A DNA stretch of 64,000 nucleotides from Herbiconiux flava. Lineage in GTDB: Bacteria; Actinomycetota; Actinomycetes; Actinomycetales; Microbacteriaceae. The stretch covers positions 3,534,001 through 3,598,000 of the forward strand of contig NZ_JACCBM010000001.1 in NCBI RefSeq assembly GCF_013409865.1. The letters are read 5' to 3'. Below, in pieces: positions 1 through 64,000 of the stretch (position 1 is the stretch's first letter; each line of letters opens with the position of its first letter). Both the position numbers and the translations under genes were made by a program. The notes under the pieces are model-generated. The model did no database searches and had not been told where the DNA came from. It saw nothing but the letters and a program-made list of their open reading frames with translations.

Positions 1-997
1 GCAGATCGGCCGGCACCTTGTAGCGGTCACGACCGACCGAGAGGCGCTGCCCGGTGACGGGGTCGGTCAGGATGCGCAGGAACGACGGCGCCCCCGCAGC
101 CAGCCGCCGTGCGGTCTCGAGCGGGATCGGCCCATAGCCCCGCAGCTCGCCGCCCTCGTCGGAGCGACCCAGCAACGACAGGGCCGGCACGGTCACGACG
201 ATGTTCGCGGTGATCCCGCGAGCACGCGCGGAGGTGTCACCGTCGCGGTGCAGAAGCAGTTCGACGAGACCGTCGGCCCGCAGCTGGGCATGCGTGCGCG
301 TCTCGTCGGGCGAGCGCAGGGCGCGCCCGAGCTGGTCGAGCGTGTCGTCGATGGCGAACGCGGCGACGGCCGGCAGATGACAGACCACCGTCGCCATGCC
401 GTCGCGCTCCTTCTCGACCCACACCGCCCGCTCCTCGCGCGCTTCACGGTGGCGCACGTCGATCGACTCGGGGTGCATCCGCTCTCGCACGGCCCGCGCA
501 TGGGTGGCCAGCTGGGAGGGCGTCTGCGTCTCGGCCTTCGCGGTCGCCGCCACATCGAACTCGCCCCGCGCCGCCTCGGGCAGCGTTCGCGCCTGCCGCA
601 CGACCGCCTGCGCGTGCTGGTAGCTGATGGCACCGCGGGCCAGCGCATCGAGGGTGTGCGGCAGGAACTCCTCGAGCGCCTCGGCCTCGTCGATGCGCTG
701 CGCCGCGGTCGCCTCGGGCAGGCGCAGCGTGGTCGCGATCTCGGCCACCAGCGACCGCCGCGCGTGCTCGAGCGACCCGCCCTCCAGCCCCGCGAGCCAG
801 TGCGCCTTGCGCGCGGCGGCCGCGAGCAGCACAACCGCCTCGGCCTCGAGCACGGCCTGCCGAGCCCGGATCTCGGCCACCGCATCGGCGTCAGCCCCGA
901 TCCCCCGCAGCAGCGACTCCCGCGTCTCCAGAACCGAGGCGCCGGCGACAACAGGCCCAGCGGCGAGGGCGGATGCAGAGGCGAAGGAAGGTTTCAT
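1..997 (-). CDS. DUF222/13E12-family HNH endonuclease, N-terminal part (runs off the left edge)
   Basis: The frame is open from an ATG at 995-997 to the window edge (332 codons seen), so the C-terminal HNH domain lies outside. The protein starts MKPSFASASALAAG and is rich in Ala, Arg and Glu helices, with LEHARRSLVAEIATTLRLPE near residues 65-90 and, just before the edge, TGQRLSVGRDRYKVPADL, which in this family directly precedes the HNH core. Such 13E12-type proteins occur in many dispersed copies in actinobacteria and are thought to be nucleases of selfish or homing type; that role is inference. A long hairpin (1091-1149) lies upstream. Other open frames on both strands here are shadows. 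Confidence 0.85.
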   Translation of the reverse strand, partial: MKPSFASASALAAGPVVAGASVLETRESLLRGIGADADAVAEIRARQAVLEAEAVVLLAAAARKAHWLAGLEGGSLEHARRSLVAEIATTLRLPEATAAQRIDEAEALEEFLPHTLDALARGAISYQHAQAVVRQARTLPEAARGEFDVAATAKAETQTPSQLATHARAVRERMHPESIDVRHREAREERAVWVEKERDGMATVVCHLPAVAAFAIDDTLDQLGRALRSPDETRTHAQLRADGLVELLLHRDGDTSARARGITANIVVTVPALSLLGRSDEGGELRGYGPIPLETARRLAAGAPSFLRILTDPVTGQRLSVGRDRYKVPADL

Positions 998-1090
998 GAG
1001 CTTGCTTCAATTCTAGTGACAGCGAAGCCCTCCAGCAAGCGATTCCCCAGATCACGCAACAATTGATCCCATCCCGACCACACCCTTCGA

Positions 1091-1149
1091 GGGCAAGCGC
1101 GAAGCGCGCGGCAGCACTTGACGAACTGCCGCGCGCTCCGCGCTTGCCC
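1091..1149. repeat. Long inverted repeat between divergent genes
   Basis: Two 24-base arms (1091-1114 and 1126-1149) pair with a single mismatch around an 11-base loop that contains TTGACG. The flanking genes diverge from it, so it is not an ordinary terminator for either one. It could be a palindromic mobile repeat or a leader structure of the DUF222 nuclease gene. Confidence 0.75.
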
Positions 1150-1188
1150 ACCAGATGATCGGGTCGCCTCCCCGATAAACTCACGCCC

Positions 1189-1782
1189 ATGGTCGACCAG
1201 GTCACCACGGCTTACTCCCAGAGATCAGCCGAGTACACCGAGCTCTTCGGGTCGATGCGGCACGTGCATCCGTCAGACCTCGCCCTCGTCACCACCTGGG
1301 CCGCGAGCGTCGACGGCCCGGTCATCGATGCCGGCTGCGGGCCCGGCCAGTGGACGGCCTTCCTCACCGAACGAGGCCTGTCAGCCCGCGGCGTCGACCG
1401 GGTGCCCGAGTTCGTCGCCCGCGCGCGCCGCAGCTACCCCGGCGTGCCCTTCGCGCTCGGCAGCCTCGACGCGCTCGACGCCGCCACGGGTTCGAGCGGG
1501 GGTGTGCTCGCGTGGTACTCGCTCATCCACCGCGAGCCGTCGACGATCCAGGATGCTCTGCAGGAGTTCCACCGCGTGCTGAAGCCGGGCGGCGCCCTCC
1601 TGATCGGCTTCTTCGAGGGTGCCGCGCTCGAGCCCTTCGACCACGCCGTCGTGACGGCCCACCGCTGGCCCGTCGACCGCCTCGCGGCCGAACTCGAGCT
1701 CGCCGGGTTCGGCGTGCACGAGAAGCACGTGCGCGTCACCGCGGGTGAGCGCCCCCAGGCCGCGATCTGGGCGCGGGCCTGA
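1189..1782 (+). CDS. Class I SAM-dependent methyltransferase
   Basis: A 197-residue protein with a Rossmann methyltransferase core. Motif I is VIDAGCGPGQW (about residues 45-55), the SAM-ribose acidic loop follows as ARGVDRVPEF (about 68-77), and the post-motif HRVLKPGGALLIGFFEG (about 129-145) is the usual strand 4/5 signature of UbiE/COQ5-like small-molecule methyltransferases. The substrate cannot be told from sequence. An AT-richer GATAAAC box at 1171-1177 could be a -10 element only about 12 bases before the ATG, so transcription may be leaderless or nearly so. The gene stands alone between the inverted repeat and a convergent gene. Confidence 0.85.
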   Translation: MVDQVTTAYSQRSAEYTELFGSMRHVHPSDLALVTTWAASVDGPVIDAGCGPGQWTAFLTERGLSARGVDRVPEFVARARRSYPGVPFALGSLDALDAATGSSGGVLAWYSLIHREPSTIQDALQEFHRVLKPGGALLIGFFEGAALEPFDHAVVTAHRWPVDRLAAELELAGFGVHEKHVRVTAGERPQAAIWARA

Positions 1783-1855
1783 AGGCGGGCGGGGGTCAGC
1801 CCGCGCCCCACCTTGGGATCGCAGCTCGGTAAGCGGATGGACCGCCGGCGCTCGG

Positions 1856-2575
1856 TCACGTCGAGGGGGTCGGCTCCTCCCTGCGGCGGGACTGTGCGAC
1901 GAAGCGGCGGAGCGCCGAGTAGCGGAACTCCTGATAGAGGCCGTGCAGGACGGCGAGCAGCGCCGCCGTTCCCAGACCGATCAGGATGGACGGGGTCGTC
2001 TGCGAGGTGGACTGGACGACGAGGATCGCGACGCCGGCACCCGCCACCATCGAGTTCACGATGGCGATCACGGTCGCCGTCGGGAAGAACACGCCCACCC
2101 ACGACTGCCGGCGACCGATGGGCAGCATCTCGTTCGGGCCGTGCGGGCCGGTCGGGCGCGGGAAGTACCGCGCCGCTCCCGGCAGCGTCGTGGCGTAGAC
2201 CGCTCGGATGCGCTGGATCGCCTCGAGGGCGGCGACATCCTCGAGCGAGATCTCGACGAGCCGCTCGTACGAGAAGAGACCGAGGAGGAAGATCACCGGG
2301 ATGACGACCATGAGGAACCCCAGCGCGTAGTCGGTCTGTGCCAGGAACCCGAACGCGACGAGACTGCTGGAGAGAGTCGTGAGGTACAGGGCCGCACGAC
2401 TGCTGGCCTCGCTCACGGTGATGCCTCGGGCGGATTCGAGCACGAAGTGCTCGTTCATCAGGGCGCTGTAGAAGGCCCCTGCCCGGTCGGACAGCGCCTC
2501 GATGGCCTGGTCGGCGGTCGGGAGATCGCCGACCGCCGCCGGCTGGGGACTGGAGCGAGCTTGTCCGTCAGTCAC
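1856..2575 (-). CDS. Membrane protein of unknown function (four predicted TM segments)
   Basis: 239 residues. A soluble N-terminal part of about 60 residues is followed by two hydrophobic segments (LYLTTLSSSLVAFGFLA and GFLMVVIPVIFLLGLF, about 63-100), a central cytosolic stretch with an amphipathic helix (RLVEISLEDVAALEAIQRIR), and two more hydrophobic segments near 160-215, ending in an Arg-rich tail. No family recognised. It is the last gene of a three-gene operon: its ATG overlaps the end of the VOC gene by 8 bases. Confidence 0.8.
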   Translation of the reverse strand: MTDGQARSSPQPAAVGDLPTADQAIEALSDRAGAFYSALMNEHFVLESARGITVSEASSRAALYLTTLSSSLVAFGFLAQTDYALGFLMVVIPVIFLLGLFSYERLVEISLEDVAALEAIQRIRAVYATTLPGAARYFPRPTGPHGPNEMLPIGRRQSWVGVFFPTATVIAIVNSMVAGAGVAILVVQSTSQTTPSILIGLGTAALLAVLHGLYQEFRYSALRRFVAQSRRREEPTPST

Positions 2576-2939
2576 CGGCCGCGGCCTCTCGCACGGAGAA
2601 GAGGTTGCCGAACGGGTCGAGCAGCTGACACAGCCGCTCCCCCGTGAACACGGTCTTGGGCCCCCGGTGCGCGACGGCGCCGTGAGCGGTCCACTCCTCG
2701 ACGAAGGCGTCGACGTCGGGAACGGTCCAGTACGGGCTGGTGCCCGCCGGGCCGGGCGCGTTGAGCTCGTCCCTCCGGTGCAGCGTCAACCGCGTCCCGT
2801 CGAGGTCGAAGGCCACGAGCGCCCCTCCTCGCACCACGGGCTCACGATCGAGTCGTGCCGTGTACCAGTCGACCGCCTCGTCCAGGTCGTCGACGAAGTA
2901 GAAGACGTTGCCGACGCCCGCGAACTCCACCCGGGTCAC
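2568..2939 (-). CDS. VOC (glyoxalase/bleomycin-resistance) fold protein
   Basis: 123 residues, the size of a single two-module vicinal-oxygen-chelate domain. It shows the usual NVFYFVDDLDEAVDWYTARL start, a central tract ending in VPDVDAFVEEW, and the C-terminal DPFGNLFSV signature in which the expected metal-binding Glu is not seen; the protein may therefore not be a metalloenzyme. Its ATG overlaps the stop of the upstream alpha/beta hydrolase by 4 bases (ATGA), indicating coupled translation. Substrate unknown. Confidence 0.8.
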   Translation of the reverse strand: MTRVEFAGVGNVFYFVDDLDEAVDWYTARLDREPVVRGGALVAFDLDGTRLTLHRRDELNAPGPAGTSPYWTVPDVDAFVEEWTAHGAVAHRGPKTVFTGERLCQLLDPFGNLFSVREAAAGD

Positions 2940-3760
2940 GCCCGGACCGCCGAGAAGACGTCGTGGAGGAAGGCCAGGGACGGACCGATGGCCGCCTCCG
3001 TGTACCCCTCCGCATGGTGGGTGCCGGGAATGAGCTGGAGCGTACTGGCGACCCCTACCTCCGCCAGTGCCGCCTGCATCGCACGAGCGTCGCTCACCGG
3101 CACGAACTCGCCCAGCGAGTTGGCCAGGAACACCGGGCCGCCCGTGGGCGAGGCATGGCGGGCGGTCGACGCCTTCGTCAGCAGGCTGCGGTCGCCGCCG
3201 ACCTCGTCGAGGATCGTCCAGCGCAGGAACGCGTCGTTCCGGCCCGTCTGGTTGATGTCGGCGCTCTTCATGGCATTGAGATCCTGCGTGGTCGGCGTGG
3301 CGGGAAGATCGTCGGTCTGCTCGACGATCGCGAGGAGGTCGAACATCCCCGACCAGCTGACCGCAGGCCTCCCGGTGGCGATGCTCGCCTCGACCACGAG
3401 GTTTCCGCCGGCCGAGCCGCCGAAGAAGGCGAGCTTGGTGCGATCGAAGGCCCGGTCAGACGCGAGAGCCCACTGCGCGGCGGTGAGGACGTCCTCCTTG
3501 CTCGCAGGGAACGTGTGTTCCGGGGCCTCACGGTAGTTCGGCGCGAAGACGATGTAACCGGCGTCGACGAGCTTCGTCGCGAGCGACACCTCTTTGCTCT
3601 TGTCACCGCGGAACCAGCCACCGCCGTGAACCAGCACGATCGCGGCTCGATCCGAGTCGGCCTCCGCCGAGACGTCCCTGCTGTAGATGTCCATCAGCAG
3701 CGAGACCTGCCCGACTGCTCCGTACTCGACATCGAGAACCACCGACTGCTCGTCCGACAC
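2936..3760 (-). CDS. Alpha/beta hydrolase, esterase/lipase (HSL-like)
   Basis: 274 residues. The oxyanion-hole motif VLVHGGGWFRGDK (about 41-53) and the nucleophile elbow FFGGSAGGNL (about 113-122, catalytic Ser in GGSAG) identify a hormone-sensitive-lipase-like or carboxylesterase-like hydrolase; GTHHAEGY near 247-254 supplies the likely catalytic His. It has no signal peptide, so it is probably cytosolic. First gene of an operon with a VOC protein and a membrane protein (4-base and 8-base overlaps). Natural substrate unknown. Confidence 0.85.
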   Translation of the reverse strand: MSDEQSVVLDVEYGAVGQVSLLMDIYSRDVSAEADSDRAAIVLVHGGGWFRGDKSKEVSLATKLVDAGYIVFAPNYREAPEHTFPASKEDVLTAAQWALASDRAFDRTKLAFFGGSAGGNLVVEASIATGRPAVSWSGMFDLLAIVEQTDDLPATPTTQDLNAMKSADINQTGRNDAFLRWTILDEVGGDRSLLTKASTARHASPTGGPVFLANSLGEFVPVSDARAMQAALAEVGVASTLQLIPGTHHAEGYTEAAIGPSLAFLHDVFSAVRA

Positions 3761-3895
3761 GGGGACCCCTTCCCGAGCTGCGGCGGATGCCGCGCTCGAG
3801 CCAGAGCCTAGAGGCCCGTGCGGCGCCGAGGGTCACCCTGCGAGGGCCACCAAGACGCACGACCGCGTGCCGCAGACCCACGCGGCCGGGAAACA

Positions 3896-3920
3896 CGAAA
3901 GGCCCGGAAGACCGGGCCTA
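3896..3920 (-). terminator. Rho-independent terminator of tRNA-Gln
   Basis: On the minus strand just after the tRNA 3' end, AGGCCCGG-TCTT-CCGGGCCT forms a perfect 8-bp GC stem followed by TTTCGTGTTT. Position and T-rich tail fit transcription termination of the tRNA gene. Confidence 0.8.
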
Positions 3921-3925
3921 GCTTG

Positions 3926-3997
3926 CTGGGGTACCTGGACTCGAACCAAGAACAACTGAACCAGAATCAGCCGTGTTGCCAATTACACCATACCCCA
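3926..3997 (-). tRNA. tRNA-Gln (anticodon CUG)
   Basis: The minus strand folds as a complete cloverleaf: acceptor TGGGGTA pairs with TACCCCA, the anticodon arm GCTGA-TTCTGGT-TCAGT carries anticodon CTG, and the T arm CTTGG-TTCGAGT-CCAGG is intact. The discriminator base is G and the CCA end is not fully encoded. The TGGGGTA acceptor and CTG anticodon are classical for glutamine tRNA. A terminator follows at 3896-3920. Confidence 0.95.
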
Positions 3998-4109
3998 ATG
4001 GCCTTCACCGGAGTTCGGGCCGTCGTCTACCCTAGCCTATCCGCGGCCGGGCGCCAAAAGCACCGCGAGCGTCCCACGCACCGGGCTCAGAGTGCCCCGC
4101 CCACCGGGC

Positions 4110-4571
4110 TCAGAGCGGCGCGATCACCGCGTTCCGCACGTGCTCGTAGACCACCGAGGTGCGCACGTCGGCCACCTCCGGCCGCTCGGTGAGCCGGTCG
4201 ATCACGAACCCGTAGAGGGCCTCGTTGTCGGGCACCGCCACGTGCACGAGGAAGTCCTCACTGCCCGAGGTCACGAACACCCCGATCGTCTCCGGCAGCT
4301 CGCTCACCCACGACCGGAACCCCTCGATGTTCTTCCGGGACGGCGGCCGGATGCGCACCGCGATCATCGCCTGCACCCCGCGTCCGAGCGCGGCGAGGTC
4401 GACGGCGACGGTCGATCCGGTGATGACACCGCGGTCGCGCAGGGCCCGCACACGGTCGAGTGCGGTGGTCGGCGCCACCCCGACCGAGGCGGCGAGGTCG
4501 CGATTGGTGCGCCGTGCATCCGTCTGCAATTCGCGCAGGATGGCCGTGTCGAGTGCATCCAGCGAAGTCAT
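4110..4571 (-). CDS. Lrp/AsnC-family transcriptional regulator
   Basis: 153 residues from the ATG at 4569-4571, which has AAAGGGG eight bases upstream; a longer frame to 4667 exists but its N-terminus is unlike the family. Residues 1-55 are the winged helix-turn-helix (LDALDTAILRELQTDARRTN, then LAASVGVAPTTALDRVRAL). The rest is the RAM ligand-binding/oligomerisation domain (AMIAVRIRPP...GVFVTSGSEDFLVHVAVPD). Family members sense amino acids or other small ligands. It is divergent from the DUF2000 gene at 4696, so the shared 124-base region probably contains its operator. Confidence 0.88.
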   Translation of the reverse strand: MTSLDALDTAILRELQTDARRTNRDLAASVGVAPTTALDRVRALRDRGVITGSTVAVDLAALGRGVQAMIAVRIRPPSRKNIEGFRSWVSELPETIGVFVTSGSEDFLVHVAVPDNEALYGFVIDRLTERPEVADVRTSVVYEHVRNAVIAPL

Positions 4572-4695
4572 TCGGCCCCTTTCTCCGTACGATGTACGGC
4601 ATGATTGCGTGAGTGTCGTTCGGGTGAATACTATCGCCGCAGTCGGCCGTGTGGGCCGGCAGCACATCGAGCACTGAGCACGGAGAGAACGACGG

Positions 4696-5184
4696 ATGCC
4701 CGCGACCCCCGCCTACCGCCCCGAGGAGATCCTCGCCCACGAGTCGACCCGTTCGGCGCGACTGAAGTGGGTGGTGGTGGTCGACACGGCCCTCGAACCC
4801 GGACGCCTCGCCAACGCCGTGGCCTGCGTCGCCGCGGCCACCGGGGAGGCGGTGCGGGGGCTGCAGGGGCCGGGTGGTCCTGACGCGAGCGGGGCCGAGC
4901 ATCCGGGACTCGCCTGGGCCGGCTGCACGGTGCTCGGCGCCGGGGCCGAGCAGCTCGCGACCGTGCGCGCCAAGGCCGTGGCGGCGGCCGCCTCGGCGGA
5001 GACGGATGACGATGCCGTCTGGATCGCGGACATGCCGCTCGCGGCGCAGACGACCCGGGTCTACGACGAGTACCTCGCCGAGCTCGCACGCACCGCACCC
5101 GAGCAGCTGCAGTCGCTCGCGCTCAGCATCGTGGGCCCGCGGGCCACCGTCGACCGCATCGTGAAGAAGCTCAAGCTCCTCTGA
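4696..5184 (+). CDS. DUF2000 family protein
   Basis: 162 residues. The opening (LKWVVVVDTALEPGRLANAVACVAAATG, residues about 23-50) and the central IADMPLAAQTTRVYDEYLAEL match the DUF2000 family, a small peptidyl-tRNA-hydrolase-like fold with no assigned function. The gene is divergent from an Lrp/AsnC regulator, a layout often seen when the regulator controls its neighbour (inference). A purine-rich GGAGAGAACG just before the ATG supports the start. Confidence 0.75.
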   Translation: MPATPAYRPEEILAHESTRSARLKWVVVVDTALEPGRLANAVACVAAATGEAVRGLQGPGGPDASGAEHPGLAWAGCTVLGAGAEQLATVRAKAVAAAASAETDDDAVWIADMPLAAQTTRVYDEYLAELARTAPEQLQSLALSIVGPRATVDRIVKKLKLL

Positions 5185-5209
5185 GCGTGGTGGATGCCCG
5201 TTCCGAGCG

Positions 5210-5545
5210 CTAGGCGCTGAGCGCGATCTCGGCGCCGGCGCCGGTCTCGCCGCCGGCGGCCAGGCCGTAGGCGCTCTGCAGGATCCACGCCAGCGCTGAC
5301 CCGTGACGCGGGTCGAACCGCGCCGCCCGGCGCCACACGTCGACGAAGACCTCGAACGCCACGTCCTCGGCCTCCTGGGGATCGGCGACGAACCGGCGGA
5401 TGAATCCGAGCAGGCGCGGGGCCACGCGATCGTAGAGGTCGGCGAAAGCGTCCGCGTCCCCGCTCGCCGTGCGCACCAGCAGCCCATCCAGCGACGGAAT
5501 GCTCGGGAGGCCTGCCTGGTCCGGGGTCACGCTCCACTGTGACAT
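5210..5545 (-). pseudogene. Truncated ECF sigma factor (region 2 only, SigK-like)
   Basis: 111 residues from the ATG at 5543-5545. Residues 20-100 are a good sigma region 2: TASGDADAFADLYDRVAPRL, then DPQEAEDVAFEVFVDVWRRA and FDPRHGSALAWILQSAY, closest in style to SigK-type ECF factors. Instead of a linker and a region 4 helix-turn-helix the protein stops 15 residues later (GGETGAGAEIALSA). It therefore cannot recognise a -35 element alone. It is either a decayed gene or a region-2-only protein that might compete for core polymerase. No anti-sigma gene is adjacent. Confidence 0.6.
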
Positions 5546-5642
5546 GACGCCGAACTCGATGCATCCGTATCGACCGGGAACCTGGCGATCGTCGCTCTGC
5601 GGCACCGGACGCCGTCGTGGTGCGGACGGTAGGCTCGGCGCC

Positions 5643-6254
5643 ATGGATGCTGCGCCGCTGCTCGTGAAGGTCTGCGGGCTCCGCACCGAGGCCGCGATCG
5701 ACACCGCGGTGGCCGCCGGGGCGGACGCGGTGGGGTTTGTCGTCGCCGCGGGGAGCCCCCGGTTCGTCGACGCCGCCACCGCGCGACGGCTGGTCGAGCA
5801 CACCGCCGGCCGCGTCACCACCGTGCTGGTGACGAAGGGGCTGACGCCGGAGGACGCCGCGGTGGCGGCTCGCGCGGCGGGCGTCGACGTTCTGCAGGTG
5901 CACGGATTCGATCGGGGGGAGGTGGGCCGGGCATCCGCTCTGTTCCCCCGCGTGTGGCGGGCGACGTCGTCGCTCGGCGCGGACGACCTGGGGTCGTGGG
6001 GCGAGGAGCTGCTGCTGATCGACTCGCCGCGGCCCGGATCGGGTGAGCGCTGGGACCTCGGCGCGCTTCAGGTGCGGAGGCCCGAGGGGGCGTGGCTGCT
6101 CGCGGGCGGGCTGGACCCGACGAACGTGGGCCAGGCGATCGCGGAGGCCGCGCCGAGCGGGGTCGACGTCTCGAGCGGGGTCGAGTCGGCTCCGGGCGTC
6201 AAGGACCACGATCTGATCGAGCGCTTCGTCGCGGCAGCCCGGGCGACACCGTGA
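5643..6254 (+). CDS. trpF: Phosphoribosylanthranilate isomerase
   Basis: 203 residues from ATG 5643. It catalyses the Amadori rearrangement of N-(5-phosphoribosyl)anthranilate in tryptophan synthesis. Diagnostic (beta/alpha)8 motifs are present: VKVCGLRT at the N-terminus with the catalytic Cys, VLQVHGFD mid-protein, LLIDSPRPGSG for the catalytic Asp region, and the phosphate-binding AGGLDPTNV and GVDVSSGVE near the C-terminus. No other trp gene is in the window, so trpF is detached from the pathway operon. The stop overlaps the GTG of the DUF1801 gene (GTGA), suggesting coupled translation. Confidence 0.9.
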   Translation: MDAAPLLVKVCGLRTEAAIDTAVAAGADAVGFVVAAGSPRFVDAATARRLVEHTAGRVTTVLVTKGLTPEDAAVAARAAGVDVLQVHGFDRGEVGRASALFPRVWRATSSLGADDLGSWGEELLLIDSPRPGSGERWDLGALQVRRPEGAWLLAGGLDPTNVGQAIAEAAPSGVDVSSGVESAPGVKDHDLIERFVAAARATP

Positions 6255-6631
6255 AGACCGTCGAGGAGTTCATCGCCGCGCTCGACCCCGGGCAGCGCGA
6301 GCAGGTGGTCGAGCTGCGGCGCGTCATCCTGGCCCTGCCGGTCGAGCTCGACGAGCACATCAAGTGGAACTCCCCCAGCTACGTGCACGACGGCATCGAC
6401 CGCATCACGATGAACGTGCGGAACAAGGCGGGGGCGGTGCAGCTGATCCTGCACTTCGACACCGCGCGGCCCGAGGTGCGGAACGCGCCGCCGGTGATGG
6501 CCGACGAGACCGGGCTGGTGCGGTGGCTGTCCGACATCCGCGGGGTGATCACGGTGCCGCCCGGCACCGCGGTGAGTGCGCTGGAGCCCGGACTCTCCTC
6601 GGCGCTCGAGGGCTGGCTGCGCATCCGCTGA
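6251..6631 (+). CDS. DUF1801 domain protein
   Basis: 126 residues starting at GTG 6251 inside the trpF stop. VKTVEEFIAALDPGQREQV, then DEHIKWNSPSYVHDG (about 32-46) and the terminal LSSALEGWLRIR are characteristic of the DUF1801/YdhG-like family: small proteins with a TATA-binding-like fold and no firm function. Coupled to trpF by a 4-base overlap, but a role in tryptophan synthesis is not implied by the family. Confidence 0.8.
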   Translation: MKTVEEFIAALDPGQREQVVELRRVILALPVELDEHIKWNSPSYVHDGIDRITMNVRNKAGAVQLILHFDTARPEVRNAPPVMADETGLVRWLSDIRGVITVPPGTAVSALEPGLSSALEGWLRIR

Positions 6632-6797
6632 CCCGCTCGGAGGCGTTCGTTCCGACGCTGGTCGCACGCGGGGCGGTGCAGAACTGAACAGCTGTCGGAA
6701 CATCCGGGATCGCGCTCTCAGCGGCCATTTCGTGGCGTTATGGTGGAGCCACTCTTCACCCCCCGAAGAGCGGGAACACTGAACGCGGAGGTCGATC

Positions 6798-7634
6798 ATG
6801 CCGTTTGTGACCACGGACGATGGCGCAGAAATCTACTACAAGGACTGGGGCGACCCCGACGCCCAGCCCATCATGTTCCACCACGGCTGGCCCCTGTCGT
6901 CGGACGACTGGGACGCCCAGATGCTCTTCTTCCTGGCCGAGGGCTACCGCGTGATCGCGAGCGACCGCCGTGGCCACGGCCGGAGCAGCCAGATCGGCAC
7001 CGGCCACGACATGGACCACTACGCCAGCGACGCCTCGGCCGTCGTCGAGCACCTCGACCTCCGGAACGCCATCCACATCGGTCACTCGACCGGTGGCGGC
7101 CAGGTCGCCCGCTACGTCGCGCAGTACGGAGAGCCCCAGGGCCGCGTGGCCAAGGCCGTGCTCGTCTCCTCCGTTCCGCCGCTGATGGTGCAGACCGACG
7201 CCAACCCCGAGGGCACCCCGATCTCGGTCTTCGACGGGTTCCGCAGCGCGCTGGCCGCGAACCGCGCCGAGTTCTACCAGGCCGTCGCCTCCGGCCCGTT
7301 CTACGGCTTCAACCGCCCGGGTGCCACGCTGTCCGAGCCCGTCGTCGCCAACTGGTGGCGCCAGGGCATGACCGGCAGCGCGATCGCCCACTACGAGGGC
7401 ATCAAGGCCTTCTCGGAGACCGACCAGACCGAGGACCTCAAGGCCATCTCGGTGCCCGTGCTCGTCACCCAGGGCGACGACGACCAGGTCGTGCCCTACA
7501 AGGACGCCTCGCTGAAGCAGCACGAGCTCCTGCAGAACTCGACCCTGAAGATCTACGAGGGCTACCCGCACGGCATGCTGACGACCCACGCCGACGTGAT
7601 CAACCCCGACCTGCTCGCCTTCATCAAGTCGTAG
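6798..7634 (+). CDS. Non-heme chloroperoxidase-type alpha/beta hydrolase
   Basis: 278 residues, the normal length of the cofactor-free haloperoxidase/esterase group. Visible are the oxyanion motif FHHGWPLSSDDWD (about 32-44), SDRRGHGRSS (about 55-64), the nucleophile elbow IGHSTGGGQVARY (Ser about 98), the acid loop VTQGDDDQVVPY (Asp about 230) and the catalytic His in YPHGMLTTH (about 255-263). The family performs perhydrolysis giving peracids in vitro, but its physiological role is usually ester or lactone hydrolysis. GGAGG lies just upstream (6787-6791) and a terminator hairpin follows. Confidence 0.88.
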   Translation: MPFVTTDDGAEIYYKDWGDPDAQPIMFHHGWPLSSDDWDAQMLFFLAEGYRVIASDRRGHGRSSQIGTGHDMDHYASDASAVVEHLDLRNAIHIGHSTGGGQVARYVAQYGEPQGRVAKAVLVSSVPPLMVQTDANPEGTPISVFDGFRSALAANRAEFYQAVASGPFYGFNRPGATLSEPVVANWWRQGMTGSAIAHYEGIKAFSETDQTEDLKAISVPVLVTQGDDDQVVPYKDASLKQHELLQNSTLKIYEGYPHGMLTTHADVINPDLLAFIKS

Positions 7635-7648
7635 CAGCTCGGCCGTTC

Positions 7649-7687
7649 GAAGAGGTGCACCACCGGCTCGCCGGGGTGCACCTCTTC
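7649..7687 (+). terminator. Hairpin terminator after the chloroperoxidase gene
   Basis: A perfect 13-bp stem (arms 7649-7661 and 7675-7687, GAAGAGGTGCACC type) encloses a small CCGG-CCGG inner hairpin and begins 15 bases after the stop codon. There is only a short T-rich tail. It separates the hydrolase from the downstream GrpB gene. Confidence 0.7.
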
Positions 7688-7724
7688 TGCGTTCGGGCAC
7701 CCCTCAGCCTGCGAGGATGGGCGG

Positions 7725-8321
7725 GTGCAGCACAGCGAGGCGCCCCGGCGGGCCGACGTGACGACGGTCGAGATCGTGGGCGGGCCTGAGCGGCTCACGG
7801 TGGGGTTGCACGAGTACGACCCCGGGTGGGCGACCGTCTTCGAGACCAACCGGCGTCGAATTCAGGATGCTCTCGCCGGGGCCCGCGCCGGCAGCGAGCC
7901 CGTCGTGATCGAGCACATCGGGTCAACCTCGGTGCCGGGGCTCGCGGCGAAGCCGATCGTCGACATCGTCGTGGCGGTCGGCGACATCACCGCCGAGGAG
8001 GACTACCTCGACCCGCTCCTCGCGGCCGGCTACGTGCTCCGCGTGCGGGAGCCGGGCCACCGCCTCGTGCGCACGCCCGAGCGCGACGTGCACGTGCATG
8101 TCTATCAGCTGGGCGACCCCGCGATCGCGGGGTACCTGCTCCTCCGCGACCACCTGCGCGCCGACCCCGCCGATCGCGCCCTCTACGAGGGCACCAAGCG
8201 CGCCCTGATGGCGCGGAGCTGGGCCGACATGAACGCCTACTCCGACGCGAAGACCGAGGTCATCGTCGCCATCAAGGAGCGGGCGCGGCGGGCCGCCGGG
8301 CTCAGCGACCGACCCGCGTGA
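7725..8321 (+). CDS. GrpB family protein (UPF0157, nucleotidyltransferase fold)
   Basis: 198 residues from GTG 7725; GTG 7758 is a possible alternative start. The family signature is clear: LHEYDPGWATVFE (about 28-40), then VVIEHIGSTSVPGLAAKPIVDIVVAV (about 60-86), where the GST and the DxVV acidic pair resemble a nucleotidyltransferase active site, and the C-terminal YLLLRDHLRADPADRALYEGTK. The biochemical function of the family is unsettled; some members are fused to CoaE. Its 3' end overlaps the convergent glycolipid-binding gene by 20 bases. Confidence 0.85.
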   Translation: MQHSEAPRRADVTTVEIVGGPERLTVGLHEYDPGWATVFETNRRRIQDALAGARAGSEPVVIEHIGSTSVPGLAAKPIVDIVVAVGDITAEEDYLDPLLAAGYVLRVREPGHRLVRTPERDVHVHVYQLGDPAIAGYLLLRDHLRADPADRALYEGTKRALMARSWADMNAYSDAKTEVIVAIKERARRAAGLSDRPA

Positions 8322-8871
8322 AGAGGCCGGGGTAGTCGGTGACGAAGCCCTCGTCGTCGACCTCGACGTCGCGCACGAAGCTGCCGTCGAGGGACTCGTA
8401 GCGGTAGGTCGAGGGCGCGATCCGCGTGTAGCGCTGGCGGTCGGCCGAGACGTGCAGCGACGGGATGTCGATGTACGCCGTGGTGATCTCGGCGCTCTGG
8501 CCGAGGGCCAGCCCGAGCCGGCGGATCGGCAGGGTGTTGCTGAAGGGGGTGGCGCTCAGATCGACGTCGACGGCGTCGAGGAGGTGCACGAGCATCCGCC
8601 CGTCGTCGCCCTGCCAGTGACCGTCGCCCGTCGACCACAGTTCGAGCGAGCGGCTCGTCGCGGTGTCGGCGACCGTGACGTAACGGGTGCGCCAGGCCTC
8701 GTCGCATTCGATGCGGTAGAACACGTCGAAGCCTCGGGGATCGGTCTCCGAGGGTTCGGCGGTGATGTGGCCGACCGCGGTGGCACCCGTGGGGGTCAGG
8801 GTGAGGGTGAGCCCCTCGAAGCCCGGCCTGGCTGCCGGCACCCAGGCGAGGGAGCGGGTGACGATGTGCAC
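8302..8871 (-). CDS. Putative glycolipid-binding protein (PF06475 type)
   Basis: 189 residues. The start is GTG at 8869-8871 because an AGGAGG box stands eight bases upstream; a longer frame reads on into DedA antisense and is unlikely. The protein is beta-rich, with GFDVFYRIECDEAWRTRYVTV (split here around residue 60), DGHWQGDDG and IPSLHVSADRQRYTRI, PFSNTLPIRRLGL, all typical of the glycolipid-binding family described from Pseudomonas. It has no signal peptide. Ligand and pathway are unknown. Confidence 0.8.
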   Translation of the reverse strand: MHIVTRSLAWVPAARPGFEGLTLTLTPTGATAVGHITAEPSETDPRGFDVFYRIECDEAWRTRYVTVADTATSRSLELWSTGDGHWQGDDGRMLVHLLDAVDVDLSATPFSNTLPIRRLGLALGQSAEITTAYIDIPSLHVSADRQRYTRIAPSTYRYESLDGSFVRDVEVDDEGFVTDYPGLFTRVGR

Positions 8872-8894
8872 GACGGACCTCCTCGCGCTCGAAC

Positions 8895-9566
8895 CTACTC
8901 CCCTGCCGGTCCGCTCGCCGGGCCCGTCGCCGCGCCGCGCGCCGCGCGGCGCTGGCGGAGGTAGGCGATCAGCGCCGACCCGACGGTGAGCACAACGATG
9001 CCGATCAGCACCCATTCCATGTACTGCTGCACGACCTCGGCCACCTCGGGGATGCCGCCGAGCGCGTAGCCGAGCCCGATGATCGCGGACGACCAGATCA
9101 GGGCGCCGAGGGCGTTGTAGGCCGAGAAGTGCGAGCGCTTCATCCGGCCGACACCGGCGGCGACCGGCGCGAAGGTGCGCACGACGCCGATGAACCGTGC
9201 GATCGTGACGGCCCAGCCGCCGAAGCGGTCGAAGAAGGCCTGGGTGCGGTCGACGTTCTTGCGGCTGAAGAAGCCCGAGTCGCGCCGCTCGAAGATGCCG
9301 GGGCCGGCGCGCTTGCCGATGGTGTAGCCGAGCTGGTCGCCGAGGAAGGCCGCCGCGAAGACGGCGAGGATGACGACCGGCAGGGGCAGCGGGATCGTGC
9401 CCGTGAAGGTCAGCAGACCGGCGAAGAACAGCAGGGTGTCGCCCGGCAGGAAGAAGCCGATCAGCAGCCCGGTCTCGGCGAACACGATCACGCACACCAG
9501 CAGCAGACCCCACAGTCCGGCGCCCTGGATGGCGTCCTGGAACCCGAAGATGTCTCCGGGCGCCAT
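8895..9566 (-). CDS. DedA family (SNARE-associated) membrane protein
   Basis: 223 residues from ATG 9564-9566. It carries the DedA hallmarks FFLPGDTLLFFAGLL (about 38-52), FLGDQLGYTIGKRAG (about 77-91) and RFIGVVRTFAPVAAGVGRM (about 127-145) between 4-6 hydrophobic segments. Bacterial DedA proteins are proposed to flip or scramble lipids such as undecaprenyl phosphate and to support membrane homeostasis. It follows the thioredoxin-reductase-like gene by 8 bases and is probably the third gene of the gltX operon. Confidence 0.9.
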   Translation of the reverse strand: MAPGDIFGFQDAIQGAGLWGLLLVCVIVFAETGLLIGFFLPGDTLLFFAGLLTFTGTIPLPLPVVILAVFAAAFLGDQLGYTIGKRAGPGIFERRDSGFFSRKNVDRTQAFFDRFGGWAVTIARFIGVVRTFAPVAAGVGRMKRSHFSAYNALGALIWSSAIIGLGYALGGIPEVAEVVQQYMEWVLIGIVVLTVGSALIAYLRQRRAARGAATGPASGPAGE

Positions 9567-9574
9567 GGCCGGGC

Positions 9575-10573
9575 TCACAGGGGGCCGAGGAGGTGGCGGG
9601 CGACGGCCGCGGCCGTGCGGGCGCCGGCTCCGGCGGCGACGATGAGCTGCTGCGGGCCCGGGGGTGTGAGGTCGCCGGCCGCGTAGAGGCCCGGCACCGA
9701 GGTGGCGCCCACGGCGTCGACCACGAGATGGCCGTCGGCGTCGCGCTCGAGGCCGGTGAGCTCGGCGAGGTGGGCGTCGGGGACGGTCCAGGTGGGGCGC
9801 ACGAAGCCGCCGGTGCGCGGGATGATGGTCCCGTCGGCCAGACGCACGCCGGTCAGGCCCGACCGGTCGCCCTCGAGGTCGTCGATCGGCCGGCGCTCGA
9901 CCACGATGCCGCGGGCGGCGAGGGCCGCCTCCTCGGCCTCGGTCACCGCGTCGCTGGCACCGTTCGTGAAGACGATCAGGTCGTCGGTGACCTGCGAGAC
10001 GATCAGGGCCCGCTCGGCGAGGTCGGTCGCGGTGCCGATCAGCGCCAGCGGCTGGTCGCTCTTCTCGAACAGGTCGCAGGCGAGGCAGCTGTGCAGGGCG
10101 GTGCCGTAGTAGGCGCGGATGCTCGGCAGCGCCGGCAGCGTCTCGGCCAGCCCGTGGGTCAGCACCACGACCGGCGCGGTGACCACCCGGTCGGCCGAGC
10201 CGCGCACACCGCGGGAGGTGACGGTGAACCCGCCCTCCCCCGGCGTGATCGTGCCGACGAGCCCCTGGTGGAACTCGGCGGTGGGGTAGGCAGCGAACTC
10301 CTCGCGCCCGAGGGCCCGCAGCTCGAGCGGCGAGACGCCGTCTCGGGTGATGAAGCCGTGCGAGATGAGGGTGGCCGAGTGGCGGGGCCGATTGCTGTCG
10401 AGGATCAGCACGCGGCGCCGGGCGCGCACGAGGTTGAGGCCGACGGACAGGCCGGCGGGGCCGCCGCCGATCACGATGACCTCGTAGCGGTCGCCGTCGA
10501 AGCCGCGCACGGCCTCGGCGGGGCCCGCGGCGGCCGCGGCCGCGCCCGAGACGCCCGCAGGCGCGCTCGTCAC
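9575..10573 (-). CDS. FAD-dependent oxidoreductase, thioredoxin-reductase-like
   Basis: 332 residues from GTG 10571-10573, overlapping the gltX stop by 4 bases. The FAD-binding motif [17 protein letters not shown] sits at about 31-47 and the second FAD motif at the end is [16 protein letters not shown]. The expected NAD(P) motif is only [15 protein letters not shown] rather than GxGxxA. A CxxC-like pair occurs in HSCLACDLF (about 162-170), where true thioredoxin reductases have CATC. It belongs to the family with the HGFITRDG block near residue 75. Electron donor and acceptor are not predictable; it may be a ferredoxin- or thiol-linked reductase. Confidence 0.82.
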
Positions 10574-12099
10574 AGCGCCGCCACCAGCGCCTCGAGCCGC
10601 GCGATCGTCTCGGCCTTGCCGAGGATCTGCATCGACTCGAACAGCGGCGGCGAGATGCGCCGCCCCGAGAGAGCGACACGCAGCGGCCCGTAGGCCGCGC
10701 GCGGCTTCAGGCCCAGCCCGTCGATCAGCGCCGCGGCGAGCGCGGACTGGATGGCCTCGTGCTCCCACTCCGACTCCGGCACGTCGAGGAGCCCGGCGAT
10801 GGCCGCGTTCAGCACGAGCCCGGCGTTCTCGGGCAGCGACTTGCGCGCGTCCTCGTCGTAGGCGAGCGACGCGGCCGGCACGAAGAACGACGCCATCAGT
10901 GCGGGCGCCTCGCCGAGCAGCTGCATGCGCGTCTGCACGAGCGGGGCGACCTGCTCGAGCACGTGCTGCTGCGCATCCGTCAACGGAACCGTCACGATGC
11001 CCGCCGCCTCGAGGTAGGGCACGAGACGCGACGCGAAGTCGGCGGGTGCGAGCAGCCGGATGTGGTCGCCGTCGATCGACTCGGCCTTCTTCAGGTCGAA
11101 GCGGGCCGGGTTCGGCAGCACGTCGACCACGTCGAACGCCGCCACCATCTCCTCGAGCGAGAACACGTCGCGGTCGGGCGCGAGCGACCAGCCGAGCAGC
11201 GCGAGGTAGTTCACGAGGCCCTCGGGGATGAAGCCGCGCTCGCGGTGCAAGAACAGGTTCGACTCGGGGTCTCGCTTCGACAGCTTCTTGTTGCCGTCGC
11301 CCATCACGTAGGGCAGGTGGCCGAAGCGGGGCACGAAGGTGGTCACGCCGATGTCGATCAGCGCGTGGTACAGGGCGATCTGGCGTGGCGTCGACGAGAG
11401 CAGGTCCTCTCCGCGCAGCACGTGGGTGACGCCCATCAGCGCGTCGTCGAGCGGGTTCACGAGCGTGTAGAGCGGATGCCCGTTGGGCCGCACGATCACG
11501 AAGTCGGTGAACGACCCCGCCGGGAACGTGATCTCGCCGCGCACGAGGTCGTCGAACGACAGGTCGGTGTCGGGCACCCGCAGGCGGAGCGCCGGCTCGC
11601 GGCCCTCGGCGCGGAAGGCCGCCTTCTGCTCGTCGCTGAGCGTGCGGTCGCCGTTGTCGTAGCCCAGCTGCTTCGCGCGGCCGGCGGCCTCGTTGCGGGC
11701 GTCGATCTCCTCGGCGTTCGAGAAGCTCTCGTAGACGTGGCCCGACTCGAGCAGCCGCGCGATGACGTCGCGGTAGATGTCGTAGCGCTCCGACTGCCGG
11801 TAGGGGGCGTGCGGCCCGCCGATGCCGGGCCCCTCGTCCCAGTTCAGGCCGAGCCAGGTGAGCGCGTCGACGAGCTGCTCGTAGCTCTCCTCTGAGTCGC
11901 GGTTGGCGTCGGTGTCCTCGATGCGGAAGATCATCTTCCCGCCCGTGTGGCGCGCGTAGGCCCAGTTGAACAGGGCGGTGCGCACGAGGCCCACGTGGGG
12001 CGTGCCGGTGGGGCTCGGGCAGAAACGCACGCGCACGTCGGCGCCCGTGGCGGTGGAGAACGGATGCTCGGAGGACTGTGCTGGTGACGATGCGCTCAT
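10570..12099 (-). CDS. gltX: Glutamyl-tRNA synthetase
   Basis: 509 residues, a normal length for a bacterial GluRS. It charges tRNA-Glu (and in organisms with GatCAB also tRNA-Gln). The class I signatures are intact: [20 protein letters not shown] near residue 25 (HIGH region) and [13 protein letters not shown] near 275 (KMSKS region); [16 protein letters not shown] follows the first. The C-terminal half is the helical anticodon-binding cage. Divergent from a DUF1206 gene 37 bases away, and first gene of an operon with a flavoprotein (4-base overlap) and DedA. Confidence 0.97.
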
Positions 12100-12136
12100 G
12101 ACCCGCCGATTCTATCGGGGGTGGCAGGCTGGAGGG

Positions 12137-12946
12137 ATGTCCCCCACCGCGAAGAGCGCCGCTCGCGACGTCAGCCGCAACCCGGTGTTCCGCGTGGTGG
12201 CGCGAAGCGGTTTCGCCGTGAACGGCATGCTGCACATCCTGATCGGGCTGATCGCGATCGGCGTCGCGCTGCCGGGTGTGGGAGGCGGCGAGGCCGACCA
12301 GTCAGGGGCGCTCCGCCAGCTGGCCGAGACCCCCGGTGGGCTCTTCGTGCTCTGGGCGTCGGTCGTCGCGCTGTTCACCCTGGGGCTGTTCCAGATCGTG
12401 TCGCTGCCGCTCGTGCACGCAGGAGGCACGGCCAAGACCTGGGGTCGCCGGTTCAACGAGGCCGCCAAGTCGGTCGTCTACGTCGTGCTGGGCGCCACGG
12501 CGCTGATCTTCGCACTGGGCGGCTCGACCAGCGGCTCCGACACCAGCCAGACGCTGAGCGCCCGGCTGCTCGCGACCCCCGGCGGGGTCTTCCTCCTCGT
12601 CGCCGTGGGTCTCACGGTGGGCGGCTTCGGCATCGGCTTCGTGGCGATCGCGGTGCGCCGCGGCTTCCGCAAGCTGATCGTCGTGCCGGGCGGCGCGGCC
12701 GGGCGGGTGGTGCTCGGCCTCGGGGTCGCGGGCTACGCCTCCCAGGGCATCGCCCTCGTGGTGGTCGGGGTGCTCTTCGTGGTCGCGGCGGTCAGCTCCG
12801 ACTCGGCCACCGCCTCGGGCCTCGACGGAGCGCTCAAGGTGCTGGCCGAGCTGCCGTTCGGCGTCGTGCTGCTCGTGGCCGTCGGCATCGGCTTCCTGGC
12901 CTACGGGCTGTTCCTGATCGCCCGGGCGAGGCTCGCGAAGCTCTGA
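12137..12946 (+). CDS. DUF1206 domain membrane protein
   Basis: 269 residues from ATG 12137, preceded by GGAGGG; an in-frame upstream ATG at 12098 would overlap the gltX start and is less likely. Three repeated modules, each with two hydrophobic helices, are seen (ARSGFAVNGMLHILIGLIAI; AAKSVVYVVLGATALIFAL; RVVLGLGVAGYASQGIALVV), each followed by a soluble loop and an LRQLAETPGGLFVL-like block (LLATPGGVFLL, VLAELPFGVVLL). This triple repeat is the DUF1206 pattern. Function unknown. Confidence 0.85.
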   Translation: MSPTAKSAARDVSRNPVFRVVARSGFAVNGMLHILIGLIAIGVALPGVGGGEADQSGALRQLAETPGGLFVLWASVVALFTLGLFQIVSLPLVHAGGTAKTWGRRFNEAAKSVVYVVLGATALIFALGGSTSGSDTSQTLSARLLATPGGVFLLVAVGLTVGGFGIGFVAIAVRRGFRKLIVVPGGAAGRVVLGLGVAGYASQGIALVVVGVLFVVAAVSSDSATASGLDGALKVLAELPFGVVLLVAVGIGFLAYGLFLIARARLAKL

Positions 12947-12972
12947 GGGATGCGCGGGGCTGAGCGGTTGCG

Positions 12973-14553
12973 CTACGCCGCCGAGCGCAGCGACTTCAGC
13001 CGCGCGAGCACCTCGGGCGCCGAGCGGTCGAGCAGCGAGCCTCCCCAGCGCAGCCCCAGCACGAGCAGCCCGCCACCGAGGCCGAGGCCCACCGCGAGGG
13101 TGAGCCAGCCGAACAGGGCGGAGTCCAGTGCGAGGCTGAGCACCGCGAGCACCACAGCGGGGATCGTGAGCAGCAGGACGATCCCCCAGGTCGCGAAGCC
13201 CGAGAGGGCGGTCGTGAAACCGGCGCCGGGTGCGGACTTAAAGGGGTTGTCCCCCGCCTGCGGCACCGGGATCACGATGCGCGCCGAGGAGACGCTGACG
13301 ACGGCGAAGCCGCTGAGCAGCGCGGCGGCCGACAGCCCGAGCAGCATCGGCAGCCGGTCCCAGGCACCGATGACACCCACCGGGATGACCGTGCCGAGCA
13401 GCACCAGCGGCACCGAGATGAGCGCCAGCGCCCCGATCCGGCCGAGCCGGTCGTCGAGCCCGCGCACGCCGTCGGCGACATGGGTGGCGAAGGCCGTGCC
13501 GTCGAAGGAGATGTCCGCGTAGAGCGCGATGCCGAGGAAGAAGGCGATGATCGGGCCGGTGAGGGTGAAGACCCACTCCCCGGAGCCGTTCGCCGAGTAG
13601 AACCAGAGCAGCACCGGCACGAGCGGCACGGTGATGAGCTGGCGGGCGTACCGCGGGTCGCGGCGCCAGTAGGTGAGGGCGCGGGCGGCCACGGCACCGG
13701 CCGGCGTCGCGGGCAGCAGGCCGAACATCCCGGTCTTCCCCTTGGCGACGCGCCTGGCCCCGGACGCCGGCGGGGTCACCAGGGCCGCGGCGAGCGCCGC
13801 CCGCCAGACCACGAGCAGCACGGCCAGGGTCGCGAGGGCGATCACGAGCTTCACCAGGGCGGGCCCCCAGTCGCCGATGGCGACGTCGGCGGCGATCGCC
13901 CACGGGGCGCCGAACGGCGTCCAGCCGACCACGCGGGCGATCTCGGGCAGCTGCTCTGCCGAGACGGCGAGGGTGCGGCCGAGTCCGATGATGATGGGCC
14001 CGAGCAGGATGATCGGGATGAACACCAGCACGCCGCCGAGCTCGCGGAACCGCCGCTTGGACTGCAGCGTCGTCGACAGGGCGGCCACGGCCCGCGAGCC
14101 GACCACGCAGATCAGCAGCGCGATAAGGCCGCCGATCACGGCGGCGACCGCGGCGAGCGGGGAACGGATCCAGCTCGCGGCCGTCGCGACCGCGGCGATG
14201 GCGGTCACGATGCCGGGCACGCCCAGCACCCCGGAGAGCGTGAGCCCCGCCAGCAGGGTGTTCAGCGGCACAGGGAAGACCGAGAGCCGCGCCGGGTCGA
14301 GGGTCTGGTCGATGCCGAACGCGAACAACGGCACGACGATCCAGCCGAGCACCACGACGGCGCCGACGAGTACGAGCACGGTCGAGGTCAGTTCGACCGG
14401 CGCGAAGGCGAGCGCGATCAGCCCGGCGACGACGCCGAGCAGCAGTCCGAGCCCGTAGAGGCCGCCGATGATCACGGCGACGAGCTGCCAGGGGCTGCGC
14501 TTCAGCGAGTTGCGGAGGACGAGCAGCCGCAGCCTTACGAGCGTCGCAACCAT
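12973..14553 (-). CDS. ABC-2 type exporter permease
   Basis: 526 residues from ATG 14551-14553, with about 12 strongly hydrophobic segments. There are no soluble domains apart from a cytoplasmic loop near 240-290 (RRVAKGKTGMFGLL...RALTYWRRDPRYARQL), a pattern seen in large actinobacterial ABC-2 permeases. The start lies 19 bases inside the upstream ATP-binding gene, so the two are translated together. The transported substrate is not apparent; no resistance or biosynthesis genes adjoin. Confidence 0.85.
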   Translation of the reverse strand: MVATLVRLRLLVLRNSLKRSPWQLVAVIIGGLYGLGLLLGVVAGLIALAFAPVELTSTVLVLVGAVVVLGWIVVPLFAFGIDQTLDPARLSVFPVPLNTLLAGLTLSGVLGVPGIVTAIAAVATAASWIRSPLAAVAAVIGGLIALLICVVGSRAVAALSTTLQSKRRFRELGGVLVFIPIILLGPIIIGLGRTLAVSAEQLPEIARVVGWTPFGAPWAIAADVAIGDWGPALVKLVIALATLAVLLVVWRAALAAALVTPPASGARRVAKGKTGMFGLLPATPAGAVAARALTYWRRDPRYARQLITVPLVPVLLWFYSANGSGEWVFTLTGPIIAFFLGIALYADISFDGTAFATHVADGVRGLDDRLGRIGALALISVPLVLLGTVIPVGVIGAWDRLPMLLGLSAAALLSGFAVVSVSSARIVIPVPQAGDNPFKSAPGAGFTTALSGFATWGIVLLLTIPAVVLAVLSLALDSALFGWLTLAVGLGLGGGLLVLGLRWGGSLLDRSAPEVLARLKSLRSAA

Positions 14554-15302
14554 TCCGGCCCCTCCGCGTGCGTGCGGCCGCCGACGAGCTCGACGAACCG
14601 GTCCTCCAGGGTCGAGTCGCCGCGCACCTCGTCGACGGTGCCCGCGACGAGCACCCTGCCGTTCGCGACGACGGCGACGTGGTCGCACATGCGCTGCACC
14701 AGGTCCATCACGTGGCTGGAGACGATGACCGTGCCGCCGTTCTGCACGTAGCCGGCCAGGATGTCGCGGATGTTCGCGGCCGACACCGGGTCGACCGACT
14801 CGAACGGCTCGTCGAGCACCAGCAGGCGCGGGGCGTGCACGAGCGCGCACGCGAGCGCGATCTTCTTCGTCATGCCGGCCGAGTAGTCGACCACGAGGGT
14901 GCCGGCGGCCTGCTCGAGGTCGAGCAGCTTCAGCAGGTCGGCGACGCGCTCGGCCACCTCGGCGCGCTCGAGGCCGAAGAGCAGTCCGTTGTAGGTGACG
15001 AGCTGCTCGCCCGTGAGCCGGTCGAAGAGCTTGACGCCGTCGCTGAGGTTGCCGATCAGGGCCTTGGCCTTCAACGGTTCGCGCCACAGGTCGACGCCGT
15101 GCACGAGCGACTGCCCCGCATCCGGCCGGAGGAGGCCCGTGGCCATCGAGAGCGTCGTGGTCTTGCCTGCGCCGTTCGGGCCGACGAGGCCGTAGAACGA
15201 GCCGGTCGGGACCGTGAGGCTCAGGTCGTCGACGGCGAGCTTGTCGCCGAAGCGCTTGCTGAGACCGTTCAGCTGCAGCGCCGGTGCTGATGGATCGGAC
15301 AA
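14535..15302 (-). CDS. ABC exporter ATP-binding protein
   Basis: 255 residues if it starts at TTG 15300-15302 (LSDPSAPALQLNGLSKRFGD), which has GGGGGA upstream; longer in-frame starts up to 15389 exist but add an unconserved leader. Walker A is GLVGPNGAGKTTTL, the Q loop lies in LIGNLSDGVKLFDRLTGEQ, the signature is VDYSAGMTKKIALACAL (YSAGM in place of LSGGQ), Walker B is RLLVLDEPFESVD and the switch His is in VIVSSHVMD. It powers the downstream ABC-2 permease. Confidence 0.9.
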   Translation of the reverse strand: MSDPSAPALQLNGLSKRFGDKLAVDDLSLTVPTGSFYGLVGPNGAGKTTTLSMATGLLRPDAGQSLVHGVDLWREPLKAKALIGNLSDGVKLFDRLTGEQLVTYNGLLFGLERAEVAERVADLLKLLDLEQAAGTLVVDYSAGMTKKIALACALVHAPRLLVLDEPFESVDPVSAANIRDILAGYVQNGGTVIVSSHVMDLVQRMCDHVAVVANGRVLVAGTVDEVRGDSTLEDRFVELVGGRTHAEGPEWLRRS

Positions 15303-15400
15303 GGCATCCCCCAGATGTCGTCGTATCGGTACCCCCAACTCTGGCCGAACTCGCAGGCTGCGACAAATGCCCACGCCCAGAGGCGGCATACGCTCGGAGG

Positions 15401-16318
15401 ATGGCCACCCCGCGCAGCTCCGAACGGCGGGACCGCTGGCGCTCGCACCTGCTCTCCACCCTCTCGGGGCAGAGCGACGGCCGGCCGGCCTGGGTGCAGG
15501 CCATCGCCGAGGGCGACGACGTCGGCTACTTCGGCCCCGGCTCCGCGTCCTGGGCGGTGCACGGCGGCATGGCGACGATGGTGGCGGGCATCCGGGCCCT
15601 GCTCATGCAGACGCTGCACCCGGGCGCGATGGCGGGGGTGCACGACTGGTCGCGCTACAAGGAGGACCCGCTCGGCCGCCTCACGGGCACCATCCGCTGG
15701 CTCGTCACCGTGACCTTCGCCGACACGGTCGTGGCCGACCGCGAGTCGGGCCGGGTCGCCCACTTCCACGAGCGGGTGCGCGGCGAATACGTCGACAACC
15801 ACGGCGAGACGGTGCCCTACACGGCCGGCGACCCCGAGCTGCTGTCGTGGGTGCACGTGGTCTTCACCGACGCCTTCCTCGCCAGCCACACCCTCTGGGA
15901 CGCCCCGATCCCCGGTGGCGCCGATCAGTACGTGCGCGAGTGGTCGAAGGCGGGCGAGCTCATCGGTGTGCAGGATGCTCCGCGGAGCGAGCGCGAGCTC
16001 CGCGCCCAGCTCGAGGCGTTCCGGGCCTCCGGGGTGCTGAAGAGCGACGAGCGTGTGCGCGAGGCGGTGCGGTTCATCCGCCGCCCGCCGCTCGCGAAGG
16101 GCTTCCTGCCCGCCTACCGCGTCATGTTCGCCGGCGCCGTGGCGTCGCTGCCCAAGGAGTACCGGCGGATGCTCGGCCTCCGCCGCTCGCCCCTGCCGGT
16201 GATCTGGGCCACCGGCCGCGTGCTCGCCGTGGTGCGGCGCGTGATGGGCAGCGAATCGTCGTCGGAGGAGGCCGCGCTGTCGCGCATCCGTCGACTGGAG
16301 CGGGAAGCGGCCTTGTAG
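15401..16318 (+). CDS. Oxygenase MpaB family protein (DUF2236)
   Basis: 305 residues from ATG 15401, directly preceded by CTCGGAGG. The family is recognised from GPGSASWAVHGGMATMVAG (about 44-62), LMQTLHPGAMAGVHDWSRY (about 67-85), GTIRWLVTVTFAD and the HVVFTDAFLASH block with conserved His residues that bind heme b in studied relatives such as latex-clearing protein and MpaB. The natural substrate of most actinobacterial members is unknown. Divergent from the ABC exporter and 9 bases before the LacI gene. Confidence 0.85.
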   Translation: MATPRSSERRDRWRSHLLSTLSGQSDGRPAWVQAIAEGDDVGYFGPGSASWAVHGGMATMVAGIRALLMQTLHPGAMAGVHDWSRYKEDPLGRLTGTIRWLVTVTFADTVVADRESGRVAHFHERVRGEYVDNHGETVPYTAGDPELLSWVHVVFTDAFLASHTLWDAPIPGGADQYVREWSKAGELIGVQDAPRSERELRAQLEAFRASGVLKSDERVREAVRFIRRPPLAKGFLPAYRVMFAGAVASLPKEYRRMLGLRRSPLPVIWATGRVLAVVRRVMGSESSSEEAALSRIRRLEREAAL

Positions 16319-16327
16319 TCTTCGGCA

Positions 16328-17344
16328 ATGGCGATCACCCTGCACGACGTCGCGCGCCGCGCCGGGGTGTCGATCAAGACGGTGTCGAACGTCATCAACG
16401 ACTTCCCGCACATCCGTCCCGAGACCCGGGCGAGGGTGCTGGCCGCGATCGAGGAGCTGGACTACCGCCCCAATCTCACGGCTCGCGGTCTGCGATCGGG
16501 TCGCAGCGGAGCGATCGGCCTCATCATCCCCGACCTCCGGAACGCGTACTTCGCCGAGCTGGCCGGGGCCGTGATGACGGCAGCGCATCAGCGCGGCCTG
16601 TACGTGCTGATCGAGCAGATCAGCGGCTACGACAAGGAGTCGGAACTGGCCGTCCTGCGAGGTCCGCGCATGCAGATGGTCGACGGGATCCTGCACAGCG
16701 TGCTCACCCTCGACGACGAGGACGCCGGGATGCTCGACATCCCGACCCCGCTGGTGCTGCTCGGCGACCGCATCTACGGCGGACCGACCGACCATGTGAC
16801 CATGCCGAACGTCGCCGGGGCCCGAGCCGCGACGCAGCACCTGATCGGGCTCGGCTGCCGGCGTGTCCTGGCGTTCGGGGCGCACCAGGACGAGGTCGCC
16901 GGTTCCGCCGCCCTCCGTCTCCGCGGATACCTCGAAGCCATCGAGGCCGCGGGGCTGCCGGTGCGGCCGGAGCTCATCGTCGACGTGCACGACTGGCACC
17001 GCTTCGACGGCGCGGAGGCCATGCGGGCGGTCATCGCCTCCGGTCTCGACTTCGACGGAGTCGTGGCCTTCAACGATCCGCTGGCCCTGGGAGCGCTGCG
17101 CGTCGTGCAGGAGGCCGGGCTCCGGGTGCCCGACGATGTCGCGATCATCGGCTTCGACGACATCGACGAGACGCGGTACTCGCTGCCGACGCTCTCGACG
17201 ATCGATCCCGGCCGTGACGAGATCGCAGAGGTCGCCGTCGGGTGGCTCGTCGAGCGCATCGAGGCTCCGCGGGGATCGATCGCACCGCGTGAGCACGAGA
17301 CGCAGGTGCGGCTCCTGAAGCGGGAGTCGACGACTCGCTCCTGA
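16328..17344 (+). CDS. LacI family transcriptional regulator, probably of arabinoside use
   Basis: 338 residues. The N-terminal helix-turn-helix and hinge are textbook LacI: ITLHDVARRAGVSIKTVSNV (3-22) and YRPNLTARGLRSGRS (47-61). The periplasmic-binding-protein-like sugar domain follows (IGLIIPDLRNAYFAEL; PDDVAIIGFDDIDETRYSLP). Located 108 bases before a GH51 arabinofuranosidase gene in the same direction, with an operator-like repeat between them, so local control by arabinose or an arabino-oligosaccharide is likely (inference). Confidence 0.9.
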   Translation: MAITLHDVARRAGVSIKTVSNVINDFPHIRPETRARVLAAIEELDYRPNLTARGLRSGRSGAIGLIIPDLRNAYFAELAGAVMTAAHQRGLYVLIEQISGYDKESELAVLRGPRMQMVDGILHSVLTLDDEDAGMLDIPTPLVLLGDRIYGGPTDHVTMPNVAGARAATQHLIGLGCRRVLAFGAHQDEVAGSAALRLRGYLEAIEAAGLPVRPELIVDVHDWHRFDGAEAMRAVIASGLDFDGVVAFNDPLALGALRVVQEAGLRVPDDVAIIGFDDIDETRYSLPTLSTIDPGRDEIAEVAVGWLVERIEAPRGSIAPREHETQVRLLKRESTTRS

Positions 17345-17351
17345 GAGGCCC

Positions 17352-17400
17352 TTGACGGCGCCGAAGGCAACGGGCCAGGATCGTTTACAACGTTTACCCG
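17352..17400 (+). promoter_or_regulatory. Candidate promoter and LacI-type operator before abfA
   Basis: TTGACG (17352-17357) could be a -35 box, with CAGGAT 18 bases later as a weak -10. Immediately downstream GTTTACAACGTTTAC (17383-17397) holds a repeated GTTTAC around a central AACGTT, the CG-centred pattern expected for LacI-family operators. An operator here would let the adjacent LacI protein block the arabinofuranosidase promoter. Confidence 0.5.
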
Positions 17401-17452
17401 ACAGCGCTGTCGCTGTCGCCTCTCGCGCCCGCCCGTCTTCCGAAGGACAGCC

Positions 17453-18964
17453 ATGGTCACCGCACGACTCACCATCGACCCCCACTTCACCGTCGGCTTC
17501 GTCAACCGGCGCCTGTTCGGCTCGTTCGTCGAGCACCTCGGCCGCTGCGTGTACGACGGCCTCTACGAGCCCGGCCACCCCACGGCCGACGCGGAGGGCT
17601 TCCGGCAGGACGTGATCGAGCTCGTCAAGGAGCTCGGCGTCTCGACCATCCGCTACCCCGGTGGCAACTTCGTCTCGGGCTTCCGCTGGGAGGACAGCGT
17701 CGGACCGGTCGCCGAGCGGCCCCGCCGGCTCGACCTCGCCTGGCACTCCACCGAGACCAACGAGGTCGGTCTGCACGAGTTCTCGAGCTGGCTCGACAAG
17801 GTCGGGAGCGATCTCATGCTCGCCGTGAACCTCGGCACCCGCGGCACCCTCGAGGCGCTCGACCTGCTCGAGTACTCCAATCTGCCCGGCGGCACGACGC
17901 TCAGTCAGCAGCGCATCGACAACGGCCGCACCGACGCGTTCGGCGTGCAGATGTGGTGCCTCGGCAACGAGATGGACGGACCGTGGCAGCTCGGCCACCG
18001 CTCGGCCGAGGACTACGGCAAGCTCGCCTCGCAGACCGCGAAGGCGATGCGGCAGCTCGACCCCTCGGTCGAGCTCGTCGCCTGCGGCTCCTCGAGCGCC
18101 CACATGCCGACGTTCGGCGAGTGGGAGCGGGTCGTCCTGACCCACACCTACGACGACGTCGACTACATCTCCTGCCACGCCTACTACCAGGAGAAGAACG
18201 GCGACCTCGGCAGCTTCCTCGCCTCGGCGGTCGACATGGACCACTTCATCGACTCCGTCGTCGCCACCGCCGACCACGTGAAGGCCGTGCTCGGCTCCTC
18301 GAAGACCGTGAACATCTCCTTCGACGAGTGGAACGTCTGGTACCTCGACCGCTACGAGAACGTCGACAAGATCGAGGGCCTCGACAACTGGCCGGTCGCC
18401 CCGCGGCTGCTGGAGGACGCCTACTCGGTCGCCGACGCGGTCGTGTTCGGCAACCTGCTGATCTCGCTGCTGCGCCACGCCGACCGGGTCACCAGCGCGT
18501 CGCTCGCGCAGCTCGTGAACGTGATCGCTCCGATCATGACCGAGCCCGGCGGGCCGGCCTGGAAGCAGACCACCTACTTCCCGTTCGCACTGACCTCCCG
18601 GCTCGCCACGGGCGAGGCGCTCGACGTGAAGCTCGAGGCCGACAGCTACGACACCGAGGTGTACGGCACCGTGCCGCTCGTCGACGCCGTGGCGACCCAT
18701 GACGCCGCGGCCGGCACCACCTCGGTGTTCCTGGTGAACCGCAGCCAGAGCGACCCGGCGACGGTGAGCATCGACACCGCCGCCCTCGGCGCGGTGACCG
18801 TGCGCGAGGCGCAGACGCTGGCAGACGCGGACACCTCGGCGAAGAACGTGCTGGACGACCCGGAGCGCGTCGGCCTGTCGGCGACCGAGGGCATCGAGGT
18901 GCGGGACGGCGGTCTGACGCTCACCCTGCCCCCCGTGTCGTGGACGGCGATCTCGTTGGGCTGA
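17453..18964 (+). CDS. abfA: Alpha-L-arabinofuranosidase, GH51
   Basis: 503 residues, normal for intracellular GH51 enzymes that release terminal arabinofuranose from arabinan or arabinoxylan oligosaccharides. The (beta/alpha)8 domain starts with FGSFVEHLGRCVYDGLYEP (22-40) and TIRYPGGNFVSGFRWEDSVG; the acid/base Glu is in MWCLGNEMDGPWQLGH (about 167-182) and the nucleophile Glu in ISFDEWNVWYLDRY (about 287-300). A C-terminal beta-sandwich closes the protein. There is no signal peptide, so substrates must be imported; no transporter is encoded alongside. Likely controlled by the preceding LacI protein. Confidence 0.95.
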   Translation: MVTARLTIDPHFTVGFVNRRLFGSFVEHLGRCVYDGLYEPGHPTADAEGFRQDVIELVKELGVSTIRYPGGNFVSGFRWEDSVGPVAERPRRLDLAWHSTETNEVGLHEFSSWLDKVGSDLMLAVNLGTRGTLEALDLLEYSNLPGGTTLSQQRIDNGRTDAFGVQMWCLGNEMDGPWQLGHRSAEDYGKLASQTAKAMRQLDPSVELVACGSSSAHMPTFGEWERVVLTHTYDDVDYISCHAYYQEKNGDLGSFLASAVDMDHFIDSVVATADHVKAVLGSSKTVNISFDEWNVWYLDRYENVDKIEGLDNWPVAPRLLEDAYSVADAVVFGNLLISLLRHADRVTSASLAQLVNVIAPIMTEPGGPAWKQTTYFPFALTSRLATGEALDVKLEADSYDTEVYGTVPLVDAVATHDAAAGTTSVFLVNRSQSDPATVSIDTAALGAVTVREAQTLADADTSAKNVLDDPERVGLSATEGIEVRDGGLTLTLPPVSWTAISLG

Positions 18965-19030
18965 GCGACCCGGTAGAGTCGAGGGGAACCGCGGCCGTCG
19001 GACGCCGCGATCGGAATGAGGAGATCGAAC

Positions 19031-19411
19031 GTGACGACCGTGGTCCTGCCGCCGAAGCCGCGAACGCTGCTGGCCGCCCCTGTGAAGGGCATCGTCGCCG
19101 TGGTGCTCTGGGTCATCGCGATCGCCCTCTGGGTCATCGCCCCGAACATGACCGACCCGCGCTGGGGCGCGTTCCTCATCGACATCGGCATCGTGCTGGC
19201 CTCGGTCGGCTTCGCCGCTCCGACGCTCACGTACTCCACGCCGCTCCGCAACACCCTCATCGCGGGTGTCGCCGCCATCGCGCTGTTCGCGCTGGGCGAC
19301 CTCGGCGAGATCCTCGTGATCAGCTACATGCTGCGCATCCTGGTGCCCCTGCTGGCGCTGTTCTCGGCGCTGTACGCCGTCGTCGGCCGCGTGCGGGTCT
19401 GGTACAACTAG
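19031..19411 (+). CDS. Small four-helix membrane protein, unknown function
   Basis: 126 residues from GTG 19031, which has GAGGAGAT at the right distance; an ATG at 19016 exists but overlaps that ribosome site. Four hydrophobic segments are visible (GIVAVVLWVIAIALWVIA; LIDIGIVLASVGFAA; LIAGVAAIALFALG; LRILVPLLALFSALYAVVG). The last polar residues are RVRVWYN. No family recognised. Confidence 0.75.
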   Translation: MTTVVLPPKPRTLLAAPVKGIVAVVLWVIAIALWVIAPNMTDPRWGAFLIDIGIVLASVGFAAPTLTYSTPLRNTLIAGVAAIALFALGDLGEILVISYMLRILVPLLALFSALYAVVGRVRVWYN

Positions 19412-19472
19412 CGCCTGCCCGCCCGTAACGCACTCGTTCGGGCGCCGAAACACGGCCGTCACACACGCGCCC

Positions 19473-19478
19473 TAGATT
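19473..19478 (+). promoter_or_regulatory. Candidate -10 element of a leaderless small ORF
   Basis: TAGATT at 19473-19478 lies seven bases before the ATG at 19485. In actinobacteria this spacing places the transcript start at or next to the A of the ATG, as in leaderless mRNAs. No good -35 box is visible. Confidence 0.45.
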
Positions 19479-19484
19479 CGAGCC

Positions 19485-19583
19485 ATGAGGTCGTCGCACG
19501 AGTCACTGGGGTTCTGCCAGTGGTTCTGCCTGCGCCGGCAGAGCGGTCACCACAACACCGCCGTCTACTCGTTCAACTCCTGA
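19485..19583 (+). CDS. Small peptide (32 aa), candidate leaderless leader peptide
   Basis: ATG 19485 opens a 32-residue frame, MRSSHESLGFCQWFCLRRQS followed by GHHNTAVYSFNS, ending at TGA 19583. It lacks a Shine-Dalgarno sequence but has TAGATT seven bases upstream. The pair of cysteines (CQWFC), the Trp, the twin Arg and twin His are unusual in such a short frame and could make translation sensitive to a charged tRNA. It is followed by about 140 bases of GC-rich hairpins before the next gene, the layout of an attenuator leader. Whether it is translated is unproven. Confidence 0.5.
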   Translation: MRSSHESLGFCQWFCLRRQSGHHNTAVYSFNS

Positions 19584-19722
19584 CCGCGCCCCGCGTCGAG
19601 GCACCGGTCCGCCCATCGGGCGGCTGATCCTCCGCGGGACTGCTCCGTCCCCCGCAGGGCCTCCAGCCCTGTCAGGGACCCCTGCGCGCCCAGTGAACGA
19701 TTCCTCCAGACGGGGTACACCC
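19584..19722 (+). promoter_or_regulatory. Structured 5' leader (attenuator-like) between the small ORF and a VOC gene
   Basis: This untranslated stretch can form successive hairpins: CCGCCC-ATC-GGGCGG (about 19608-19622), GGGAC-TGCTC-CGTCCC, and CAGGGC-CTCCA-GCCCTG. The second can also pair as CCGCGGG...CCCCGC, so alternative folds compete. No T-run is present, so any control would be Rho-dependent or translational. It matches no riboswitch class that I recognise. Confidence 0.4.
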
Positions 19723-20442
19723 ATGCGACTCGACGACGTCTGCATCGTGAACAGCGATGTGACCGCCTCCGACGACTTCTACCGCGACACGCTCGGCCTC
19801 GAGCGGCGGATGCGCAACGTGCGCTTCGCCGATTTCGTGTTCGACAGCGGGCCGCGGCTGGCCATGTGGCTGCGGCCGAGCATCGCCGAGACGGTGGGCC
19901 CGGCCTATCCGTCCCGGGCGGGGCTGCCGTTCCGCGTGGTGCTCGAGGTCCCGGATGCCCGGCCCGGCCCGGTCGCGGACCCCGACGGGTTCGTGCTGAC
20001 GCTCGCGCCCTCGGTCGCGGGCGGCACCGGGGGCGGCACCAGCCGTCTCGCCGAGGTCGAGCTCGCGGTGTCCGACCCGGAGGTGACGGGCGGGTTCCTC
20101 GAGACCCTCGGGTTCTCGAGGGCATCCGGAGACCCGCTGCGCTACGACGGAGGCGACGGCACCGTCATCGCCCTCGTCGCGGCCGCCTCGCTCGCCGCGG
20201 CCGCCTCGATCGACGGGTCGCCCCGGCTCGCGGAGTTCGCGCAGAACGGCGGGCACGTGATGCTCGCCGTCGAGTTGGACACCGGCGAGCAGGTCGACGC
20301 CCTCTACGAATCGCTCACCGCACGCGGCCTCGCCGCCTCCGGGCCCCCCGCCGTCTACAAGTGGGGCGCCCGGTCGACGTACTTCGTCGATCCCGACGGG
20401 TACATCTGGGAGATCTACGCATGGGTCGAGACCCCGCGCTGA
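19723..20442 (+). CDS. Two-module VOC family protein
   Basis: 239 residues from ATG 19723 (GTG 19693 would add ten residues). It contains two VOC halves: MRLDDVCIVNSDVTASDDFY with TLGLERRMRNVRF, and from about 115 SRLAEVELAVSDPEVTGGFL with TLGFSRASGDPLRY. The final YFVDPDGYIWEIYAW carries the usual metal-ligand Glu of the family. Enzyme activity cannot be named. It heads a run with a BMP-type binding lipoprotein, a nucleoside-hydrolase-like protein and an amidohydrolase, so a role with nucleoside-derived compounds is possible. Confidence 0.75.
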   Translation: MRLDDVCIVNSDVTASDDFYRDTLGLERRMRNVRFADFVFDSGPRLAMWLRPSIAETVGPAYPSRAGLPFRVVLEVPDARPGPVADPDGFVLTLAPSVAGGTGGGTSRLAEVELAVSDPEVTGGFLETLGFSRASGDPLRYDGGDGTVIALVAAASLAAAASIDGSPRLAEFAQNGGHVMLAVELDTGEQVDALYESLTARGLAASGPPAVYKWGARSTYFVDPDGYIWEIYAWVETPR

Positions 20443-20501
20443 TCCCCGTAACTCCCCCTGCACCACATCATCTGCACCACTCCCATCCAAGGAGCACACT
20501 C

Positions 20502-21623
20502 ATGATCCGATCCACTTCGTCCACCTCGTTCATCGGCGGGGCCCGGGCCACCCGGTTCGGCGCCCTCGGCGCACTCACCGCCACGGCCGCCCTCGTTCTG
20601 GCGGGCTGCGCCTCCGCCCCGAGCGACGCGGGCGGCGCATCCGGAACCGCCTCGTCGGGCGAGACCGAGGCCCTTCCCTGCATCGTCAGCGACCAGGGCG
20701 GCTTCGACGACCAGTCGTTCAACCAGCTCGGCCTCGAGGGCGTCACCATGGCGGCCGAGGCGCTCGGCACCGAGCACATCGACGTCCAGTCGGAGACCGA
20801 GAGCGACTACGCGCCGAACATCGCGAGCCTCGTCGACCAGGGCTGCACCACCATCGTCACCATGGGCTATCTGCTCGCGGCGGCCACCGAGGAGGCGGCG
20901 ACGGCGAACCCCGACGTGCACTTCATCATGGTCGACGACAACACCATCGCCGCCGACAACGTCAAGCCCGTGGTCTGGGACACCTCGCAGGCCGGCTTCC
21001 TCGTCGGCTACGCCGCGGCCGACTACACGACGACCGGCAAGGTCGGCACCTACGGCGGGGCGCAGATCCCGCCCGTGACGCTCTACATGGACGGCTTCGC
21101 CCGCGGCGTCGAGTACCACAACACCCAGAAGGGCACCGACGTGCAGGTCGTCGGCTGGAACCCCGACACCCAGGAGGGCCAGTTCACCGGCAACTTCAGT
21201 GACATCAACGCGGCGAAGGTGCTCTCGCAGGGCATCCTCGAGCAGGGTGTCGACGTGATCGTGCCGGTCGGCGGGCCGATCTACCAGGGGGCGGCGCAGG
21301 CCATCCGCGAGTCGACGACGCCGGTGGCGCTCGTGGGCGTCGACACCGACATGTATCTCAGCGACCCCGAGTACGACGACATCTGGTTCTCGTCGATCGC
21401 CCGGGACATGCCGAAGTCGATCTCCGAGGTCATCCAGGCGTCGGCGACGGGTGACTTCTCGAACGAGCCCTACGTGGGCACGCTCGAGAACGGTGGCGTG
21501 CTGATGAGCCCGTTCCACGACTTCGAGTCGAAGGTGGCGCCGACCCTGCAGGGCGAGCTCGACACCATCGAGGCGGGCATCGTCGCGGGCGACATCACCA
21601 TCGACACCCCCTCGGCCCCGTAG
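20502..21623 (+). CDS. BMP-family (PnrA/Med-like) nucleoside-binding lipoprotein
   Basis: 373 residues with an AAGGAG ribosome site. A signal peptide with lipobox LVLAGC (Cys about residue 36) anchors it to the outer face of the membrane. The mature part is a periplasmic-binding-protein fold of the BMP type: VSDQGGFDDQSFNQLGLEG (DDxSFNxxxxxG block), TTIVTMGYLLAAATEEAA, FLVGYAAADYTTTGKVGTYG and VIVPVGGPIYQGAAQAI. Studied relatives bind purine nucleosides for ABC import. The expected ATPase and two permease genes are absent here, making it an orphan receptor. Confidence 0.88.
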   Translation: MIRSTSSTSFIGGARATRFGALGALTATAALVLAGCASAPSDAGGASGTASSGETEALPCIVSDQGGFDDQSFNQLGLEGVTMAAEALGTEHIDVQSETESDYAPNIASLVDQGCTTIVTMGYLLAAATEEAATANPDVHFIMVDDNTIAADNVKPVVWDTSQAGFLVGYAAADYTTTGKVGTYGGAQIPPVTLYMDGFARGVEYHNTQKGTDVQVVGWNPDTQEGQFTGNFSDINAAKVLSQGILEQGVDVIVPVGGPIYQGAAQAIRESTTPVALVGVDTDMYLSDPEYDDIWFSSIARDMPKSISEVIQASATGDFSNEPYVGTLENGGVLMSPFHDFESKVAPTLQGELDTIEAGIVAGDITIDTPSAP

Positions 21624-21629
21624 GCGATC

Positions 21630-22580
21630 GTGCACGAGCTGATCTGCATCACCGACCCGGGGCAGGAGCAGGCCGTCGCGCTGCTCGCGATCCTCGCCTC
21701 GCCCGAGGACTTCCACGTGCAGGCGATCGTCGCCGGCGCCGGCAACACGACCCTCGAGAACACCGTCGAGAACGTGTTCAAAGTGCTCGAGCTGGCGGGG
21801 CCCGGGACGGATGCTCCGCAGATCCCCGTGCACCGCGGCGTCGCCCGGCCCCTCCTCCGCCCCCTCGTCACGGCCGCGCACGTGCACGGCGAGACCGGAC
21901 TGGACGGCTATGCCTTCCCGCCCGTGCAGGGGCGGGCGTCGGAGGAGCCGGGGGTCGCCGCGATCATCCGCCTCTGCCGCGCGGCTCCTCCGGGCGGCAT
22001 CACCATCGCGCAGTTCTGCAGCATGACCACCCTCGCCGTCGCCCTGACGGAGGCGCCCGACATCGCGGAGCACATCGACCAGGTCGTGATGATGGCGGGC
22101 GCCTACTTCGAGGTGGGCAACATCACGCCCGCGGCGGAGTTCAACGTCTTCGTCGACCCGCACGCCGCCGCCATCGTGCTCGGGTCGGGCATCCGTCTGG
22201 TGATGCTGCCGCTCGACGTCACCCACCAGTTGCGGAACACCCGCGAGCGGCTCGACGCGTTCTCGGCCCTCGGCACCCGCTGCGGGCGCGCGGTCGACGA
22301 GCTGCTGACCTTCTCGCAGGTCTTCGACCTCGAGAAGTACGGCTGGGACGGCGCCCCGCTGCACGGCCCCGTCGTGCCGCTGTACCTGCTGCGGCCCGAG
22401 CTCTTCCACGGGCGTTCGATCAACGCACGGGTCGAGACGGGCAGCGAGCTGACGATGGGGATGCTCGTCGCCGACTGGTGGGGCGTCACGGGCCTCCCGC
22501 CGAACGTGTTCTACGCCCGCGACGTCGACGCCGAGCCGTTCTACGCCGAGCTCACCGCCCGCATCGCGCGGCTGCCGTAG
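21630..22580 (+). CDS. Nucleoside hydrolase (IUNH) fold protein lacking the calcium/catalytic aspartates
   Basis: 316 residues from GTG 21630, 7 bases after the lipoprotein gene. The overall family pattern is clear: ITDPGQEQAVALL at the N-terminus, AEFNVFVDPHAAAIVL (about 170-185), RPELFHGRSINARVETG and LTMGMLVADWWG. The canonical DxDxGxDD motif that holds Ca2+ and the catalytic base reads IxDxGxEQ, the GPLTN motif is CSMTT, and the C-terminal HD calcium ligand pair is HG. Three of four N-terminal aspartates and the distal one are therefore lost. It may be a binding or regulatory pseudoenzyme, or use different chemistry. Confidence 0.85.
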   Translation: MHELICITDPGQEQAVALLAILASPEDFHVQAIVAGAGNTTLENTVENVFKVLELAGPGTDAPQIPVHRGVARPLLRPLVTAAHVHGETGLDGYAFPPVQGRASEEPGVAAIIRLCRAAPPGGITIAQFCSMTTLAVALTEAPDIAEHIDQVVMMAGAYFEVGNITPAAEFNVFVDPHAAAIVLGSGIRLVMLPLDVTHQLRNTRERLDAFSALGTRCGRAVDELLTFSQVFDLEKYGWDGAPLHGPVVPLYLLRPELFHGRSINARVETGSELTMGMLVADWWGVTGLPPNVFYARDVDAEPFYAELTARIARLP

Positions 22581-22603
22581 TGGAGCGGGCTACGGTCGAA
22601 CCC

Positions 22604-24127
22604 ATGCGCACGCCCCCACTCCCGCAGACGCTGTGGCGGAACGCCCTCGTCATCGCGCTCGACGAGGCGCACGGGGCGACCCCCTTCCGGGCCGACGTGC
22701 TGGTCGAGGGCGCCGACATCCGGGCGGTCGCCGACGTGTCGCTGCCCGGCCGCCCGGTGCCCTCACCCGGCACCACCGTCGTCGACGCGAGCGGGCTGCT
22801 GCTGACGCCCGGGCTGGTGAACGCGCACACGCACTCGTGGGAGATCCTGCTGCGGGGCACGAGCGCACCGCTGCCGCTCGAGGTGTGGACGCTGCTCAGC
22901 TACCCGCCCACCGGGGTCGCGCCGGTGCCGTCGCGGCTCGTGCATCTCCGCACGGTGGTCGCCGCGCTCGAGTCGCTGCGGGGCGGCGCCACCACGCTGC
23001 TCGACGACACCGGCGAGCTGCCCGGCCAGACGCCGGCCGGCATCGCGGAGGTCTTCCGGGCGTACGACGCCACGGGCATCCGCGCCACCTGCACCGGAAC
23101 CGGGATCGACGTGCCCATCGTCGACCGCCTGCCCTTCGCCGACGAGGTGCTGCCCGCCGAGGTGCTGGCCGCGAGCCGCGACTCGATGCCGCCGAGCGCC
23201 GTGGTGCAGGAGGCGTTCTTCGCGTTCTCGGCCGAGGCGCGGATGCTCGCCCGGCCGTACCCCCGCATCCGCTACGCCCTCTCGCCGAGCGCCCCGCAGC
23301 GCGTCACCGACGAGTTCCTGGTGCGGGCGGCGGACCAGGCCCGCGAGCACGGCGAGGTGCTGCACACGCACCTGCTCGAGACGAAGCTGCAGCAGACCCT
23401 CGCACGCGGCCGCTATCCCGGCCGCACGATCGTCGAGCACCTCGACGCACTCGGCGTGCTCGGCCCGAACCTCACCGCCGCCCACGGCATCTGGCTCACC
23501 CCGCACGACCTCGAGCTGCTGGCGGCCTCGGGCGCGACCGTCGCCCACAACCCGATCTCGAACCTCAAGCTCGGCTCGGGCACGCTGCCCTGGCGGGCGA
23601 TGCACGACGCGGGCGTGCGGGTGGCGCTCGGCTCCGACGGGGCCTCGAGCAACGACACGATGCGGATGCTCGACGTGCTGAAGCAGACCGCGCTCGCCCA
23701 CACCCTGGGCGACCCCGACTACCGGCGGTGGCCGCTCGTCTCCGAGGTGCTGCACGCCGGAACGGTCGCCGGCGCCCGCGCCGCCGGCTGGAGCGACCGC
23801 ACCGGATCGCTCACCCCCGGACTCGCCGCCGACATCGTGGTCTACGACCTCGCCGCGACGACCGCGTTCACCCCGCTGAACGACGCTGCACAGCAGCTCG
23901 TGTTCGCCGAGAACGGCGCCTCGATCGCCGAGGTGTGGGTCGACGGACGGTGCGTGCTGCGGGGCGGCCGCAGCACGCTGGTCGACGAGGACGCGCTGCT
24001 GGCGGAGTTCCGCGCGGAGGCGTCGGCGTACCTCGAGGCGCAGCTGCCCGAGTGGCGGCGGCTGCAGGAGTCGCTCGAACCCGCGATCCGGGAGGCCTAC
24101 TTACGAGCCTGGTCTCCGGCGGGGTAG
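22604..24127 (+). CDS. Amidohydrolase, TrzA/AtzA-type deaminase or chlorohydrolase-like
   Basis: 507 residues from ATG 22604. The metal site of the superfamily is present: GLVNAHTHSWE (HxH, about 73), the zinc-ligand His in LHTHLLETK (about 265-273), TAAHGIWLTPHD (about 299-310) and the catalytic Asp in ALGSDGASSND (about 343-353). The C-terminal SLTPGLAADIVVYDL returns to the small beta domain. Closest known activities are aminohydrolysis of guanine, S-adenosylhomocysteine or triazines; the exact substrate is open. Context with nucleoside-binding proteins favours a purine-related compound (inference). Confidence 0.85.
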   Translation: MRTPPLPQTLWRNALVIALDEAHGATPFRADVLVEGADIRAVADVSLPGRPVPSPGTTVVDASGLLLTPGLVNAHTHSWEILLRGTSAPLPLEVWTLLSYPPTGVAPVPSRLVHLRTVVAALESLRGGATTLLDDTGELPGQTPAGIAEVFRAYDATGIRATCTGTGIDVPIVDRLPFADEVLPAEVLAASRDSMPPSAVVQEAFFAFSAEARMLARPYPRIRYALSPSAPQRVTDEFLVRAADQAREHGEVLHTHLLETKLQQTLARGRYPGRTIVEHLDALGVLGPNLTAAHGIWLTPHDLELLAASGATVAHNPISNLKLGSGTLPWRAMHDAGVRVALGSDGASSNDTMRMLDVLKQTALAHTLGDPDYRRWPLVSEVLHAGTVAGARAAGWSDRTGSLTPGLAADIVVYDLAATTAFTPLNDAAQQLVFAENGASIAEVWVDGRCVLRGGRSTLVDEDALLAEFRAEASAYLEAQLPEWRRLQESLEPAIREAYLRAWSPAG

Positions 24128-24139
24128 GCTGTCGGTCTG

Positions 24140-24301
24140 ACCAACCCCCGTTGGTGTGGTCGGTCCCCTTCCCTCGTGCCCCCGGGCTGCGCTGTGCGCC
24201 CGCGGGCCCCGCGCTCCCCGGTGCGCGGCAGGGCGTGGCCGATCCGAGGCTGAAAACCTCCGGCATCCCCGCATCCGCATCGAAGCCCGGAGGTCACCTC
24301 T
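24140..24301 (+). promoter_or_regulatory. Leader of the MFS gene with hairpins, one sequestering the ribosome site
   Basis: A compact hairpin ACCAAC-CCCC-GTTGGT lies at 24140-24155. Near the gene, ACCTCCGG (24256-24263) is exactly complementary to CCGGAGGT (24287-24294), which contains the GGAGG ribosome site of the MFS ATG at 24302. The upstream strand can alternatively pair through CCTC with CCGAGG (24244-24249), which would free the ribosome site. Two exclusive folds of this kind are typical of ligand- or translation-controlled leaders. It matches no riboswitch class that I recognise. Confidence 0.5.
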
Positions 24302-25777
24302 ATGTCCCGAACCGTCTCATCCGCCCGAACCCCGAACCGGTGGTGGGCCCTCGTCGTGCTCGCACTCACCCAGCTCGTGGTCGTGCTCGACGGCACCATC
24401 GTCAACATCGCCCTGCCCCAGGCGCAGGAGCAGCTCGGCCTCAGCGACGTCGAGCGCCAGTGGGTCGTCACGGCCTACGCGCTCGCGTTCGGCGCACTGC
24501 TGCTGCTCGGCGGCCGCATCGCCGACTACTGGGGCCGCAAGCGCACCTACCTCGTCGGCATGCTCGGCTTCGGCGTCGCCTCCGCCTTCGGCGGACTGGC
24601 GCAGAACGGCACCGAGCTCATCCTCGCTCGCGGGCTGCAGGGCGTCTTCGCCGCGCTGCTCGCCCCCGCCGCGCTGGCCCTGCTGACCGTCACCTTCCCC
24701 GGCGGCCGCGAGCGCAACACCGCCTTCGCCGTGTTCGGCACGGTCGCGGGTGCGGGCGCCGCCGTCGGCCTCGTGCTCGGCGGCGTGCTCACCGAGTTCG
24801 CCGACTGGCGCTGGTGCCTGCTCGTCAACGTCTTCTTCGTGATCGTCGGGCTGATCGGCGGCATGCTGCTGGTCAAGGAGTCCAAGGCCGAGGGCGACAA
24901 CCGCTACGACGTGCTCGGCGCCATCACGGTCACGCTCGGGCTCGGCTCGCTGGTCTACGGCTTCAGCCTGGCCGAGGGCGGCTGGGGCGAACTCGACACG
25001 ATCGGCTTCCTCGCGCTCGGCGTCGGCCTCCTGGTGCTCTTCGTCGTGATCGAGCGCCGCGTGGCGCAGCCGCTGCTGCCGCTCCGGATCGTCACCAACC
25101 GCGTGCGCGGCGGCGCCTTCCTCGTGCAGGCGATCGTCGGCAGCGTGATGATCGGCGCGATGCTGTACCTGGCGTTCCACCTGCAGATCGTGCTCGGGCT
25201 CGACCCGCTGCCCGCCGGGCTCGCCAGCCTGCCGATGACCGCGGTGATCATGGTCGTCGCGCCCATCGCCACCAAGCTGCTGCCCGCGATCGGACCGCGC
25301 CCGCTGATGATCGGCGGCCCTCTCATCGCCGCCGCCGGCCTGGTCTACCTCAGCTTCATCACGGCCGACGGCTCGTACCTCGTGCAGGTGCTGCCCGCGC
25401 TGATCGTGATCGGCGTCGGCATGGCGATGGTCTTCGTGCCGCTGCAGAACCTCGCGCTCTCGGGCGTCGCCCCGCACGACGCGGGAGCCGCCTCGGCCAC
25501 CGCGAACTCGGCGATGCAGATCGGCGGCTCGATCGGCCTGTCGGTGTTCACCGCGATCTACGCCTCGGCCGTGTCGGGCTTCTCGCCCGCCGCCGGCACC
25601 GCGGCCGGGGTCGCGCAGCTGCAGGCCTTCACGAGCGGCTACTCGGCGGCGTTCCTCGCCTCGGCCGTGGGCCTCGTGCTGGCGTCGATCATCGCGGCCG
25701 CGCTCATCCGCGGCTCGAAGGAGGAGCTGCTCCCCCAGGCAGCCGACCCCTCGTCGGCCGCGCTGCCCGTGCACTGA
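24302..25777 (+). CDS. MFS drug exporter, DHA2 (14-TM, EmrB/QacA) family
   Basis: 491 residues with about 14 hydrophobic segments. DHA2 hallmarks are VVVLDGTIVNIALPQAQEQL (motif D1, about 26-45), GGRIADYWGRKRTYL (motif A, about 76-90), LILARGLQGVFAALLAPA (motif B) and GTVAGAGAAVGLVLGGVLTE (motif C, antiporter). It probably expels a hydrophobic or cationic compound by proton exchange. The gene follows the amidohydrolase by 174 bases through a structured leader and ends before a long hairpin. Confidence 0.92.
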   Translation: MSRTVSSARTPNRWWALVVLALTQLVVVLDGTIVNIALPQAQEQLGLSDVERQWVVTAYALAFGALLLLGGRIADYWGRKRTYLVGMLGFGVASAFGGLAQNGTELILARGLQGVFAALLAPAALALLTVTFPGGRERNTAFAVFGTVAGAGAAVGLVLGGVLTEFADWRWCLLVNVFFVIVGLIGGMLLVKESKAEGDNRYDVLGAITVTLGLGSLVYGFSLAEGGWGELDTIGFLALGVGLLVLFVVIERRVAQPLLPLRIVTNRVRGGAFLVQAIVGSVMIGAMLYLAFHLQIVLGLDPLPAGLASLPMTAVIMVVAPIATKLLPAIGPRPLMIGGPLIAAAGLVYLSFITADGSYLVQVLPALIVIGVGMAMVFVPLQNLALSGVAPHDAGAASATANSAMQIGGSIGLSVFTAIYASAVSGFSPAAGTAAGVAQLQAFTSGYSAAFLASAVGLVLASIIAAALIRGSKEELLPQAADPSSAALPVH

Positions 25778-25801
25778 CCCTCGGGCCCGCACGGGCATCC
25801 G

Positions 25802-25862
25802 ATCGACTCGGCCCTAGCCGTCGTCAACCCTCGGGTTCTCGAACGGCTAGGGCCGAGTCGAT
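25802..25862. terminator. 20-bp inverted repeat between convergent genes, likely two-way terminator
   Basis: Arms 25802-25821 and 25843-25862 (ATCGACTCGGCCCTAGCCGT type) are perfectly complementary, and the 21-base loop contains a small AACCC-TC-GGGTT hairpin. The element lies between the convergent MFS and CBS-protein genes. There is no T-run on either strand, so termination would depend on the stem alone or on Rho. Confidence 0.65.
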
Positions 25863-25869
25863 TTCCGCG

Positions 25870-26907
25870 CTACGCGCTCGTCGCGTCGGAGACCTCGCCG
25901 ACGAGCTCCTCGATGATGTCCTCGAGGAAGAGCACGCCCGTGACCTCGCCCGCGGCGGTCAGCGAGCGGGCCACGTGCGAGCCGCGGCGGCGCATGCCCT
26001 CGAGGGCGTCCTCGAGATCGGCGTCGCGCGCCACCGAGGTCAGGCGACGGATGCGCTTCCCGGGCACGGGCGCGTCGAAGGCGTCGCCCGCCAGATCCAT
26101 CACGTCCTTCAGGTGCAGGTACCCCTCGGGCTCCCCCGCCGCATCCGTGAGGATGTAGCGCGAGAAGCCGTGCGACGCGACCGCCCGCTGGATGTCCCGC
26201 GGGGTCGCCCCAGCGGGCAGCAGCACCATCTCGGCGATCGGCACCTCGACGTCGCGCACCTTCTTCGTCGTGAACTCGAACGCGGCGGTGAGAGTGCCCG
26301 ACGCATCCGTCAGCACCCCCTCGCGGGTCGACTGCTCCACGATCGACGCGACCTCGTCGAGGGTGTACGAGCTCGTCGCCTCGTCTTTCGGCGTGACCCG
26401 GAAGGCGCGCAGGATGAGGTTGGCCAGCCCGTTCAGCGTCCAGATCACCGGGCGCACGACCTTCGACACGAACACCAGCGGCGGCGCGAGGATGAGCGCG
26501 GCGCGGTCGGGCACCGAGAAGCTGAGGTTCTTCGGCACCATCTCGCCGAACACGACGTGCAGGAAGGTCACGAGCACCAGCGCGATCACGAACGCGACGC
26601 CGCCGATCAGCTCGGGGCTGAGCGGCGTGAGCGCGAGCGGGTACTCGAGCAGGTGGTGGATGGCCGGTTCCGACACGTTCAGGATGACCAGCGAGCACAC
26701 CGTGATGCCGAGCTGGCTGGTGGCCAGCATGAGCGTGGCGTGCTCCATTGCCCAGAGCGTCGTCTTCGCGGCCTTGCTGCCGGCCTCGGCGCGCGGCTCG
26801 ATCTGCGAGCGGCGGGCCGAGATCACGGCGAACTCGGCGCCGACGAAGAAGGCGTTGACGACGAGCAGCACGACGAGCCACACGATTCCGGGAACGATGT
26901 CGTTCAT
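25870..26907 (-). CDS. Hemolysin-like CNNM/CBS-domain membrane protein
   Basis: 345 residues. The CNNM (DUF21) transmembrane domain covers about 1-190, with VVNAFFVGAEFAVISARRSQ, SQLGITVCSLVILNVSEPAI and HVVFGEMVPKNLSFSVPDRA. A CBS pair follows (about 205-335: VPIAEMVLLPAGATPRDIQR and LFLEDIIEELVGEV). Relatives such as CorC, YtfL and MpfA act in Mg2+/Co2+ efflux or resistance. It lacks the C-terminal CorC_HlyC domain found in its upstream partner, to which it is coupled by a 4-base overlap. Confidence 0.9.
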   Translation of the reverse strand: MNDIVPGIVWLVVLLVVNAFFVGAEFAVISARRSQIEPRAEAGSKAAKTTLWAMEHATLMLATSQLGITVCSLVILNVSEPAIHHLLEYPLALTPLSPELIGGVAFVIALVLVTFLHVVFGEMVPKNLSFSVPDRAALILAPPLVFVSKVVRPVIWTLNGLANLILRAFRVTPKDEATSSYTLDEVASIVEQSTREGVLTDASGTLTAAFEFTTKKVRDVEVPIAEMVLLPAGATPRDIQRAVASHGFSRYILTDAAGEPEGYLHLKDVMDLAGDAFDAPVPGKRIRRLTSVARDADLEDALEGMRRRGSHVARSLTAAGEVTGVLFLEDIIEELVGEVSDATSA

Positions 26908-28292
26908 CGCTGCTCCTCCAGTCGGGCGTCGAGAAGGGTGGCGGGGGCGCCTTCGGCGGGTGTGCCCTCGGCCGGGCTCGCGGTCGCGGCGTCGGCGGGC
27001 AGCTCTTCGGGGATGAAGCGCAGCCGGTCGAGCCGCAGCCCGTCGACGCGTTCGACCCGCAGCACGCCGCCCTCGATTCCGATCTCGTCGCCGAGCTCGG
27101 GCAGGCGGTCGAGCTCGTCGATCACGTAGCCGGCGACGGTCTCGTGGTCGTCCTCGGTGGGCACACGGATGCCCGTGCGGGCCTGCAGCTCGTCGGGCCT
27201 GAGGCTCGCGTCGAACGTGATCGAGCGTCCCGTGCGCACGATGCCCGCACGGAGGCGGTCGTGCTCGTCCTCGAGCTCGCCGACGAGCTCTTCGACCAGG
27301 TCCTCGAGGGTGACGATGCCGGCCGTACCGCCGTGCTCGTCGGTCGCGATCGCGATCTGGAAGCCGTTGCGGCGCAGGAGGCCGAGCAGCGTGTCGATGC
27401 CCATCGATTCGGGCACGAAGAGCGGGTCGACCATGAGCTCGGCGACGGGGACGGCCTGCCGGGCATCCGGATCGATGCCGAAGCCCTGCTTGACGTGCAC
27501 GACGCCGACGATGTCGTCGACGCTCGTGCCCGTGACCGGGAAGCGGGAGAATCCGGTGCGCTGCGCGAGCGCCACGACGTCGGCCGCGGTGTTGTCGGGG
27601 GTGACGCTCGCCATGCGCACGCGCGGGGTCATGACGTCGGCGGTCTCGCGTTCGGAGAACGTGAGGGTGCGGCCGAGCAGCGTCGCGTGGTCGGTGTCGA
27701 GCATGCCCTCCAGGGCGGAGCGGCGCACGAGCGAGCCGAGCTCCTCAGCCGAGCGGGCGCCCGAGAGCTCCTCCTTCGGCTCGATGCCCATCGCGCGGAT
27801 GAGCGCGTTGGCCGTGTTGTTGAACAGCAGGATGACCGGCTTGAAGACCGTCGTGAAGAGCACCTGGAACGGCACCACGACCTTCGCGGTCTGCCGGGGC
27901 AGCGCCAGCGCGAAGTTCTTCGGCACGAGCTCGCCGATGACCATCGAGAACAGGGTGGCGATCAGGATGCCCAGCACCGCCCCGATGCCGGGGACCACCG
28001 TCTCGGGGATGCCGACGCCGGTCAGGGGCTCACGCAGGAGCGAGGAGATGGCCGGCTCGAAGGTGTACCCCGTGAGCAGGGTGGTGAGGGTGATGCCGAG
28101 CTGCGCGCCCGAGAGGTGGGTCGAGGTGATGCGCAGGGCGGAGATGGTCGATCCGAGCCGCTTCTCGCCGCGCGCCTGGCGCTGCTCGAGGTCGTGGCGG
28201 TCGAGGTTGACCAGGGCGAACTCGCTGGCGACGAAGAACCCGGTGCCGATGGTCAGCACGAGGCCGATCGCGAGCATGATCAGCTCAGACAA
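26904..28292 (-). CDS. Hemolysin-like CNNM/CBS/CorC_HlyC membrane protein
   Basis: 462 residues. Domains in order: DUF21/CNNM membrane part (about 1-195; GTGFFVASEFALVNLDRHDL, SGAQLGITLTTLLTGYTFEP, IGELVPKNFALALP), two CBS motifs (about 215-340; DVMTPRVRMASVTPDNTAAD, IVTLEDLVEELVGE), and a CorC_HlyC ion-transport-associated domain (about 345-430; FDASLRPDELQARTGI, TVAGYVIDELDRLPELGDEI). The tail is Ala/Pro-rich. With the overlapping downstream paralogue it probably forms a divalent-cation efflux or homeostasis pair in the membrane. Confidence 0.92.
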   Translation of the reverse strand: MSELIMLAIGLVLTIGTGFFVASEFALVNLDRHDLEQRQARGEKRLGSTISALRITSTHLSGAQLGITLTTLLTGYTFEPAISSLLREPLTGVGIPETVVPGIGAVLGILIATLFSMVIGELVPKNFALALPRQTAKVVVPFQVLFTTVFKPVILLFNNTANALIRAMGIEPKEELSGARSAEELGSLVRRSALEGMLDTDHATLLGRTLTFSERETADVMTPRVRMASVTPDNTAADVVALAQRTGFSRFPVTGTSVDDIVGVVHVKQGFGIDPDARQAVPVAELMVDPLFVPESMGIDTLLGLLRRNGFQIAIATDEHGGTAGIVTLEDLVEELVGELEDEHDRLRAGIVRTGRSITFDASLRPDELQARTGIRVPTEDDHETVAGYVIDELDRLPELGDEIGIEGGVLRVERVDGLRLDRLRFIPEELPADAATASPAEGTPAEGAPATLLDARLEEQR

Positions 28293-28556
28293 GGGTGGGC
28301 CCCCTGCGAATGAGCGCGCGGGCTACACCTATCGGGTGAGCGCCGTGGTTCCGGTCGGCAAGGGGCACGGGTCTGTGATGGGGAGGGTCGTCCATGCCGT
28401 CCAGCGTAGTGGGGGCGGCTGGAAAAGCGCCCGGACGGCGGTGGGCGCGGGCTCGGACGGGGTGAGCGGGCGGGGTGGCGGGCGGGCGGGGTGCCGGGCG
28501 GGCGAGCGGCGTCGGTGTGCGGGCGGCTCTCAGCGCGCATCCGGGATCATGGAGGG

Positions 28557-29867
28557 GTGAACGTCTTCCACCCGCCGTGCGGGCCCGTCCAGGGGCGGCG
28601 TGACGGCGACGTCGTGCGGGTGCAGGGCGTGCCGTACGCGCACGCCGAGAGGTTCGAACGGCCCGTGCCGGTCGAGGCCTGGACGGATGTGCGGCCCGCC
28701 GTCGAGCCCGCGCCCGCGTGCCCTCAGCCGCCGAACGCGTTCCTCGACGAGGTGCTCGGCACCCGCTGGGGCGAGCTCGCGGCCGACGAGCACTGCCAGC
28801 GGCTGACGATCACGCTGCCCGGCGATCTCGGCGAGGGCGAGCGGGTGCCGGTGATGGTGTGGATCCACGGCGGCTCGTACACCTCGGGCGCCGGCGACCT
28901 CGCGATCATGGATCCGGCCCCGCTCGTGCGCGAGCAGCGCGTGATCGTGGTCGCGGTGACCTACCGCCTCGGCCTCTTCGGCTACCTCGCCTCGGGCGAG
29001 CGGCCGGCGAACCTCGGCCTCCTCGATCAGCTCGAGGCGTTCCGCTGGGTGCAGCGCAACATCGCCGCCTTCGGGGGCGACCCGCGCCGGGTCACGGCGT
29101 TCGGCGAGTCGGCGGGCGGTGACGCGGTGGCGCATCTGATGACGCTCCCGGAGGCACCCCGGCTCTTCACGCGGGCCGTCGTCCAGAGCGCGCCGCTCGG
29201 CATCGCGCGTGGCCGGGCCCGGATGAGCGAGGCGATGGGTCGGGTGGCAGCCGCGGTCACGCCCACGATGGACGCCTCCGAGGTGGTCGCCCTGCAGGAG
29301 CGGGTCGCCGCCCCCGCCAAGCGCTTCGGGCTGCTCGCCGGGATGCCGTTCGGCACGCAGTACGGGCACGATCCGCTGCCGCCCGAGCCGCTCGTCGAGG
29401 CGGCGTGGCGGGCGGTGGCGCCGTCGATCGAGGTGCTCGTCGGCAACACGGCCGAGGAGGCGCGATTGTTCGTGGCGCGGGTTCCGGCGGTGAAGCGGCT
29501 GGCCGCTCTCCCCGTCGTGGGCCGGGGCGTGCAGCGGATGCTCGTCGCCCTCGTCACCAGCATCGTCTACGGTCGCCCGGCGGCACTGTTCGCGCGGCGG
29601 CACGCACGGGCCGGCGGCGTCGCCCACCGCTACGTGATCTCCTGGGCGGCCCCCGGAAACCCGTACGGCGCCTGCCACACGATCGACCTCCCGCTGCTCT
29701 TCGGCACCTGGGACACCTGGTCGCGCGCGGCGCTCGTGGCGGGCGCGACGCCGGACGCTCTGGCCGCGGCCGCCCGCGAGGTGCGGCGGGTGTGGGGCGA
29801 CTTCGCGTACGGCCGCCTCGCCGCCGCGGGCGCGGTGCCGGGCGCCCTGCGCCACTGGCGCGTCTGA
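28557..29867 (+). CDS. Type-B carboxylesterase
   Basis: 436 residues from GTG 28557, directly after GGAGGG. The family pattern includes GDVVRVQGVPYAHAERFERP near the start, the oxyanion site VWIHGGSYTSGAGD (about 98-111), VAVTYRLGLFGYLASGE, the nucleophile elbow TAFGESAGGDAVAHLM (Ser about 184) and the catalytic His in YGACHTIDLPLLFGTW (about 376-391). It is shorter than many p-nitrobenzyl esterases (about 490). No signal peptide, so probably cytosolic. The 264-base upstream gap is extremely G-rich on this strand and contains no convincing gene. Confidence 0.88.
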   Translation: MNVFHPPCGPVQGRRDGDVVRVQGVPYAHAERFERPVPVEAWTDVRPAVEPAPACPQPPNAFLDEVLGTRWGELAADEHCQRLTITLPGDLGEGERVPVMVWIHGGSYTSGAGDLAIMDPAPLVREQRVIVVAVTYRLGLFGYLASGERPANLGLLDQLEAFRWVQRNIAAFGGDPRRVTAFGESAGGDAVAHLMTLPEAPRLFTRAVVQSAPLGIARGRARMSEAMGRVAAAVTPTMDASEVVALQERVAAPAKRFGLLAGMPFGTQYGHDPLPPEPLVEAAWRAVAPSIEVLVGNTAEEARLFVARVPAVKRLAALPVVGRGVQRMLVALVTSIVYGRPAALFARRHARAGGVAHRYVISWAAPGNPYGACHTIDLPLLFGTWDTWSRAALVAGATPDALAAAAREVRRVWGDFAYGRLAAAGAVPGALRHWRV

Positions 29868-29940
29868 CGCAGCCCCGGCCGTTCGGGCGGAAGGCGGACC
29901 GGGCAGGTCTCTTCAGGTGAGCAGCGTCAGGCCGGTCGCG

Positions 29941-30291
29941 TCACGGCCGGCGGTCGCGCGGGAGGCCCGCCACCACGAGGTCGTAGGAGTTGACGATCAG
30001 GTCGAACACGAGCTCGCCGTCGGTCTCGGGGCCGAGCGTGACTGTCACCCAGTGCCGCTTGTTCATGTGGTACCCGGGCCGGATGTACGAGTGGTCGCGC
30101 ACGAGCGCCTCGGCGTGCGCCGGAGCCGCCTTGAGCGTGACGGTCTCGACCTCGGAGTCGAGGTCGGTGAGCGCGAACACCTTGCCCACGACCTTGGCGA
30201 CCGCGGTCTGGGGCCCGAACGGACGCTCGTCGGTGGTCGCGGGCAGCGCGGCACAGGCGTCGAGCACGTCGGCGCGAGAGGTGATGGCCAT
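29941..30291 (-). CDS. MmcQ/YjbR family DNA-binding-like protein
   Basis: 116 residues, the usual length. PATTDERPFGPQTAVAKVVGKVFAL (split around residue 25), then VETVTLKAAPAHAEALV, IRPGYHMNKRHWVTVTL and the terminal FDLIVNSYDLVVAGLP reproduce the CyaY-like YjbR fold, including the conserved pattern around the HWVTV strand. Family function is uncertain; a double-wing DNA-binding role has been suggested from structure. Single gene convergent with the esterase. Confidence 0.85.
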   Translation of the reverse strand: MAITSRADVLDACAALPATTDERPFGPQTAVAKVVGKVFALTDLDSEVETVTLKAAPAHAEALVRDHSYIRPGYHMNKRHWVTVTLGPETDGELVFDLIVNSYDLVVAGLPRDRRP

Positions 30292-30382
30292 GGAGGGAGG
30301 CTAGCGCGAACCCCCGACACGAGCATCCGCCCCGCAATTCGACACCTGTGCGAGGATGGCCCCACGACCGAAGGAGGCGCCC

Positions 30383-30814
30383 GTGCCGATGCCACCCGGT
30401 CGCAGGCTGCTCGGGTTCACCCTGGCCTTCTCCGCGGTGATGCTGACGGGATGCACGTCGGCAGCGAACTCGCTGGCCGCGCTCGAGGCCTACCAGCGTG
30501 ACCGTGTCGACACCGACGTCCTGCCCGACGAGCTGGTGACCCTCTTCGCCGACTCGATCGATCCCGAGTCGACCCGGCTGCTGTTCGAGGATGACCGCGT
30601 CACCCTCTACGCCGCGTCCGCGGCCGACGAGGCCGAACCGATGAGCGGCACGTCCGCCTGTCTCGTCGTGGCGGGCGACGACCCGGTCGCCGGCTGCTCG
30701 CTCAGGCCGGGAGCACGTCCCGACGGGCGAGGGCGCCCGGGCAGGGCACGGCCACGAGGTCGCCCACCGCGAGGTCGGCGGGGAGCGCCAGCACGGCGCC
30801 GCCCGGGAGAGTGA
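30383..30814 (+). CDS. Small lipoprotein, C-terminus possibly aberrant
   Basis: 144 residues from GTG 30383 (AAGGAGG five bases before; ATG 30389 is an alternative). A lipoprotein signal with SAVMLTGC (Cys about residue 24) is clear, and residues 25-110 look like genuine protein (DVLPDELVTLFADSIDPEST, LLFEDDRVTLYAASAADE, TSACLVVAGDDPVAGCS). After GCS the composition changes abruptly to Arg/Gly/Pro-rich sequence that merely mirrors the opposite-strand gene ending at 30702. The real gene may have lost its 3' end by rearrangement or a frameshift. Function unknown. Confidence 0.6.
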   Translation: MPMPPGRRLLGFTLAFSAVMLTGCTSAANSLAALEAYQRDRVDTDVLPDELVTLFADSIDPESTRLLFEDDRVTLYAASAADEAEPMSGTSACLVVAGDDPVAGCSLRPGARPDGRGRPGRARPRGRPPRGRRGAPARRRPGE

Positions 30815-31166
30815 GGTCGCGGGTGCGGCACGCCGAGGCCCGGCCGATCAGGCGCGCCTCGGACAGCACAGCCGGAACCCGCTCGACGTCGGCGTCGAGC
30901 TCCAGCCGCCCGCCCGTGACCGCCAGCACGGTGGCCACCACGACCGAGCTCTGCGCCAGATCGGACGGGCGGCCGTGGGTGCCCGGCACCACCGCCGCCG
31001 CCACGTGCACGCACGGGCTGCCGCAGACCTCGACGAGGCGGCGCAGCGAGACCCCCGAGACGACGACGTCGGTGATGGTCGGCACGGTCCACTCGGGCCA
31101 CCGGCCGATCGCGAACGGGTCGGGGATGCTGAGGCGGAGCGTGGGGAGGATCGACGTGAGGGTCAT
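30702..31166 (-). CDS. Protein of unknown function
   Basis: 154 residues, no family recognised. The N-terminal half has LSIPDPFAIGRWPEWTVPTI and SLRRLVEVCGSPCVHVAAAV; the second half is Leu/Val/Asp-rich with LTLPGGAVLALPADLAVGDL near the end. Two Cys in VCGSPC and a third in SACRT are the only notable residues. Its 3' end lies 113 bases inside the convergent lipoprotein frame, an overlap too long to be normal; this gene has the more gene-like protein in the overlap. Confidence 0.6.
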   Translation of the reverse strand: MTLTSILPTLRLSIPDPFAIGRWPEWTVPTITDVVVSGVSLRRLVEVCGSPCVHVAAAVVPGTHGRPSDLAQSSVVVATVLAVTGGRLELDADVERVPAVLSEARLIGRASACRTRDLTLPGGAVLALPADLAVGDLVAVPCPGALARRDVLPA

Positions 31167-31294
31167 GTGACAGGTCTACGCCGGGCGGATGAGCGTGCCG
31201 GCGCTCCTCACGCGATCCTGACGCCGCGCCCGCCGATCCTCACGCGCCGCTCACACGACGGCGCCCCGGCGGTGGGATGCGGTTGGATGGGGCC

Positions 31295-31891
31295 ATGTCG
31301 ACGACGATGCCAGCCCTGACCGATCTCGAGTGGAGCCGCGGGCCCGGGGAGGCGGCCGTCGACGGCGGCACCCTCACCCTGACCGCCGCGGCCGGCACCG
31401 ACTGGACCAACGACGCCGGCGGAGCCGAGCCCCAGCACCGCGCCACGAGCCTCGGCTTCGTGCCCGAGGGCGACTTCCGGCTCTCGGCCCGGGTGCGCGT
31501 CGAGGGCGAGCGCACCACCTTCGACGCCGGCGTGCTCGCCGTCTGGATCGACGAGGCGCACTGGGCCAAGATCTGCTTCGAGTGGTCGCCGCAGGGCACC
31601 GCGATGGTGGTCAGCGTCGTGACGAACGACTTCTCCGACGACGTGAACTCGACCGACGTCGACGGCGACTCCGTGTTCCTCCGGGTGTCACGGGTGGGGC
31701 CGGCGTGGGCGTTCCACTCCTCGTCCGACGGGGCCGAGTGGCGTTTCGTGCGCGTGTTCCGGCTGGCGGGCGAGGGGCCGGTGCACGTCGGCTTCCTGGC
31801 CCAGGCGCCGATGGGCGAGAGCTGCACGGCGGTGTTCGACGAGATCGCGTTCGTGCCCGAGACGCTCGACGAGCTGCGCGACGGGTCGTAG
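31295..31891 (+). CDS. DUF1349 domain protein (concanavalin-like fold)
   Basis: 198 residues from ATG 31295. The opening DLEWSRGPGEAAVDGGTLTL, then AGTDWTNDAGG, VEGERTTFDAGVLAVWIDEA and WAFHSSSDGAEWRFVRVFRL, VHVGFLAQAPMGESCTAVFD are characteristic of DUF1349, a beta-sandwich lectin/glucanase-like domain related to the yeast Regulation of enolase 1 protein. It probably binds carbohydrate, but no enzyme activity is established for bacterial members. It ends 57 bases before the PPK2 start. Confidence 0.85.
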   Translation: MSTTMPALTDLEWSRGPGEAAVDGGTLTLTAAAGTDWTNDAGGAEPQHRATSLGFVPEGDFRLSARVRVEGERTTFDAGVLAVWIDEAHWAKICFEWSPQGTAMVVSVVTNDFSDDVNSTDVDGDSVFLRVSRVGPAWAFHSSSDGAEWRFVRVFRLAGEGPVHVGFLAQAPMGESCTAVFDEIAFVPETLDELRDGS

Positions 31892-31947
31892 CGGCCACGA
31901 CCCCCGCCGTTCATCCGCTGTTCGCCGACGCCCGCTACGGTGCCGAC

Positions 31948-32913
31948 GTGACGCTGTTCAACGGCTGGGCCGTTCCCGCCGACCTCGACGACCTGCTCAA
32001 GCACTCGGTGCTCGACGACGATGACGACGACCCGGTGCTCCTCGGCACCGACGGCGCCCCCGTCGACACCTGGCGCGAGGGCTACCCCTACGACGAGCGC
32101 CTCGACCGCGCCGACTACGAGGCGGGCAAGCGCCTGCTGCAGATCGAGCTGCTGAAGCTGCAGAACTGGATCAAGCTGCACGGCCGCCGCCTCGTGATCG
32201 TGTTCGAGGGCCGCGACGCCGCCGGCAAGGGCGGCACGATCAAGCGCTTCACCGAGCACCTGAACCCGCGCGGCGCCCGGGTCGTGGCGCTCGAGAAGCC
32301 GACGGAGCGGGAGTCGTCGCAGTGGTACTTCCAGCGTTACGTGCAGCACCTGCCGGCCGCCGGCGAGATGGTGCTGTTCGACCGCTCCTGGTACAACCGG
32401 GCGGGCGTCGAGCGCGTGATGGGCTTCTGCACCGACGAGCAGTACGACGAGTTCATGCGCCAGGCCCCGCTGTTCGAGAGCATGCTCACGGGCGACGGCA
32501 TCGATCTCGTGAAGCTCTGGTTCTCGGTCTCGGCCGACGAGCAGCGCACCCGCTTCGCCATCCGCATGGTCGACCCGGTGCGGCAGTGGAAGCTCTCGCC
32601 GATGGACCTCGAGTCGCTCGACAAGTGGCAGCGCTACACCGCCGCGAAGGAGGCCATGTTCGCCGCCACCGACACCGCCGACGCGCCCTGGACGGTGGTC
32701 AAGAGCAACGACAAGAAGCGCGCCAGGCTCGAGGCGATGCGGCACGTGCTGAGCCTCTACGACTACGACGGCAAGGACGAGTCGATCGTGGGGCGGCCCG
32801 ATCCGCTGATCGTGGGGTCGGCCGCCGACGTCTACGAACGCGGCGAGAACGAGGCGGCGACGCCGGCACCGGGCGACGGCGCGGATGCGACGCCGGGCGG
32901 GCCGTCGTGGTGA
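31948..32913 (+). CDS. ppk2: Polyphosphate kinase 2
   Basis: 321 residues from GTG 31948, PPK2 class I size. It transfers phosphate between polyphosphate and nucleoside diphosphates. Walker A is IVFEGRDAAGKGGTIKRFTE (about 88-107), followed by QWYFQRYVQHLP, Walker B is VLFDRSWYNRAGVERVMGF (about 140-158), and the lid/active-site block is WKLSPMDLESLDKWQRYT (about 212-229). The C-terminus is a loose acidic and Ala-rich tail. Its stop overlaps the GTG of a phosphopantetheinyl transferase (GTGA). Confidence 0.93.
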   Translation: MTLFNGWAVPADLDDLLKHSVLDDDDDDPVLLGTDGAPVDTWREGYPYDERLDRADYEAGKRLLQIELLKLQNWIKLHGRRLVIVFEGRDAAGKGGTIKRFTEHLNPRGARVVALEKPTERESSQWYFQRYVQHLPAAGEMVLFDRSWYNRAGVERVMGFCTDEQYDEFMRQAPLFESMLTGDGIDLVKLWFSVSADEQRTRFAIRMVDPVRQWKLSPMDLESLDKWQRYTAAKEAMFAATDTADAPWTVVKSNDKKRARLEAMRHVLSLYDYDGKDESIVGRPDPLIVGSAADVYERGENEAATPAPGDGADATPGGPSW

Positions 32914-33686
32914 CCCCGCAGGTGCACGTGCGCTGGGTGCCGCTGCCGGCATCCGATGCCGAGGTTCCCGACGTGGCCGCCCTGCTGCCCCTGCTCAGCG
33001 ACGAAGAGCGGATGCGCGCCGCCAGCACCCCCGACCCCGACGTCGCGGCGCGATTCGTGCTCGGGCGCGTCGCCGTGCGGCACCTCGCGGCCGAGCTCGC
33101 GCGCCCCGCCCCGGGTGCCGTGGCGCCGACGCCGGACGAGGTCACCGTCTGGGCGCTCTGCCCCGACTGCGGCGGACCGCACGGCCGCCCCCACGTCGAC
33201 GTGCGGAAGCCCAAGGGCCGCCCCCTCAGCATCAGCATCGCGCACTGCGCGGCCGGTGTCGCGGTCGCGGCGAGCTGGTCGGGCGCTGTCGGCATCGACG
33301 TCGAGCTCGCCGACTCCCCGGTCGAGGCCATGGCCGCGATCGCCGCGCTGGTGCCGCCGGCCGCCCGTCCCTCGGGCCGCTCCTGGGACCCGGTGCAGCA
33401 CTGGACGCGCATCGAGGCCGTGCTGAAGGCCGACGGACGCGCCCTCCGCGTCGACCCCTCGGCCGTGCTGCTCCGCCGAGACGCGGGCGCCCTCACGGCC
33501 ACCGTCGCCGGAGACCCGCCGCGCCCCGACGGCGAGGCCGCGCCGGTCTACGCCGTGGCCGACCTGCGCCTGGACGACGCGGTACGGGCATCCGTGGCCA
33601 TCCTCCCCCGCAAGCCCTCGGCCAAGCCCACGGTGCCCGTGGTCACCTGGCGCCCGCTGCTGCTCGCGGCCCCCCTCCCCGCCTGA
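32910..33686 (+). CDS. 4'-phosphopantetheinyl transferase (Sfp-like)
   Basis: 258 residues from GTG 32910 overlapping the ppk2 stop (GTG 32907 is equally possible). It moves the 4'-phosphopantetheine arm of CoA onto a carrier-protein Ser. Motifs: RFVLGRVAVRHLAAEL (about 46-61), CPDCGGPHGRPHV (about 86-98; the GGPHGKP block), LSISIAHCAAGVAVA, GIDVELADSP (Mg-binding Asp/Glu, about 129-138) and HWTRIEAVLKADG (the WxxKEA-like block, here RIEAVLKA). It converges on the M1 peptidase and Pls-type NRPS genes, whose carrier domain it probably activates. Confidence 0.9.
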   Translation: MTPQVHVRWVPLPASDAEVPDVAALLPLLSDEERMRAASTPDPDVAARFVLGRVAVRHLAAELARPAPGAVAPTPDEVTVWALCPDCGGPHGRPHVDVRKPKGRPLSISIAHCAAGVAVAASWSGAVGIDVELADSPVEAMAAIAALVPPAARPSGRSWDPVQHWTRIEAVLKADGRALRVDPSAVLLRRDAGALTATVAGDPPRPDGEAAPVYAVADLRLDDAVRASVAILPRKPSAKPTVPVVTWRPLLLAAPLPA

Positions 33687-33714
33687 CCGGCCTCACCCGC
33701 CTCCCCCGTCGGGT

Positions 33715-33780
33715 GAGTCGCGGCGAAGTGCGACCTTTTGCCGCGACTCGCGCCGATTCGCGACACTCTGCCGCGACTCA
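33715..33780. repeat. Inverted and direct repeats between convergent PPTase and peptidase genes
   Basis: GAGTCGCGGC (33715-33724) pairs perfectly with GCCGCGACTC (33740-33749), and a further GCCGCGACTC copy stands at 33770-33779. The first two form a 10-bp stem with a 15-base loop ending in TTTT. It may serve as a two-way terminator or be a small dispersed repeat. Confidence 0.6.
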
Positions 33781-33797
33781 GCGGCCCTCGCCTGGCG

Positions 33798-35108
33798 TCA
33801 GGGCAGGGGCGGGAGGGGCGTGGCGTGCAGCCACGCCGCGAACAGGGGCGCCAGGGGGCGGCCCGCGACCGCGGCCGCGTGCGCCGTGAAGGCCGCGGTG
33901 TCGGCGCTGCCGTGGCGGTGGGCCGCCGTCCATGTGCGCAGCACCTCGAAGAACGCCGCGTCGCCGATCGTCAGGCGCAGGGCGTGCAGCGTCAGCGCCC
34001 CGCGCTTGTAGACGCGGTCGTCGAACATCGCGACCGGTCCGGGGTCGGCGACCACGAGGTCCTGCGGGGCGGCCGCGAGCATCCGGTGGTGCTCGCGGGC
34101 CAGCGCATCCGCCGAGGGGCCGCCCCGCTCCTCCGACCACAGCCACTCGGCGTAGCAGGCGAAGCCCTCGTTCAGCCAGATGTCGCGCCAGGCCTTCACA
34201 CCCACGCTGTTGCCGAACCACTGGTGCGCGAGCTCGTGCGCGATCAGCCGGTCGCTGCCGTGCCGACCGTCGACGTGGTTCGCCCCGAAGATCGCCATCG
34301 CCTGCGCCTCGAGCGGGATCTCGAGCTCGTCCTCGGTCACGACCACGGCGTAGCGGGAGAACGGGTACGGCCCGAACACCCGCGCGAAGAAGCCGATCAT
34401 GTCGGGCAGCCGGGCGAAGTCCTCGTCGACCCGCGCCCTGAGCTCGGCCGGGTGGTACCGGTCGACGGGCACGGGGCCCCGGCTCGACCGCACCGTGTAG
34501 TGCCCGATCTGCACGGTCGCGAGGTAGGCCGAGGTCGGAGCATCCTGTTCGTAGAGCCAGCTGCTGCGGCCGCTGCGACTGGTGCGCTCGATGAGCCGCC
34601 CGCTCGCGGCCACGGTGTAGCCCTCCTCCACGGCGACCCGGATGCGGTAGGCCGCCTTGTCCTCCGGCCGGTCGTTGCAGGGGAACCACGTCGACGAGCC
34701 GATCGGCTGCGACGCCGTGAGCACGCCGTCGGCGAGCTCCTCCCAGCCGAGCGGCCCCCAGGTGCTGCGGCGCGGACCCGGCCGACCGCCGTACTCGACC
34801 CGCACCGTGAAGCGCTGCCCGGCGGGGATCGGTGAGGGCGGCCGAACCGACAGCACGTGCGAGCTCTGCGACACCCGGGCAGGGCGGGCGCCGTCGACCT
34901 TCACCTTCGAGGCCTTGAGCTTGGAGAGCCCGAGGTCGATGCGGTCGAGGTCGACCACCGCCACGGCCGTGATCACGGCGACCCCGTCGAGCCGGTTCGT
35001 CTCGACCCGGTAGTCGAGGTCGAGGTCGTAGAGCTCGACCCGGTACGACCAGGTGCCGACGCCCGGCGTGTAGGGGTCGCCCGAGAAGGCGACGCCGCGG
35101 CCGGTCAC
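33798..35108 (-). CDS. M1 family zinc aminopeptidase, coupled to the Pls-type synthetase
   Basis: 436 residues from GTG 35106-35108, overlapping the synthetase stop by 4 bases. The beta-saddle N-domain is followed by the thermolysin-like catalytic domain: the zinc site HELAHQWFGN (about 289-298) and IWLNEGFACYAEWLW (third ligand Glu about 310). It lacks the long helical C-terminal domain of large M1 enzymes and has no signal peptide. The exopeptidase motif GAMEN is not obvious; DELEIPLEAQAMAIFG occupies that position. By coupling, it probably trims or recycles the product of the upstream NRPS, as aminopeptidase-type degrading enzymes do for epsilon-poly-lysine (inference). Confidence 0.88.
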   Translation of the reverse strand: MTGRGVAFSGDPYTPGVGTWSYRVELYDLDLDYRVETNRLDGVAVITAVAVVDLDRIDLGLSKLKASKVKVDGARPARVSQSSHVLSVRPPSPIPAGQRFTVRVEYGGRPGPRRSTWGPLGWEELADGVLTASQPIGSSTWFPCNDRPEDKAAYRIRVAVEEGYTVAASGRLIERTSRSGRSSWLYEQDAPTSAYLATVQIGHYTVRSSRGPVPVDRYHPAELRARVDEDFARLPDMIGFFARVFGPYPFSRYAVVVTEDELEIPLEAQAMAIFGANHVDGRHGSDRLIAHELAHQWFGNSVGVKAWRDIWLNEGFACYAEWLWSEERGGPSADALAREHHRMLAAAPQDLVVADPGPVAMFDDRVYKRGALTLHALRLTIGDAAFFEVLRTWTAAHRHGSADTAAFTAHAAAVAGRPLAPLFAAWLHATPLPPLP

Positions 35109-38100
35109 GAGCCGCCCTGCGCCGAGAGCGAGTCAGATCCAGGCCCAGACCCAGACCCAGGCGCAGCCGGCGCCGCGCCGGCACCCCGCCCCGCCAGTGC
35201 CGCCCACCGGTACTCGGCCGTCCGCACCTCGCGCCAGGGCCCGATCGGGTTCCCGCTCCAGCGGCTGCCGGCCGGCACGGTGTCGCCGCGCATCACGAGC
35301 GACGCGGGCCCCACGGTGCCGTCGGCGGCGATCCGCGCCGCCGGCAGGATGACGCTGTGCGGGCCGAGGGTCGCCCCCCGGTCGAGGTCAACGGTATCGA
35401 GGCTCATGATCCGATCATGGAACAGATGCGTCTGAACCACACATCCCCGGTTCACCGTCGACGCATCGGCGAGGGTGACGAGGTCGGCCTCGGGCAGCCA
35501 GTACGTCTCGCACCAGACGCCCTCGCCGATCCGCGCGCCGAGGCTCCGCAGCCACCAGACCAGCGCGGGGGTTCCGGTCGCGGCCTGCGCGAACCAGGGC
35601 GCCGCGACCATCTCGGTGAAGGTGTCGGCGACCTCGCTGCGCCAGACGAAGCTCGACCAGAGCGGATGCTCGCCCCGCCGGATCCGCCCGATCAGAACCC
35701 ATTTCGCCGCCGTGCTGACCCCCGCGGCCACCGCTCCGGCGACCAGCAGCACGACCCCGCTCAGCACCACCGCGAGCCACAGCCCCACGGAGGCGAGCGC
35801 GGCGAGCGCGAACACGGCCGCCAGCCCGATCGCGCAGGTGACGATCACGGGCACCACTCGCAGCAGCTCACACAGGATGCGCGCGACCCGCAGCCGCGCG
35901 GGCGGCGCGAAGGTGCGGCTGAGATCGCCCTCCGCGGCCGTGCGGCGCAGCCGCACCGGCGGCGAGCCGAGCCACGACGAGCCGTTCTTGGCCTTCCGCG
36001 GCGCCGACGAGAGCACGGCGACGAGGCCGTCGCGCGGCACCCGGTGCCCCGGCGCCGCCATGCCGGAGTTGCCGAGGAAGGCGCGTTCGCCGATCTCGGC
36101 GCGGGCCACGTGCATCCAGCCCCCGCCGAGCTCGTAGGAGGCCACGAGGGTGTCGTCGGCGAGGAACGCCCCGTCGCGCACCGTCGTCATCGCCGGGATC
36201 AGCAGCACCGTCGACGCCTCGACGTCCCGCCCGATGCGCGCACCGAGCAGCCGCAGCCAGACAGGGGTGAACAGCCCCGAGTAGAGCGGGAAGAGCAGCG
36301 TGCGGGCGAGGTCGAGCAGTCGCTCGGTCGACCAGATCTGCCAGCCCACGCGCCCGCGCACCGCGTGCACGCCCTCGGCGACCCCGAGGCCGAGCAGCCG
36401 CGTGATGCCGACGACGAGCACGGCCAGCACGACGCCGGCGACGAGGGTGCCGGGCACCACCGCGGCGAGGCTCCGGATGGCCGCGTCGCCGAGACCGCCC
36501 GCTCCCCGAGCGGCCGCCAGCACCACGAGGGCCCCGGCCGCGAAGGCGACGACGGGCACCAGCGCGAGCACCAGCGACGAGACGCCGTAGGCGATCAGCC
36601 ACGCGGGCCGGCGGGCCGGCCGCTCCTCGGGCCACCAGCCACGCGCCTTCCCGACCCGGGCGGCGGGCGAGCCGGCCCAGCGCTGACCCGACGGCACCCG
36701 GCCGAACACCGACGAGCCCGGCTCGATCTCGGCCCGCTTGCCGATGCGGGTGCCGGGCAGCAGCGTGCTGCGGGCCCCGATGCTGGATCCGGCCCCGATG
36801 CGCACCGCGCCGACGCGGAGCACGTCGCCGTCGACCCAGTACCCCGAGAGGTCGACCTCGGGCTCGACGGCGGCGCCCCGGCCGATGGTGAGGAAGCCGG
36901 TGACGGGCGGCAGGGCGTGCAGGTCGACGTCGTCGGCGATGCGGGCGCCGAGCGCACGGGCGTAGAGCGCGATCCAGGGAGCCCCGGCGAGGCTGACGGC
37001 CCCCACCTGATGGGCGATCTGCTCCGCGAGCCAGAGCCGCAGGTGCCAGGAGCCGCCCCGGGGATGATCACCCGGCTGAAGCCCGCGCAGCAGCAGCCGT
37101 GACGCCACGACCGAGATGCCCATCCGGCCGAACGGCGTGGCGAACAGCGCGAGCCCGACGATCAGCGCCCAGAGCGGCACGGTCGGCAGCCAGTCGAAGC
37201 CACCGAACGGCACCAGGATCGCGGAGGCCGTGAAGAGGTAGACCAGCCAGCGCAGCCCGGCGAGCACGAACAACGGGATGCCGAGCACGGTCTGCAGCAC
37301 CTGCATGCGGCGCGGGGTGGGCGCGACCGGCTCGCGGCCCGGCCCGGCCGGGGTACCCGCGGCATCCGCTTCGTCGGAGCGCGAGCGCAGCTCGTCGGCC
37401 ATCGCACCGAGCCGCGGGTGCGCGTAGACGTCGGCGACGGTGAACTCGGGGTCGATCTCGCGCACTCCGGCGACGAGCTGCGCCGCGGCCAGCGAGCCGC
37501 CGCCGAGGTCGAAGAAGTTCGACCGCTCGTCGGTGACGGATGCTCCGAGCACACCCGTCCACAGGGCCGCGAGGCGCGCCGTGAAGGGGTCGTCGATCCC
37601 GGGGGCGTCTCCCGCGCCGATCGGCGCGGCACCCGGGAGCGGCCACGGCAGCGCCTTCTTGTCGACCTTGCCCGAGACCCGAACGGGCAGCTCGTCGAGC
37701 ACGGCGATCAGCGGCACGAGCGCCGCGGGCAGCTCCTCGCGCAGGCGCGCGACGGCGGCCTCGCGGTCGAAACCCGGGGCCACGACGTAGCCGACGAGCA
37801 TCGCGGTGCCCGCCGCCGTCTGCTGCACGGTGACGGCGGCGCCCGCGACCCCCGGCAGCGCCTGCAGCGCGGCCTCGATCTCGCCGAGCTCGATCCGCCG
37901 GCCGCCGACCTTCACCTGGTCGTCGGCCCGGCCCTGGAAGACGAGCCCCTCGGGGTCGTAGCGCACGAGGTCGCCCGAGCGGTAGGCGCGCTCCCAGCCG
38001 AGCGACGGCATCGGCGCGTACTTCTCGGCGTCCTTGGCGGGGTCGAGGTAGCGGGCGAGCCCCACTCCCCCGATGATCAGCTCTCCGGATGCTCCGGGCG

Positions 38101-39151
38101 CGACCGGCTCGCCGTTCTCGTTCACCACCGCCAGCTCCCAGCCGTCCAGCGGCAGACCGATCCGCACGGGGCCGTCGCCGCCGAGAGGGGCGGCGCAGGC
38201 GACGACGGTGGCCTCGGTGGGGCCGTAGGTGTTCCAGACCTCGCGGCCCGGGGTGGCGAGGCGCTGGCCGAGCTCGGCCGGTACCGCCTCGCCGCCGAAG
38301 ATCAGCAGGCGCACGTTCTCGAGCGACTCCGCCGGCCAGAGTGCGGCGAGCGTCGGAACGGTCGAGACGACCGAGATGCCGCGGGCGGTGAGCCAGGGCC
38401 CGAGGTCCATACCGCTGCGGACGAGCGAGCGCGGGGCGGGCACGAGGCAGGCGCCGTGCGCCCAGGCGAGCCACATCTCCTCGCAGGAGGCGTCGAACGC
38501 CACCGACAGCCCCGCCAGCACCCGGTCGCCCGGGCCGAGCGGCTCGTCGACGACGAACAGGCGCGACTCGGCGTCGACGAAGGCCGCGGCCGAGCGGTGG
38601 CTGACGGCGACGCCCTTCGGGGTGCCGGTCGATCCCGAGGTGAAGATGATCCAGGCGTCGTCGGCCGGGGTGGGCGGCGAGAGCACGGGCAGGCTCGCCG
38701 TGCTCGGGTGGGGGTCCCGGGCATCCGCGTCGACGAGCGCGACCTCGGCGGCGGGCGCCGTGCGGGGGCGGTAGCGCAGCGAGCCGGTGAGCACCCCCAC
38801 CACGTCGGCCTCGCCGAAGACCAGCTCGGCGCGCTCCTCGGGGTCGTCGACGTCGACCGGCACGTACGCCGCCCCCGCCGCGAGCACCGCGAGGATGCCG
38901 ACGTACAGCTCGCGGTGGCCCGAGGCCATCCGCACGCCCACCCGGTCACCCCGCCGCACACCGGCGGCGTGCAGCTCGGCCGCGACGGAGATCACCCGCG
39001 CCATCAGCTCGCGGTAGCTCAGCGCGCCGTCGCCGTCGTCGAGGGCCGAGGCCTCGGGATGCGCGGCGACGGTCTCCCGCAGGATGTCGACGAGCGTGCG
39101 GGCCGGAGCGGCCAGCGCGCTCCGGTCGAGCGTGGGCTGCGCGGTGGTCAT
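35105..39151 (-). CDS. Pls/PosA-type membrane NRPS, poly-(basic amino acid) synthetase-like
   Basis: 1348 residues, close to the roughly 1300 of epsilon-poly-lysine synthetase. Domains: adenylation about 15-500 (IIFTSGSTGTPKGVAVSHRS, VWNTYGPTEATVVAC, YRSGDLVRYDPEGLVFQGRA, RVSGKVDKKALP); carrier about 530-605 (NFFDLGGGSLAAAQLV, Ser about 554); then three membrane-pair plus hexapeptide-repeat units (TM about 615-690, 850-920 and 1094-1160; acyltransferase-like LbH repeats about 737-830, 970-1067 and 1205-1300). The C-terminal modules of such enzymes join carrier-bound monomers into 25-35-mers. No condensation or thioesterase domain of classical type is present. Followed by the coupled M1 peptidase. 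Confidence 0.92.
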   Translation of the reverse strand: MTTAQPTLDRSALAAPARTLVDILRETVAAHPEASALDDGDGALSYRELMARVISVAAELHAAGVRRGDRVGVRMASGHRELYVGILAVLAAGAAYVPVDVDDPEERAELVFGEADVVGVLTGSLRYRPRTAPAAEVALVDADARDPHPSTASLPVLSPPTPADDAWIIFTSGSTGTPKGVAVSHRSAAAFVDAESRLFVVDEPLGPGDRVLAGLSVAFDASCEEMWLAWAHGACLVPAPRSLVRSGMDLGPWLTARGISVVSTVPTLAALWPAESLENVRLLIFGGEAVPAELGQRLATPGREVWNTYGPTEATVVACAAPLGGDGPVRIGLPLDGWELAVVNENGEPVAPGASGELIIGGVGLARYLDPAKDAEKYAPMPSLGWERAYRSGDLVRYDPEGLVFQGRADDQVKVGGRRIELGEIEAALQALPGVAGAAVTVQQTAAGTAMLVGYVVAPGFDREAAVARLREELPAALVPLIAVLDELPVRVSGKVDKKALPWPLPGAAPIGAGDAPGIDDPFTARLAALWTGVLGASVTDERSNFFDLGGGSLAAAQLVAGVREIDPEFTVADVYAHPRLGAMADELRSRSDEADAAGTPAGPGREPVAPTPRRMQVLQTVLGIPLFVLAGLRWLVYLFTASAILVPFGGFDWLPTVPLWALIVGLALFATPFGRMGISVVASRLLLRGLQPGDHPRGGSWHLRLWLAEQIAHQVGAVSLAGAPWIALYARALGARIADDVDLHALPPVTGFLTIGRGAAVEPEVDLSGYWVDGDVLRVGAVRIGAGSSIGARSTLLPGTRIGKRAEIEPGSSVFGRVPSGQRWAGSPAARVGKARGWWPEERPARRPAWLIAYGVSSLVLALVPVVAFAAGALVVLAAARGAGGLGDAAIRSLAAVVPGTLVAGVVLAVLVVGITRLLGLGVAEGVHAVRGRVGWQIWSTERLLDLARTLLFPLYSGLFTPVWLRLLGARIGRDVEASTVLLIPAMTTVRDGAFLADDTLVASYELGGGWMHVARAEIGERAFLGNSGMAAPGHRVPRDGLVAVLSSAPRKAKNGSSWLGSPPVRLRRTAAEGDLSRTFAPPARLRVARILCELLRVVPVIVTCAIGLAAVFALAALASVGLWLAVVLSGVVLLVAGAVAAGVSTAAKWVLIGRIRRGEHPLWSSFVWRSEVADTFTEMVAAPWFAQAATGTPALVWWLRSLGARIGEGVWCETYWLPEADLVTLADASTVNRGCVVQTHLFHDRIMSLDTVDLDRGATLGPHSVILPAARIAADGTVGPASLVMRGDTVPAGSRWSGNPIGPWREVRTAEYRWAALAGRGAGAAPAAPGSGSGPGSDSLSAQGGS

Positions 39152-39209
39152 GCGCCCATGGTGGCGACGTCAGGTGAACAGCAGGAGACGATCGGTGAAC
39201 GCCGCACCG

Positions 39210-40781
39210 TCAGCTGCCGAAGGCCCAGGGTTCACGGTCGCCGCGGAGGCGCGAGGCGAGGGCGGTCGCCTGCTCGTCGGTGAGCGAGGCGACGTAGTCC
39301 AGGATGCCGCGGGCCCGCCCGAAGCGCGCCAGGGCCACGGGGTCGGTCGTCGGGCGGCCGGCACCCCGACCCCCGGCACCCGGGGCGTCGGCGTCCTCGG
39401 GCAGCCACTCGGGAGCATCCGCCCGCAACCGGAAGTACCCGTCGGTCGCGAGCTCCACGAAGTCGAGCAGCTTCTGCGGAGCGCGGGCACCGTCGCGCGG
39501 GTCGTCGAGCCAGGAGTCGAGCTCGGTGACGAGGGTGTCGAGCACCCGCGCCTGGCCGCGCTGGTAGGTGGCGAAGTCGGGGCGGTCGATCACGAAGCGG
39601 GTGTGCACGAACTTCAGCACGGTCACGTCGTGCCAGGCGTCGGGCAGGAGGGACACATGGCCCGAGCGCACGTTCGGGTCGGCGAGCACGAGCACCGAGC
39701 GCTGCAGGCGGCCGATCCACGACGACACGAACGACTCGATCGCCCGCTCGGTCTGGCTGGAGCCGTCGAAGGGCACGGCCAGGAGGCCCTCCACGAGCTC
39801 GGTCGCGACGCGCTGCACCGAGGCGCGGAAGGTCTCGTCGCTGGCGATCCAGGGGTCGCGGGAGACGATGCGGCGGCGCAGCAGCTCGAGGGAGTGCCCG
39901 GGCGTGCGGTTCCACAGCTCGTCGGCGTCGAGGGCGGCGAGCGCCGTCTGATCGCGCAGGAAGGTGCGGAACTCCACGGCGACTGCGGCCTGCTGCAGCA
40001 CCCCGGCGCGGTAGAAGTCGTCGAGGTCGTGCAAGGAGTAGGCGATGTCGTCGGCGACGTCCATCACCGAGCACTCGACCGTCTGCTGCCAGGGAGCGAT
40101 CGCGTCGAAGCCACGGCGGGCGTCGAGCAGGTCGGCGAGGTCGAGGCTGTAGGCCGAGAACTTCGGCGGGGCGGTCTCCCAGCGACTCACGGTCGATCCG
40201 CGCGGCAGGAGAGTGGGATCGTCGGAGTCGATCTCGGGTCGGCAGAGGGTGCGGCCCCACGGGTACTTCAGCACCGCGGCGCGGGAGGCGGCGGTGAGGT
40301 TCAGCCCCTCCTCGACGGTCTCGCAGACGTCGAGCACCGAGAGGATGCGGAACGACTGCGCGTTGCCCTCGAAGCCCTCGGCCAGGCCGAGGCGGTCGCG
40401 GGCGAGCCGGTCGAGCACCTGCTCACCGAGGTGCCCGAACGGCGGGTGGCCGAGGTCATGGGCGCTGGCGGCCGCCTGCACCACGACCGGGTCGCAGCCG
40501 CCGAGGCGGTCGACGAGCTCGCGCTGGGCGGCATCCGTCGTGGTCAGCTGCATCGCGATGGCGCGGGCGACCGCGGTGACCTTGATCGAGTGGGTGAGCC
40601 GGTTGTGCACGACCTGGCCGACGCCCGACGGCGAGATGACCTGGGTCACGGCCGACAGCCGGGCGAAGTAGGGCGAGAAGCGGATGCGCTCGAGGTCGAC
40701 CCGGTACTCGGGGAACTCCTCGCCGGTGGCGAAGCGGTCGACGGGTTCGGCGATGCGTCGCCGGCGGCGGTTCTCGTCCAT
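39210..40781 (-). CDS. HD-domain deoxynucleoside triphosphate triphosphohydrolase-like protein
   Basis: 523 residues. The HD metal site is intact: TRLTH-type NRLTHSIKVTAVARAIA (about 59-75), SAHDLGHPPFGHLGEQVLDR (about 107-126) and VMDVADDIAYSLHDLDDFY (about 247-265). These are the family's H...HD...D residues that remove tripolyphosphate from dGTP or other dNTPs, limiting the nucleotide pool. A C-terminal extension beyond about 430 is low-complexity Gly/Ala. It is upstream of, and in the same direction as, the Pls-type gene, with 58 bases between. Confidence 0.88.
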   Translation of the reverse strand: MDENRRRRRIAEPVDRFATGEEFPEYRVDLERIRFSPYFARLSAVTQVISPSGVGQVVHNRLTHSIKVTAVARAIAMQLTTTDAAQRELVDRLGGCDPVVVQAAASAHDLGHPPFGHLGEQVLDRLARDRLGLAEGFEGNAQSFRILSVLDVCETVEEGLNLTAASRAAVLKYPWGRTLCRPEIDSDDPTLLPRGSTVSRWETAPPKFSAYSLDLADLLDARRGFDAIAPWQQTVECSVMDVADDIAYSLHDLDDFYRAGVLQQAAVAVEFRTFLRDQTALAALDADELWNRTPGHSLELLRRRIVSRDPWIASDETFRASVQRVATELVEGLLAVPFDGSSQTERAIESFVSSWIGRLQRSVLVLADPNVRSGHVSLLPDAWHDVTVLKFVHTRFVIDRPDFATYQRGQARVLDTLVTELDSWLDDPRDGARAPQKLLDFVELATDGYFRLRADAPEWLPEDADAPGAGGRGAGRPTTDPVALARFGRARGILDYVASLTDEQATALASRLRGDREPWAFGS

Positions 40782-40790
40782 CCGCCCAGC

Positions 40791-40856
40791 CTATTGCGCG
40801 GGCCCGATCCGGAAGCGCGGGCGCTATTGCGCGGGCCGGATCGGGCCGCGCGGGCG
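40791..40856. repeat. Tandem 33-base repeat
   Basis: Two adjacent 33-base copies (40791-40823 and 40824-40856), each starting CTATTGCGCGGGCC and ending GCGCGGGCG, agree at 29 of 33 positions. They sit between the divergent dGTPase-like and DUF4397 genes, where promoters for both must lie. Confidence 0.7.
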
Positions 40857-40965
40857 CCGTCCGGAAAAAGATCGCCCGAGGTGCATCCGAATCGCAGCGA
40901 CCGCGGGAAGAGCCTTTCGTAAGCAGTTTTCTCTCGGCCCCCCGGGGCTCGACCAGGAGGTACTC

Positions 40966-41811
40966 ATGCAGAAGAAGAAGATCCCCGCCGCCATCGCTGC
41001 CGGCGCGCTCATCGCCCTCGGCGGTTCGCTCGCCGGAGCACTGCCCGCCTCGGCCGCCGACGGCGACGCCAAGCTGTCGGTGCTGCACGCCGTCCCCGGC
41101 CTCACCGTCGACGTCTACGTCAACGACGCGCTGACGCTCGACGACTTCACCCCGGGCAGCCTCGCGGGCCCGCTCGACCTGCCGGCCGGCACCTACTCCG
41201 TGGCCATCACGGCGGCGGACGCGGCCGACGCCTCCGCCCCCGCCATCGGCCCGGTCGACCTGCAGCTGGCCGCCGGCGGCAACTACACCGCGGTCGCGCA
41301 CCTCACCACGGCCGGTGAGCCGACGGCGACGCTCTACACCAACGACACCTTGACGCTCGCCGCGGGCGAGGGCCGACTGACCGTGCGTCACGACGCCGCG
41401 GCTCCCGCGGTCGACGTGCTCGCGGGCGGCAGCGCCGTGGTGAGCAACCTGTCGAACCCCGACGAGAAGGTGCTGAACCTCCCGGCCGGCACCGTCTCGG
41501 CCTCGGTCGCGGCGACCGGCACCACCACCCCCGTGATCGGCCCGGCCGACGTGAACGTCGCTGAAGGCGTCAACACGATCGTCTACGCCTGGGGCAGCCT
41601 GGAGGACGGCAACCTCGCGCTGGCCGTGCAGACCATCGACGGCCTGCACTCCGACCCGAGCGGCGTACCCGCCGGATCGGCCGGTCTCGTGGCCACCAAC
41701 CGCCCGGCCGACCCGACCGGGCTCGCGATCGGCGCATCCGCTCTGCTGGTGCTCGCCGCCGGCGCGGGTGTCGCGCTCCGCCGCCGCAGCGTCGCGAAGG
41801 CAGCGCGCTGA
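40966..41811 (+). CDS. DUF4397 domain surface protein
   Basis: 281 residues from ATG 40966, with CAGGAGG upstream. A Sec signal peptide (MQKKKIPAAIAAGALIALGG, cleavage near ALPASAA) is followed by two DUF4397 units (LSVLHAVPGLTVDVYVNDAL and LTVRHDAAAPAVDVLAGGSA, each with a PAGTYSV or PAGTVSA strand). The C-terminus ends in a hydrophobic helix and RRRSVAKAAR, like a sorting signal, but no LPxTG is visible before it. It is probably an exported, membrane-held wall protein. The downstream class F sortase and sigma/anti-sigma pair form its usual genomic company. Confidence 0.85.
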   Translation: MQKKKIPAAIAAGALIALGGSLAGALPASAADGDAKLSVLHAVPGLTVDVYVNDALTLDDFTPGSLAGPLDLPAGTYSVAITAADAADASAPAIGPVDLQLAAGGNYTAVAHLTTAGEPTATLYTNDTLTLAAGEGRLTVRHDAAAPAVDVLAGGSAVVSNLSNPDEKVLNLPAGTVSASVAATGTTTPVIGPADVNVAEGVNTIVYAWGSLEDGNLALAVQTIDGLHSDPSGVPAGSAGLVATNRPADPTGLAIGASALLVLAAGAGVALRRRSVAKAAR

Positions 41812-41834
41812 CGCGGTCGGGCACCCGACGGGCC

Positions 41835-42521
41835 GTGGCGCGGGCGGGTGCACCCCTCGCCCTCGCCGCGGCCCTCGTCGCCGGGGTGGTGACCGGATGC
41901 TCTGCACCGGCGTCCACAGCCGTCACCGCCCCGGCGACCTCCCCCGACGGCTCCCCGGCGGCGGTCGCACCGACCGCCGCCCCCGCGCCCGCCTCCTCGC
42001 CCGCTGCCGTGGCGCCGGCCGTGCCCGAGGTGCCCCGCACCGACGCTGCGCTCCCCGCCTCGATCCCCGCCGTGCCCGAACCGGCGCGGGTCGAGGTGCC
42101 GGCACTCGGCATCGACGTGTCGGTGCTGCCCGAGGGCATCGACGACGCCGGAGCCCTGGCCCTGCCCGAGGACCCGGGGGTGGCCTCGTGGTACCGCTAC
42201 GGTCCGTCGCCGTTCGGCGACGCGGGATCGTCGGTGATCGCGGCGCACGTCGACTCGCTCGAGTACGGGCTCGGAGACTTCGCCTCGCTGGCCGGTGCGG
42301 CACCGGGAACCGAGGTCGTGGTGAGCGCCGTCGACGGCTCGACCACCGCGTTCGCCGTGGTCTCCGTCGAGACGGCCGACAAGACCGGAGTGCCCTGGGC
42401 CACCGTGTTCGACCGCACCGGAGAACCCCGGCTGACCCTGATCACCTGCGGAGGCGAGTTCGACTACGGCACGGGTCACTACCTCAGCAACGTCATCGTC
42501 ACGGCGGCACCGGTCACGTGA
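41835..42521 (+). CDS. Class F sortase
   Basis: 228 residues from GTG 41835. An N-terminal hydrophobic segment with VTGC suggests a lipoprotein or membrane anchor, then an Ala/Pro/Ser-rich spacer to about 70. The sortase core has RVEVPALGIDVSVLPEGIDD, the catalytic His in VIAAHVDSLEYGLGDF (about 139) and the catalytic Cys in LTLITCGGEFDYGTGHYLSN (about 201). The usual Arg after the Cys is not evident in this motif. Class F enzymes are poorly characterised actinobacterial transpeptidases; it follows the DUF4397 gene by 23 bases. Confidence 0.88.
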   Translation: MARAGAPLALAAALVAGVVTGCSAPASTAVTAPATSPDGSPAAVAPTAAPAPASSPAAVAPAVPEVPRTDAALPASIPAVPEPARVEVPALGIDVSVLPEGIDDAGALALPEDPGVASWYRYGPSPFGDAGSSVIAAHVDSLEYGLGDFASLAGAAPGTEVVVSAVDGSTTAFAVVSVETADKTGVPWATVFDRTGEPRLTLITCGGEFDYGTGHYLSNVIVTAAPVT

Positions 42522-42650
42522 GGCGGCGGCGACACTATGCTCGGACACACGACGGCCGTCGCGCCCACCGTGCCCGCTCGGCACGAGCTGCCCCCAGCCG
42601 CAGCAGAGCGGCGCGACGAGGCACCGCGACGACGAAGGCGATCCTCTGAC

Positions 42651-43403
42651 GTGAGTGAGCAGCACCCCGACGGCCGGGCACCCGCCCGGCTCTCCGCGGT
42701 GCCCTCGGGCGGGGCGGTGCCGGCGGGCGGGGCGGTGCCGGCGGGCGGGGCGGTGCCCTCAGGCGGGGCGGTGCCGGCGGGCGGGGCGGGGCCGGCGGGC
42801 GGGGCTTCGCCGGAAGGCGCCCACGCGCATCCGGAGCCGCTCGACGACGAGGCCCTGCTCGCGGGTCGCTTCGCCGCGGGCGACGAAAATGCCCTGGCCG
42901 AGGTCTACACGCGCTGGTCGCGGCTCGTCTTCACGCTCGCGCTGCGCTCGCTCGGCGACCATGCCGAGGCCGAGGACGTCGCCCAGAAGGTGTTCGTCGC
43001 CGCCTGGCGCGGGCGCTCGGGCTTCGACGCCGGGCGCTCGGGGCTCGCCGCGTGGCTCGTCGGCATCACCCGGCACTGCATCGCCGACGCGCACGAGGCC
43101 CGCTCGCGGCGGCTGCGCACCGAGGAGGCCCTCGTCGGCGGCGCCGTGCTCACCGCCCTGGTGCGCGAGCGCGACGACGAGACGGCGGCGGTCGCCGAGC
43201 GGCTGATGATCGCCGAGGAGCTCGAGCGTCTCGAGCCCCTGCCCCAGCGGGTGATGCGACTGGCCTTCTTCGACGACCTCACGCACACCCAGATCGCCGA
43301 TACCCTCGGTCTGCCGCTCGGAACGGTGAAGAGCCACATCCGTCGTTCCCTGGTTCGGCTACGAACACGTTTGGAGGTGAGTGATGAGCCATATCGATCC
43401 TGA
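42651..43403 (+). CDS. ECF RNA polymerase sigma factor (SigK-like) with repeat-rich N-terminus
   Basis: 250 residues from GTG 42651. The first 65 residues hold a six-residue repeat (AVPAGG and variants). Region 2 follows ([40 protein letters not shown]) and region 4 is complete ([40 protein letters not shown]). Its 3' end overlaps the anti-sigma gene by 20 bases, the classical coupled sigma/anti-sigma layout. Probable targets are itself and the DUF4397-sortase genes upstream (inference). Confidence 0.88.
42696..42803 (+). repeat. Six 18-base tandem repeats inside the sigma factor gene
   Basis: Units of GCGGTGCCGGCGGGCGGG (two as GCGGTGCCCTC, one ending its first half in GGGGCC) run without gaps for 108 bases, coding [19 protein letters not shown] degenerate seventh unit follows. 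The unit length keeps the frame, so copy number can vary without destroying the protein. Confidence 0.85.
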
Positions 43404-44319
43404 CACGCTGGCGCTGCTGGCGATGTCGGAGCTGGAGCCGAACCCGGTCGAGCGCCGGCACCTGATGGAGTGCGACGAGTGCGCGTCCGAGCTCGCCTCG
43501 CTCGCCCGCACGGCGTCGGTGGGGCGCGCCTCGGCGGGGATGTCGTCGGTGGCGCCGTCGCCCGAGCTGTGGCAGCGCATCCGGGCCGAGCTCGGGCTCG
43601 ACGGGGCTGCTGCCGGTGGCGGTGGCGGTGGCGATGACTCTGCCGGCGGAGCTGCCGGTGCCGGTGGAGCTGCCGGTGCCGGTGGAACTGACGGTAGCGG
43701 TGCCGTGGCCGGGCCTGTCGGGCCTGCCGCACGGTCGGGCGAGTCCGCGGCGTCGATCACCCCGATCGCGCCGGTCGCCCCCGCCACATCCCCGCGCGAA
43801 CCGCAGCTGCCGTTCGAGCTGCGGGAGCCGGTCGAGCTGCACACCGAGCGCGGCCGCCGGCGGGGCGGGCGGCGCTGGCTGCCTGTGGTCGCCGCGGCGG
43901 CGATCGTCGGGCTGGTCGGCGGCCTCGGGATCGGCGCCTGGATCGGCACGACGTCGACCCCCTCGGGCGCGGTCATCGCGCGAGCCGTGCTCGACCCCTT
44001 CCCGGGGTGGCCGGATGCGCGGGGCAGCGCCGTGGTCGAGGAGCTGCCCGACGGCAGCCGCCAGGTCGTGGTCGACGTGGACCGGGCGGTGACGACCGCG
44101 TCGGGCGCCGACCCGTTGCGCGAGGTGTGGCTGATCGCGGGCGACGCCTCGGGGCTCGTCAGCATCGGCTTCCTCGATGGCACCTCCGGCCGCTTCGCGG
44201 TGCCGGACGGCCTCGATCTCGCGGTCTACTCGCAGGTCGACGTCTCGGCCGAGCCCGACAACGGCGACCCGGCCCACTCGGGCGACTCGATCGTCCGCGG
44301 CCCGCTCCGCCAGGGCTGA
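43384..44319 (+). CDS. Zinc-binding anti-sigma factor, RskA-like
   Basis: 311 residues from ATG 43384, with GGAGG before it. The N-terminal anti-sigma domain carries [20 protein letters not shown], the HxxxCxxC zinc motif (about 19-26). A Gly/Ala-rich linker (about 78-110) leads to a single transmembrane helix ([20 protein letters not shown], about 165-184) and an extracytoplasmic RskA-type C-domain ([40 protein letters not shown]). It should hold the co-encoded sigma factor at the membrane until a signal triggers release or proteolysis. Confidence 0.88.
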
Positions 44320-44346
44320 CGCCCGCTTCCGACGGCGGTCAGGCCA

Positions 44347-45069
44347 TCAGGCCGGGTTGATCAGGTCGGTGTGGCTCATCAGGCTGTCGTCCGCGCCCAC
44401 GGCGAACGCCTCCACCGCCTCGAGCGCGAGCACGGCGTCGATCAGGGCGCGGCTGCCCGCCACGATCGTGGAGTCCCAGTCGATCTCCGAGGCCAGCACC
44501 CAGGCGTGGTCCCCCGGCCAGATCAGCTGCGGCATCGGACCTTCGAACGGCGGCCTCCACCCGATCTCCGCATCCCACGGCCACTCCGGGTCGGACAGCT
44601 CGGCGAGAGGCCCCTCGAACAGCCCGTACGCACGCCCGGGCAGCTCGAACCGGGCACCCGCGAAGACGACACCGGTGCCCCAGCCCTCCCACACGGCGAG
44701 CGTGACGGCATCCGTCGTCGTGGCCGCGGCGAGCGCCGGCACCAGTGCGGCGAGCAGCCGGGGGTCGAGCCGCCCGGTCGGCGGTGCGGTCACCCGCCGC
44801 CCGCCGAGCTCCACGTCACCCCGCAGCTCGTCGACCGCCGCGACCCGGTGCCACTGAGCGAGCGGATGCACGACCCGCCCCGTGCGCGCCGCGACCTCCG
44901 CCCAGCCCCACGACCCCACGGGCGCGCCAGCGGCGTCATCGACCTCCACCGGATGCAGCACCCGCGCGTACGCCTCGAACTTCCGCCCGGCGACGCCGCC
45001 GACGCTCCCCCACCCGCCGAGCCGCGGTTCGAGCCAGGCTCCGGGGTCACCGCTCTCGACTGCTCGCAT
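44347..45069 (-). CDS. Conserved actinobacterial protein of unknown function
   Basis: 240 residues. Acidic, Trp-rich soluble protein; distinctive blocks are EPRLGGWGSVGGVAGRKFEA near the start, VTLAVWEGWGTG in the middle, WRPPFEGPMPQLIWPGDHAW and VLASEIDWDSTIVAGSRALI toward the end. I recognise no domain with known function. It has no signal peptide or membrane helix. Convergent with the anti-sigma gene, 27 bases away. Confidence 0.75.
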   Translation of the reverse strand: MRAVESGDPGAWLEPRLGGWGSVGGVAGRKFEAYARVLHPVEVDDAAGAPVGSWGWAEVAARTGRVVHPLAQWHRVAAVDELRGDVELGGRRVTAPPTGRLDPRLLAALVPALAAATTTDAVTLAVWEGWGTGVVFAGARFELPGRAYGLFEGPLAELSDPEWPWDAEIGWRPPFEGPMPQLIWPGDHAWVLASEIDWDSTIVAGSRALIDAVLALEAVEAFAVGADDSLMSHTDLINPA

Positions 45070-45169
45070 GCCTCATCTTCCCGTGCCAGCGCGCACGGAG
45101 GCCAGTACCCAGGCGCGGCTCACGCGATGTCGATCGCGACCACATGGGCGCGGCGTGCGCGCGGACCGC

Positions 45170-45547
45170 TCAGACGGTGTCGCCCGCGACGGCGTCGTCT
45201 CCGCCGGCGGCGCTGCGGGTGCCCGCCTGGCGTTCGGACGCGTCGGCGCCCGGCGCGACGACCTCCTCGGGCCCGTCGCCCGCCAGCTCCGCGGCGACCT
45301 GCTGCGGCGAGCGGGGCTCGGTGAGCTCACCCGCGTCCTGGTCGTGGATGCTGTAGCCCTGCTCGTCCGGCAGCTCCGGAGACCCGCCCTGGCCGACGCC
45401 GGGGGCGATGCCGGCGCGGCTCAGCTCCTCGGTGGAGGGCAGCTCCTCGCGCCGCCCGTTGCCCGCATCGGTGATCCGAGTGTTCTGCTCGTCGGTGTTT
45501 CGCTCGTCGGTGTTTCGCTCGTCGGTGCTCTGCTCATCGGTGTCCAT
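45170..45547 (-). CDS. Small acidic disordered protein of unknown function
   Basis: 125 residues from ATG 45545-45547. Rich in Asp, Glu, Gly and Ala, with no hydrophobic core. Residues 2-21 come from a perfect-frame 15-base tandem repeat (45485-45544; TDEQN/TDERN four times). Other blocks are EELPSTEELSRAGIAPGVGQ, LPDEQGYSIHDQDAGE and RSPQQVAAELAGDGPEEVVA. It lies downstream of the flavin oxidoreductase gene in the same direction, with 10 bases between, so may be co-transcribed. Confidence 0.65.
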   Translation of the reverse strand: MDTDEQSTDERNTDERNTDEQNTRITDAGNGRREELPSTEELSRAGIAPGVGQGGSPELPDEQGYSIHDQDAGELTEPRSPQQVAAELAGDGPEEVVAPGADASERQAGTRSAAGGDDAVAGDTV

Positions 45548-45557
45548 GCCGAGCAAC

Positions 45558-46709
45558 CTACGCCGAAGCGGGCAGCCCGCCACCCGCACCGAGGCGCCGG
45601 CCGAGCTCCCGCCCCAGCGCATCGCCCGAGGCCCACGCGGTCGACACCGAGGAGCGCTCGCCCCAGGCGTCTCCGCACACCCCGACCGCCCCGAACAGCC
45701 CGAACGGCTCGGCGTGCTGGCGCGAGGGGTTCGCGAACGTCCACCGGTGCACGACGGCCGACACCGGCGCGACCTCCAGCTCCAGCAGCGCGCGCACGGC
45801 CTCGACCACGGCGCCGGCGGCGGTCTCCGGATGCTCGAGATGCTCCCGCGCGAAGTCCCCCGTCGTGTGCGCCACGAGCACCGGCGCCCCGTCGCCCTGC
45901 CGGTCGCCGTCGTCGGCGACGAACGCCAGCACGGGCGACCCGTCGACGAACGCCCCGTGCAGCTCCGACGGCCAGCGCCGCTCGTCGTACGTCAGCACCA
46001 CGGACAGCGTGGGCTCCCACGCGTCGGCACCCGAGAGCTCCTCGCGCGCGGGCGACCCCGGCGAGAGCATCCGCCCCGCCTGCGGATCGGGCACGGCGAG
46101 CACGACGGCCTCGAACTCAGACCCGTCGACCACCACCCCGCGGCCGGCCACCCCGGCCGCACCGGCCGCACCGACCGCGCCGGCCGCACCGACCGCGGCA
46201 GTCGCATCGGTCGCACCAGTCGAGTCAGCCGCCTCGGCCACCTCGACCGCACTCACCTCGTGCGTCAGCTCGATCGCGACACCGTCGGACTCGAGCGCGG
46301 CGGCCAGGTCGGCCGCGAGCGAGCGCAGCCCGGCGGTGGCCGCGTAGCGCATCGGCCCCGTCTTGAGCTCGCGGGACACCACGGCGCCCGAGTCGCCGAC
46401 GGTGAGCGCCGAGAAGGTGTCGGTCCACTCGCGCACCAGTCCGCGCCGGCGCCACGAGGTCACGAGCGCCTCGAACGCCGAGTCCTCGGGCACGGTGAAG
46501 TACCGGGCGCCGATGTCGGCCGGCCGGCCCTCGACCCGCTTGGTGGCGAGGCGCCCCCCGGGCACGCGCCCGCGGTCGACGACCCTCACGGCGATGCCCG
46601 CGTCGTGCAGCGTCCGCGCACAGGCGAGCCCCGAGATGCCGGCCCCCACGACGAGCACCTCCCGCCCGGCGTCGGTCGAGGCGGACGCGGACTCGGGTGC
46701 GGAGCTCAT
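45558..46709 (-). CDS. FAD-dependent oxidoreductase, renalase/amine-oxidase-like
   Basis: 383 residues from ATG 46707-46709. The Rossmann FAD motif is VLVVGAGISGLACARTLHDA (about 18-37), followed by VPGGRLATKRVEG and ADIGARYFTVPEDSAFEALV, typical of renalase-like NAD(P)-binding amine oxidases. The C-terminal VGVCGDAWGERSSVSTAWAS closes the FAD site. Residues about 162-189 are an Ala/Gly/Val insert encoded by short GCC/GGC repeats (46141-46222), unlikely to belong to the fold. Substrate unknown. Confidence 0.85.
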   Translation of the reverse strand: MSSAPESASASTDAGREVLVVGAGISGLACARTLHDAGIAVRVVDRGRVPGGRLATKRVEGRPADIGARYFTVPEDSAFEALVTSWRRRGLVREWTDTFSALTVGDSGAVVSRELKTGPMRYAATAGLRSLAADLAAALESDGVAIELTHEVSAVEVAEAADSTGATDATAAVGAAGAVGAAGAAGVAGRGVVVDGSEFEAVVLAVPDPQAGRMLSPGSPAREELSGADAWEPTLSVVLTYDERRWPSELHGAFVDGSPVLAFVADDGDRQGDGAPVLVAHTTGDFAREHLEHPETAAGAVVEAVRALLELEVAPVSAVVHRWTFANPSRQHAEPFGLFGAVGVCGDAWGERSSVSTAWASGDALGRELGRRLGAGGGLPASA

Positions 46710-46763
46710 CCCCCCATCCTGGCCCGGGGATGCCGGATGCGCGCCAGGGAGGGAGAGTGGAGC

Positions 46764-47126
46764 ATGACCGAGAAGAACGAGACCGAACGCGACGACGCGA
46801 AGAAGGAGTTCGACGAGGCGGTCACGATGACCGCGGGCGAGCTCGAGGAATGGCTGGACACCGACGAGTCGAAGTCGGTGGGCCAGAAGGAAGGCGGCGG
46901 GAGCGGTGAATCGGTCGGCCACCACTCCGGCCGCCGCATCATCGAGATCCTGCACACGAAGAAGGCCGACCTCAGCGACGACGACGTCGCCCACATGAAG
47001 AAGGTCGTCGGCTACGTGCACCGCCACCTCGCCCAGCGCCCCGACGGCGACGTCACCGACACCCCGTGGCGCTGGTCGCTGATGAACTGGGGCCACGACC
47101 CGCTGAAGAAGGCGAAGAAGAAGTAG
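46764..47126 (+). CDS. DUF3140 domain protein
   Basis: 120 residues from ATG 46764. EFDEAVTMTAGELEEWLDTD, ESVGHHSGRRIIEILHTKKA and DDDVAHMKKVVGYVHRHLAQ, with WRWSLMNWGHDPLK at the end, are the family pattern. The many Lys, Arg and His residues suggest nucleic-acid contact, and relatives are described as possible DNA-binding proteins; no function is proven. Divergent from the flavin oxidoreductase, 54 bases apart. Confidence 0.85.
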   Translation: MTEKNETERDDAKKEFDEAVTMTAGELEEWLDTDESKSVGQKEGGGSGESVGHHSGRRIIEILHTKKADLSDDDVAHMKKVVGYVHRHLAQRPDGDVTDTPWRWSLMNWGHDPLKKAKKK

Positions 47127-47152
47127 CAGGAGCACCACCTGCCCCGAACGCA

Positions 47153-47191
47153 CGAACGCGCCGCCCCTCCGAGGAGGCAACGGCGCGTTCG
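47153..47191. terminator. Hairpin between convergent DUF3140 and CsbD genes
   Basis: CGAACGCGCCG (47153-47163) and CGGCGCGTTCG (47181-47191) pair perfectly, and CCTCC-GAGGAGG can pair inside the loop. Neither side has a T-run. It lies between two gene ends and is probably a two-way terminator. Confidence 0.6.
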
Positions 47192-47202
47192 GCGGGGGAC
47201 GA

Positions 47203-47376
47203 CTAGTTCTTGAAGGCGTCCTTGACGTTCTCGCCGGCCTGCTTGACGTCGGACTTGGTCTGGTCGGCCTTGCCCTCGGCGACGAGCTCGTCGTTGTTGG
47301 TGACCTTGCCGACGGCCTCCTTGGCCTTGCCGGCCAGGTCCTCGGCGGCGTTCTTGATCTTGTCTGCTGCGCTCAT
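47203..47376 (-). CDS. CsbD family stress protein
   Basis: 57 residues from ATG 47374-47376 with AAGGAGAA upstream. MSAADKIKNAAEDLAGKAKE and the mid-block GKVTNNDELVAEGKADQTKS are the CsbD signature: a small, Lys/Ala/Asp-rich helical protein under general stress control in Bacillus. It is the last gene of the leftward Asp23 operon. Biochemical role unknown. Confidence 0.85.
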   Translation of the reverse strand: MSAADKIKNAAEDLAGKAKEAVGKVTNNDELVAEGKADQTKSDVKQAGENVKDAFKN

Positions 47377-47439
47377 GATGGGTTCTCCTTCTGTTCGTGA
47401 TGTGGGGCCCGGCGGATGCCGGGCCCGGTGGGGGTGTGG

Positions 47440-47553
47440 CTAGCGGCGGGTCAGCTTCCTGGCCGCGTGCTTCGCGGCTTCGGCCCTGGTTCCCGCGATG
47501 TAGGCGGTGATGCCCACGGCGACGACGATGACCCAGTGGATCGGCTTCGACAT
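47440..47553 (-). CDS. Very small membrane protein (37 aa)
   Basis: ATG 47551-47553 with AGGAAGGA upstream opens a 37-residue protein: MSKPIHWVIVVAVGITAYIA is one transmembrane helix, followed by a basic tail (GTRAEAAKHAARKLTRR). It sits between amaP and csbD in the envelope-stress operon. No family named; its single helix and basic tail suggest interaction with the AmaP/Asp23 membrane complex (inference). Confidence 0.65.
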   Translation of the reverse strand: MSKPIHWVIVVAVGITAYIAGTRAEAAKHAARKLTRR

Positions 47554-47611
47554 GTCTGTTCCTTCCTGCCCCGAGGGGCGCCTGCCGGTGACCGGTGGGG
47601 ACGGCCTGCGG

Positions 47612-48217
47612 CTACTGCAGCCGCGTCGAGCCGCTGACCCGGGCCCGGAAGCCGCCGCTGATCTGCACGAGAGCGGGCAGCTCCCGGCCGAGCAGCTGGT
47701 CGAGGGCCCGCAGGCTCGATTCCACGATCGCGGAGGCGTCGGCCGGCGACACCCCGCGGCGGCAGGTCACGGAGACCTTCAGCGTGGGGGTGCGCTTGAC
47801 CCGGTAGGTCGACACGTGGGAGGTGACGAACTCGGGACGGGCGGACAGGGCATCCTGGATCGCGTCTTCGGCGACCTTCGACGAGATCACGGTCTGCCCG
47901 TGCTCGCCCACGGTCTCGTCGACGACGGTGCCCGTGCGGCCGTGACCCTGCCGCAGTGCGAACACCACGAGCAGCACGACCGCGAGCACGATGACGACCA
48001 GCACGGCCGGCATGATCCAGCTGACGCCGGTGTCGCCGAGCGGGGTGGACTGCAGCCAGGTGCCGACCTGGTCGCGGATCGGGTCGGCCGAGGCCTTCCA
48101 GCCGTCCCGCACCGCGGGGAGCAGCACGGCGGTGGCCGCGGAGGCTCCGACGGCGACGAGCAGCAGCCCGACGACCAGCAGCAGCAGGCGGTTCAGGGCG
48201 CGGTTGGTGCTGTTCAT
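47612..48217 (-). CDS. amaP: AmaP-type membrane anchor of alkaline-shock proteins
   Basis: 201 residues. Two membrane helices (RLLLLVVGLLLVAVGASAAT and WIMPAVLVVIVLAVVLLVVF, near residues 10-30 and 65-90) flank an exported loop, followed by a cytosolic Asp23-like domain (VVDETVGEHGQTVISSKVAE, TLKVSVTCRRGVSPADASAI). In Staphylococcus AmaP tethers Asp23 to the membrane. Its ATG overlaps the preceding DUF6286 gene by 4 bases. Confidence 0.8.
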   Translation of the reverse strand: MNSTNRALNRLLLLVVGLLLVAVGASAATAVLLPAVRDGWKASADPIRDQVGTWLQSTPLGDTGVSWIMPAVLVVIVLAVVLLVVFALRQGHGRTGTVVDETVGEHGQTVISSKVAEDAIQDALSARPEFVTSHVSTYRVKRTPTLKVSVTCRRGVSPADASAIVESSLRALDQLLGRELPALVQISGGFRARVSGSTRLQ

Positions 48218-48792
48218 GCTCCGACCTTTCCGTTCTCGCGCACTCGGACGCGGCTGGACACCGACCGGCGGAGGCCGTAGCCGGTCAGCTCGCGGTCGAC
48301 GGCCGCCGAGACCGAGGACCGGTCGACCGGGATGCCCGAGGTGGGCACCAAGTCGACGACGGCGAGGCGCTTGGAGACCGAGACCGTCGTGTGGTCGGGG
48401 TCGACGTCGGCGGCGAGCGAGGCGTGGCGGGCGAGGGCCGAGGCCACCACCTCGCTGTCGACGATCGTGGCGGCGCGCTCGGTCTCGAGCACGTGCCGCG
48501 GCCGGCGACCGGGGGCGAGCGCCAGCACGATCAGCACGAGGCCGATCACGACGGCGACGACTCCGGCGGCGACGACGATCGCGGCGGGCGCCTCGGGCAG
48601 GCTCACCGCGGAGGCGAACATGTCGGCGGGCGCCACCAGCAGGGCCGGCAGCCCGAGCAGGGCGATCACGACCTCGGTGCCGACCCAGGCGAGGGCGACG
48701 ACGATCAGCACGGCGACGACGATGGCCGCCGTCGACCGGGGCGAGTGCAGCTCGCGGCGGGTGATGCGGCGGCGCACGGACTCGGTGCTCAT
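48214..48792 (-). CDS. DUF6286 membrane protein
   Basis: 192 residues. Two hydrophobic helices (TAAIVVAVLIVVALAWVGTE about 21-40; APAAIVVAAGVVAVVIGLVL about 68-87) precede a cytosolic domain of about 95 residues (RAATIVDSEVVASALARHAS, TTVSVSKRLAVVDLVPTSGI, RELTGYGLRRSVSSRVRVRE) that resembles the Asp23 alpha/beta module. The layout fits DUF6286 proteins found in actinobacterial Asp23 clusters. Overlaps both neighbours by 4 bases. Confidence 0.8.
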   Translation of the reverse strand: MSTESVRRRITRRELHSPRSTAAIVVAVLIVVALAWVGTEVVIALLGLPALLVAPADMFASAVSLPEAPAAIVVAAGVVAVVIGLVLIVLALAPGRRPRHVLETERAATIVDSEVVASALARHASLAADVDPDHTTVSVSKRLAVVDLVPTSGIPVDRSSVSAAVDRELTGYGLRRSVSSRVRVRENGKVGA

Positions 48793-49208
48793 GCGACCCT
48801 CTCCTCGGTGCGGATGTCGATTCCTGTGACCTTGACGGTCACGCGGGCGATGGACGACCCGGTCAGCTGCTGGACGCGGGTGCGGATGGTCTCCTGCGCC
48901 GCGGCCACCCGGTCGAGGATCGGGCCCCCTGACCGGATGACCGACGACGGCTCGCGCTCGACCCTCGACAGCGCCACCACCCGGATCGGGGTGGACACGG
49001 TGAGGGCGAGAAGGCCCCGGCTGTCGGCCAGGTCGACGCCCACCTTGGACGCCGAGACCCCGAGGGCCTCGGCCGTCACCGCGGCGACGACCCGGTTCAG
49101 GGCCTTCGACGCGATGCGGTTGCGCCCGCGACGGACGGTGCCGGCCGTCGCGGGGAGGGACGCCGCCGATCCGGCCGGCGCGGCCGGACGCTCAGCGGTG
49201 ATCGTCAT
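48789..49208 (-). CDS. Asp23/Gls24-related protein
   Basis: 139 residues. Residues about 25-60 (RGRNRIASKALNRVVAAVTA, ALGVSASKVGVDLADSRGLL) and the C-terminal helix/strand pair (ILDRVAAAQETIRTRVQQLT, IARVTVKVTGIDIRTEERVA) match the Asp23 alpha/beta pattern, though more diverged than the gene at 49393. Coupled on both sides by 4-base overlaps. Confidence 0.7.
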   Translation of the reverse strand: MTITAERPAAPAGSAASLPATAGTVRRGRNRIASKALNRVVAAVTAEALGVSASKVGVDLADSRGLLALTVSTPIRVVALSRVEREPSSVIRSGGPILDRVAAAQETIRTRVQQLTGSSIARVTVKVTGIDIRTEERVA

Positions 49209-49396
49209 GACGAGGTGCGCTTTCCGCGGAACGCGTCGACGACGCGCGAGACGTCGAGCTCACCCGAGACGACCCGGCCCACCGCCGCCCCGATCGCCAT
49301 GGCGATCGCGACGAAGAAGAAGGCCCAGAAGCCGATGATGACCCACGTCAGGGCGAGCACCGCCCCGACGAGGATGCCGGTACGGGTCGCGGTCAC
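49205..49396 (-). CDS. DUF2273 small membrane protein
   Basis: 63 residues. Two adjacent hydrophobic helices (GILVGAVLALTWVIIGFWAF and FVAIAMAIGAAVGRVVSGEL) and a short basic tail (VVDAFRGKRTSS) give the DUF2273 pattern, which typically adjoins Asp23 genes. It shares 4-base overlaps with both neighbours. Confidence 0.8.
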   Translation of the reverse strand: MTATRTGILVGAVLALTWVIIGFWAFFFVAIAMAIGAAVGRVVSGELDVSRVVDAFRGKRTSS

Positions 49397-49833
49397 AGGA
49401 CTCGCGCCTCGGCTGCGTCGTCGTCGGCGTCGTCGGAGGGCAGGTGCACGTCGTTGACGGTCACGTTGACCTCGGTGACCTCGAGCCCGACGATCGACTC
49501 GACGGCCTGGATGATGTTCTGGCGCACGCCGTCGGCGACGTCCTGGAGGGGCGCGGGGTACTCGGCGACGATGGTCACGTCGACCGCGACCTGCGTCTCG
49601 CCGACCTCGACGGTGATGCCCTGACCGAGGTCGGTGTTCGAGATGGCGTCGCGGATCGCGCCGAAGGCGCGGGCGGCGCCGCCACCCAGGGCGTGCACGC
49701 CGCGGGACTCGCGAGCGGCGATCCCGGCGACCTTCGACACGACGTTGTCGTTGATGACGGTCTTGCCGAGACCGGTGTCGGTCGAGGTCGCGGCGGTGGC
49801 GGGGATTCCGGCCGGCGTGGTGGTGGTGGCCAT
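49393..49833 (-). CDS. Asp23/Gls24 family envelope stress response protein
   Basis: 146 residues from ATG 49831-49833, with AAGGAGC upstream. After a Thr/Ala-rich N-terminus the domain is typical: GKTVINDNVVSKVAGIAARE, GVHALGGGAARAFGAIRDAI, GITVEVGETQVAVDVTIVAE and VRQNIIQAVESIVGLEVTEV NVTV. Asp23 proteins coat the inner membrane face and respond to envelope or alkaline stress. First gene of a seven-gene leftward operon ending in csbD; its 204-base upstream region has no strong sigma-70 promoter, so stress-sigma control is possible. Confidence 0.88.
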   Translation of the reverse strand: MATTTTPAGIPATAATSTDTGLGKTVINDNVVSKVAGIAARESRGVHALGGGAARAFGAIRDAISNTDLGQGITVEVGETQVAVDVTIVAEYPAPLQDVADGVRQNIIQAVESIVGLEVTEVNVTVNDVHLPSDDADDDAAEARVL

Positions 49834-50015
49834 GTTCTGCTCCTTGTCGTGGGGCCCGTGGGTCGGGCCTGTTCGCTTCATGACTAAGACGGGTCGAGTT
49901 CGCAGATCGTCACGCCGGTTCGCAGAAACTTTCCCGGCGCGCCGGCCGGAGGACCGAGCGTCTGCAGCCGGCGGGTACGACCGGCTGCACCGACAGCTTG
50001 GCACGAAAGAATTCA

Positions 50016-50045
50016 GTGCGCCTAGTAGTTAGACCATCTAGGCAC
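50016..50045 (-). terminator. Hairpin overlapping the stop codon of the AlaX-like gene
   Basis: GTGC(G)CCTAG at 50016-50025 and CTAGGCAC at 50038-50045 pair with one bulged base around a 12-base loop. The stop codon of the minus-strand gene (50038-50040) lies within the stem. It may terminate that transcript ahead of the Asp23 operon, although it has no T-run. Confidence 0.45.
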
Positions 50046-50904
50046 TCTGGGCGGTGATCATTCGCATAGTGGCTCCGTCGTCGTCGAGCCCGAGCGTCAC
50101 CGTCAGGGAGCCGAGTTCGCCGAGATGCGTCGCGTGGGTGCCGCCGCAGGCGATCGAGGCGTGGCCCTCGGGCAGCTCGCACTCCCAGAACCGGCGCGTG
50201 GAGAGCCGGCGGTCGTCGCGGCGGATGCGCACCGCGGCTTCACCCGTCACCCACTCGGCCAGCGTGCCGTTCACCGCCGCGGCGACGGCGTCGAGCTCGG
50301 TCACGAGGCGCGCCGAGTCGAACCCGCGCTTCCGGAGCGACTTGCCCAGCCGGTACTCATCGAGCGAGCCGTGCGGGCGGATGCGCGAGGACGCGATCGC
50401 CGTCTGGTCGAAGTCGGGGCTGCCGAGCGCGTCGGCCGCGATCTCCTTGCTCCAGAACCCGGTGAGCGCCCGGTTCAGTGCCAGCGAGGCGAGGTGGCAG
50501 GAGGTGTGGCCGAGCGAGAGGGCGCGGCGGTGCTCCTCGTCGACCTCGGCCGTCACGGTGTCGCCCTCGGCGATCGGGGCGTCGGCGTCGACGATGTGGG
50601 CGACCACGAAGGCCCAGCCCTCGGTGCCGAGCCGCACGGGCAGCTTCTCCCCCAGGTGCAGCTCGACTCCGTCGCTCGCGGCGATGCGGCAGTCGAGCAC
50701 CGGCGCGGGCCCCGCCTCCGTGACGAGCACGCCGAGGTCGGGGCCCTGGTCGGGCCAGGTGGGATCGAGCGGATGGAACGGGGTCGCGTCCAGCAGCACG
50801 GCGGCACGGCCATCCGGGAGCGGTTCACGGTGCAGCACCGTGCTCGTGCCGCGGGTCTCGCCGTCTGGGTAGCCGATCAGGGTGTCGAGGGTGGGAAGAG
50901 CCAT
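50038..50904 (-). CDS. AlaX-like alanyl-tRNA editing / metal-dependent hydrolase
   Basis: 288 residues from ATG 50902-50904. It carries the zinc motifs of the AlaRS editing domain: LSLGHTSCHLASLAL (HxxxH, about 152-166) and HASIACGGTHATHLGELGS (CxxxH, about 252-270). An N-terminal beta-barrel-like part (about 1-100) precedes them. Free-standing AlaX proteins remove serine or glycine from mischarged tRNA-Ala; HTSCH in place of HTATH makes this a diverged member, so another amide substrate cannot be excluded. Confidence 0.82.
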   Translation of the reverse strand: MALPTLDTLIGYPDGETRGTSTVLHREPLPDGRAAVLLDATPFHPLDPTWPDQGPDLGVLVTEAGPAPVLDCRIAASDGVELHLGEKLPVRLGTEGWAFVVAHIVDADAPIAEGDTVTAEVDEEHRRALSLGHTSCHLASLALNRALTGFWSKEIAADALGSPDFDQTAIASSRIRPHGSLDEYRLGKSLRKRGFDSARLVTELDAVAAAVNGTLAEWVTGEAAVRIRRDDRRLSTRRFWECELPEGHASIACGGTHATHLGELGSLTVTLGLDDDGATMRMITAQSA

Positions 50905-50933
50905 ACCGGAATGGTAGGCGCGGCAGCCCGGGC

Positions 50934-51791
50934 TCAGCGGTACCGGTAGAACCCCTCGCCCGACTCGACGCCGAGCTTGCCCTGGTCGAGGTAGTGCTCC
51001 TTGAGGTACGCGGCCCAGGCCTGGGATCCCTCGTCGGGCCGCGCCGAGGCGATCGCGTACGCGGTGCGGAGGCCGACCACGTCGAAGATCTGGAACGGCC
51101 CGAGCGGCGCCCCGGTGCCGATGCGCCAGGTGGCGTCGACGGTCTCGGGCTCGGCCACGCCCTTCAGCACGAGCTCGGCGCCGGCGTTCAGCAGCGGCAC
51201 GAGCAGCGAGTTGAGCACGTAGCCCGGCTGCTCCTTGTGCAGCTGGATCGGCACCATTCCGATCTCGACCGCGAAGGCCACGACCCGCTGGTAGACGGCC
51301 GGGTCGGTCTCTGGCGTGCCCATGATCTCGGCGGTGTTCTGGCGCCAGATGTGGTTGGCGAAGTGCAGGGCGAGGAAGCGGTCGGGCCGGCCGGTCGCGT
51401 CGGCGATCGCGCTCGGCAGCAGCGTCGAGGAGTTCGTCGCGAACACCGTCGACTCGGGCGCGGCCGCGGCGATCTGCGCGTACACCGAGCGCTTCAGCTC
51501 GACGTTCTCGGGCACGGCCTCGATGACCAGCCCGGCGTGCGAGACGGCCTCGGCGAGGTCGGTCGAGAAGCGGATGCGCGTCAGCGCCTCCTCGGCCGCC
51601 GCCCGCTTCTCGCGCCCGCTGTCGGCCACGTACTGGTCGACGATGGCGTCGAGGCGGTGCCGCGCCGCCGCGATCGCGTCGTCGCCGACGTCGTAGCTGA
51701 CGACGGGGATGCCATGGTTGGCGGTCTGGAACGCGATCTGCGCGCCCAGCACGCCGGCACCGAGGACGGTGACCGATTCGAAGACGGGCAT
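50934..51791 (-). CDS. 3-hydroxyacyl-CoA dehydrogenase family protein
   Basis: 285 residues from ATG 51789-51791. The NAD-binding motif is VTVLGAGVLGAQIAFQTANH (about 7-26), followed by the acidic strand end VSYDVGDDA. The catalytic His/Glu region reads FLALHFANHIWRQNTAEIM (about 143-161), and the helical C-domain has QPGYVLNSLLVPLLNAGAEL and APLGPFQIFDVVGLRTAY. It oxidises or forms a 3-hydroxyacyl compound; the HFANHIW variant differs from the HFFNP of fatty-acid enzymes, so the substrate may be a short hydroxy acid or its CoA ester. Confidence 0.88.
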   Translation of the reverse strand: MPVFESVTVLGAGVLGAQIAFQTANHGIPVVSYDVGDDAIAAARHRLDAIVDQYVADSGREKRAAAEEALTRIRFSTDLAEAVSHAGLVIEAVPENVELKRSVYAQIAAAAPESTVFATNSSTLLPSAIADATGRPDRFLALHFANHIWRQNTAEIMGTPETDPAVYQRVVAFAVEIGMVPIQLHKEQPGYVLNSLLVPLLNAGAELVLKGVAEPETVDATWRIGTGAPLGPFQIFDVVGLRTAYAIASARPDEGSQAWAAYLKEHYLDQGKLGVESGEGFYRYR

Positions 51792-51912
51792 GGTGCGGCC
51801 TTTCTGTCTGGATGCGGTCACCGTAGCGTGATGGTGGCGCGATCGGGGGAATCCCCGGGGCGTTGACATGCGGCGTCCGAGGTGGGCGCGTGCCGTCCCG
51901 GAGGAGGTCGTC

Positions 51913-53346
51913 GTGCACACCGTGGACGTGGTGGTGGTCGGCGCGGGGCTCGCGGGCGTCGGGATGGCCGCGAGGCTGCGGCGCGCGCATCCGGAGCTCG
52001 ATCTCGTCGTGCTGGAGGGGCGCTCGGCCATCGGCGGCACGTGGGACCTGTTCCGGTATCCGGGTGTGCGCTCGGACTCGGACATGCACACGCTCGGCTA
52101 CCCGTTCCGGCCGTGGACGGACGAGCGGTCGATCGCGCCGGCGGGCGTGATCCGCGACTACGTGCGGGAGACCGCCGAGGAGGAGGGGGTGCTGCCGCTC
52201 ATCCGATTCGGGCAGCGCGTGACGGCGGCCTCCTGGAGCAGCGCGACCGGACGGTGGCGGGTCGAGGTCGACGGCGGTGAGCCGCTGGAGTGCCGGTTCC
52301 TCGTGCTGTGCACCGGGTACTACCGGTACGAGGCCGGGTACACGCCCGACATCCCGGGGCTCGACGACTTCGCGGGCCGTCTGGTGCATCCGCAGCACTG
52401 GCCCGAGGGCCTCGATGTCTCAGGCCGGCGGGTCGTCGTGGTCGGCAGCGGGGCCACCGCGGTCACCCTGGTGCCGGCGCTAGCCGCAGCGGGTGCCCGG
52501 GTGACGATGCTGCAGCGCTCGCCGAGCTACGTGGGCGCGGTGCCCTCGCGCGACGCCTTCGCGAGACGGGTGGGGCGGATGCTCCCGCCGGCCGTCGCGC
52601 ACCGGATCGTGCGGGCGAAGAACGTGGCCGTCTCGACCGCGATCTACCGCTTCGCGCGGCTGCGGCCGGCCGCCATGCGGTCGATCCTGCTCCGCCGGGC
52701 CGCCGCCGCGCTGCCCGCTGGCTTCGACCTCGCGCACTTCAGCCCGCGCTACGACCCGTGGGACGAGCGGCTCTGCGCGGTGCCCGACGGCGACCTCTTC
52801 GCCGCGCTCTCGGGCGGGCGGGCCGAGGTGGTCACCGACCGCATCGCGAAGGTGGTGCCCGAAGGTGTCGAGCTGGCCTCGGGGCGGATGCTCGGGGCCG
52901 AGCTGCTGGTGACCGCGACGGGGCTCGTGCTGCAGCCGCTCGGTGGCATCCGTCTCACCGTCGACGGCGCCCCCGTGGACGTCTCGACGAGGTATGCCTA
53001 TCGCGGCATGATGCTGTCGGGCGTGCCGAACCTGGCCTTCACCATCGGCTACGTCAACGCCTCCTGGACCCTGAAGACCGACCTCGTGGCCCGCTACGTC
53101 ACGCGCCTGCTCACCCGCCTCGCCCGCACCGGCGCCGCCTCCGTCACCCCGCAACCGCCGGCCGACGGGGAGACGGTGAGCGAGGCCGAGCCCATGCTCG
53201 GCCTCGCCTCCGGCTACTTCCGCCGCGGCACCCATCTCCTCCCACGCCGAGGACGTCGCGGCCCCTGGCGCGTGCGCCAGGACTACCTCCGCGACGTCCT
53301 CTCCCTGGCCCACGGCTCCCTCCGCCGCGGCCTCCGCTACCGCTGA
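51913..53346 (+). CDS. Flavin-containing (Baeyer-Villiger type, EthA-like) monooxygenase
   Basis: 477 residues from GTG 51913, chosen for GAGGAGG five bases upstream; ATG 51868 would add 15 residues and swallow that site. FAD motif VVVVGAGLAGVGMAARLRRA (about 6-25), GGTWDLFRYPGVRSDSDMHT (about 43-62), the BVMO-like RLVHPQHWPEGLDVSGRRVV with NADP motif VVVGSGATAVTLVPALA (about 175-191), and TATGLVLQPLGG are as in EthA relatives. It inserts oxygen into ketones or sulfur compounds. Divergent from the hydroxyacyl-CoA dehydrogenase, with 121 bases between. Confidence 0.9.
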   Translation: MHTVDVVVVGAGLAGVGMAARLRRAHPELDLVVLEGRSAIGGTWDLFRYPGVRSDSDMHTLGYPFRPWTDERSIAPAGVIRDYVRETAEEEGVLPLIRFGQRVTAASWSSATGRWRVEVDGGEPLECRFLVLCTGYYRYEAGYTPDIPGLDDFAGRLVHPQHWPEGLDVSGRRVVVVGSGATAVTLVPALAAAGARVTMLQRSPSYVGAVPSRDAFARRVGRMLPPAVAHRIVRAKNVAVSTAIYRFARLRPAAMRSILLRRAAAALPAGFDLAHFSPRYDPWDERLCAVPDGDLFAALSGGRAEVVTDRIAKVVPEGVELASGRMLGAELLVTATGLVLQPLGGIRLTVDGAPVDVSTRYAYRGMMLSGVPNLAFTIGYVNASWTLKTDLVARYVTRLLTRLARTGAASVTPQPPADGETVSEAEPMLGLASGYFRRGTHLLPRRGRRGPWRVRQDYLRDVLSLAHGSLRRGLRYR

Positions 53347-53382
53347 GTTCTGTTTGACGAAACAATTCTGTCTTACTAAACT
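53346..53382 (+). promoter_or_regulatory. Promoter and tandem operator of the toxin-antitoxin-like pair
   Basis: A near-consensus promoter is visible: TTGACG (53354-53359), 17-base spacer, TAAACT (53377-53382). Both boxes sit in two adjacent 18-base direct repeats (53346-53363 and 53364-53381; core TTCTGT-T-AC-AAAC, 14 of 18 identical). TGTTT-GACG-AAACA in the first copy is also palindromic. The ATG follows the -10 by only 6 bases, implying a leaderless transcript. The layout fits autorepression by the encoded ribbon-helix-helix protein. Confidence 0.7.
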
Positions 53383-53388
53383 CCCGTC

Positions 53389-53628
53389 ATGGAGTTCCAG
53401 TTCACCCGTTCATCCCGCAAGCACCGCATCGGGCGCGGGTCGGCGAAGGCCGCGCTGGTGGCGGCCGGCGCCCCGGAACTCCTGGACGACGGCAAACTGA
53501 AATGGGTCGGCACTGACGAGCGCGACCGAGAACTCGAGATAGTCAGAGTCCCGATCGAGGCTGAGAATCTCGTCCTCATAATCCATGTGATGCCCACCAC
53601 GTTCCAGACAGGAGTGACCGATGACTGA
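53389..53628 (+). CDS. Putative small toxin of a type II toxin-antitoxin pair
   Basis: 79 residues, MEFQFTRSSRKHRIGRGSAK at the start, then ALVAAGAPELLDDGKLKWVG and a beta-rich end (ELEIVRVPIEAENLVLIIHV, MPTTFQ). The basic N-terminus with a three-strand end is like small RNase/BrnT-type toxins, but I do not recognise a named family. It is transcribed from a strong promoter and overlaps the downstream ribbon-helix-helix gene by 8 bases. Toxin-first order is as in brnTA and higBA modules. Confidence 0.6.
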   Translation: MEFQFTRSSRKHRIGRGSAKAALVAAGAPELLDDGKLKWVGTDERDRELEIVRVPIEAENLVLIIHVMPTTFQTGVTDD

Positions 53629-53941
53629 CCCGAAGAACTTCGTCGTGACCGAATCGACAGAGTTCCATGACGAGGAGGCCGACCTCGAGGCGCACGACTA
53701 CCGGGGCCCCGACGGTGAGCGCCTGACCGAGGACGCCACCGAGCGCTACACCGCTCAGCGCCGAGGCGCCGGGCGCCCATCGCTTGGTGACAGCGGAGGA
53801 ACGTCCCCCAGCGTGGCGTTCCGGCTCACCGCCGAACTGCGAGCCGAGGCTGAGGAGGTCGCCCGACGCGAAGGCCGCCGGGTCTCGGCGATCGCCCGTC
53901 AGGCCCTGGAGGAGTACATCGCCAACCACCGGGCCAGCTGA
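53621..53941 (+). CDS. Ribbon-helix-helix (CopG-like) antitoxin
   Basis: 106 residues. The N-terminal 55 residues are acidic and probably disordered (ESTEFHDEEADLEAHDYRGP), suitable for wrapping a basic partner. Residues about 62-104 form a ribbon-helix-helix DNA-binding domain (SPSVAFRLTAELRAEAEEVA, SAIARQALEEYIANH). It is thus a likely antitoxin and autorepressor acting at the tandem repeats upstream. Confidence 0.7.
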   Translation: MTDPKNFVVTESTEFHDEEADLEAHDYRGPDGERLTEDATERYTAQRRGAGRPSLGDSGGTSPSVAFRLTAELRAEAEEVARREGRRVSAIARQALEEYIANHRAS

Positions 53942-53949
53942 CGCCGGAA

Positions 53950-53976
53950 GGCCCGGTGCCGAACGAGCACCGGGCC
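53950..53976. terminator. Hairpin between convergent antitoxin and dctA genes
   Basis: GGCCCGGTGC (53950-53959) and GCACCGGGCC (53967-53976) pair perfectly around a 7-base loop, nine bases after the antitoxin stop. There is no T-run. Probably terminates both convergent transcripts. Confidence 0.65.
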
Positions 53977-53983
53977 ATCGCCG

Positions 53984-55435
53984 CTAGCGGCGGGTGGGGG
54001 CCGTGGGCTCCTCGAGGGGGCCGACGATGGCCGCGATCGACGCCGTCGAGGGGCGCTCGTCGCGAGCGGCACCGGCCGGGGCGTGTTCGCGGGCGACCTC
54101 CGCCTGCTCGTCGGCGCCGAGGTGGTCGTCGGCGCTCATGGTCGTCTCGTCGAACGGCCGCTCTCCGGCCAGCACGGCGGTGAGCTGCTCGCGGTCGAGC
54201 TCCTTCGTCCAGGTGCCGACGAGCAGGGTGGCGACGGCGTTGCCGGTGAAGTTCGTCAGCGCGCGGGCCTCCGACATGAAGCGGTCGATGCCCACGATCA
54301 CGCCGACGCCGTCGACGAGGTCGGGCCGGTGCGCCTGCAGTCCACCGGCGAGGGTCGCGAGGCCCGCTCCGGTGACGCCCGCGGCGCCCTTGGAGGCCAG
54401 CATCATGAACAGCAGCAGCGAGATCTGCTCGCCGAGCGCCAGCGGCGTGCCCATCGCGCTGGCGATGAACAGCGACGCCATCGTCAGGTAGATCGCTGTG
54501 CCGTCGAGGTTGAACGAGTAGCCGGTCGGCACCGTGATGCCGGCGACGGGCTTCGAGACGCCCACGTGCTCCATCTTGGCGATCAGGCGGGGCAGCACGA
54601 CCTCGCTCGACGAGGTCGAGACGATCAGCAGGTACTCCCGGCCGAGGTACTTCATCAGCTTGAAGATGTTCACCCGGGCGACCGCCCAGAGCAGCGAGCC
54701 GAGCACGACCACGATGAACAGCGCGCAGGTGATGTAGAACGCGATCATCAGCGTGCCGAGGCTGATGATGGCCTGGAACCCGGTGGCCCCCACGACCGCC
54801 GCGATGGCGCCGAACGCCCCGACCGGTGCGACCCACATGATCATCCCGAGGATGCGGAACACCAGCGCCTGCAGCTGCCGGATCGCCCCCAGGATCGGCG
54901 CGCCCTTCGCCCCCATCTTCTGCAGCGCGAACCCGACGAGCAGCGCCACGAACAGCACCTGCAGGATGTTGCCCGCCGTCAGCGACGACAGCAGCGAGGT
55001 CGGGATGATCCCCAGCACGAACGCGGTCGGGTCGCTCGACTCGGCCGAGGCGGGCGCCTCGTACTCCGTCGCGCCGATCATCAGGCCCTCACCCGGGTGG
55101 ATGATGTTGCCCACCAGGAGGCCGATGCCGAGCGCGAAGGTCGACATCACGATGAAGTAGCCGAGCGCGAGCCCGCCGACCTTGCCCACCGTGGCGGCCT
55201 TGGCGATCGAGCCGACGCCGAGCACGATCGTGCAGAAGATGATCGGCGCGATCATCATCTTGATCAGCCCCACGAAGGCCTCGCCGATCGGCTTCAGGCC
55301 GACCGCGAACTCGGGGGCGAGCAGGCCGAGCGTGGCGCCGGCGATCACGGCGACGATCACGGCGATGTACAGGTAGTGCGACGAGTCGATGCGCCGCCGC
55401 TTGGTGCGCGGGGCGGTGCCGGTGTGGAGCGCCAT
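53984..55435 (-). CDS. dctA: Dicarboxylate/cation symporter, DctA family
   Basis: 483 residues from ATG 55433-55435 (GAGGAAG upstream; 55468 is a longer, less likely start). DAACS hallmarks: FVGLIKMMIAPIIFCTIVLG (about 56-75), the serine-rich STSSSEVVLPRLIAKMEHVG (about 283-302), PTGYSFNLDGTAIYLTMASL (about 311-330) and VDGVGVIVGIDRFMSEARAL TNFTGN near 390-410. It imports C4-dicarboxylates such as succinate, fumarate and malate with Na+ or H+. The acidic, Ala-rich C-tail is longer than usual. Divergent from its likely sensor kinase. Confidence 0.93.
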   Translation of the reverse strand: MALHTGTAPRTKRRRIDSSHYLYIAVIVAVIAGATLGLLAPEFAVGLKPIGEAFVGLIKMMIAPIIFCTIVLGVGSIAKAATVGKVGGLALGYFIVMSTFALGIGLLVGNIIHPGEGLMIGATEYEAPASAESSDPTAFVLGIIPTSLLSSLTAGNILQVLFVALLVGFALQKMGAKGAPILGAIRQLQALVFRILGMIMWVAPVGAFGAIAAVVGATGFQAIISLGTLMIAFYITCALFIVVVLGSLLWAVARVNIFKLMKYLGREYLLIVSTSSSEVVLPRLIAKMEHVGVSKPVAGITVPTGYSFNLDGTAIYLTMASLFIASAMGTPLALGEQISLLLFMMLASKGAAGVTGAGLATLAGGLQAHRPDLVDGVGVIVGIDRFMSEARALTNFTGNAVATLLVGTWTKELDREQLTAVLAGERPFDETTMSADDHLGADEQAEVAREHAPAGAARDERPSTASIAAIVGPLEEPTAPTRR

Positions 55436-55554
55436 TGCTTCCTCTTCCTCGAGATCCGTCCGGGTCACGTCGGGTGCCCGGTCGACCCAGGATGCGCGCG
55501 AGGCCGCCCCCGCCTGGCATTGTGTTCATACTGGTCACGAGAGGCGAGGGCGAC

Positions 55555-57159
55555 ATGATCCGACGATGGAGCATCGCGGCGAAGCTGTTCGCCCTGCAGC
55601 TCGTCGTCATCCTCGCGCTCACCGCCGCCGCCGTGCTGCTCAGCTGGGCGGATGCGCGGGCCGACGTGGAGCGCGACGCCGCCGCCCGCTCGCTCGCCGT
55701 CGCCGAGACCCTGGCACAGGACCCGTTCGTGCAGGACGGGGTGCAGAGCGCAGACCCCACCGCGGCCCTGCAGCCCTACGCCGTCGACGTGATGCGGGCG
55801 GCCGGCATCGACTTCGTGACCATCATGGGGCCCGACCGCATCCGCTTCACCCATCGCGACCCCGCCGAGATCGGCAAGCCGTTCCTCGGGAACATCGACC
55901 GAGCACTCGCCGGTGAGGCGTTCACGGAGACCTACACCGGCACCCTCGGCCCCTCCGTGCGGGCGGTCGTGCCCATCGAGGACGACACCGGCGAGGTCGT
56001 CGCGCTCGTCTCAGCCGGCATCACGGTCTCGGCCACCCAGGTCGTGCTGGGCACCCGCATCGCGACCGTTCTGCTGGCCGCCGCGGCGGCGCTCGTGATC
56101 GGCGCCTTGGCCTCCTGGGCGCTCAGCCGCTACCTCCGCCGCGTCACCTGGGGCCGTGGCGCCGAGGAGATGAGTCGCATGTTCGCCTACTACGAGGGCG
56201 TGCTGCACTCCATCGGCGAAGGCCTGGTGCTGCAGAACACGAACCGCGACGTGGTGCTCTACAACGACCGCGCGGCCGAGCTGCTCGGCCTGCCGACGCT
56301 CCCCCGCCGCCAGGCTCCGGATGCGCGGCCGCAGCCACTCGCCCGCCTCACCCTGCCCGAGCCGATGCGGGCGGTGCTGGCGGCCGACGACGTGGCGGTC
56401 GACGAGATCGTGATCACGCCGACGCACGTGCTCGTGGTCGACCGCGACCGCATCGTGTCGGGGCCGGACGGCGGAGCATCCGCCCGCTTCATCGGCACCG
56501 TCACGACCCTGCGCGACCACACCCGCCTGCAGGAGCTCACCGGAGAGCTGGCGACCATGACGACCCTCTCCGACGCGCTGCGCTCGCAGGCGCACGAGTT
56601 CGCGAACCGACTGCACACGATCATCGCGCTGATCGAGCTCGACCGACCCGCCGAGGCCGCCGAGCTCGCGACGAGCGAGCTGGCGATCAGCCAGCAGCTC
56701 GCCGACCGGCTGCTGACCGCCGTCGAGGAGCCGGTGCTGCTCGCCCTGCTGCTCGGCAAGTCGGCGCAGGCCGCCGAGCGGGGCATCGGCTTCGAGGTCG
56801 GCATCCCGTCCCGCATCGGCGGCGGATCGTTGCCCCCGCAGGAGCTGATCACCGTCGTCGGGAACCTGATCGACAACGCCTTCGACGCCGTCGCCGGCAC
56901 ACCTGATCCCGTGGTCTCGGTCGACATCGACGGCGACGACCCCGGGCTGCTCCTGATCGAGGTCTCCGACAGCGGTGCCGGCCCCGATCCGGCGGCGGCC
57001 GAGGGCCTGTTCGAGTTCGGCGCCACCACGAAGACGGCGACGGATGCCCGCCCCACCGGCCGCGGCATCGGACTCGCCCTGGTGCGGCAGTCGGTCGCGC
57101 GCCTCGGCGGCCGCATCACGGTGGACGGCTCGCGCTTCACGGTGGAGCTGCCGCGGTGA
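55555..57159 (+). CDS. Sensor histidine kinase, CitA/DcuS type
   Basis: 534 residues from ATG 55555. Helix 1 (FALQLVVILALTAAAVLLSW, about 12-31), an extracytoplasmic PAS-like (PDC) domain (about 35-165; ADARADVERDAAARSLAVAE, MGPDRIRFTHRDPAEIGKPF and EIGKPFLGNIDRALAGEAFT), helix 2 (about 168-190), a cytosolic PAS domain, the H-box LRSQAHEFANRLHTIIALIE (His about 344) and the ATPase boxes VVGNLIDNAFDAV, SDSGAGPDP and GRGIGLALVR. The HPxPDxIRFTHRDP and EIGKPF block is the C4-dicarboxylate/citrate sensor signature. Confidence 0.92.
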   Translation: MIRRWSIAAKLFALQLVVILALTAAAVLLSWADARADVERDAAARSLAVAETLAQDPFVQDGVQSADPTAALQPYAVDVMRAAGIDFVTIMGPDRIRFTHRDPAEIGKPFLGNIDRALAGEAFTETYTGTLGPSVRAVVPIEDDTGEVVALVSAGITVSATQVVLGTRIATVLLAAAAALVIGALASWALSRYLRRVTWGRGAEEMSRMFAYYEGVLHSIGEGLVLQNTNRDVVLYNDRAAELLGLPTLPRRQAPDARPQPLARLTLPEPMRAVLAADDVAVDEIVITPTHVLVVDRDRIVSGPDGGASARFIGTVTTLRDHTRLQELTGELATMTTLSDALRSQAHEFANRLHTIIALIELDRPAEAAELATSELAISQQLADRLLTAVEEPVLLALLLGKSAQAAERGIGFEVGIPSRIGGGSLPPQELITVVGNLIDNAFDAVAGTPDPVVSVDIDGDDPGLLLIEVSDSGAGPDPAAAEGLFEFGATTKTATDARPTGRGIGLALVRQSVARLGGRITVDGSRFTVELPR

Positions 57160-57887
57160 GCGCGATCCGGGTGCTGGTCGTCGAGGACGAGCCGCTCACC
57201 GCCGAGGCGCACGCCGCCTACGTCGGGCGCCTCGAGGGCTTCGAGCTGGCCGGGGTGGCGCACACGGGCTCGGCGGCGATCCGGGCGCTGCGGGCGGCAG
57301 CGGGTGCAGCGCAGCCGGGGGCCGCGCCTTCGGACGACGCGCAGCCGGGCATCGACCTGATCCTGCTCGACGTGAACCTGCCCGACACGACCGGCATCGA
57401 GCTCTGCCGGCACCTGCGCGCCTCGGGCATCGAGACCGACGTCATCGCGGTGACCGCGGTGCGCGACGCGGCCGTGGTGCGCTCGGCCGTGTCGCTCGGC
57501 ATCGTGCAGTACCTGATCAAGCCCTTCACCTTCGCGTCGTTCGCCGAGAAGCTCGGCGCCTACCGCGACTACCACTCGCGGCTCGCCGACTCGGTGGTCA
57601 CCGACCAGTCCGAGATCGACTCGTCGTTCGCGGCGCTCCGGAGCTCCTCCGGCGGCGACCTCCCGAAGGGCCTCACCGCTGCGACCCTCGGGCAGGTGCG
57701 CGAGGTGCTGCGGGGCGCGGCCCCGGCGGGCCTGTCGGCCACCGAGCTCGGAGCGCGGCTGTCGCTCTCCCGCGTCACGGCCCGGCGCTACCTCGAGCAC
57801 CTCACCGACACGGGCGCCGCCGTGCGCGGCCAGCGCTACGGCGCCCCCGGCCGCCCCGAGGTGGAGTACCGCGCCGCCGGCCGCTGA
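57156..57887 (+). CDS. Response regulator, DcuR/CitB type
   Basis: 243 residues from GTG 57156, overlapping the kinase stop by 4 bases. Receiver domain about 4-140 with IRVLVVEDEPLTAEAHAAYV, the phospho-acceptor Asp in IDLILLDVNLPDTTGIELCR (about 71) and the conserved Lys in VQYLIKPFTFASFAEKLGAY; an Ala/Pro insert lies at about 47-60. The C-terminal DNA-binding domain (about 170-240; GLSATELGARLSLSRVTARR YLEHL) is of CitB/DcuR type. Probable target: the divergent dctA promoter. Confidence 0.92.
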   Translation: MSAIRVLVVEDEPLTAEAHAAYVGRLEGFELAGVAHTGSAAIRALRAAAGAAQPGAAPSDDAQPGIDLILLDVNLPDTTGIELCRHLRASGIETDVIAVTAVRDAAVVRSAVSLGIVQYLIKPFTFASFAEKLGAYRDYHSRLADSVVTDQSEIDSSFAALRSSSGGDLPKGLTAATLGQVREVLRGAAPAGLSATELGARLSLSRVTARRYLEHLTDTGAAVRGQRYGAPGRPEVEYRAAGR

Positions 57888-57915
57888 CGCGCCCGGCCGG
57901 AGTAGGGTCGCGAGC

Positions 57916-58068
57916 ATGAGCGACGAGAAGCGTGACTGGGTGGCCGAACACGAGCACGAGCATCCGGAAGCCGCCGGCGAGGAGCAGGCCGCCGAGGCCT
58001 CGCCCGCGCAGGGCGAGCTGGCCGCCGAGCTGCGGAGCATCCGCGCCGTCGGCGAGGACCGGCGGTGA
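57916..58068 (+). CDS. Small acidic protein (50 aa) of unknown function
   Basis: ATG 57916 opens a 50-residue frame: MSDEKRDWVAEHEHEHPEAA, then a Glu/Ala-rich stretch and AELRSIRAVGEDRR. The EHEHEHPE run could bind metal, but the protein is probably disordered. It overlaps the start of the PPOX gene by 4 bases (GTGA), which supports its being real. Confidence 0.55.
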   Translation: MSDEKRDWVAEHEHEHPEAAGEEQAAEASPAQGELAAELRSIRAVGEDRR

Positions 58069-58472
58069 CCGGGGAGGCCACCGCTCCCCCGCTGCTCGCG
58101 CTCGGCGACGAGCACTTCGTCTCGCTGACGACCTTCCGGAAGAGCGGCGAGCCCGTGTCGACGCCGGTCTGGATCGTGCGCGACGGCGACACCCTGCTGG
58201 TCACGACGCCCGACGACACGGGCAAGGTGAAGCGCCTGCGCAACGACCCGCGCGTGGAGCTCCGGCCCTGCAGCCGCATGGGCGCCGTGAAGGAGGGCGA
58301 GCCGGCGCGGCTCGGGCTCGCCGAGATCGAGCGCGACGAGCCCTCGGTGAAGCGCGGAGGCGGGCTGTTCCAGCGGAAGCACCCGCTGGAGTACCGGGTG
58401 TTCATGCTCGTCGAGCGCATCGCGGCGAAGCGGCAGAAGCCGCGCGTGATGCTGCGCATCCGCCCGGCCTGA
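58065..58472 (+). CDS. PPOX class F420/flavin-dependent oxidoreductase
   Basis: 135 residues from GTG 58065. The split-barrel pyridoxamine-oxidase-like fold is recognised from HFVSLTTFRKSGEPVSTPVW (about 17-36), VTTPDDTGKVKRLRNDPRVE (about 46-65) and LRPCSRMGAVKEGEPARLGL. The LTTFRKSGEPVSTPVW block is typical of actinobacterial members that use coenzyme F420. Substrate unknown. Co-translated with the small acidic protein upstream. Confidence 0.85.
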   Translation: MTGEATAPPLLALGDEHFVSLTTFRKSGEPVSTPVWIVRDGDTLLVTTPDDTGKVKRLRNDPRVELRPCSRMGAVKEGEPARLGLAEIERDEPSVKRGGGLFQRKHPLEYRVFMLVERIAAKRQKPRVMLRIRPA

Positions 58473-58496
58473 CCGGGCCGATCGGGCCCGCAGGGA

Positions 58497-59561
58497 TCAG
58501 CTCACCGGGTCGCTGCTCACCGGGTCCGTCGGGTTCGCCTTGCCCACCAGCAGCGGGTCGCTCGGCGTGAACGGGAAGTCGGGCAGCTCGTCGACCGGCA
58601 CCCCGAAGGTCGCCGCGAGCACCGGCCGCGAGAAGGCCGAGGCCGAGGCGCGGTAGCCGATGTCGCCCGGCGTCGGTTGGTCGAAGAAGATCAGGAAGTG
58701 GATCTCGTCGTCGCCGATCACCTCGATCTGGTGCGGGTAGGCGCGCGGGATGAAGTACACGTCGCCCGGGCCGAGCAGGTAGGTGTCGACGGAACCGTCG
58801 GGGTCGAGGATCGACATCCGCGCCCGTCCCTCGTGCACGTAGCCCATCTCGGCGGTCCGCGGGTGCCAGTGCGGCTCGCGCATTCCGTCGTCCTGGATCG
58901 TGAGCGAGTACATCGACAGGTTCTCCAGAGCCGGCCAGAACTGGGTGCGCGCGGTCTTCACCCAGGCGAAGGGCGGGTCGAGCGGCGGGTTCTGGGCGCC
59001 GAGGTCGTACTTGTGCGGATTGCCGAAGCCCGCGGTGTCGGGCACGACGGCCGGGCCCTCGCGCTTCACGAGGTCGGCGGAGCCGGTGTCGCGCACCAGG
59101 GGGCGGAAGGCCGAGGCCGGGAGGTCGTAGGTGTTGCCGAGCACCGCATCCGTCATCGTGCCGAAGGCCGCGTGCAGCGAGAAGTCCTCGGGGCGCTCGT
59201 GCGAGAACGCGACCACCACCTCGCCGGTGTCGTCGCCGATGTTCTCGATGTGGTGCAGCGCGCCGGAGGGGATGGTGAACATCTGGCCCGCGGTGATGGT
59301 GAACGACGAGAACACGCTGCCGTTCTCGAGCAGCGACACCAGCAGGGTGCCCGAGAGGCAGTAGCCGAGCTCGTCGGCGTTGGCGTGCCAGTGCGGCTCT
59401 CGGATGCTGCCGGGCTCGAGCAGGAGCCGCTTGATCGACAGGCGCGTAAGGATCGGGAAGGTGTCGGCCGTCAACCGGGTGATCGACCCGAGCTCGCTGT
59501 CGTGCTGAGGCTCGGCTCCGGTGAGGGAGCGCACGTGGCGGGAGGCGGGGGTGGTGGACAT
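58497..59561 (-). CDS. Bicupin, oxalate decarboxylase-like
   Basis: 354 residues from ATG 59559-59561. Two cupin domains are present: REPHWHANADELGYCLSGTL (about 54-73) with FTIPSGALHHIENIGDD, and REPHWHPRTAEMGYVHEGRA (about 229-248) with YFIPRAYPHQIEVIGDDEIH. Each has the HxH, Glu and distal His that hold Mn or Fe. It resembles oxalate decarboxylases and oxidases but has a large insert between domains (about 130-190) and no signal peptide, so oxalate activity is only a guess. Confidence 0.83.
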   Translation of the reverse strand: MSTTPASRHVRSLTGAEPQHDSELGSITRLTADTFPILTRLSIKRLLLEPGSIREPHWHANADELGYCLSGTLLVSLLENGSVFSSFTITAGQMFTIPSGALHHIENIGDDTGEVVVAFSHERPEDFSLHAAFGTMTDAVLGNTYDLPASAFRPLVRDTGSADLVKREGPAVVPDTAGFGNPHKYDLGAQNPPLDPPFAWVKTARTQFWPALENLSMYSLTIQDDGMREPHWHPRTAEMGYVHEGRARMSILDPDGSVDTYLLGPGDVYFIPRAYPHQIEVIGDDEIHFLIFFDQPTPGDIGYRASASAFSRPVLAATFGVPVDELPDFPFTPSDPLLVGKANPTDPVSSDPVS

Positions 59562-59700
59562 CGTCGGCTCGCTTTCGTTCGGCGTGCGGCCGACGCTACG
59601 GCACGGGCATCCGCTCGTCACTGGACGATCGTCGGGCCTCGTCGCTCGGAGCGTTCACCGCAGCCGGGCACCCACCCGCCTGACGAGCGACCCGGTGGCG

Positions 59701-60873
59701 TCATTCCTCCCCGGGCACCGGCGGCCCCGTGCGCCAGCGCAGCACGGCGGCAACCCCGGAGGGCAGCGAGCCCGAGACGTCGTCCTGGGCATCCGGGGCC
59801 TCGCGGCTGTCGGTGAACAGCACCGTCGCGTCGGTGAGCACCGCCGCGCGGCTGAGCGCGACCGGCGCGGGCACCCGGTCGAGCACCTCGGCGCCGAGGG
59901 CGTCCTCGGGGGCGGCGGCCACCCACGGCTCGGTGGCCAGGGCGAGCAGCTCGTGCTCGCGCAGGCGCTCGGCGTCGATCAGGAGGGTTTCGACCTGCGC
60001 CGAGGCGAGGGCGTGCACGACCCCGCCGAGTGTGCTCTCCACGCGGTTGTCGCCGCGGCCCTCGTGCAGGGCGAGCAGGTCGAGCACCGCCTTCTTGTCG
60101 TCGGCCAGGATGCGCGCGATCTCGTTGTCGAGATGCTCGTCGAGCGCCTCGCTGCTCGCCCCGTCGGCGTGGGTGTCGACGGGCACGACCGTGAGGATGG
60201 CCCGCGACTCGGCCGAGAGCTCGCCCTCGAGCAGCTGACGGGCCCGGATGTCGCCCGCGATCGTGAGCAGCCGCGGCCGGTGCTCGTGCACGACGCGGTC
60301 GATCGTGGTCGCGAGCTCGGCCTGGGTGCGCCGCCAGATCTCCTCGGTGTGGTTCTGCAGGCGGTGGTGCCGCCAGCCCCCGCCGCGGCGGATCTTGTGC
60401 AGCGTGTCGGTGCGCCCCTGGTGCTCCTCGTCGACGACGGGCTCCGTCTCGTCGAGGCGATACAAGCGGATCTCGCCGCCGTCCCGCGCCGTCTCGACCA
60501 CCACGTGCGCGAAGTCGCCCGGCCGGTGCTCGAGCAGCGGCACCAGGTCGGGTACCGGCCGGTAGGCCACGAATTCGGGCTCGGTGGCGCGGCCGGGCAG
60601 CAGCGCCTGCACCACCACCTCGCCGTCGTGCACGAGCACGAAGAGGCACCGCTCGCCACCGGCCGGGTCGGCGGTGGCCATGGCCTCGGCGACCGCGTCG
60701 ACGTCGGCTTGCGGCGCACCGGCCGCCGCGAGCCGGTCGGTCGCGCTGATCCGCCGCTCCTCGTTCACGCTCGGCGGGTCGGCGGTGTCGACCGAGATGT
60801 CGAGGTAGACCTGCGACCAGGGGCCGGATGCCCGGTACACCGATGCGGGCAGGGCCGCCGACTCGAGGGTCAT
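59701..60873 (-). CDS. baeRF/Vms1-Ankzf1-type release-factor-like protein (Rv2629-like)
   Basis: 390 residues from ATG 60871-60873. The pattern ASGPWSQVYLDISVDTADPP at the start, then LLPGRATEPEFVAYRPVPDL VPLLE, RRGGGWRHHRLQNHTEEIWR (about 146-165) and VHEHRPRLLTIAGDIRARQL belongs to the bacterial archaeo-eukaryotic release factor family, related to eRF1 and to the Vms1/ANKZF1 peptidyl-tRNA hydrolases that rescue stalled ribosomes. The GGGWRHHRLQ segment replaces the GGQ-like loop. Its ATG overlaps the PfpI gene by 4 bases. Confidence 0.82.
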   Translation of the reverse strand: MTLESAALPASVYRASGPWSQVYLDISVDTADPPSVNEERRISATDRLAAAGAPQADVDAVAEAMATADPAGGERCLFVLVHDGEVVVQALLPGRATEPEFVAYRPVPDLVPLLEHRPGDFAHVVVETARDGGEIRLYRLDETEPVVDEEHQGRTDTLHKIRRGGGWRHHRLQNHTEEIWRRTQAELATTIDRVVHEHRPRLLTIAGDIRARQLLEGELSAESRAILTVVPVDTHADGASSEALDEHLDNEIARILADDKKAVLDLLALHEGRGDNRVESTLGGVVHALASAQVETLLIDAERLREHELLALATEPWVAAAPEDALGAEVLDRVPAPVALSRAAVLTDATVLFTDSREAPDAQDDVSGSLPSGVAAVLRWRTGPPVPGEE

Positions 60874-61451
60874 GCGTCGGCCTGCCGACTGCCCGAGGCC
60901 TCGCGGAACACCCTCACCAGCTCGCGGGTGAAGTCCTCCATGTCGTCGGGGGTGCGCGAGGTGACGAGCGTCCAGCCGCCCGCGTCGTCGACGTGCACCG
61001 ACTCGTCGACCCAGTCGGCGCCGGCGTTGATGATGTCGGTCTGCAGCGACGGGTAGCTGGTGAGGGTCTTCTCGGCCAGCTGGCCGGTCTCCACGAGCGC
61101 CCACGGGCCGTGGCAGATGGCCGCGATCGGCTTGCCGGCGTCGATGAACGCGGCCACCAGGTCGATGCCGTCCTCCTGCAGCCGCAGGTTGTCGGCGTTG
61201 ATGGTTCCACCGGGGATGATCAGCGCGTCGAAGTCATCGGCCGAGACCTCCCCCATCAGGGCGTCGGGCGTGAAGGTGCGACCCGGATCCTTGTCGCCGA
61301 CGAGCGACTGCACCGGGGAGTCCTCCACCGCGACGATGACCGGGTCACCCCCGGCGTCCTCCACGGCCTGCCGGGGGTCCGCGAGTTCGGCCTCCTCCAC
61401 GCCGTAGTTCGTGACGAGCAGTGCGATCCTCTTACCGTCCAATGCGGGCAT
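60870..61451 (-). CDS. DJ-1/PfpI family (type 1 glutamine-amidotransferase-like) protein
   Basis: 193 residues from ATG 61449-61451. RIALLVTNYGVEEAELADPR near the start, DDFDALIIPGGTINADNLRL (about 74-93) and the nucleophile elbow KPIAAICHGPWALVETG (about 107-123, catalytic Cys with His next to it) are classical for PfpI/YhbO-like enzymes, which act as protein or nucleotide deglycases or chaperones under stress. DMEDFTRELVRVF at the end is also typical. Coupled by ATGA to the release-factor-like gene. Confidence 0.9.
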   Translation of the reverse strand: MPALDGKRIALLVTNYGVEEAELADPRQAVEDAGGDPVIVAVEDSPVQSLVGDKDPGRTFTPDALMGEVSADDFDALIIPGGTINADNLRLQEDGIDLVAAFIDAGKPIAAICHGPWALVETGQLAEKTLTSYPSLQTDIINAGADWVDESVHVDDAGGWTLVTSRTPDDMEDFTRELVRVFREASGSRQADA

Positions 61452-61600
61452 GATGCGTCCTTTCTCTGCTGAACCGGTATTCACCACCGAGGGAACTCCT
61501 CGCACCGATGGCCGCCAGGGGGTTGACGGGGGCGCCGGCGACCGTCGTGGGAGTGTCGCGGGCTCCGGTGTCGGCGGCTCGGGCTAGTGTCGCCAGCACC

Positions 61601-62239
61601 ATGAGCAGCACCGGATTCGCGACCATCGACTTCGAGACCACCGGGCTGTTCGCGGCGGGAGACGACCGCGCGGTCGAGATCGCAGTCGTGCACTCCGATC
61701 CCGACGGCACGGTCACGGGCCGGTGGGACACCCTGATCGACCCGGGGCGTGGGCCCGGCCCGACGCGCATCCACCGCATCACGGCCGAGCACCTCTCGGG
61801 CGCCCCGACCTTCGGCGACATCGCGCCCGAGCTGCTCGGGCTGCTGTCGGGGCGGGTGCTCGTGGCGCACAACGTCTCGTTCGACCAGCGGTTCCTGCTG
61901 GCCGAGCTGGGGCGCATCGGGTACCGGCTCGAGAATCCACTGGTGTCGCTATGCACGATGCAGCTGGCCCGCCACTACCTGCCGGGCCTCCGGCGCGGGC
62001 TGTCGAGCTGCTGCGAGGTGCTCGGCATCGACCTCGAGGGGGCGCACCGCGCATCCGTCGACGCGCTCGCCACCGCGAAGCTGCTCGCCGCGTACATGGC
62101 GCACACCGACGACCGCTCGGGCTGGCACGCCCTGGCCGCGAGCGCTGCCGCGCGGCCGCTGCCGGCGCTGGCGTCGCGCGGGGTGGCGTGGTACCCGCGG
62201 GAGCGGGCGGGCGAGCCGCTGGCGCTGCGCTTCGGCTGA
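61601..62239 (+). CDS. DEDDh 3'-5' exonuclease (DNA polymerase III epsilon-like)
   Basis: 212 residues from ATG 61601. The exonuclease motifs are all present: ATIDFETTGLF (ExoI, Asp and Glu), VLVAHNVSFDQRFLLAEL (ExoII Asp, about 97-103) and GAHRASVDALATAKLL (ExoIII His and Asp, about 147-162). TLIDPGRGPGPTRIHRITAE is the usual strand pair of RNase T/DnaQ nucleases. The last 45 residues are Ala/Arg-rich. It is shorter than bona fide epsilon subunits and may act in repair or DNA degradation. Confidence 0.88.
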   Translation: MSSTGFATIDFETTGLFAAGDDRAVEIAVVHSDPDGTVTGRWDTLIDPGRGPGPTRIHRITAEHLSGAPTFGDIAPELLGLLSGRVLVAHNVSFDQRFLLAELGRIGYRLENPLVSLCTMQLARHYLPGLRRGLSSCCEVLGIDLEGAHRASVDALATAKLLAAYMAHTDDRSGWHALAASAAARPLPALASRGVAWYPRERAGEPLALRFG

Positions 62240-62371
62240 GCCCGGCCCACGGCCGGTCGCTCGCTCTGGCGTGGCGGCCGGGCGAGCCTGACCCTCGGTG
62301 GAGCCTGGCCCACGGCCGGTGGTGCCGCAACCCCCTGACGGCGGGCGCGGAGGCGTGCCTAGCGTGAGGGC

Positions 62372-63199
62372 ATGAGCGATTCGAGCACGGCCGCAGACCC
62401 GGGTTCGGCCGACCAGGGGTTCGCGCCCCGCCGCGCCATCGTCACCGGCTCCGACTCCGGCATCGGGCGGGCCACCGCCGTCGCGCTGGCGGCGGCCGGG
62501 ATGGACGTCGGCATCACCTGGTACACCGACCACGAGGGCGCCGAGGTGACCGCCGAGGAGGTGCGCGCGTCGGGCGTGAACGCGGCAGTGGCGCAGTTCG
62601 ACGCGAGCGCGCTGGAGAGCGCTGGCGACGTGATCGACTCCCTCGCCGACGAGCTCGGCGGCCTCGACGTGTTCGTGCACAACTCGGGCACGGGCGCCTC
62701 GACCCCGCTGGTCGACCTCTCGCTCGAGGAGTGGCGGCACGTCGTGGCGACCGACCTCGACGGGGCGTTCGTCGGCATTCAACGGGCGGCCAGGCGGATG
62801 ATCGCCGGCGGCTCGGGTGGCCGGATCATCGCCGTGTCGAGCGTGCACGAGCACCAGCCGCGGGTCGGCTCCAGCGCCTACGACGCCGCCAAGGACGGCC
62901 TCGGCGGCCTCGTGAAGACGGCCGCGCTCGAGCTCGCGCGGTACGGCATCACCGCAAACACCGTGGCGCCGGGCGAGATCGCCACACCGATGACGGGTCA
63001 GACCGACGAGGACCCGCACGGCACCGCGCGCCCGGGCATCCCCCTCGGCCGTCCCGGCGACGCCCGTGAGATCGCCTCCGTGATCGCGTTCCTCGCCTCG
63101 CCCGGGTCGAGCTACGTCACGAGCACCTCGATCGTCGTCGACGGCGGGATGCTCCAAATGGGCCCCCAGGCCGGCTCGCACCTCGAGAGCGACGCCTAG
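62372..63199 (+). CDS. Short-chain dehydrogenase/reductase
   Basis: 275 residues. The cofactor motif is RAIVTGSDSGIGRATAVALA (TGxxxGIG, about 21-40). The catalytic residues are the Ser in IIAVSSVHEHQPRVGSS and the YxxxK of SSAYDAAKDGLGGLVKTAAL (about 169-188). The end APGEIATPMTGQTDEDP ... VVDGGMLQMG is typical of classical SDRs. NAD or NADP preference and substrate are not clear; close relatives are annotated as 3-oxoacyl-ACP or sugar dehydrogenases. Confidence 0.88.
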   Translation: MSDSSTAADPGSADQGFAPRRAIVTGSDSGIGRATAVALAAAGMDVGITWYTDHEGAEVTAEEVRASGVNAAVAQFDASALESAGDVIDSLADELGGLDVFVHNSGTGASTPLVDLSLEEWRHVVATDLDGAFVGIQRAARRMIAGGSGGRIIAVSSVHEHQPRVGSSAYDAAKDGLGGLVKTAALELARYGITANTVAPGEIATPMTGQTDEDPHGTARPGIPLGRPGDAREIASVIAFLASPGSSYVTSTSIVVDGGMLQMGPQAGSHLESDA

Positions 63200-63266
63200 C
63201 GCTCGGTCTGACGCCCGCCACCCGACCTCATCCCCAACCACCCGAACACCGAAGGAAGGACACGCC

Positions 63267-63449
63267 ATGACCGACAGCGGACCGCAGGACAACCCGCAGA
63301 ACCACGACCTGATCGAGGGCGACGCGGGCGTCGACAAGCCCTCGCAGGCCGAGGGCAGCGAGGAGCAGGCCGACCAGGCGCAGCCGGCGCCCGGCCAGGG
63401 CGGCGACAGCCAGGGCGGCGGGGCCGGCACCCTCGGCGGCCACGACTGA
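63267..63449 (+). CDS. Small hydrophilic protein (60 aa) of unknown function
   Basis: 60 residues from ATG 63267 with GGAAGGA upstream. Composition is Asp, Glu, Gln, Gly and Pro with no hydrophobic residues to form a core (NHDLIEGDAGVDKPSQAEGS, then GQGGDSQGGGAGTLGGHD). It resembles hydrophilin-like stress proteins of actinobacteria. Located 67 bases after the SDR gene. Confidence 0.65.
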   Translation: MTDSGPQDNPQNHDLIEGDAGVDKPSQAEGSEEQADQAQPAPGQGGDSQGGGAGTLGGHD

Positions 63450-63508
63450 GCAGCAGCCCAGCAGGCGCACGGTGGCGGTGGGCCGCCGGGAGTCGTAGGG
63501 TCGGCGGC

Positions 63509-63613
63509 ATGTCAACGATGCCTCCGCCCGACGTTCCGCCCGACGCTCCCACCGCCCCGCCCGGCGCTCCGGGCGAGCCGCCCCAGGCCCCGCCCGAGCC
63601 GCCGCAGTTCTAG
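63509..63613 (+). CDS. Proline-rich small ORF (34 aa)
   Basis: ATG 63509 opens a 34-residue frame, MSTMPPPDVPPDAPTAPPGA followed by more Pro, Ala and Gly, ending at TAG 63613 just before a strong terminator. No clear ribosome site is seen. Pro-rich frames arise easily in C-rich DNA, so its reality rests on position only. Confidence 0.35.
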   Translation: MSTMPPPDVPPDAPTAPPGAPGEPPQAPPEPPQF

Positions 63614-63641
63614 CGGTACGGCGGAGCCCCCGCGCACGACG

Positions 63642-63673
63642 AAGGGCGCCGAGCTTCACGCTCGGCGCCCTTT
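63642..63673. terminator. Strong two-way intrinsic terminator
   Basis: AAGGGCGCCGAGC (63642-63654) pairs with GCTCGGCGCCCTT (63660-63672) around TTCAC, and is followed by T on the plus strand and by TCGTCG on the minus strand. It separates the plus-strand small ORFs from the minus-strand MFS gene. Confidence 0.85.
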
Positions 63674-63695
63674 CGCGCGCGGTCGGGAGCCGCGC

Positions 63696-64000
63696 CTAGT
63701 GCATCGGCGCCGCGGCCGGCGCGTCCTCGGGCATCCGCTCGCCCGCGTCGACCGTCTCTGCCGGACGCCGCACGAACAGCGCCGCCACCACGCCGAGCAC
63801 CGAGATGATCGCGCCGCAGAGGAACGCGGCCTGGATGCCGGAGGCCGTCGCCGCGACCTGCGTGGCGCCGGCGGTGAGGCGCTGGGCCGTGACACTGGCC
63901 ATGAGCGCCACGAACAGCGCCGTGCCGGCCGCACCGGCCAGCTGCTGCACGGTGCCGATGATGGCCGATCCGTGCGAGTACAGCCGCGGCGTCAGCGAGC
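63696..64000 (-). CDS. MFS transporter, DHA2-like, C-terminal part (runs off the right edge)
   Basis: The last 101 residues are visible. LTPRLYSHGSAIIGTVQQLA followed by GAAGTALFVALMASVT is the conserved helix of DHA2-type 14-TM exporters, and ISVLGVVAALFVRRPAETVD is the last membrane helix and its cytosolic tail. The start and motif A lie outside the window. Stop codon at 63696-63698, preceded on this strand's 3' side by the terminator at 63642-63673. Confidence 0.85.
   Translation of the reverse strand, partial: SLTPRLYSHGSAIIGTVQQLAGAAGTALFVALMASVTAQRLTAGATQVAATASGIQAAFLCGAIISVLGVVAALFVRRPAETVDAGERMPEDAPAAAPMH

Follow-up and report, generated by a model that had tools for sequence, protein, structure and literature searches.

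In the window (the whole 64,000-nucleotide stretch of Herbiconiux flava DNA that was analysed), a synthetase gene and the M1 peptidase gene coupled to it probably form an epsilon-poly-L-lysine synthetase operon (pls-pldII). Like most of the actinobacterial pairs that were examined, it appears to belong to a type in which the M1 protein would most likely work inside the cell. That producers pair synthesis with degradation, as a preliminary description of this locus stated, has already been reported (PMC4361855, PMC9223678, PMC8117764), and the gene pair alone is ordinary. What the present analysis adds is the split of such pairs by the export signal of the M1 protein. Both reading frames, with their lengths and their overlap, are confirmed as first described:

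35105..39151, minus strand: pls-type gene, single-module membrane NRPS (A-T-C1-C2-C3), 1348 aa, ATG start (open reading frame, TIGR02353, 7wew)
37667..39079, minus strand: adenylation domain, residues 25-495 (PF00501, PF13193)
37391..37576, minus strand: carrier (thiolation) domain, residues 526-587, phosphopantetheine Ser553 (PF00550)
35243..37300, minus strand: C-terminal polymerising region, residues 618-1303, three helix pairs and three beta-helix units (TIGR02353, hydropathy, conservation, model)
35105..35108, minus strand: 4-base overlap GTGA, M1 start GTG and pls stop TGA (sequence)
33798..35108, minus strand: PldII-type two-domain M1 zinc peptidase, 436 aa, GTG start, N-terminus without signal peptide (PF17900, PF01433)
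34308..34310, minus strand: Glu267 (invariant across the 94 linked M1 rows)
34167..34238, minus strand: zinc site HELAH-X18-E, residues 291-314 (sequence)

The synthetase matches TIGR02353 at model positions 1-695 of 695 with 711.6 bits, against a curated cut-off of 423.1 (NCBIfam scan), and matches the S. albulus epsilon-polylysine synthetase (7wew) at 618.6 bits. C. glutamicum is the sole one of 14 named control genomes to pass the TIGR02353 cut-off. The full-length terminal domain is accompanied by one adenylation domain (PF00501 on residues 25-367, 219 bits) and one carrier domain, the combination that marks Pls/PosA-type synthetases; no condensation or thioesterase domain was found by Pfam or among the best 25 of 105 NCBIfam families. 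Ser553 of the carrier domain sits in DLGGGSL and is retained in 99% or more of the 101 Pls rows. The preliminary description had proposed this domain content and the architecture of an epsilon-poly-L-lysine synthetase, and the TIGR02353 score and the lysine code discussed below bear it out. Its three membrane and hexapeptide units are also right in substance. Hydropathy averaged over the family reveals three hydrophobic regions of hairpin size, and the predicted model of residues 606-1312 (mean pLDDT 88.7) has three units of paired helices plus beta-helix; the prediction is thus of three pairs of membrane helices, six in all, with a hexapeptide-type unit after every pair, and Pfam sees a single hexapeptide stretch (783-815). 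The best conserved stretch of the C-terminal region is VVQTHLFHDR in C3 (1238-1247; from conservation, and from the invariant columns of 51 rows). A Foldseek search with the C-terminal model matched hexapeptide acetyltransferases, but only locally (TM 0.09-0.14 over the whole model), and therefore no catalytic mechanism is drawn from it. In PHROGs, two families of unknown function match the adenylation part of Pls, and the M1 protein had no match.

The specificity code of the window Pls (D220, A221, E224, S263, I284, G286, T308, V316, V317 and K495; DAESIGTVVK) is identical, residue by residue in the alignment, to that of 7wew. Lysine is therefore its expected monomer, and a monomer other than lysine was rejected on the match of all ten residues. 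A lysine code is marked by Ala in its second position and Glu in its third, and both are present (the meaning of these positions is that given in PMC10522769). The same code is found in 103 of 107 Pls rows, those of the window and L060 included. L060, from Streptomyces sp. MspMP-M5, is the nearest stand-in for S. albulus, and its adenylation domain is 92% identical to 7wew. One over-cut-off Pls (L054, genome G046) carries DFEYNGTVTK, and that genome has no M1.

The peptidase gene lies directly downstream of pls, and its start overlaps the pls stop just as the preliminary description had it. Of the 94 linked pairs, 63 have a start codon at this -4 position. The zinc site is intact: His291, Glu292, His295 and Glu314 (HEXXHX18E), along with Tyr367, are identical in all 94 linked M1 rows and, with the two Pfam domains, establish the protein as the M1 zinc peptidase that had been claimed. 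Glu267 occupies the place of the Glu in the GAMEN exopeptidase motif. The residue after it is Ala in 81 linked rows (including the window), Ser in 5 and Asn in 8, the last being the 8 rows with Tat-like signals. In unlinked M1s this position is taken by Asn, Thr or Val, and thus the Asn/Ala clade difference among the linked M1s is not read as mechanism. Upstream of pls is dgt (39210-40781), separated from it by 58 bp in the window and in L039 and by 118 bp in L043; it was rejected as a constant member of the operon because it is absent upstream in the other 107 of 110 rows. Scans for promoter and terminator consensus sequences returned nothing. The idea that genes for synthesis and degradation lie in one putative transcript is sound.

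No start codon lies upstream of 35108 in the M1 frame, which is open for only 444 aa; a longer M1 carrying a signal was rejected on this ground. The protein begins 12 residues before a conserved YTPG stretch and has no recognisable export signal, a feature on which the preliminary description did not comment. PldII of S. albulus is reported to be located outside the membrane (PMC9223678; PMC9205021). As judged from sequence, the window M1 does not share this property, and we therefore term it PldII-type, that is, homologous and linked, and not PldII in the strict sense.

An export signal is absent from the M1 of 86 of the 94 linked pairs, the window pair among them, as well as from 12 further M1s of the phylum draw and 4 further M1s of genomes holding both types. 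In a Pls tree of 101 of the 107 rows (the fragments L055, L059, L062, L083, L105 and L109 were dropped), 84 of these 86 pairs are placed, and they lie on one side of a branch with support 100. Outside this group, rows of the S. albulus type have either a Tat-like M1 or no linked M1. Signals were called with a simple rule of hydropathy and charge plus inspection by eye, not with a dedicated predictor. The automatic rule (score >1.5) gave 8 of 94 rows, and the total is still 8 after L038 (score 1.54, from an alternative start 25 bases past the pls stop, typical signal absent) was taken out and L078 (score 1.47, TRRAFVTG) was put in; L049, which scores 1.38 without the charge rule, was counted as signal-less. 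The trees come from one FastTree and one “quick” run, with long branches for L054 and L100. This distribution suggests that the common arrangement is a cytoplasmic peptidase beside the synthetase, whose catalytic parts also seem to be cytoplasmic. A discussion of signal peptides or compartments was not found in full-text searches of open-licence papers, nor a signal peptide discussed within PMC8117764 and PMC9223678; the original PldII paper (PMC2935060) may contain one.

Non-classical export of the M1 is possible. That the enzyme acts outside the cell as the S. albulus enzyme does, by a route lacking a recognisable signal and with no difference in compartment between the two, strikes us as unlikely. 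The reported location of PldII is consistent with this reading, and export is common in the wider M1 family: signal-like N-termini were seen by eye at 9 of the 10 unlinked loci examined, and the second M1 of the host (L140:1455-3323) has one as well. However, this second protein means that the host already has an exported-looking M1, and both the short N-terminus of the window M1 and the confinement of 84 signal-less rows to one side of the Pls branch argue against an extracellular role.

The branch that separates the 84-row group from the S. albulus-type rows also raises the question of product. Both kinds of gene occur together in genomes G064, G066, G067 and G069, a hint that one kind cannot stand in for the other. 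The synthetase product might then be something other than long epsilon-polylysine, e.g. a short oligolysine or a lysine-modified envelope component, which the M1 would process. We regard this reading as improbable, given that both sides of the branch share the ten-residue code (L100 is one position off) and that the Pls of Corynebacterium variabile, a sequence outside our Pls tree, produced epsilon-polylysine of 26-35 residues when expressed in S. coelicolor (PMC8117764). The clade making another product for which the preliminary description had allowed is thus at odds with the adenylation code.

The pairing of pls with M1 is not due to chance. A linked M1 is present in 69 of 80 named loci. 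In 8 of the 80 there is none although the contig continues, and therefore the peptidase is not required by every lysine-code Pls. In a phylum draw of 296 genomes, 14 have an over-cut-off TIGR02353 match, and all 14 have an M1 beside a Pls; three of them (G041, G194 and G227) have an additional over-cut-off match without M1. Among 60 relatives, 26 have an M1 of at least 440 bits, the next-best M1 scoring 268 bits. An over-cut-off TIGR02353 match accompanies it in 25 of these 26, contrary to the unlinked M1 genes that the preliminary description had envisaged, and in the remaining one (G008) a fragment of Pls lies where a contig ends. An M1 tree of 54 of the 94 linked rows and 11 unlinked ones, rooted on L172, gathers all 54 in one clade (support 100), where the window M1 is joined by the linked M1s of the S. 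albulus type, the 8 Tat rows among them; 10 unlinked paralogues fall outside and the eleventh, Kocuria L145, inside. Pls and M1 distances are correlated (r = 0.91, 92 loci), to which shared species history contributes. The window and L060 are 55% identical in Pls and 47% in M1, and the length of the L060 M1 (467 aa) fits a pldII of 1404 bp. M1 peptidases occur widely (at least 7986 proteins at E <= 0.001) and 4-base overlaps are common between adjoining bacterial genes, but a housekeeping aminopeptidase that neighbours pls by accident is highly improbable, and an unrelated neighbour was rejected, because among the relatives an M1 of at least 440 bits occurs only beside a Pls and the linked M1s form one clade apart from 10 of the 11 unlinked.

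How might such an operon work? The window Pls would activate L-lysine, load it onto Ser553 and, with its membrane-bound C1-C3 region, add lysine repeatedly to the epsilon-amino end of the chain, so that the chain would grow at its amino end. Growth of epsilon-polylysine by reaction with the epsilon-amino group is described in PMC9205021. The M1, made from the overlapping start, would remove lysines from this same end; PldII has been called endo-type, yet stepwise cutting from the N-terminus is attributed to it as well (literature including PMC9223678). Because the M1 lacks an export signal and the catalytic parts of Pls are predicted on the cytoplasmic face, the M1 most likely works inside the cell. 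There, it may destroy polymer that remains in the cytoplasm or finds its way back to it, which would amount to self-protection, and it could possibly oppose chain growth. C. variabile itself has no detectable polymer (PMC8117764), and so the window operon may be silent.

We tentatively suggest that there may be two kinds of actinobacterial system for epsilon-polylysine, which is known as a natural preservative. The S. albulus kind would export the polymer and degrade it outside or have no coupled enzyme, whereas in the majority kind a cytoplasmic M1 would be coupled to the synthetase, both acting on one side of the membrane and at one end of the chain, and the M1 would serve as an antidote within the cell or as an editor of the chain; the polymer of this kind may serve a role other than that of a secreted preservative. 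Should the compartment split hold, the coupled peptidase of most of the pls operons examined in actinobacteria would work elsewhere than it does in the model organism. This would bear on gaps named in PMC9205021, namely the working of synthase and degrading enzyme and the control of chain length, and might help to explain a coryneform carrier without polymer in culture (PMC8117764). The window system offers a direct test of the split in a non-filamentous host.

Known systems share parts of this arrangement. The predicted M1 model (pLDDT 95.8) has its nearest fold in the two-domain M1 peptidase of Deinococcus radiodurans (6a8z, 6koz; TM 0.88-0.91, about 30% identity), which has the same layout but another sequence around the motif Glu. 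PosA, the delta-poly-L-ornithine synthetase of Acinetobacter baumannii, is likewise of the TIGR02353 type, and its published model has three beta-helices over six helices; it differs in its code (DMEHNGTVSK) and in its single-gene operon, which is reported to have no obvious co-transcribed neighbour (PMC10522769). The C. variabile operon is the same combination of Pls and peptidase outside Streptomyces, in another host family, with its product proved by heterologous expression (PMC8117764); its sequence lies outside our clade and signal comparison. Closest is pls-pldII of S. albulus, in which pldII, encoding an epsilon-polylysine-degrading enzyme, is reported to overlap pls by 4 bp in one operon (PMC4361855) and to be translationally coupled to it (PMC9223678). 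Synthetase architecture, lysine code, a peptidase gene directly downstream and the 4-base overlap are common to both, whereas the S. albulus-type linked M1s (L060 and its kin) have a Tat-like signal and Asn after the motif Glu; in the window M1 the signal is missing and the residue is Ala.

The pls-type gene of the window and the peptidase gene that follows it overlap at the sequence GTGA, in which the stop of the first and the start of the second are shared.

39151 to 35105, minus strand: pls-type open reading frame of 1348 amino acids, read from the sequence
35108 to 33798, minus strand: open reading frame of an M1 zinc peptidase of 436 amino acids, directly after the pls-type frame

Profile scans (Pfam and NCBIfam) find in the 1348-residue protein an adenylation domain, a carrier domain and a complete TIGR02353 domain, the terminal domain of Pls/PosA-type synthetases, which scores 711.6 bits against a cut-off of 423.1. 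In the M1 protein, the sequence and an alignment of linked M1 proteins show HEXXHX18E, Glu267 and Tyr367 all to be intact; its closest relative among the matches listed is a protein of Herbiconiux sp. VKM Ac-2851 (98% identity). We also note the neighboring genes. Upstream of pls and in the same orientation lies a dGTPase-like gene (TIGR01353; 39210-40781, minus strand), whose end is 58 bp from pls; among 110 loci compared, this arrangement recurs only at L039 (58 bp) and L043 (118 bp). On the opposite strand near the operon are a polyphosphate kinase 2 gene (31330-32913, plus), which is convergent with the M1 gene and occupies such a place in seven of these loci, the window included, and a gene for a 375-residue DUF4397 protein (40684-41811, plus).

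Lysine is the monomer to be expected of this synthetase, because its substrate code is that of the S. albulus epsilon-polylysine synthetase (PDB 7wew; 618.6 bits; DAESIGTVVK, 10 of 10 positions in agreement) and because of the meaning that PMC10522769 gives to the code positions. There, position 2 is Ala in lysine enzymes, Met in the ornithine enzyme described and Phe in diaminopropionate/diaminobutyrate enzymes, and Glu at position 3 binds the side-chain amine. The same code occurs in 103 of 107 aligned Pls proteins; the other four are two fragments without the code region, L100 (one position changed) and L054 (DFEYNGTVTK), which looks like a short-diamine type.

Is the peptidase a constant companion of the synthetase? 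An M1 gene lies beside Pls in 25 of 29 stretches fetched from relatives. The exceptions are L054, with its differing code; L057 and L058, relatives that score low and share a genome; and L059, a piece at the end of a contig in the genome that also has L055. Of 60 relatives, 26 pass the TIGR02353 cut-off, 26 have an M1 match of at least 440 bits (the next match scores 268) and 25 have both; G046, the genome holding L054, has a synthetase over the cut-off and no M1 of at least 440 bits, and G008 has its M1 next to a Pls fragment that lies at the end of a contig. At E <= 0.001, 13 of 14 named control genomes already match TIGR02353, so the cut-off alone is informative; Corynebacterium glutamicum is the only one of the 14 to pass it. 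Across the phylum, 14 of 296 genomes drawn pass, and all 14 (the window's own and G041 included) have a Pls with M1 next door, about 300 bases away at L183; G041, G194 and G227 hold an additional over-cut-off match without M1. Both samples were drawn with the family model and are thus free of the leaning toward lysine-type enzymes in the 80 named loci (used, among the matches listed, of 592 confirmed), for which the lysine-type 7wew was the query. Among these, 69 have M1 next door, and three of the other 11 stop at a contig edge. The start codon is placed for a 4-base overlap in 63 of 94 linked pairs and for a 1-base overlap in 14, with both in four. Pls and M1 distances correlate over 92 loci (r = 0.91, inflated by shared species history).

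Unusual loci were also seen. Eight lysine-code Pls genes lack a linked M1 (L066, L069, L070, L076, L089, L100 with its altered position, L108 and L123); six are from Kitasatospora or Streptomyces, and the genomes of some carry a further Pls that does have an M1 beside it. The TIGR02353 proteins of L153, L158, L159, L186 and L187 come from open frames of 860-919 codons, which leave no room for a fused adenylation domain. At four of these five loci there is a second, adjoining frame that matches the adenylation part of the window's synthetase, and none was seen to have an M1; the synthetase may be encoded here by split genes.

The linked M1 proteins fall into two types. A Tat-like N-terminus is present in eight of 94 and absent from 86, the window's included, a count that contains two decisions by hand (L038 out, L078 in). 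In the Pls tree (101 sequences), the 84 with a signal-less M1 form one side of a branch with support 100, outside which are the eight Tat-type sequences and nine without M1. In the M1 tree (65 sequences), one clade (support 100) unites the 54 linked M1s with L145, an unlinked M1 of Kocuria; inside it the Tat-type sequences (98) stand apart from the signal-less ones plus L145 (95). No signal was found in 12 further M1s of the phylum draw, nor in four from genomes holding both types; G064, G066, G067 and G069 each combine an S. albulus-type gene that lacks an M1 with a Pls that has one. Since other unlinked M1s (nine of 10 loci, judged by eye) and a second, 622-residue host M1 look signal-bearing, the export signal was probably lost in the majority clade. 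That second protein (L140:1455-3323; 37% identical to the linked M1) has a long hydrophobic N-terminus, is apparently exported and may correspond to Pld of S. albulus, which is likewise unlinked.

Hydropathy and a model of the Pls C-terminal part (mean pLDDT 88.7) suggest that three helix pairs place all soluble parts on one side of the membrane. The ATP requirement of the adenylation domain means that this would have to be the cytoplasmic side, and a signal-less M1 is predicted to sit there too. According to PMC9205021, thioester-bound lysine is added at an epsilon-amino group, which belongs either to a free lysine or to the chain; polylysine would thus grow at its amino end, the same end that an aminopeptidase attacks. 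The simplest purpose of the signal-less M1 would be self-protection inside the cell. A bolder one is chain editing, on which published results pull both ways: inactivation of pld and pldII is said to leave 25-35-mers, repression of pldII is said to give chains > 40 (both PMC9223678), and in PMC9205021 the diversity of chain lengths is attributed to the synthetase.

The Pls model agrees with the published three-beta-helix model of PosA (PMC10522769), and the best conserved C-terminal stretch across Pls proteins is VVQTHLFHDR in C3. The M1 model (pLDDT 95.8) matches the two-domain Deinococcus M1 (TM 0.88-0.91). The pairing itself is already known in outline. In S. albulus, pls and pldII are neighbors in one operon and overlap by 4 bp (PMC4361855); PMC9223678 describes the 1404-bp gene as translationally coupled to pls, and PldII as the major epsilon-polylysine-degrading enzyme, located outside the membrane. 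Corynebacterium variabile has the same pls-peptidase operon, its product proved through expression in S. coelicolor, and Microbacterium is named among the carriers (PMC8117764). S. albulus-type linked M1s, such as that of the Streptomyces sp. MspMP-M5 locus L060 (467 amino acids, matching a 1404-bp gene), begin with a Tat-like signal, whereas the M1 of the window has no such stretch.
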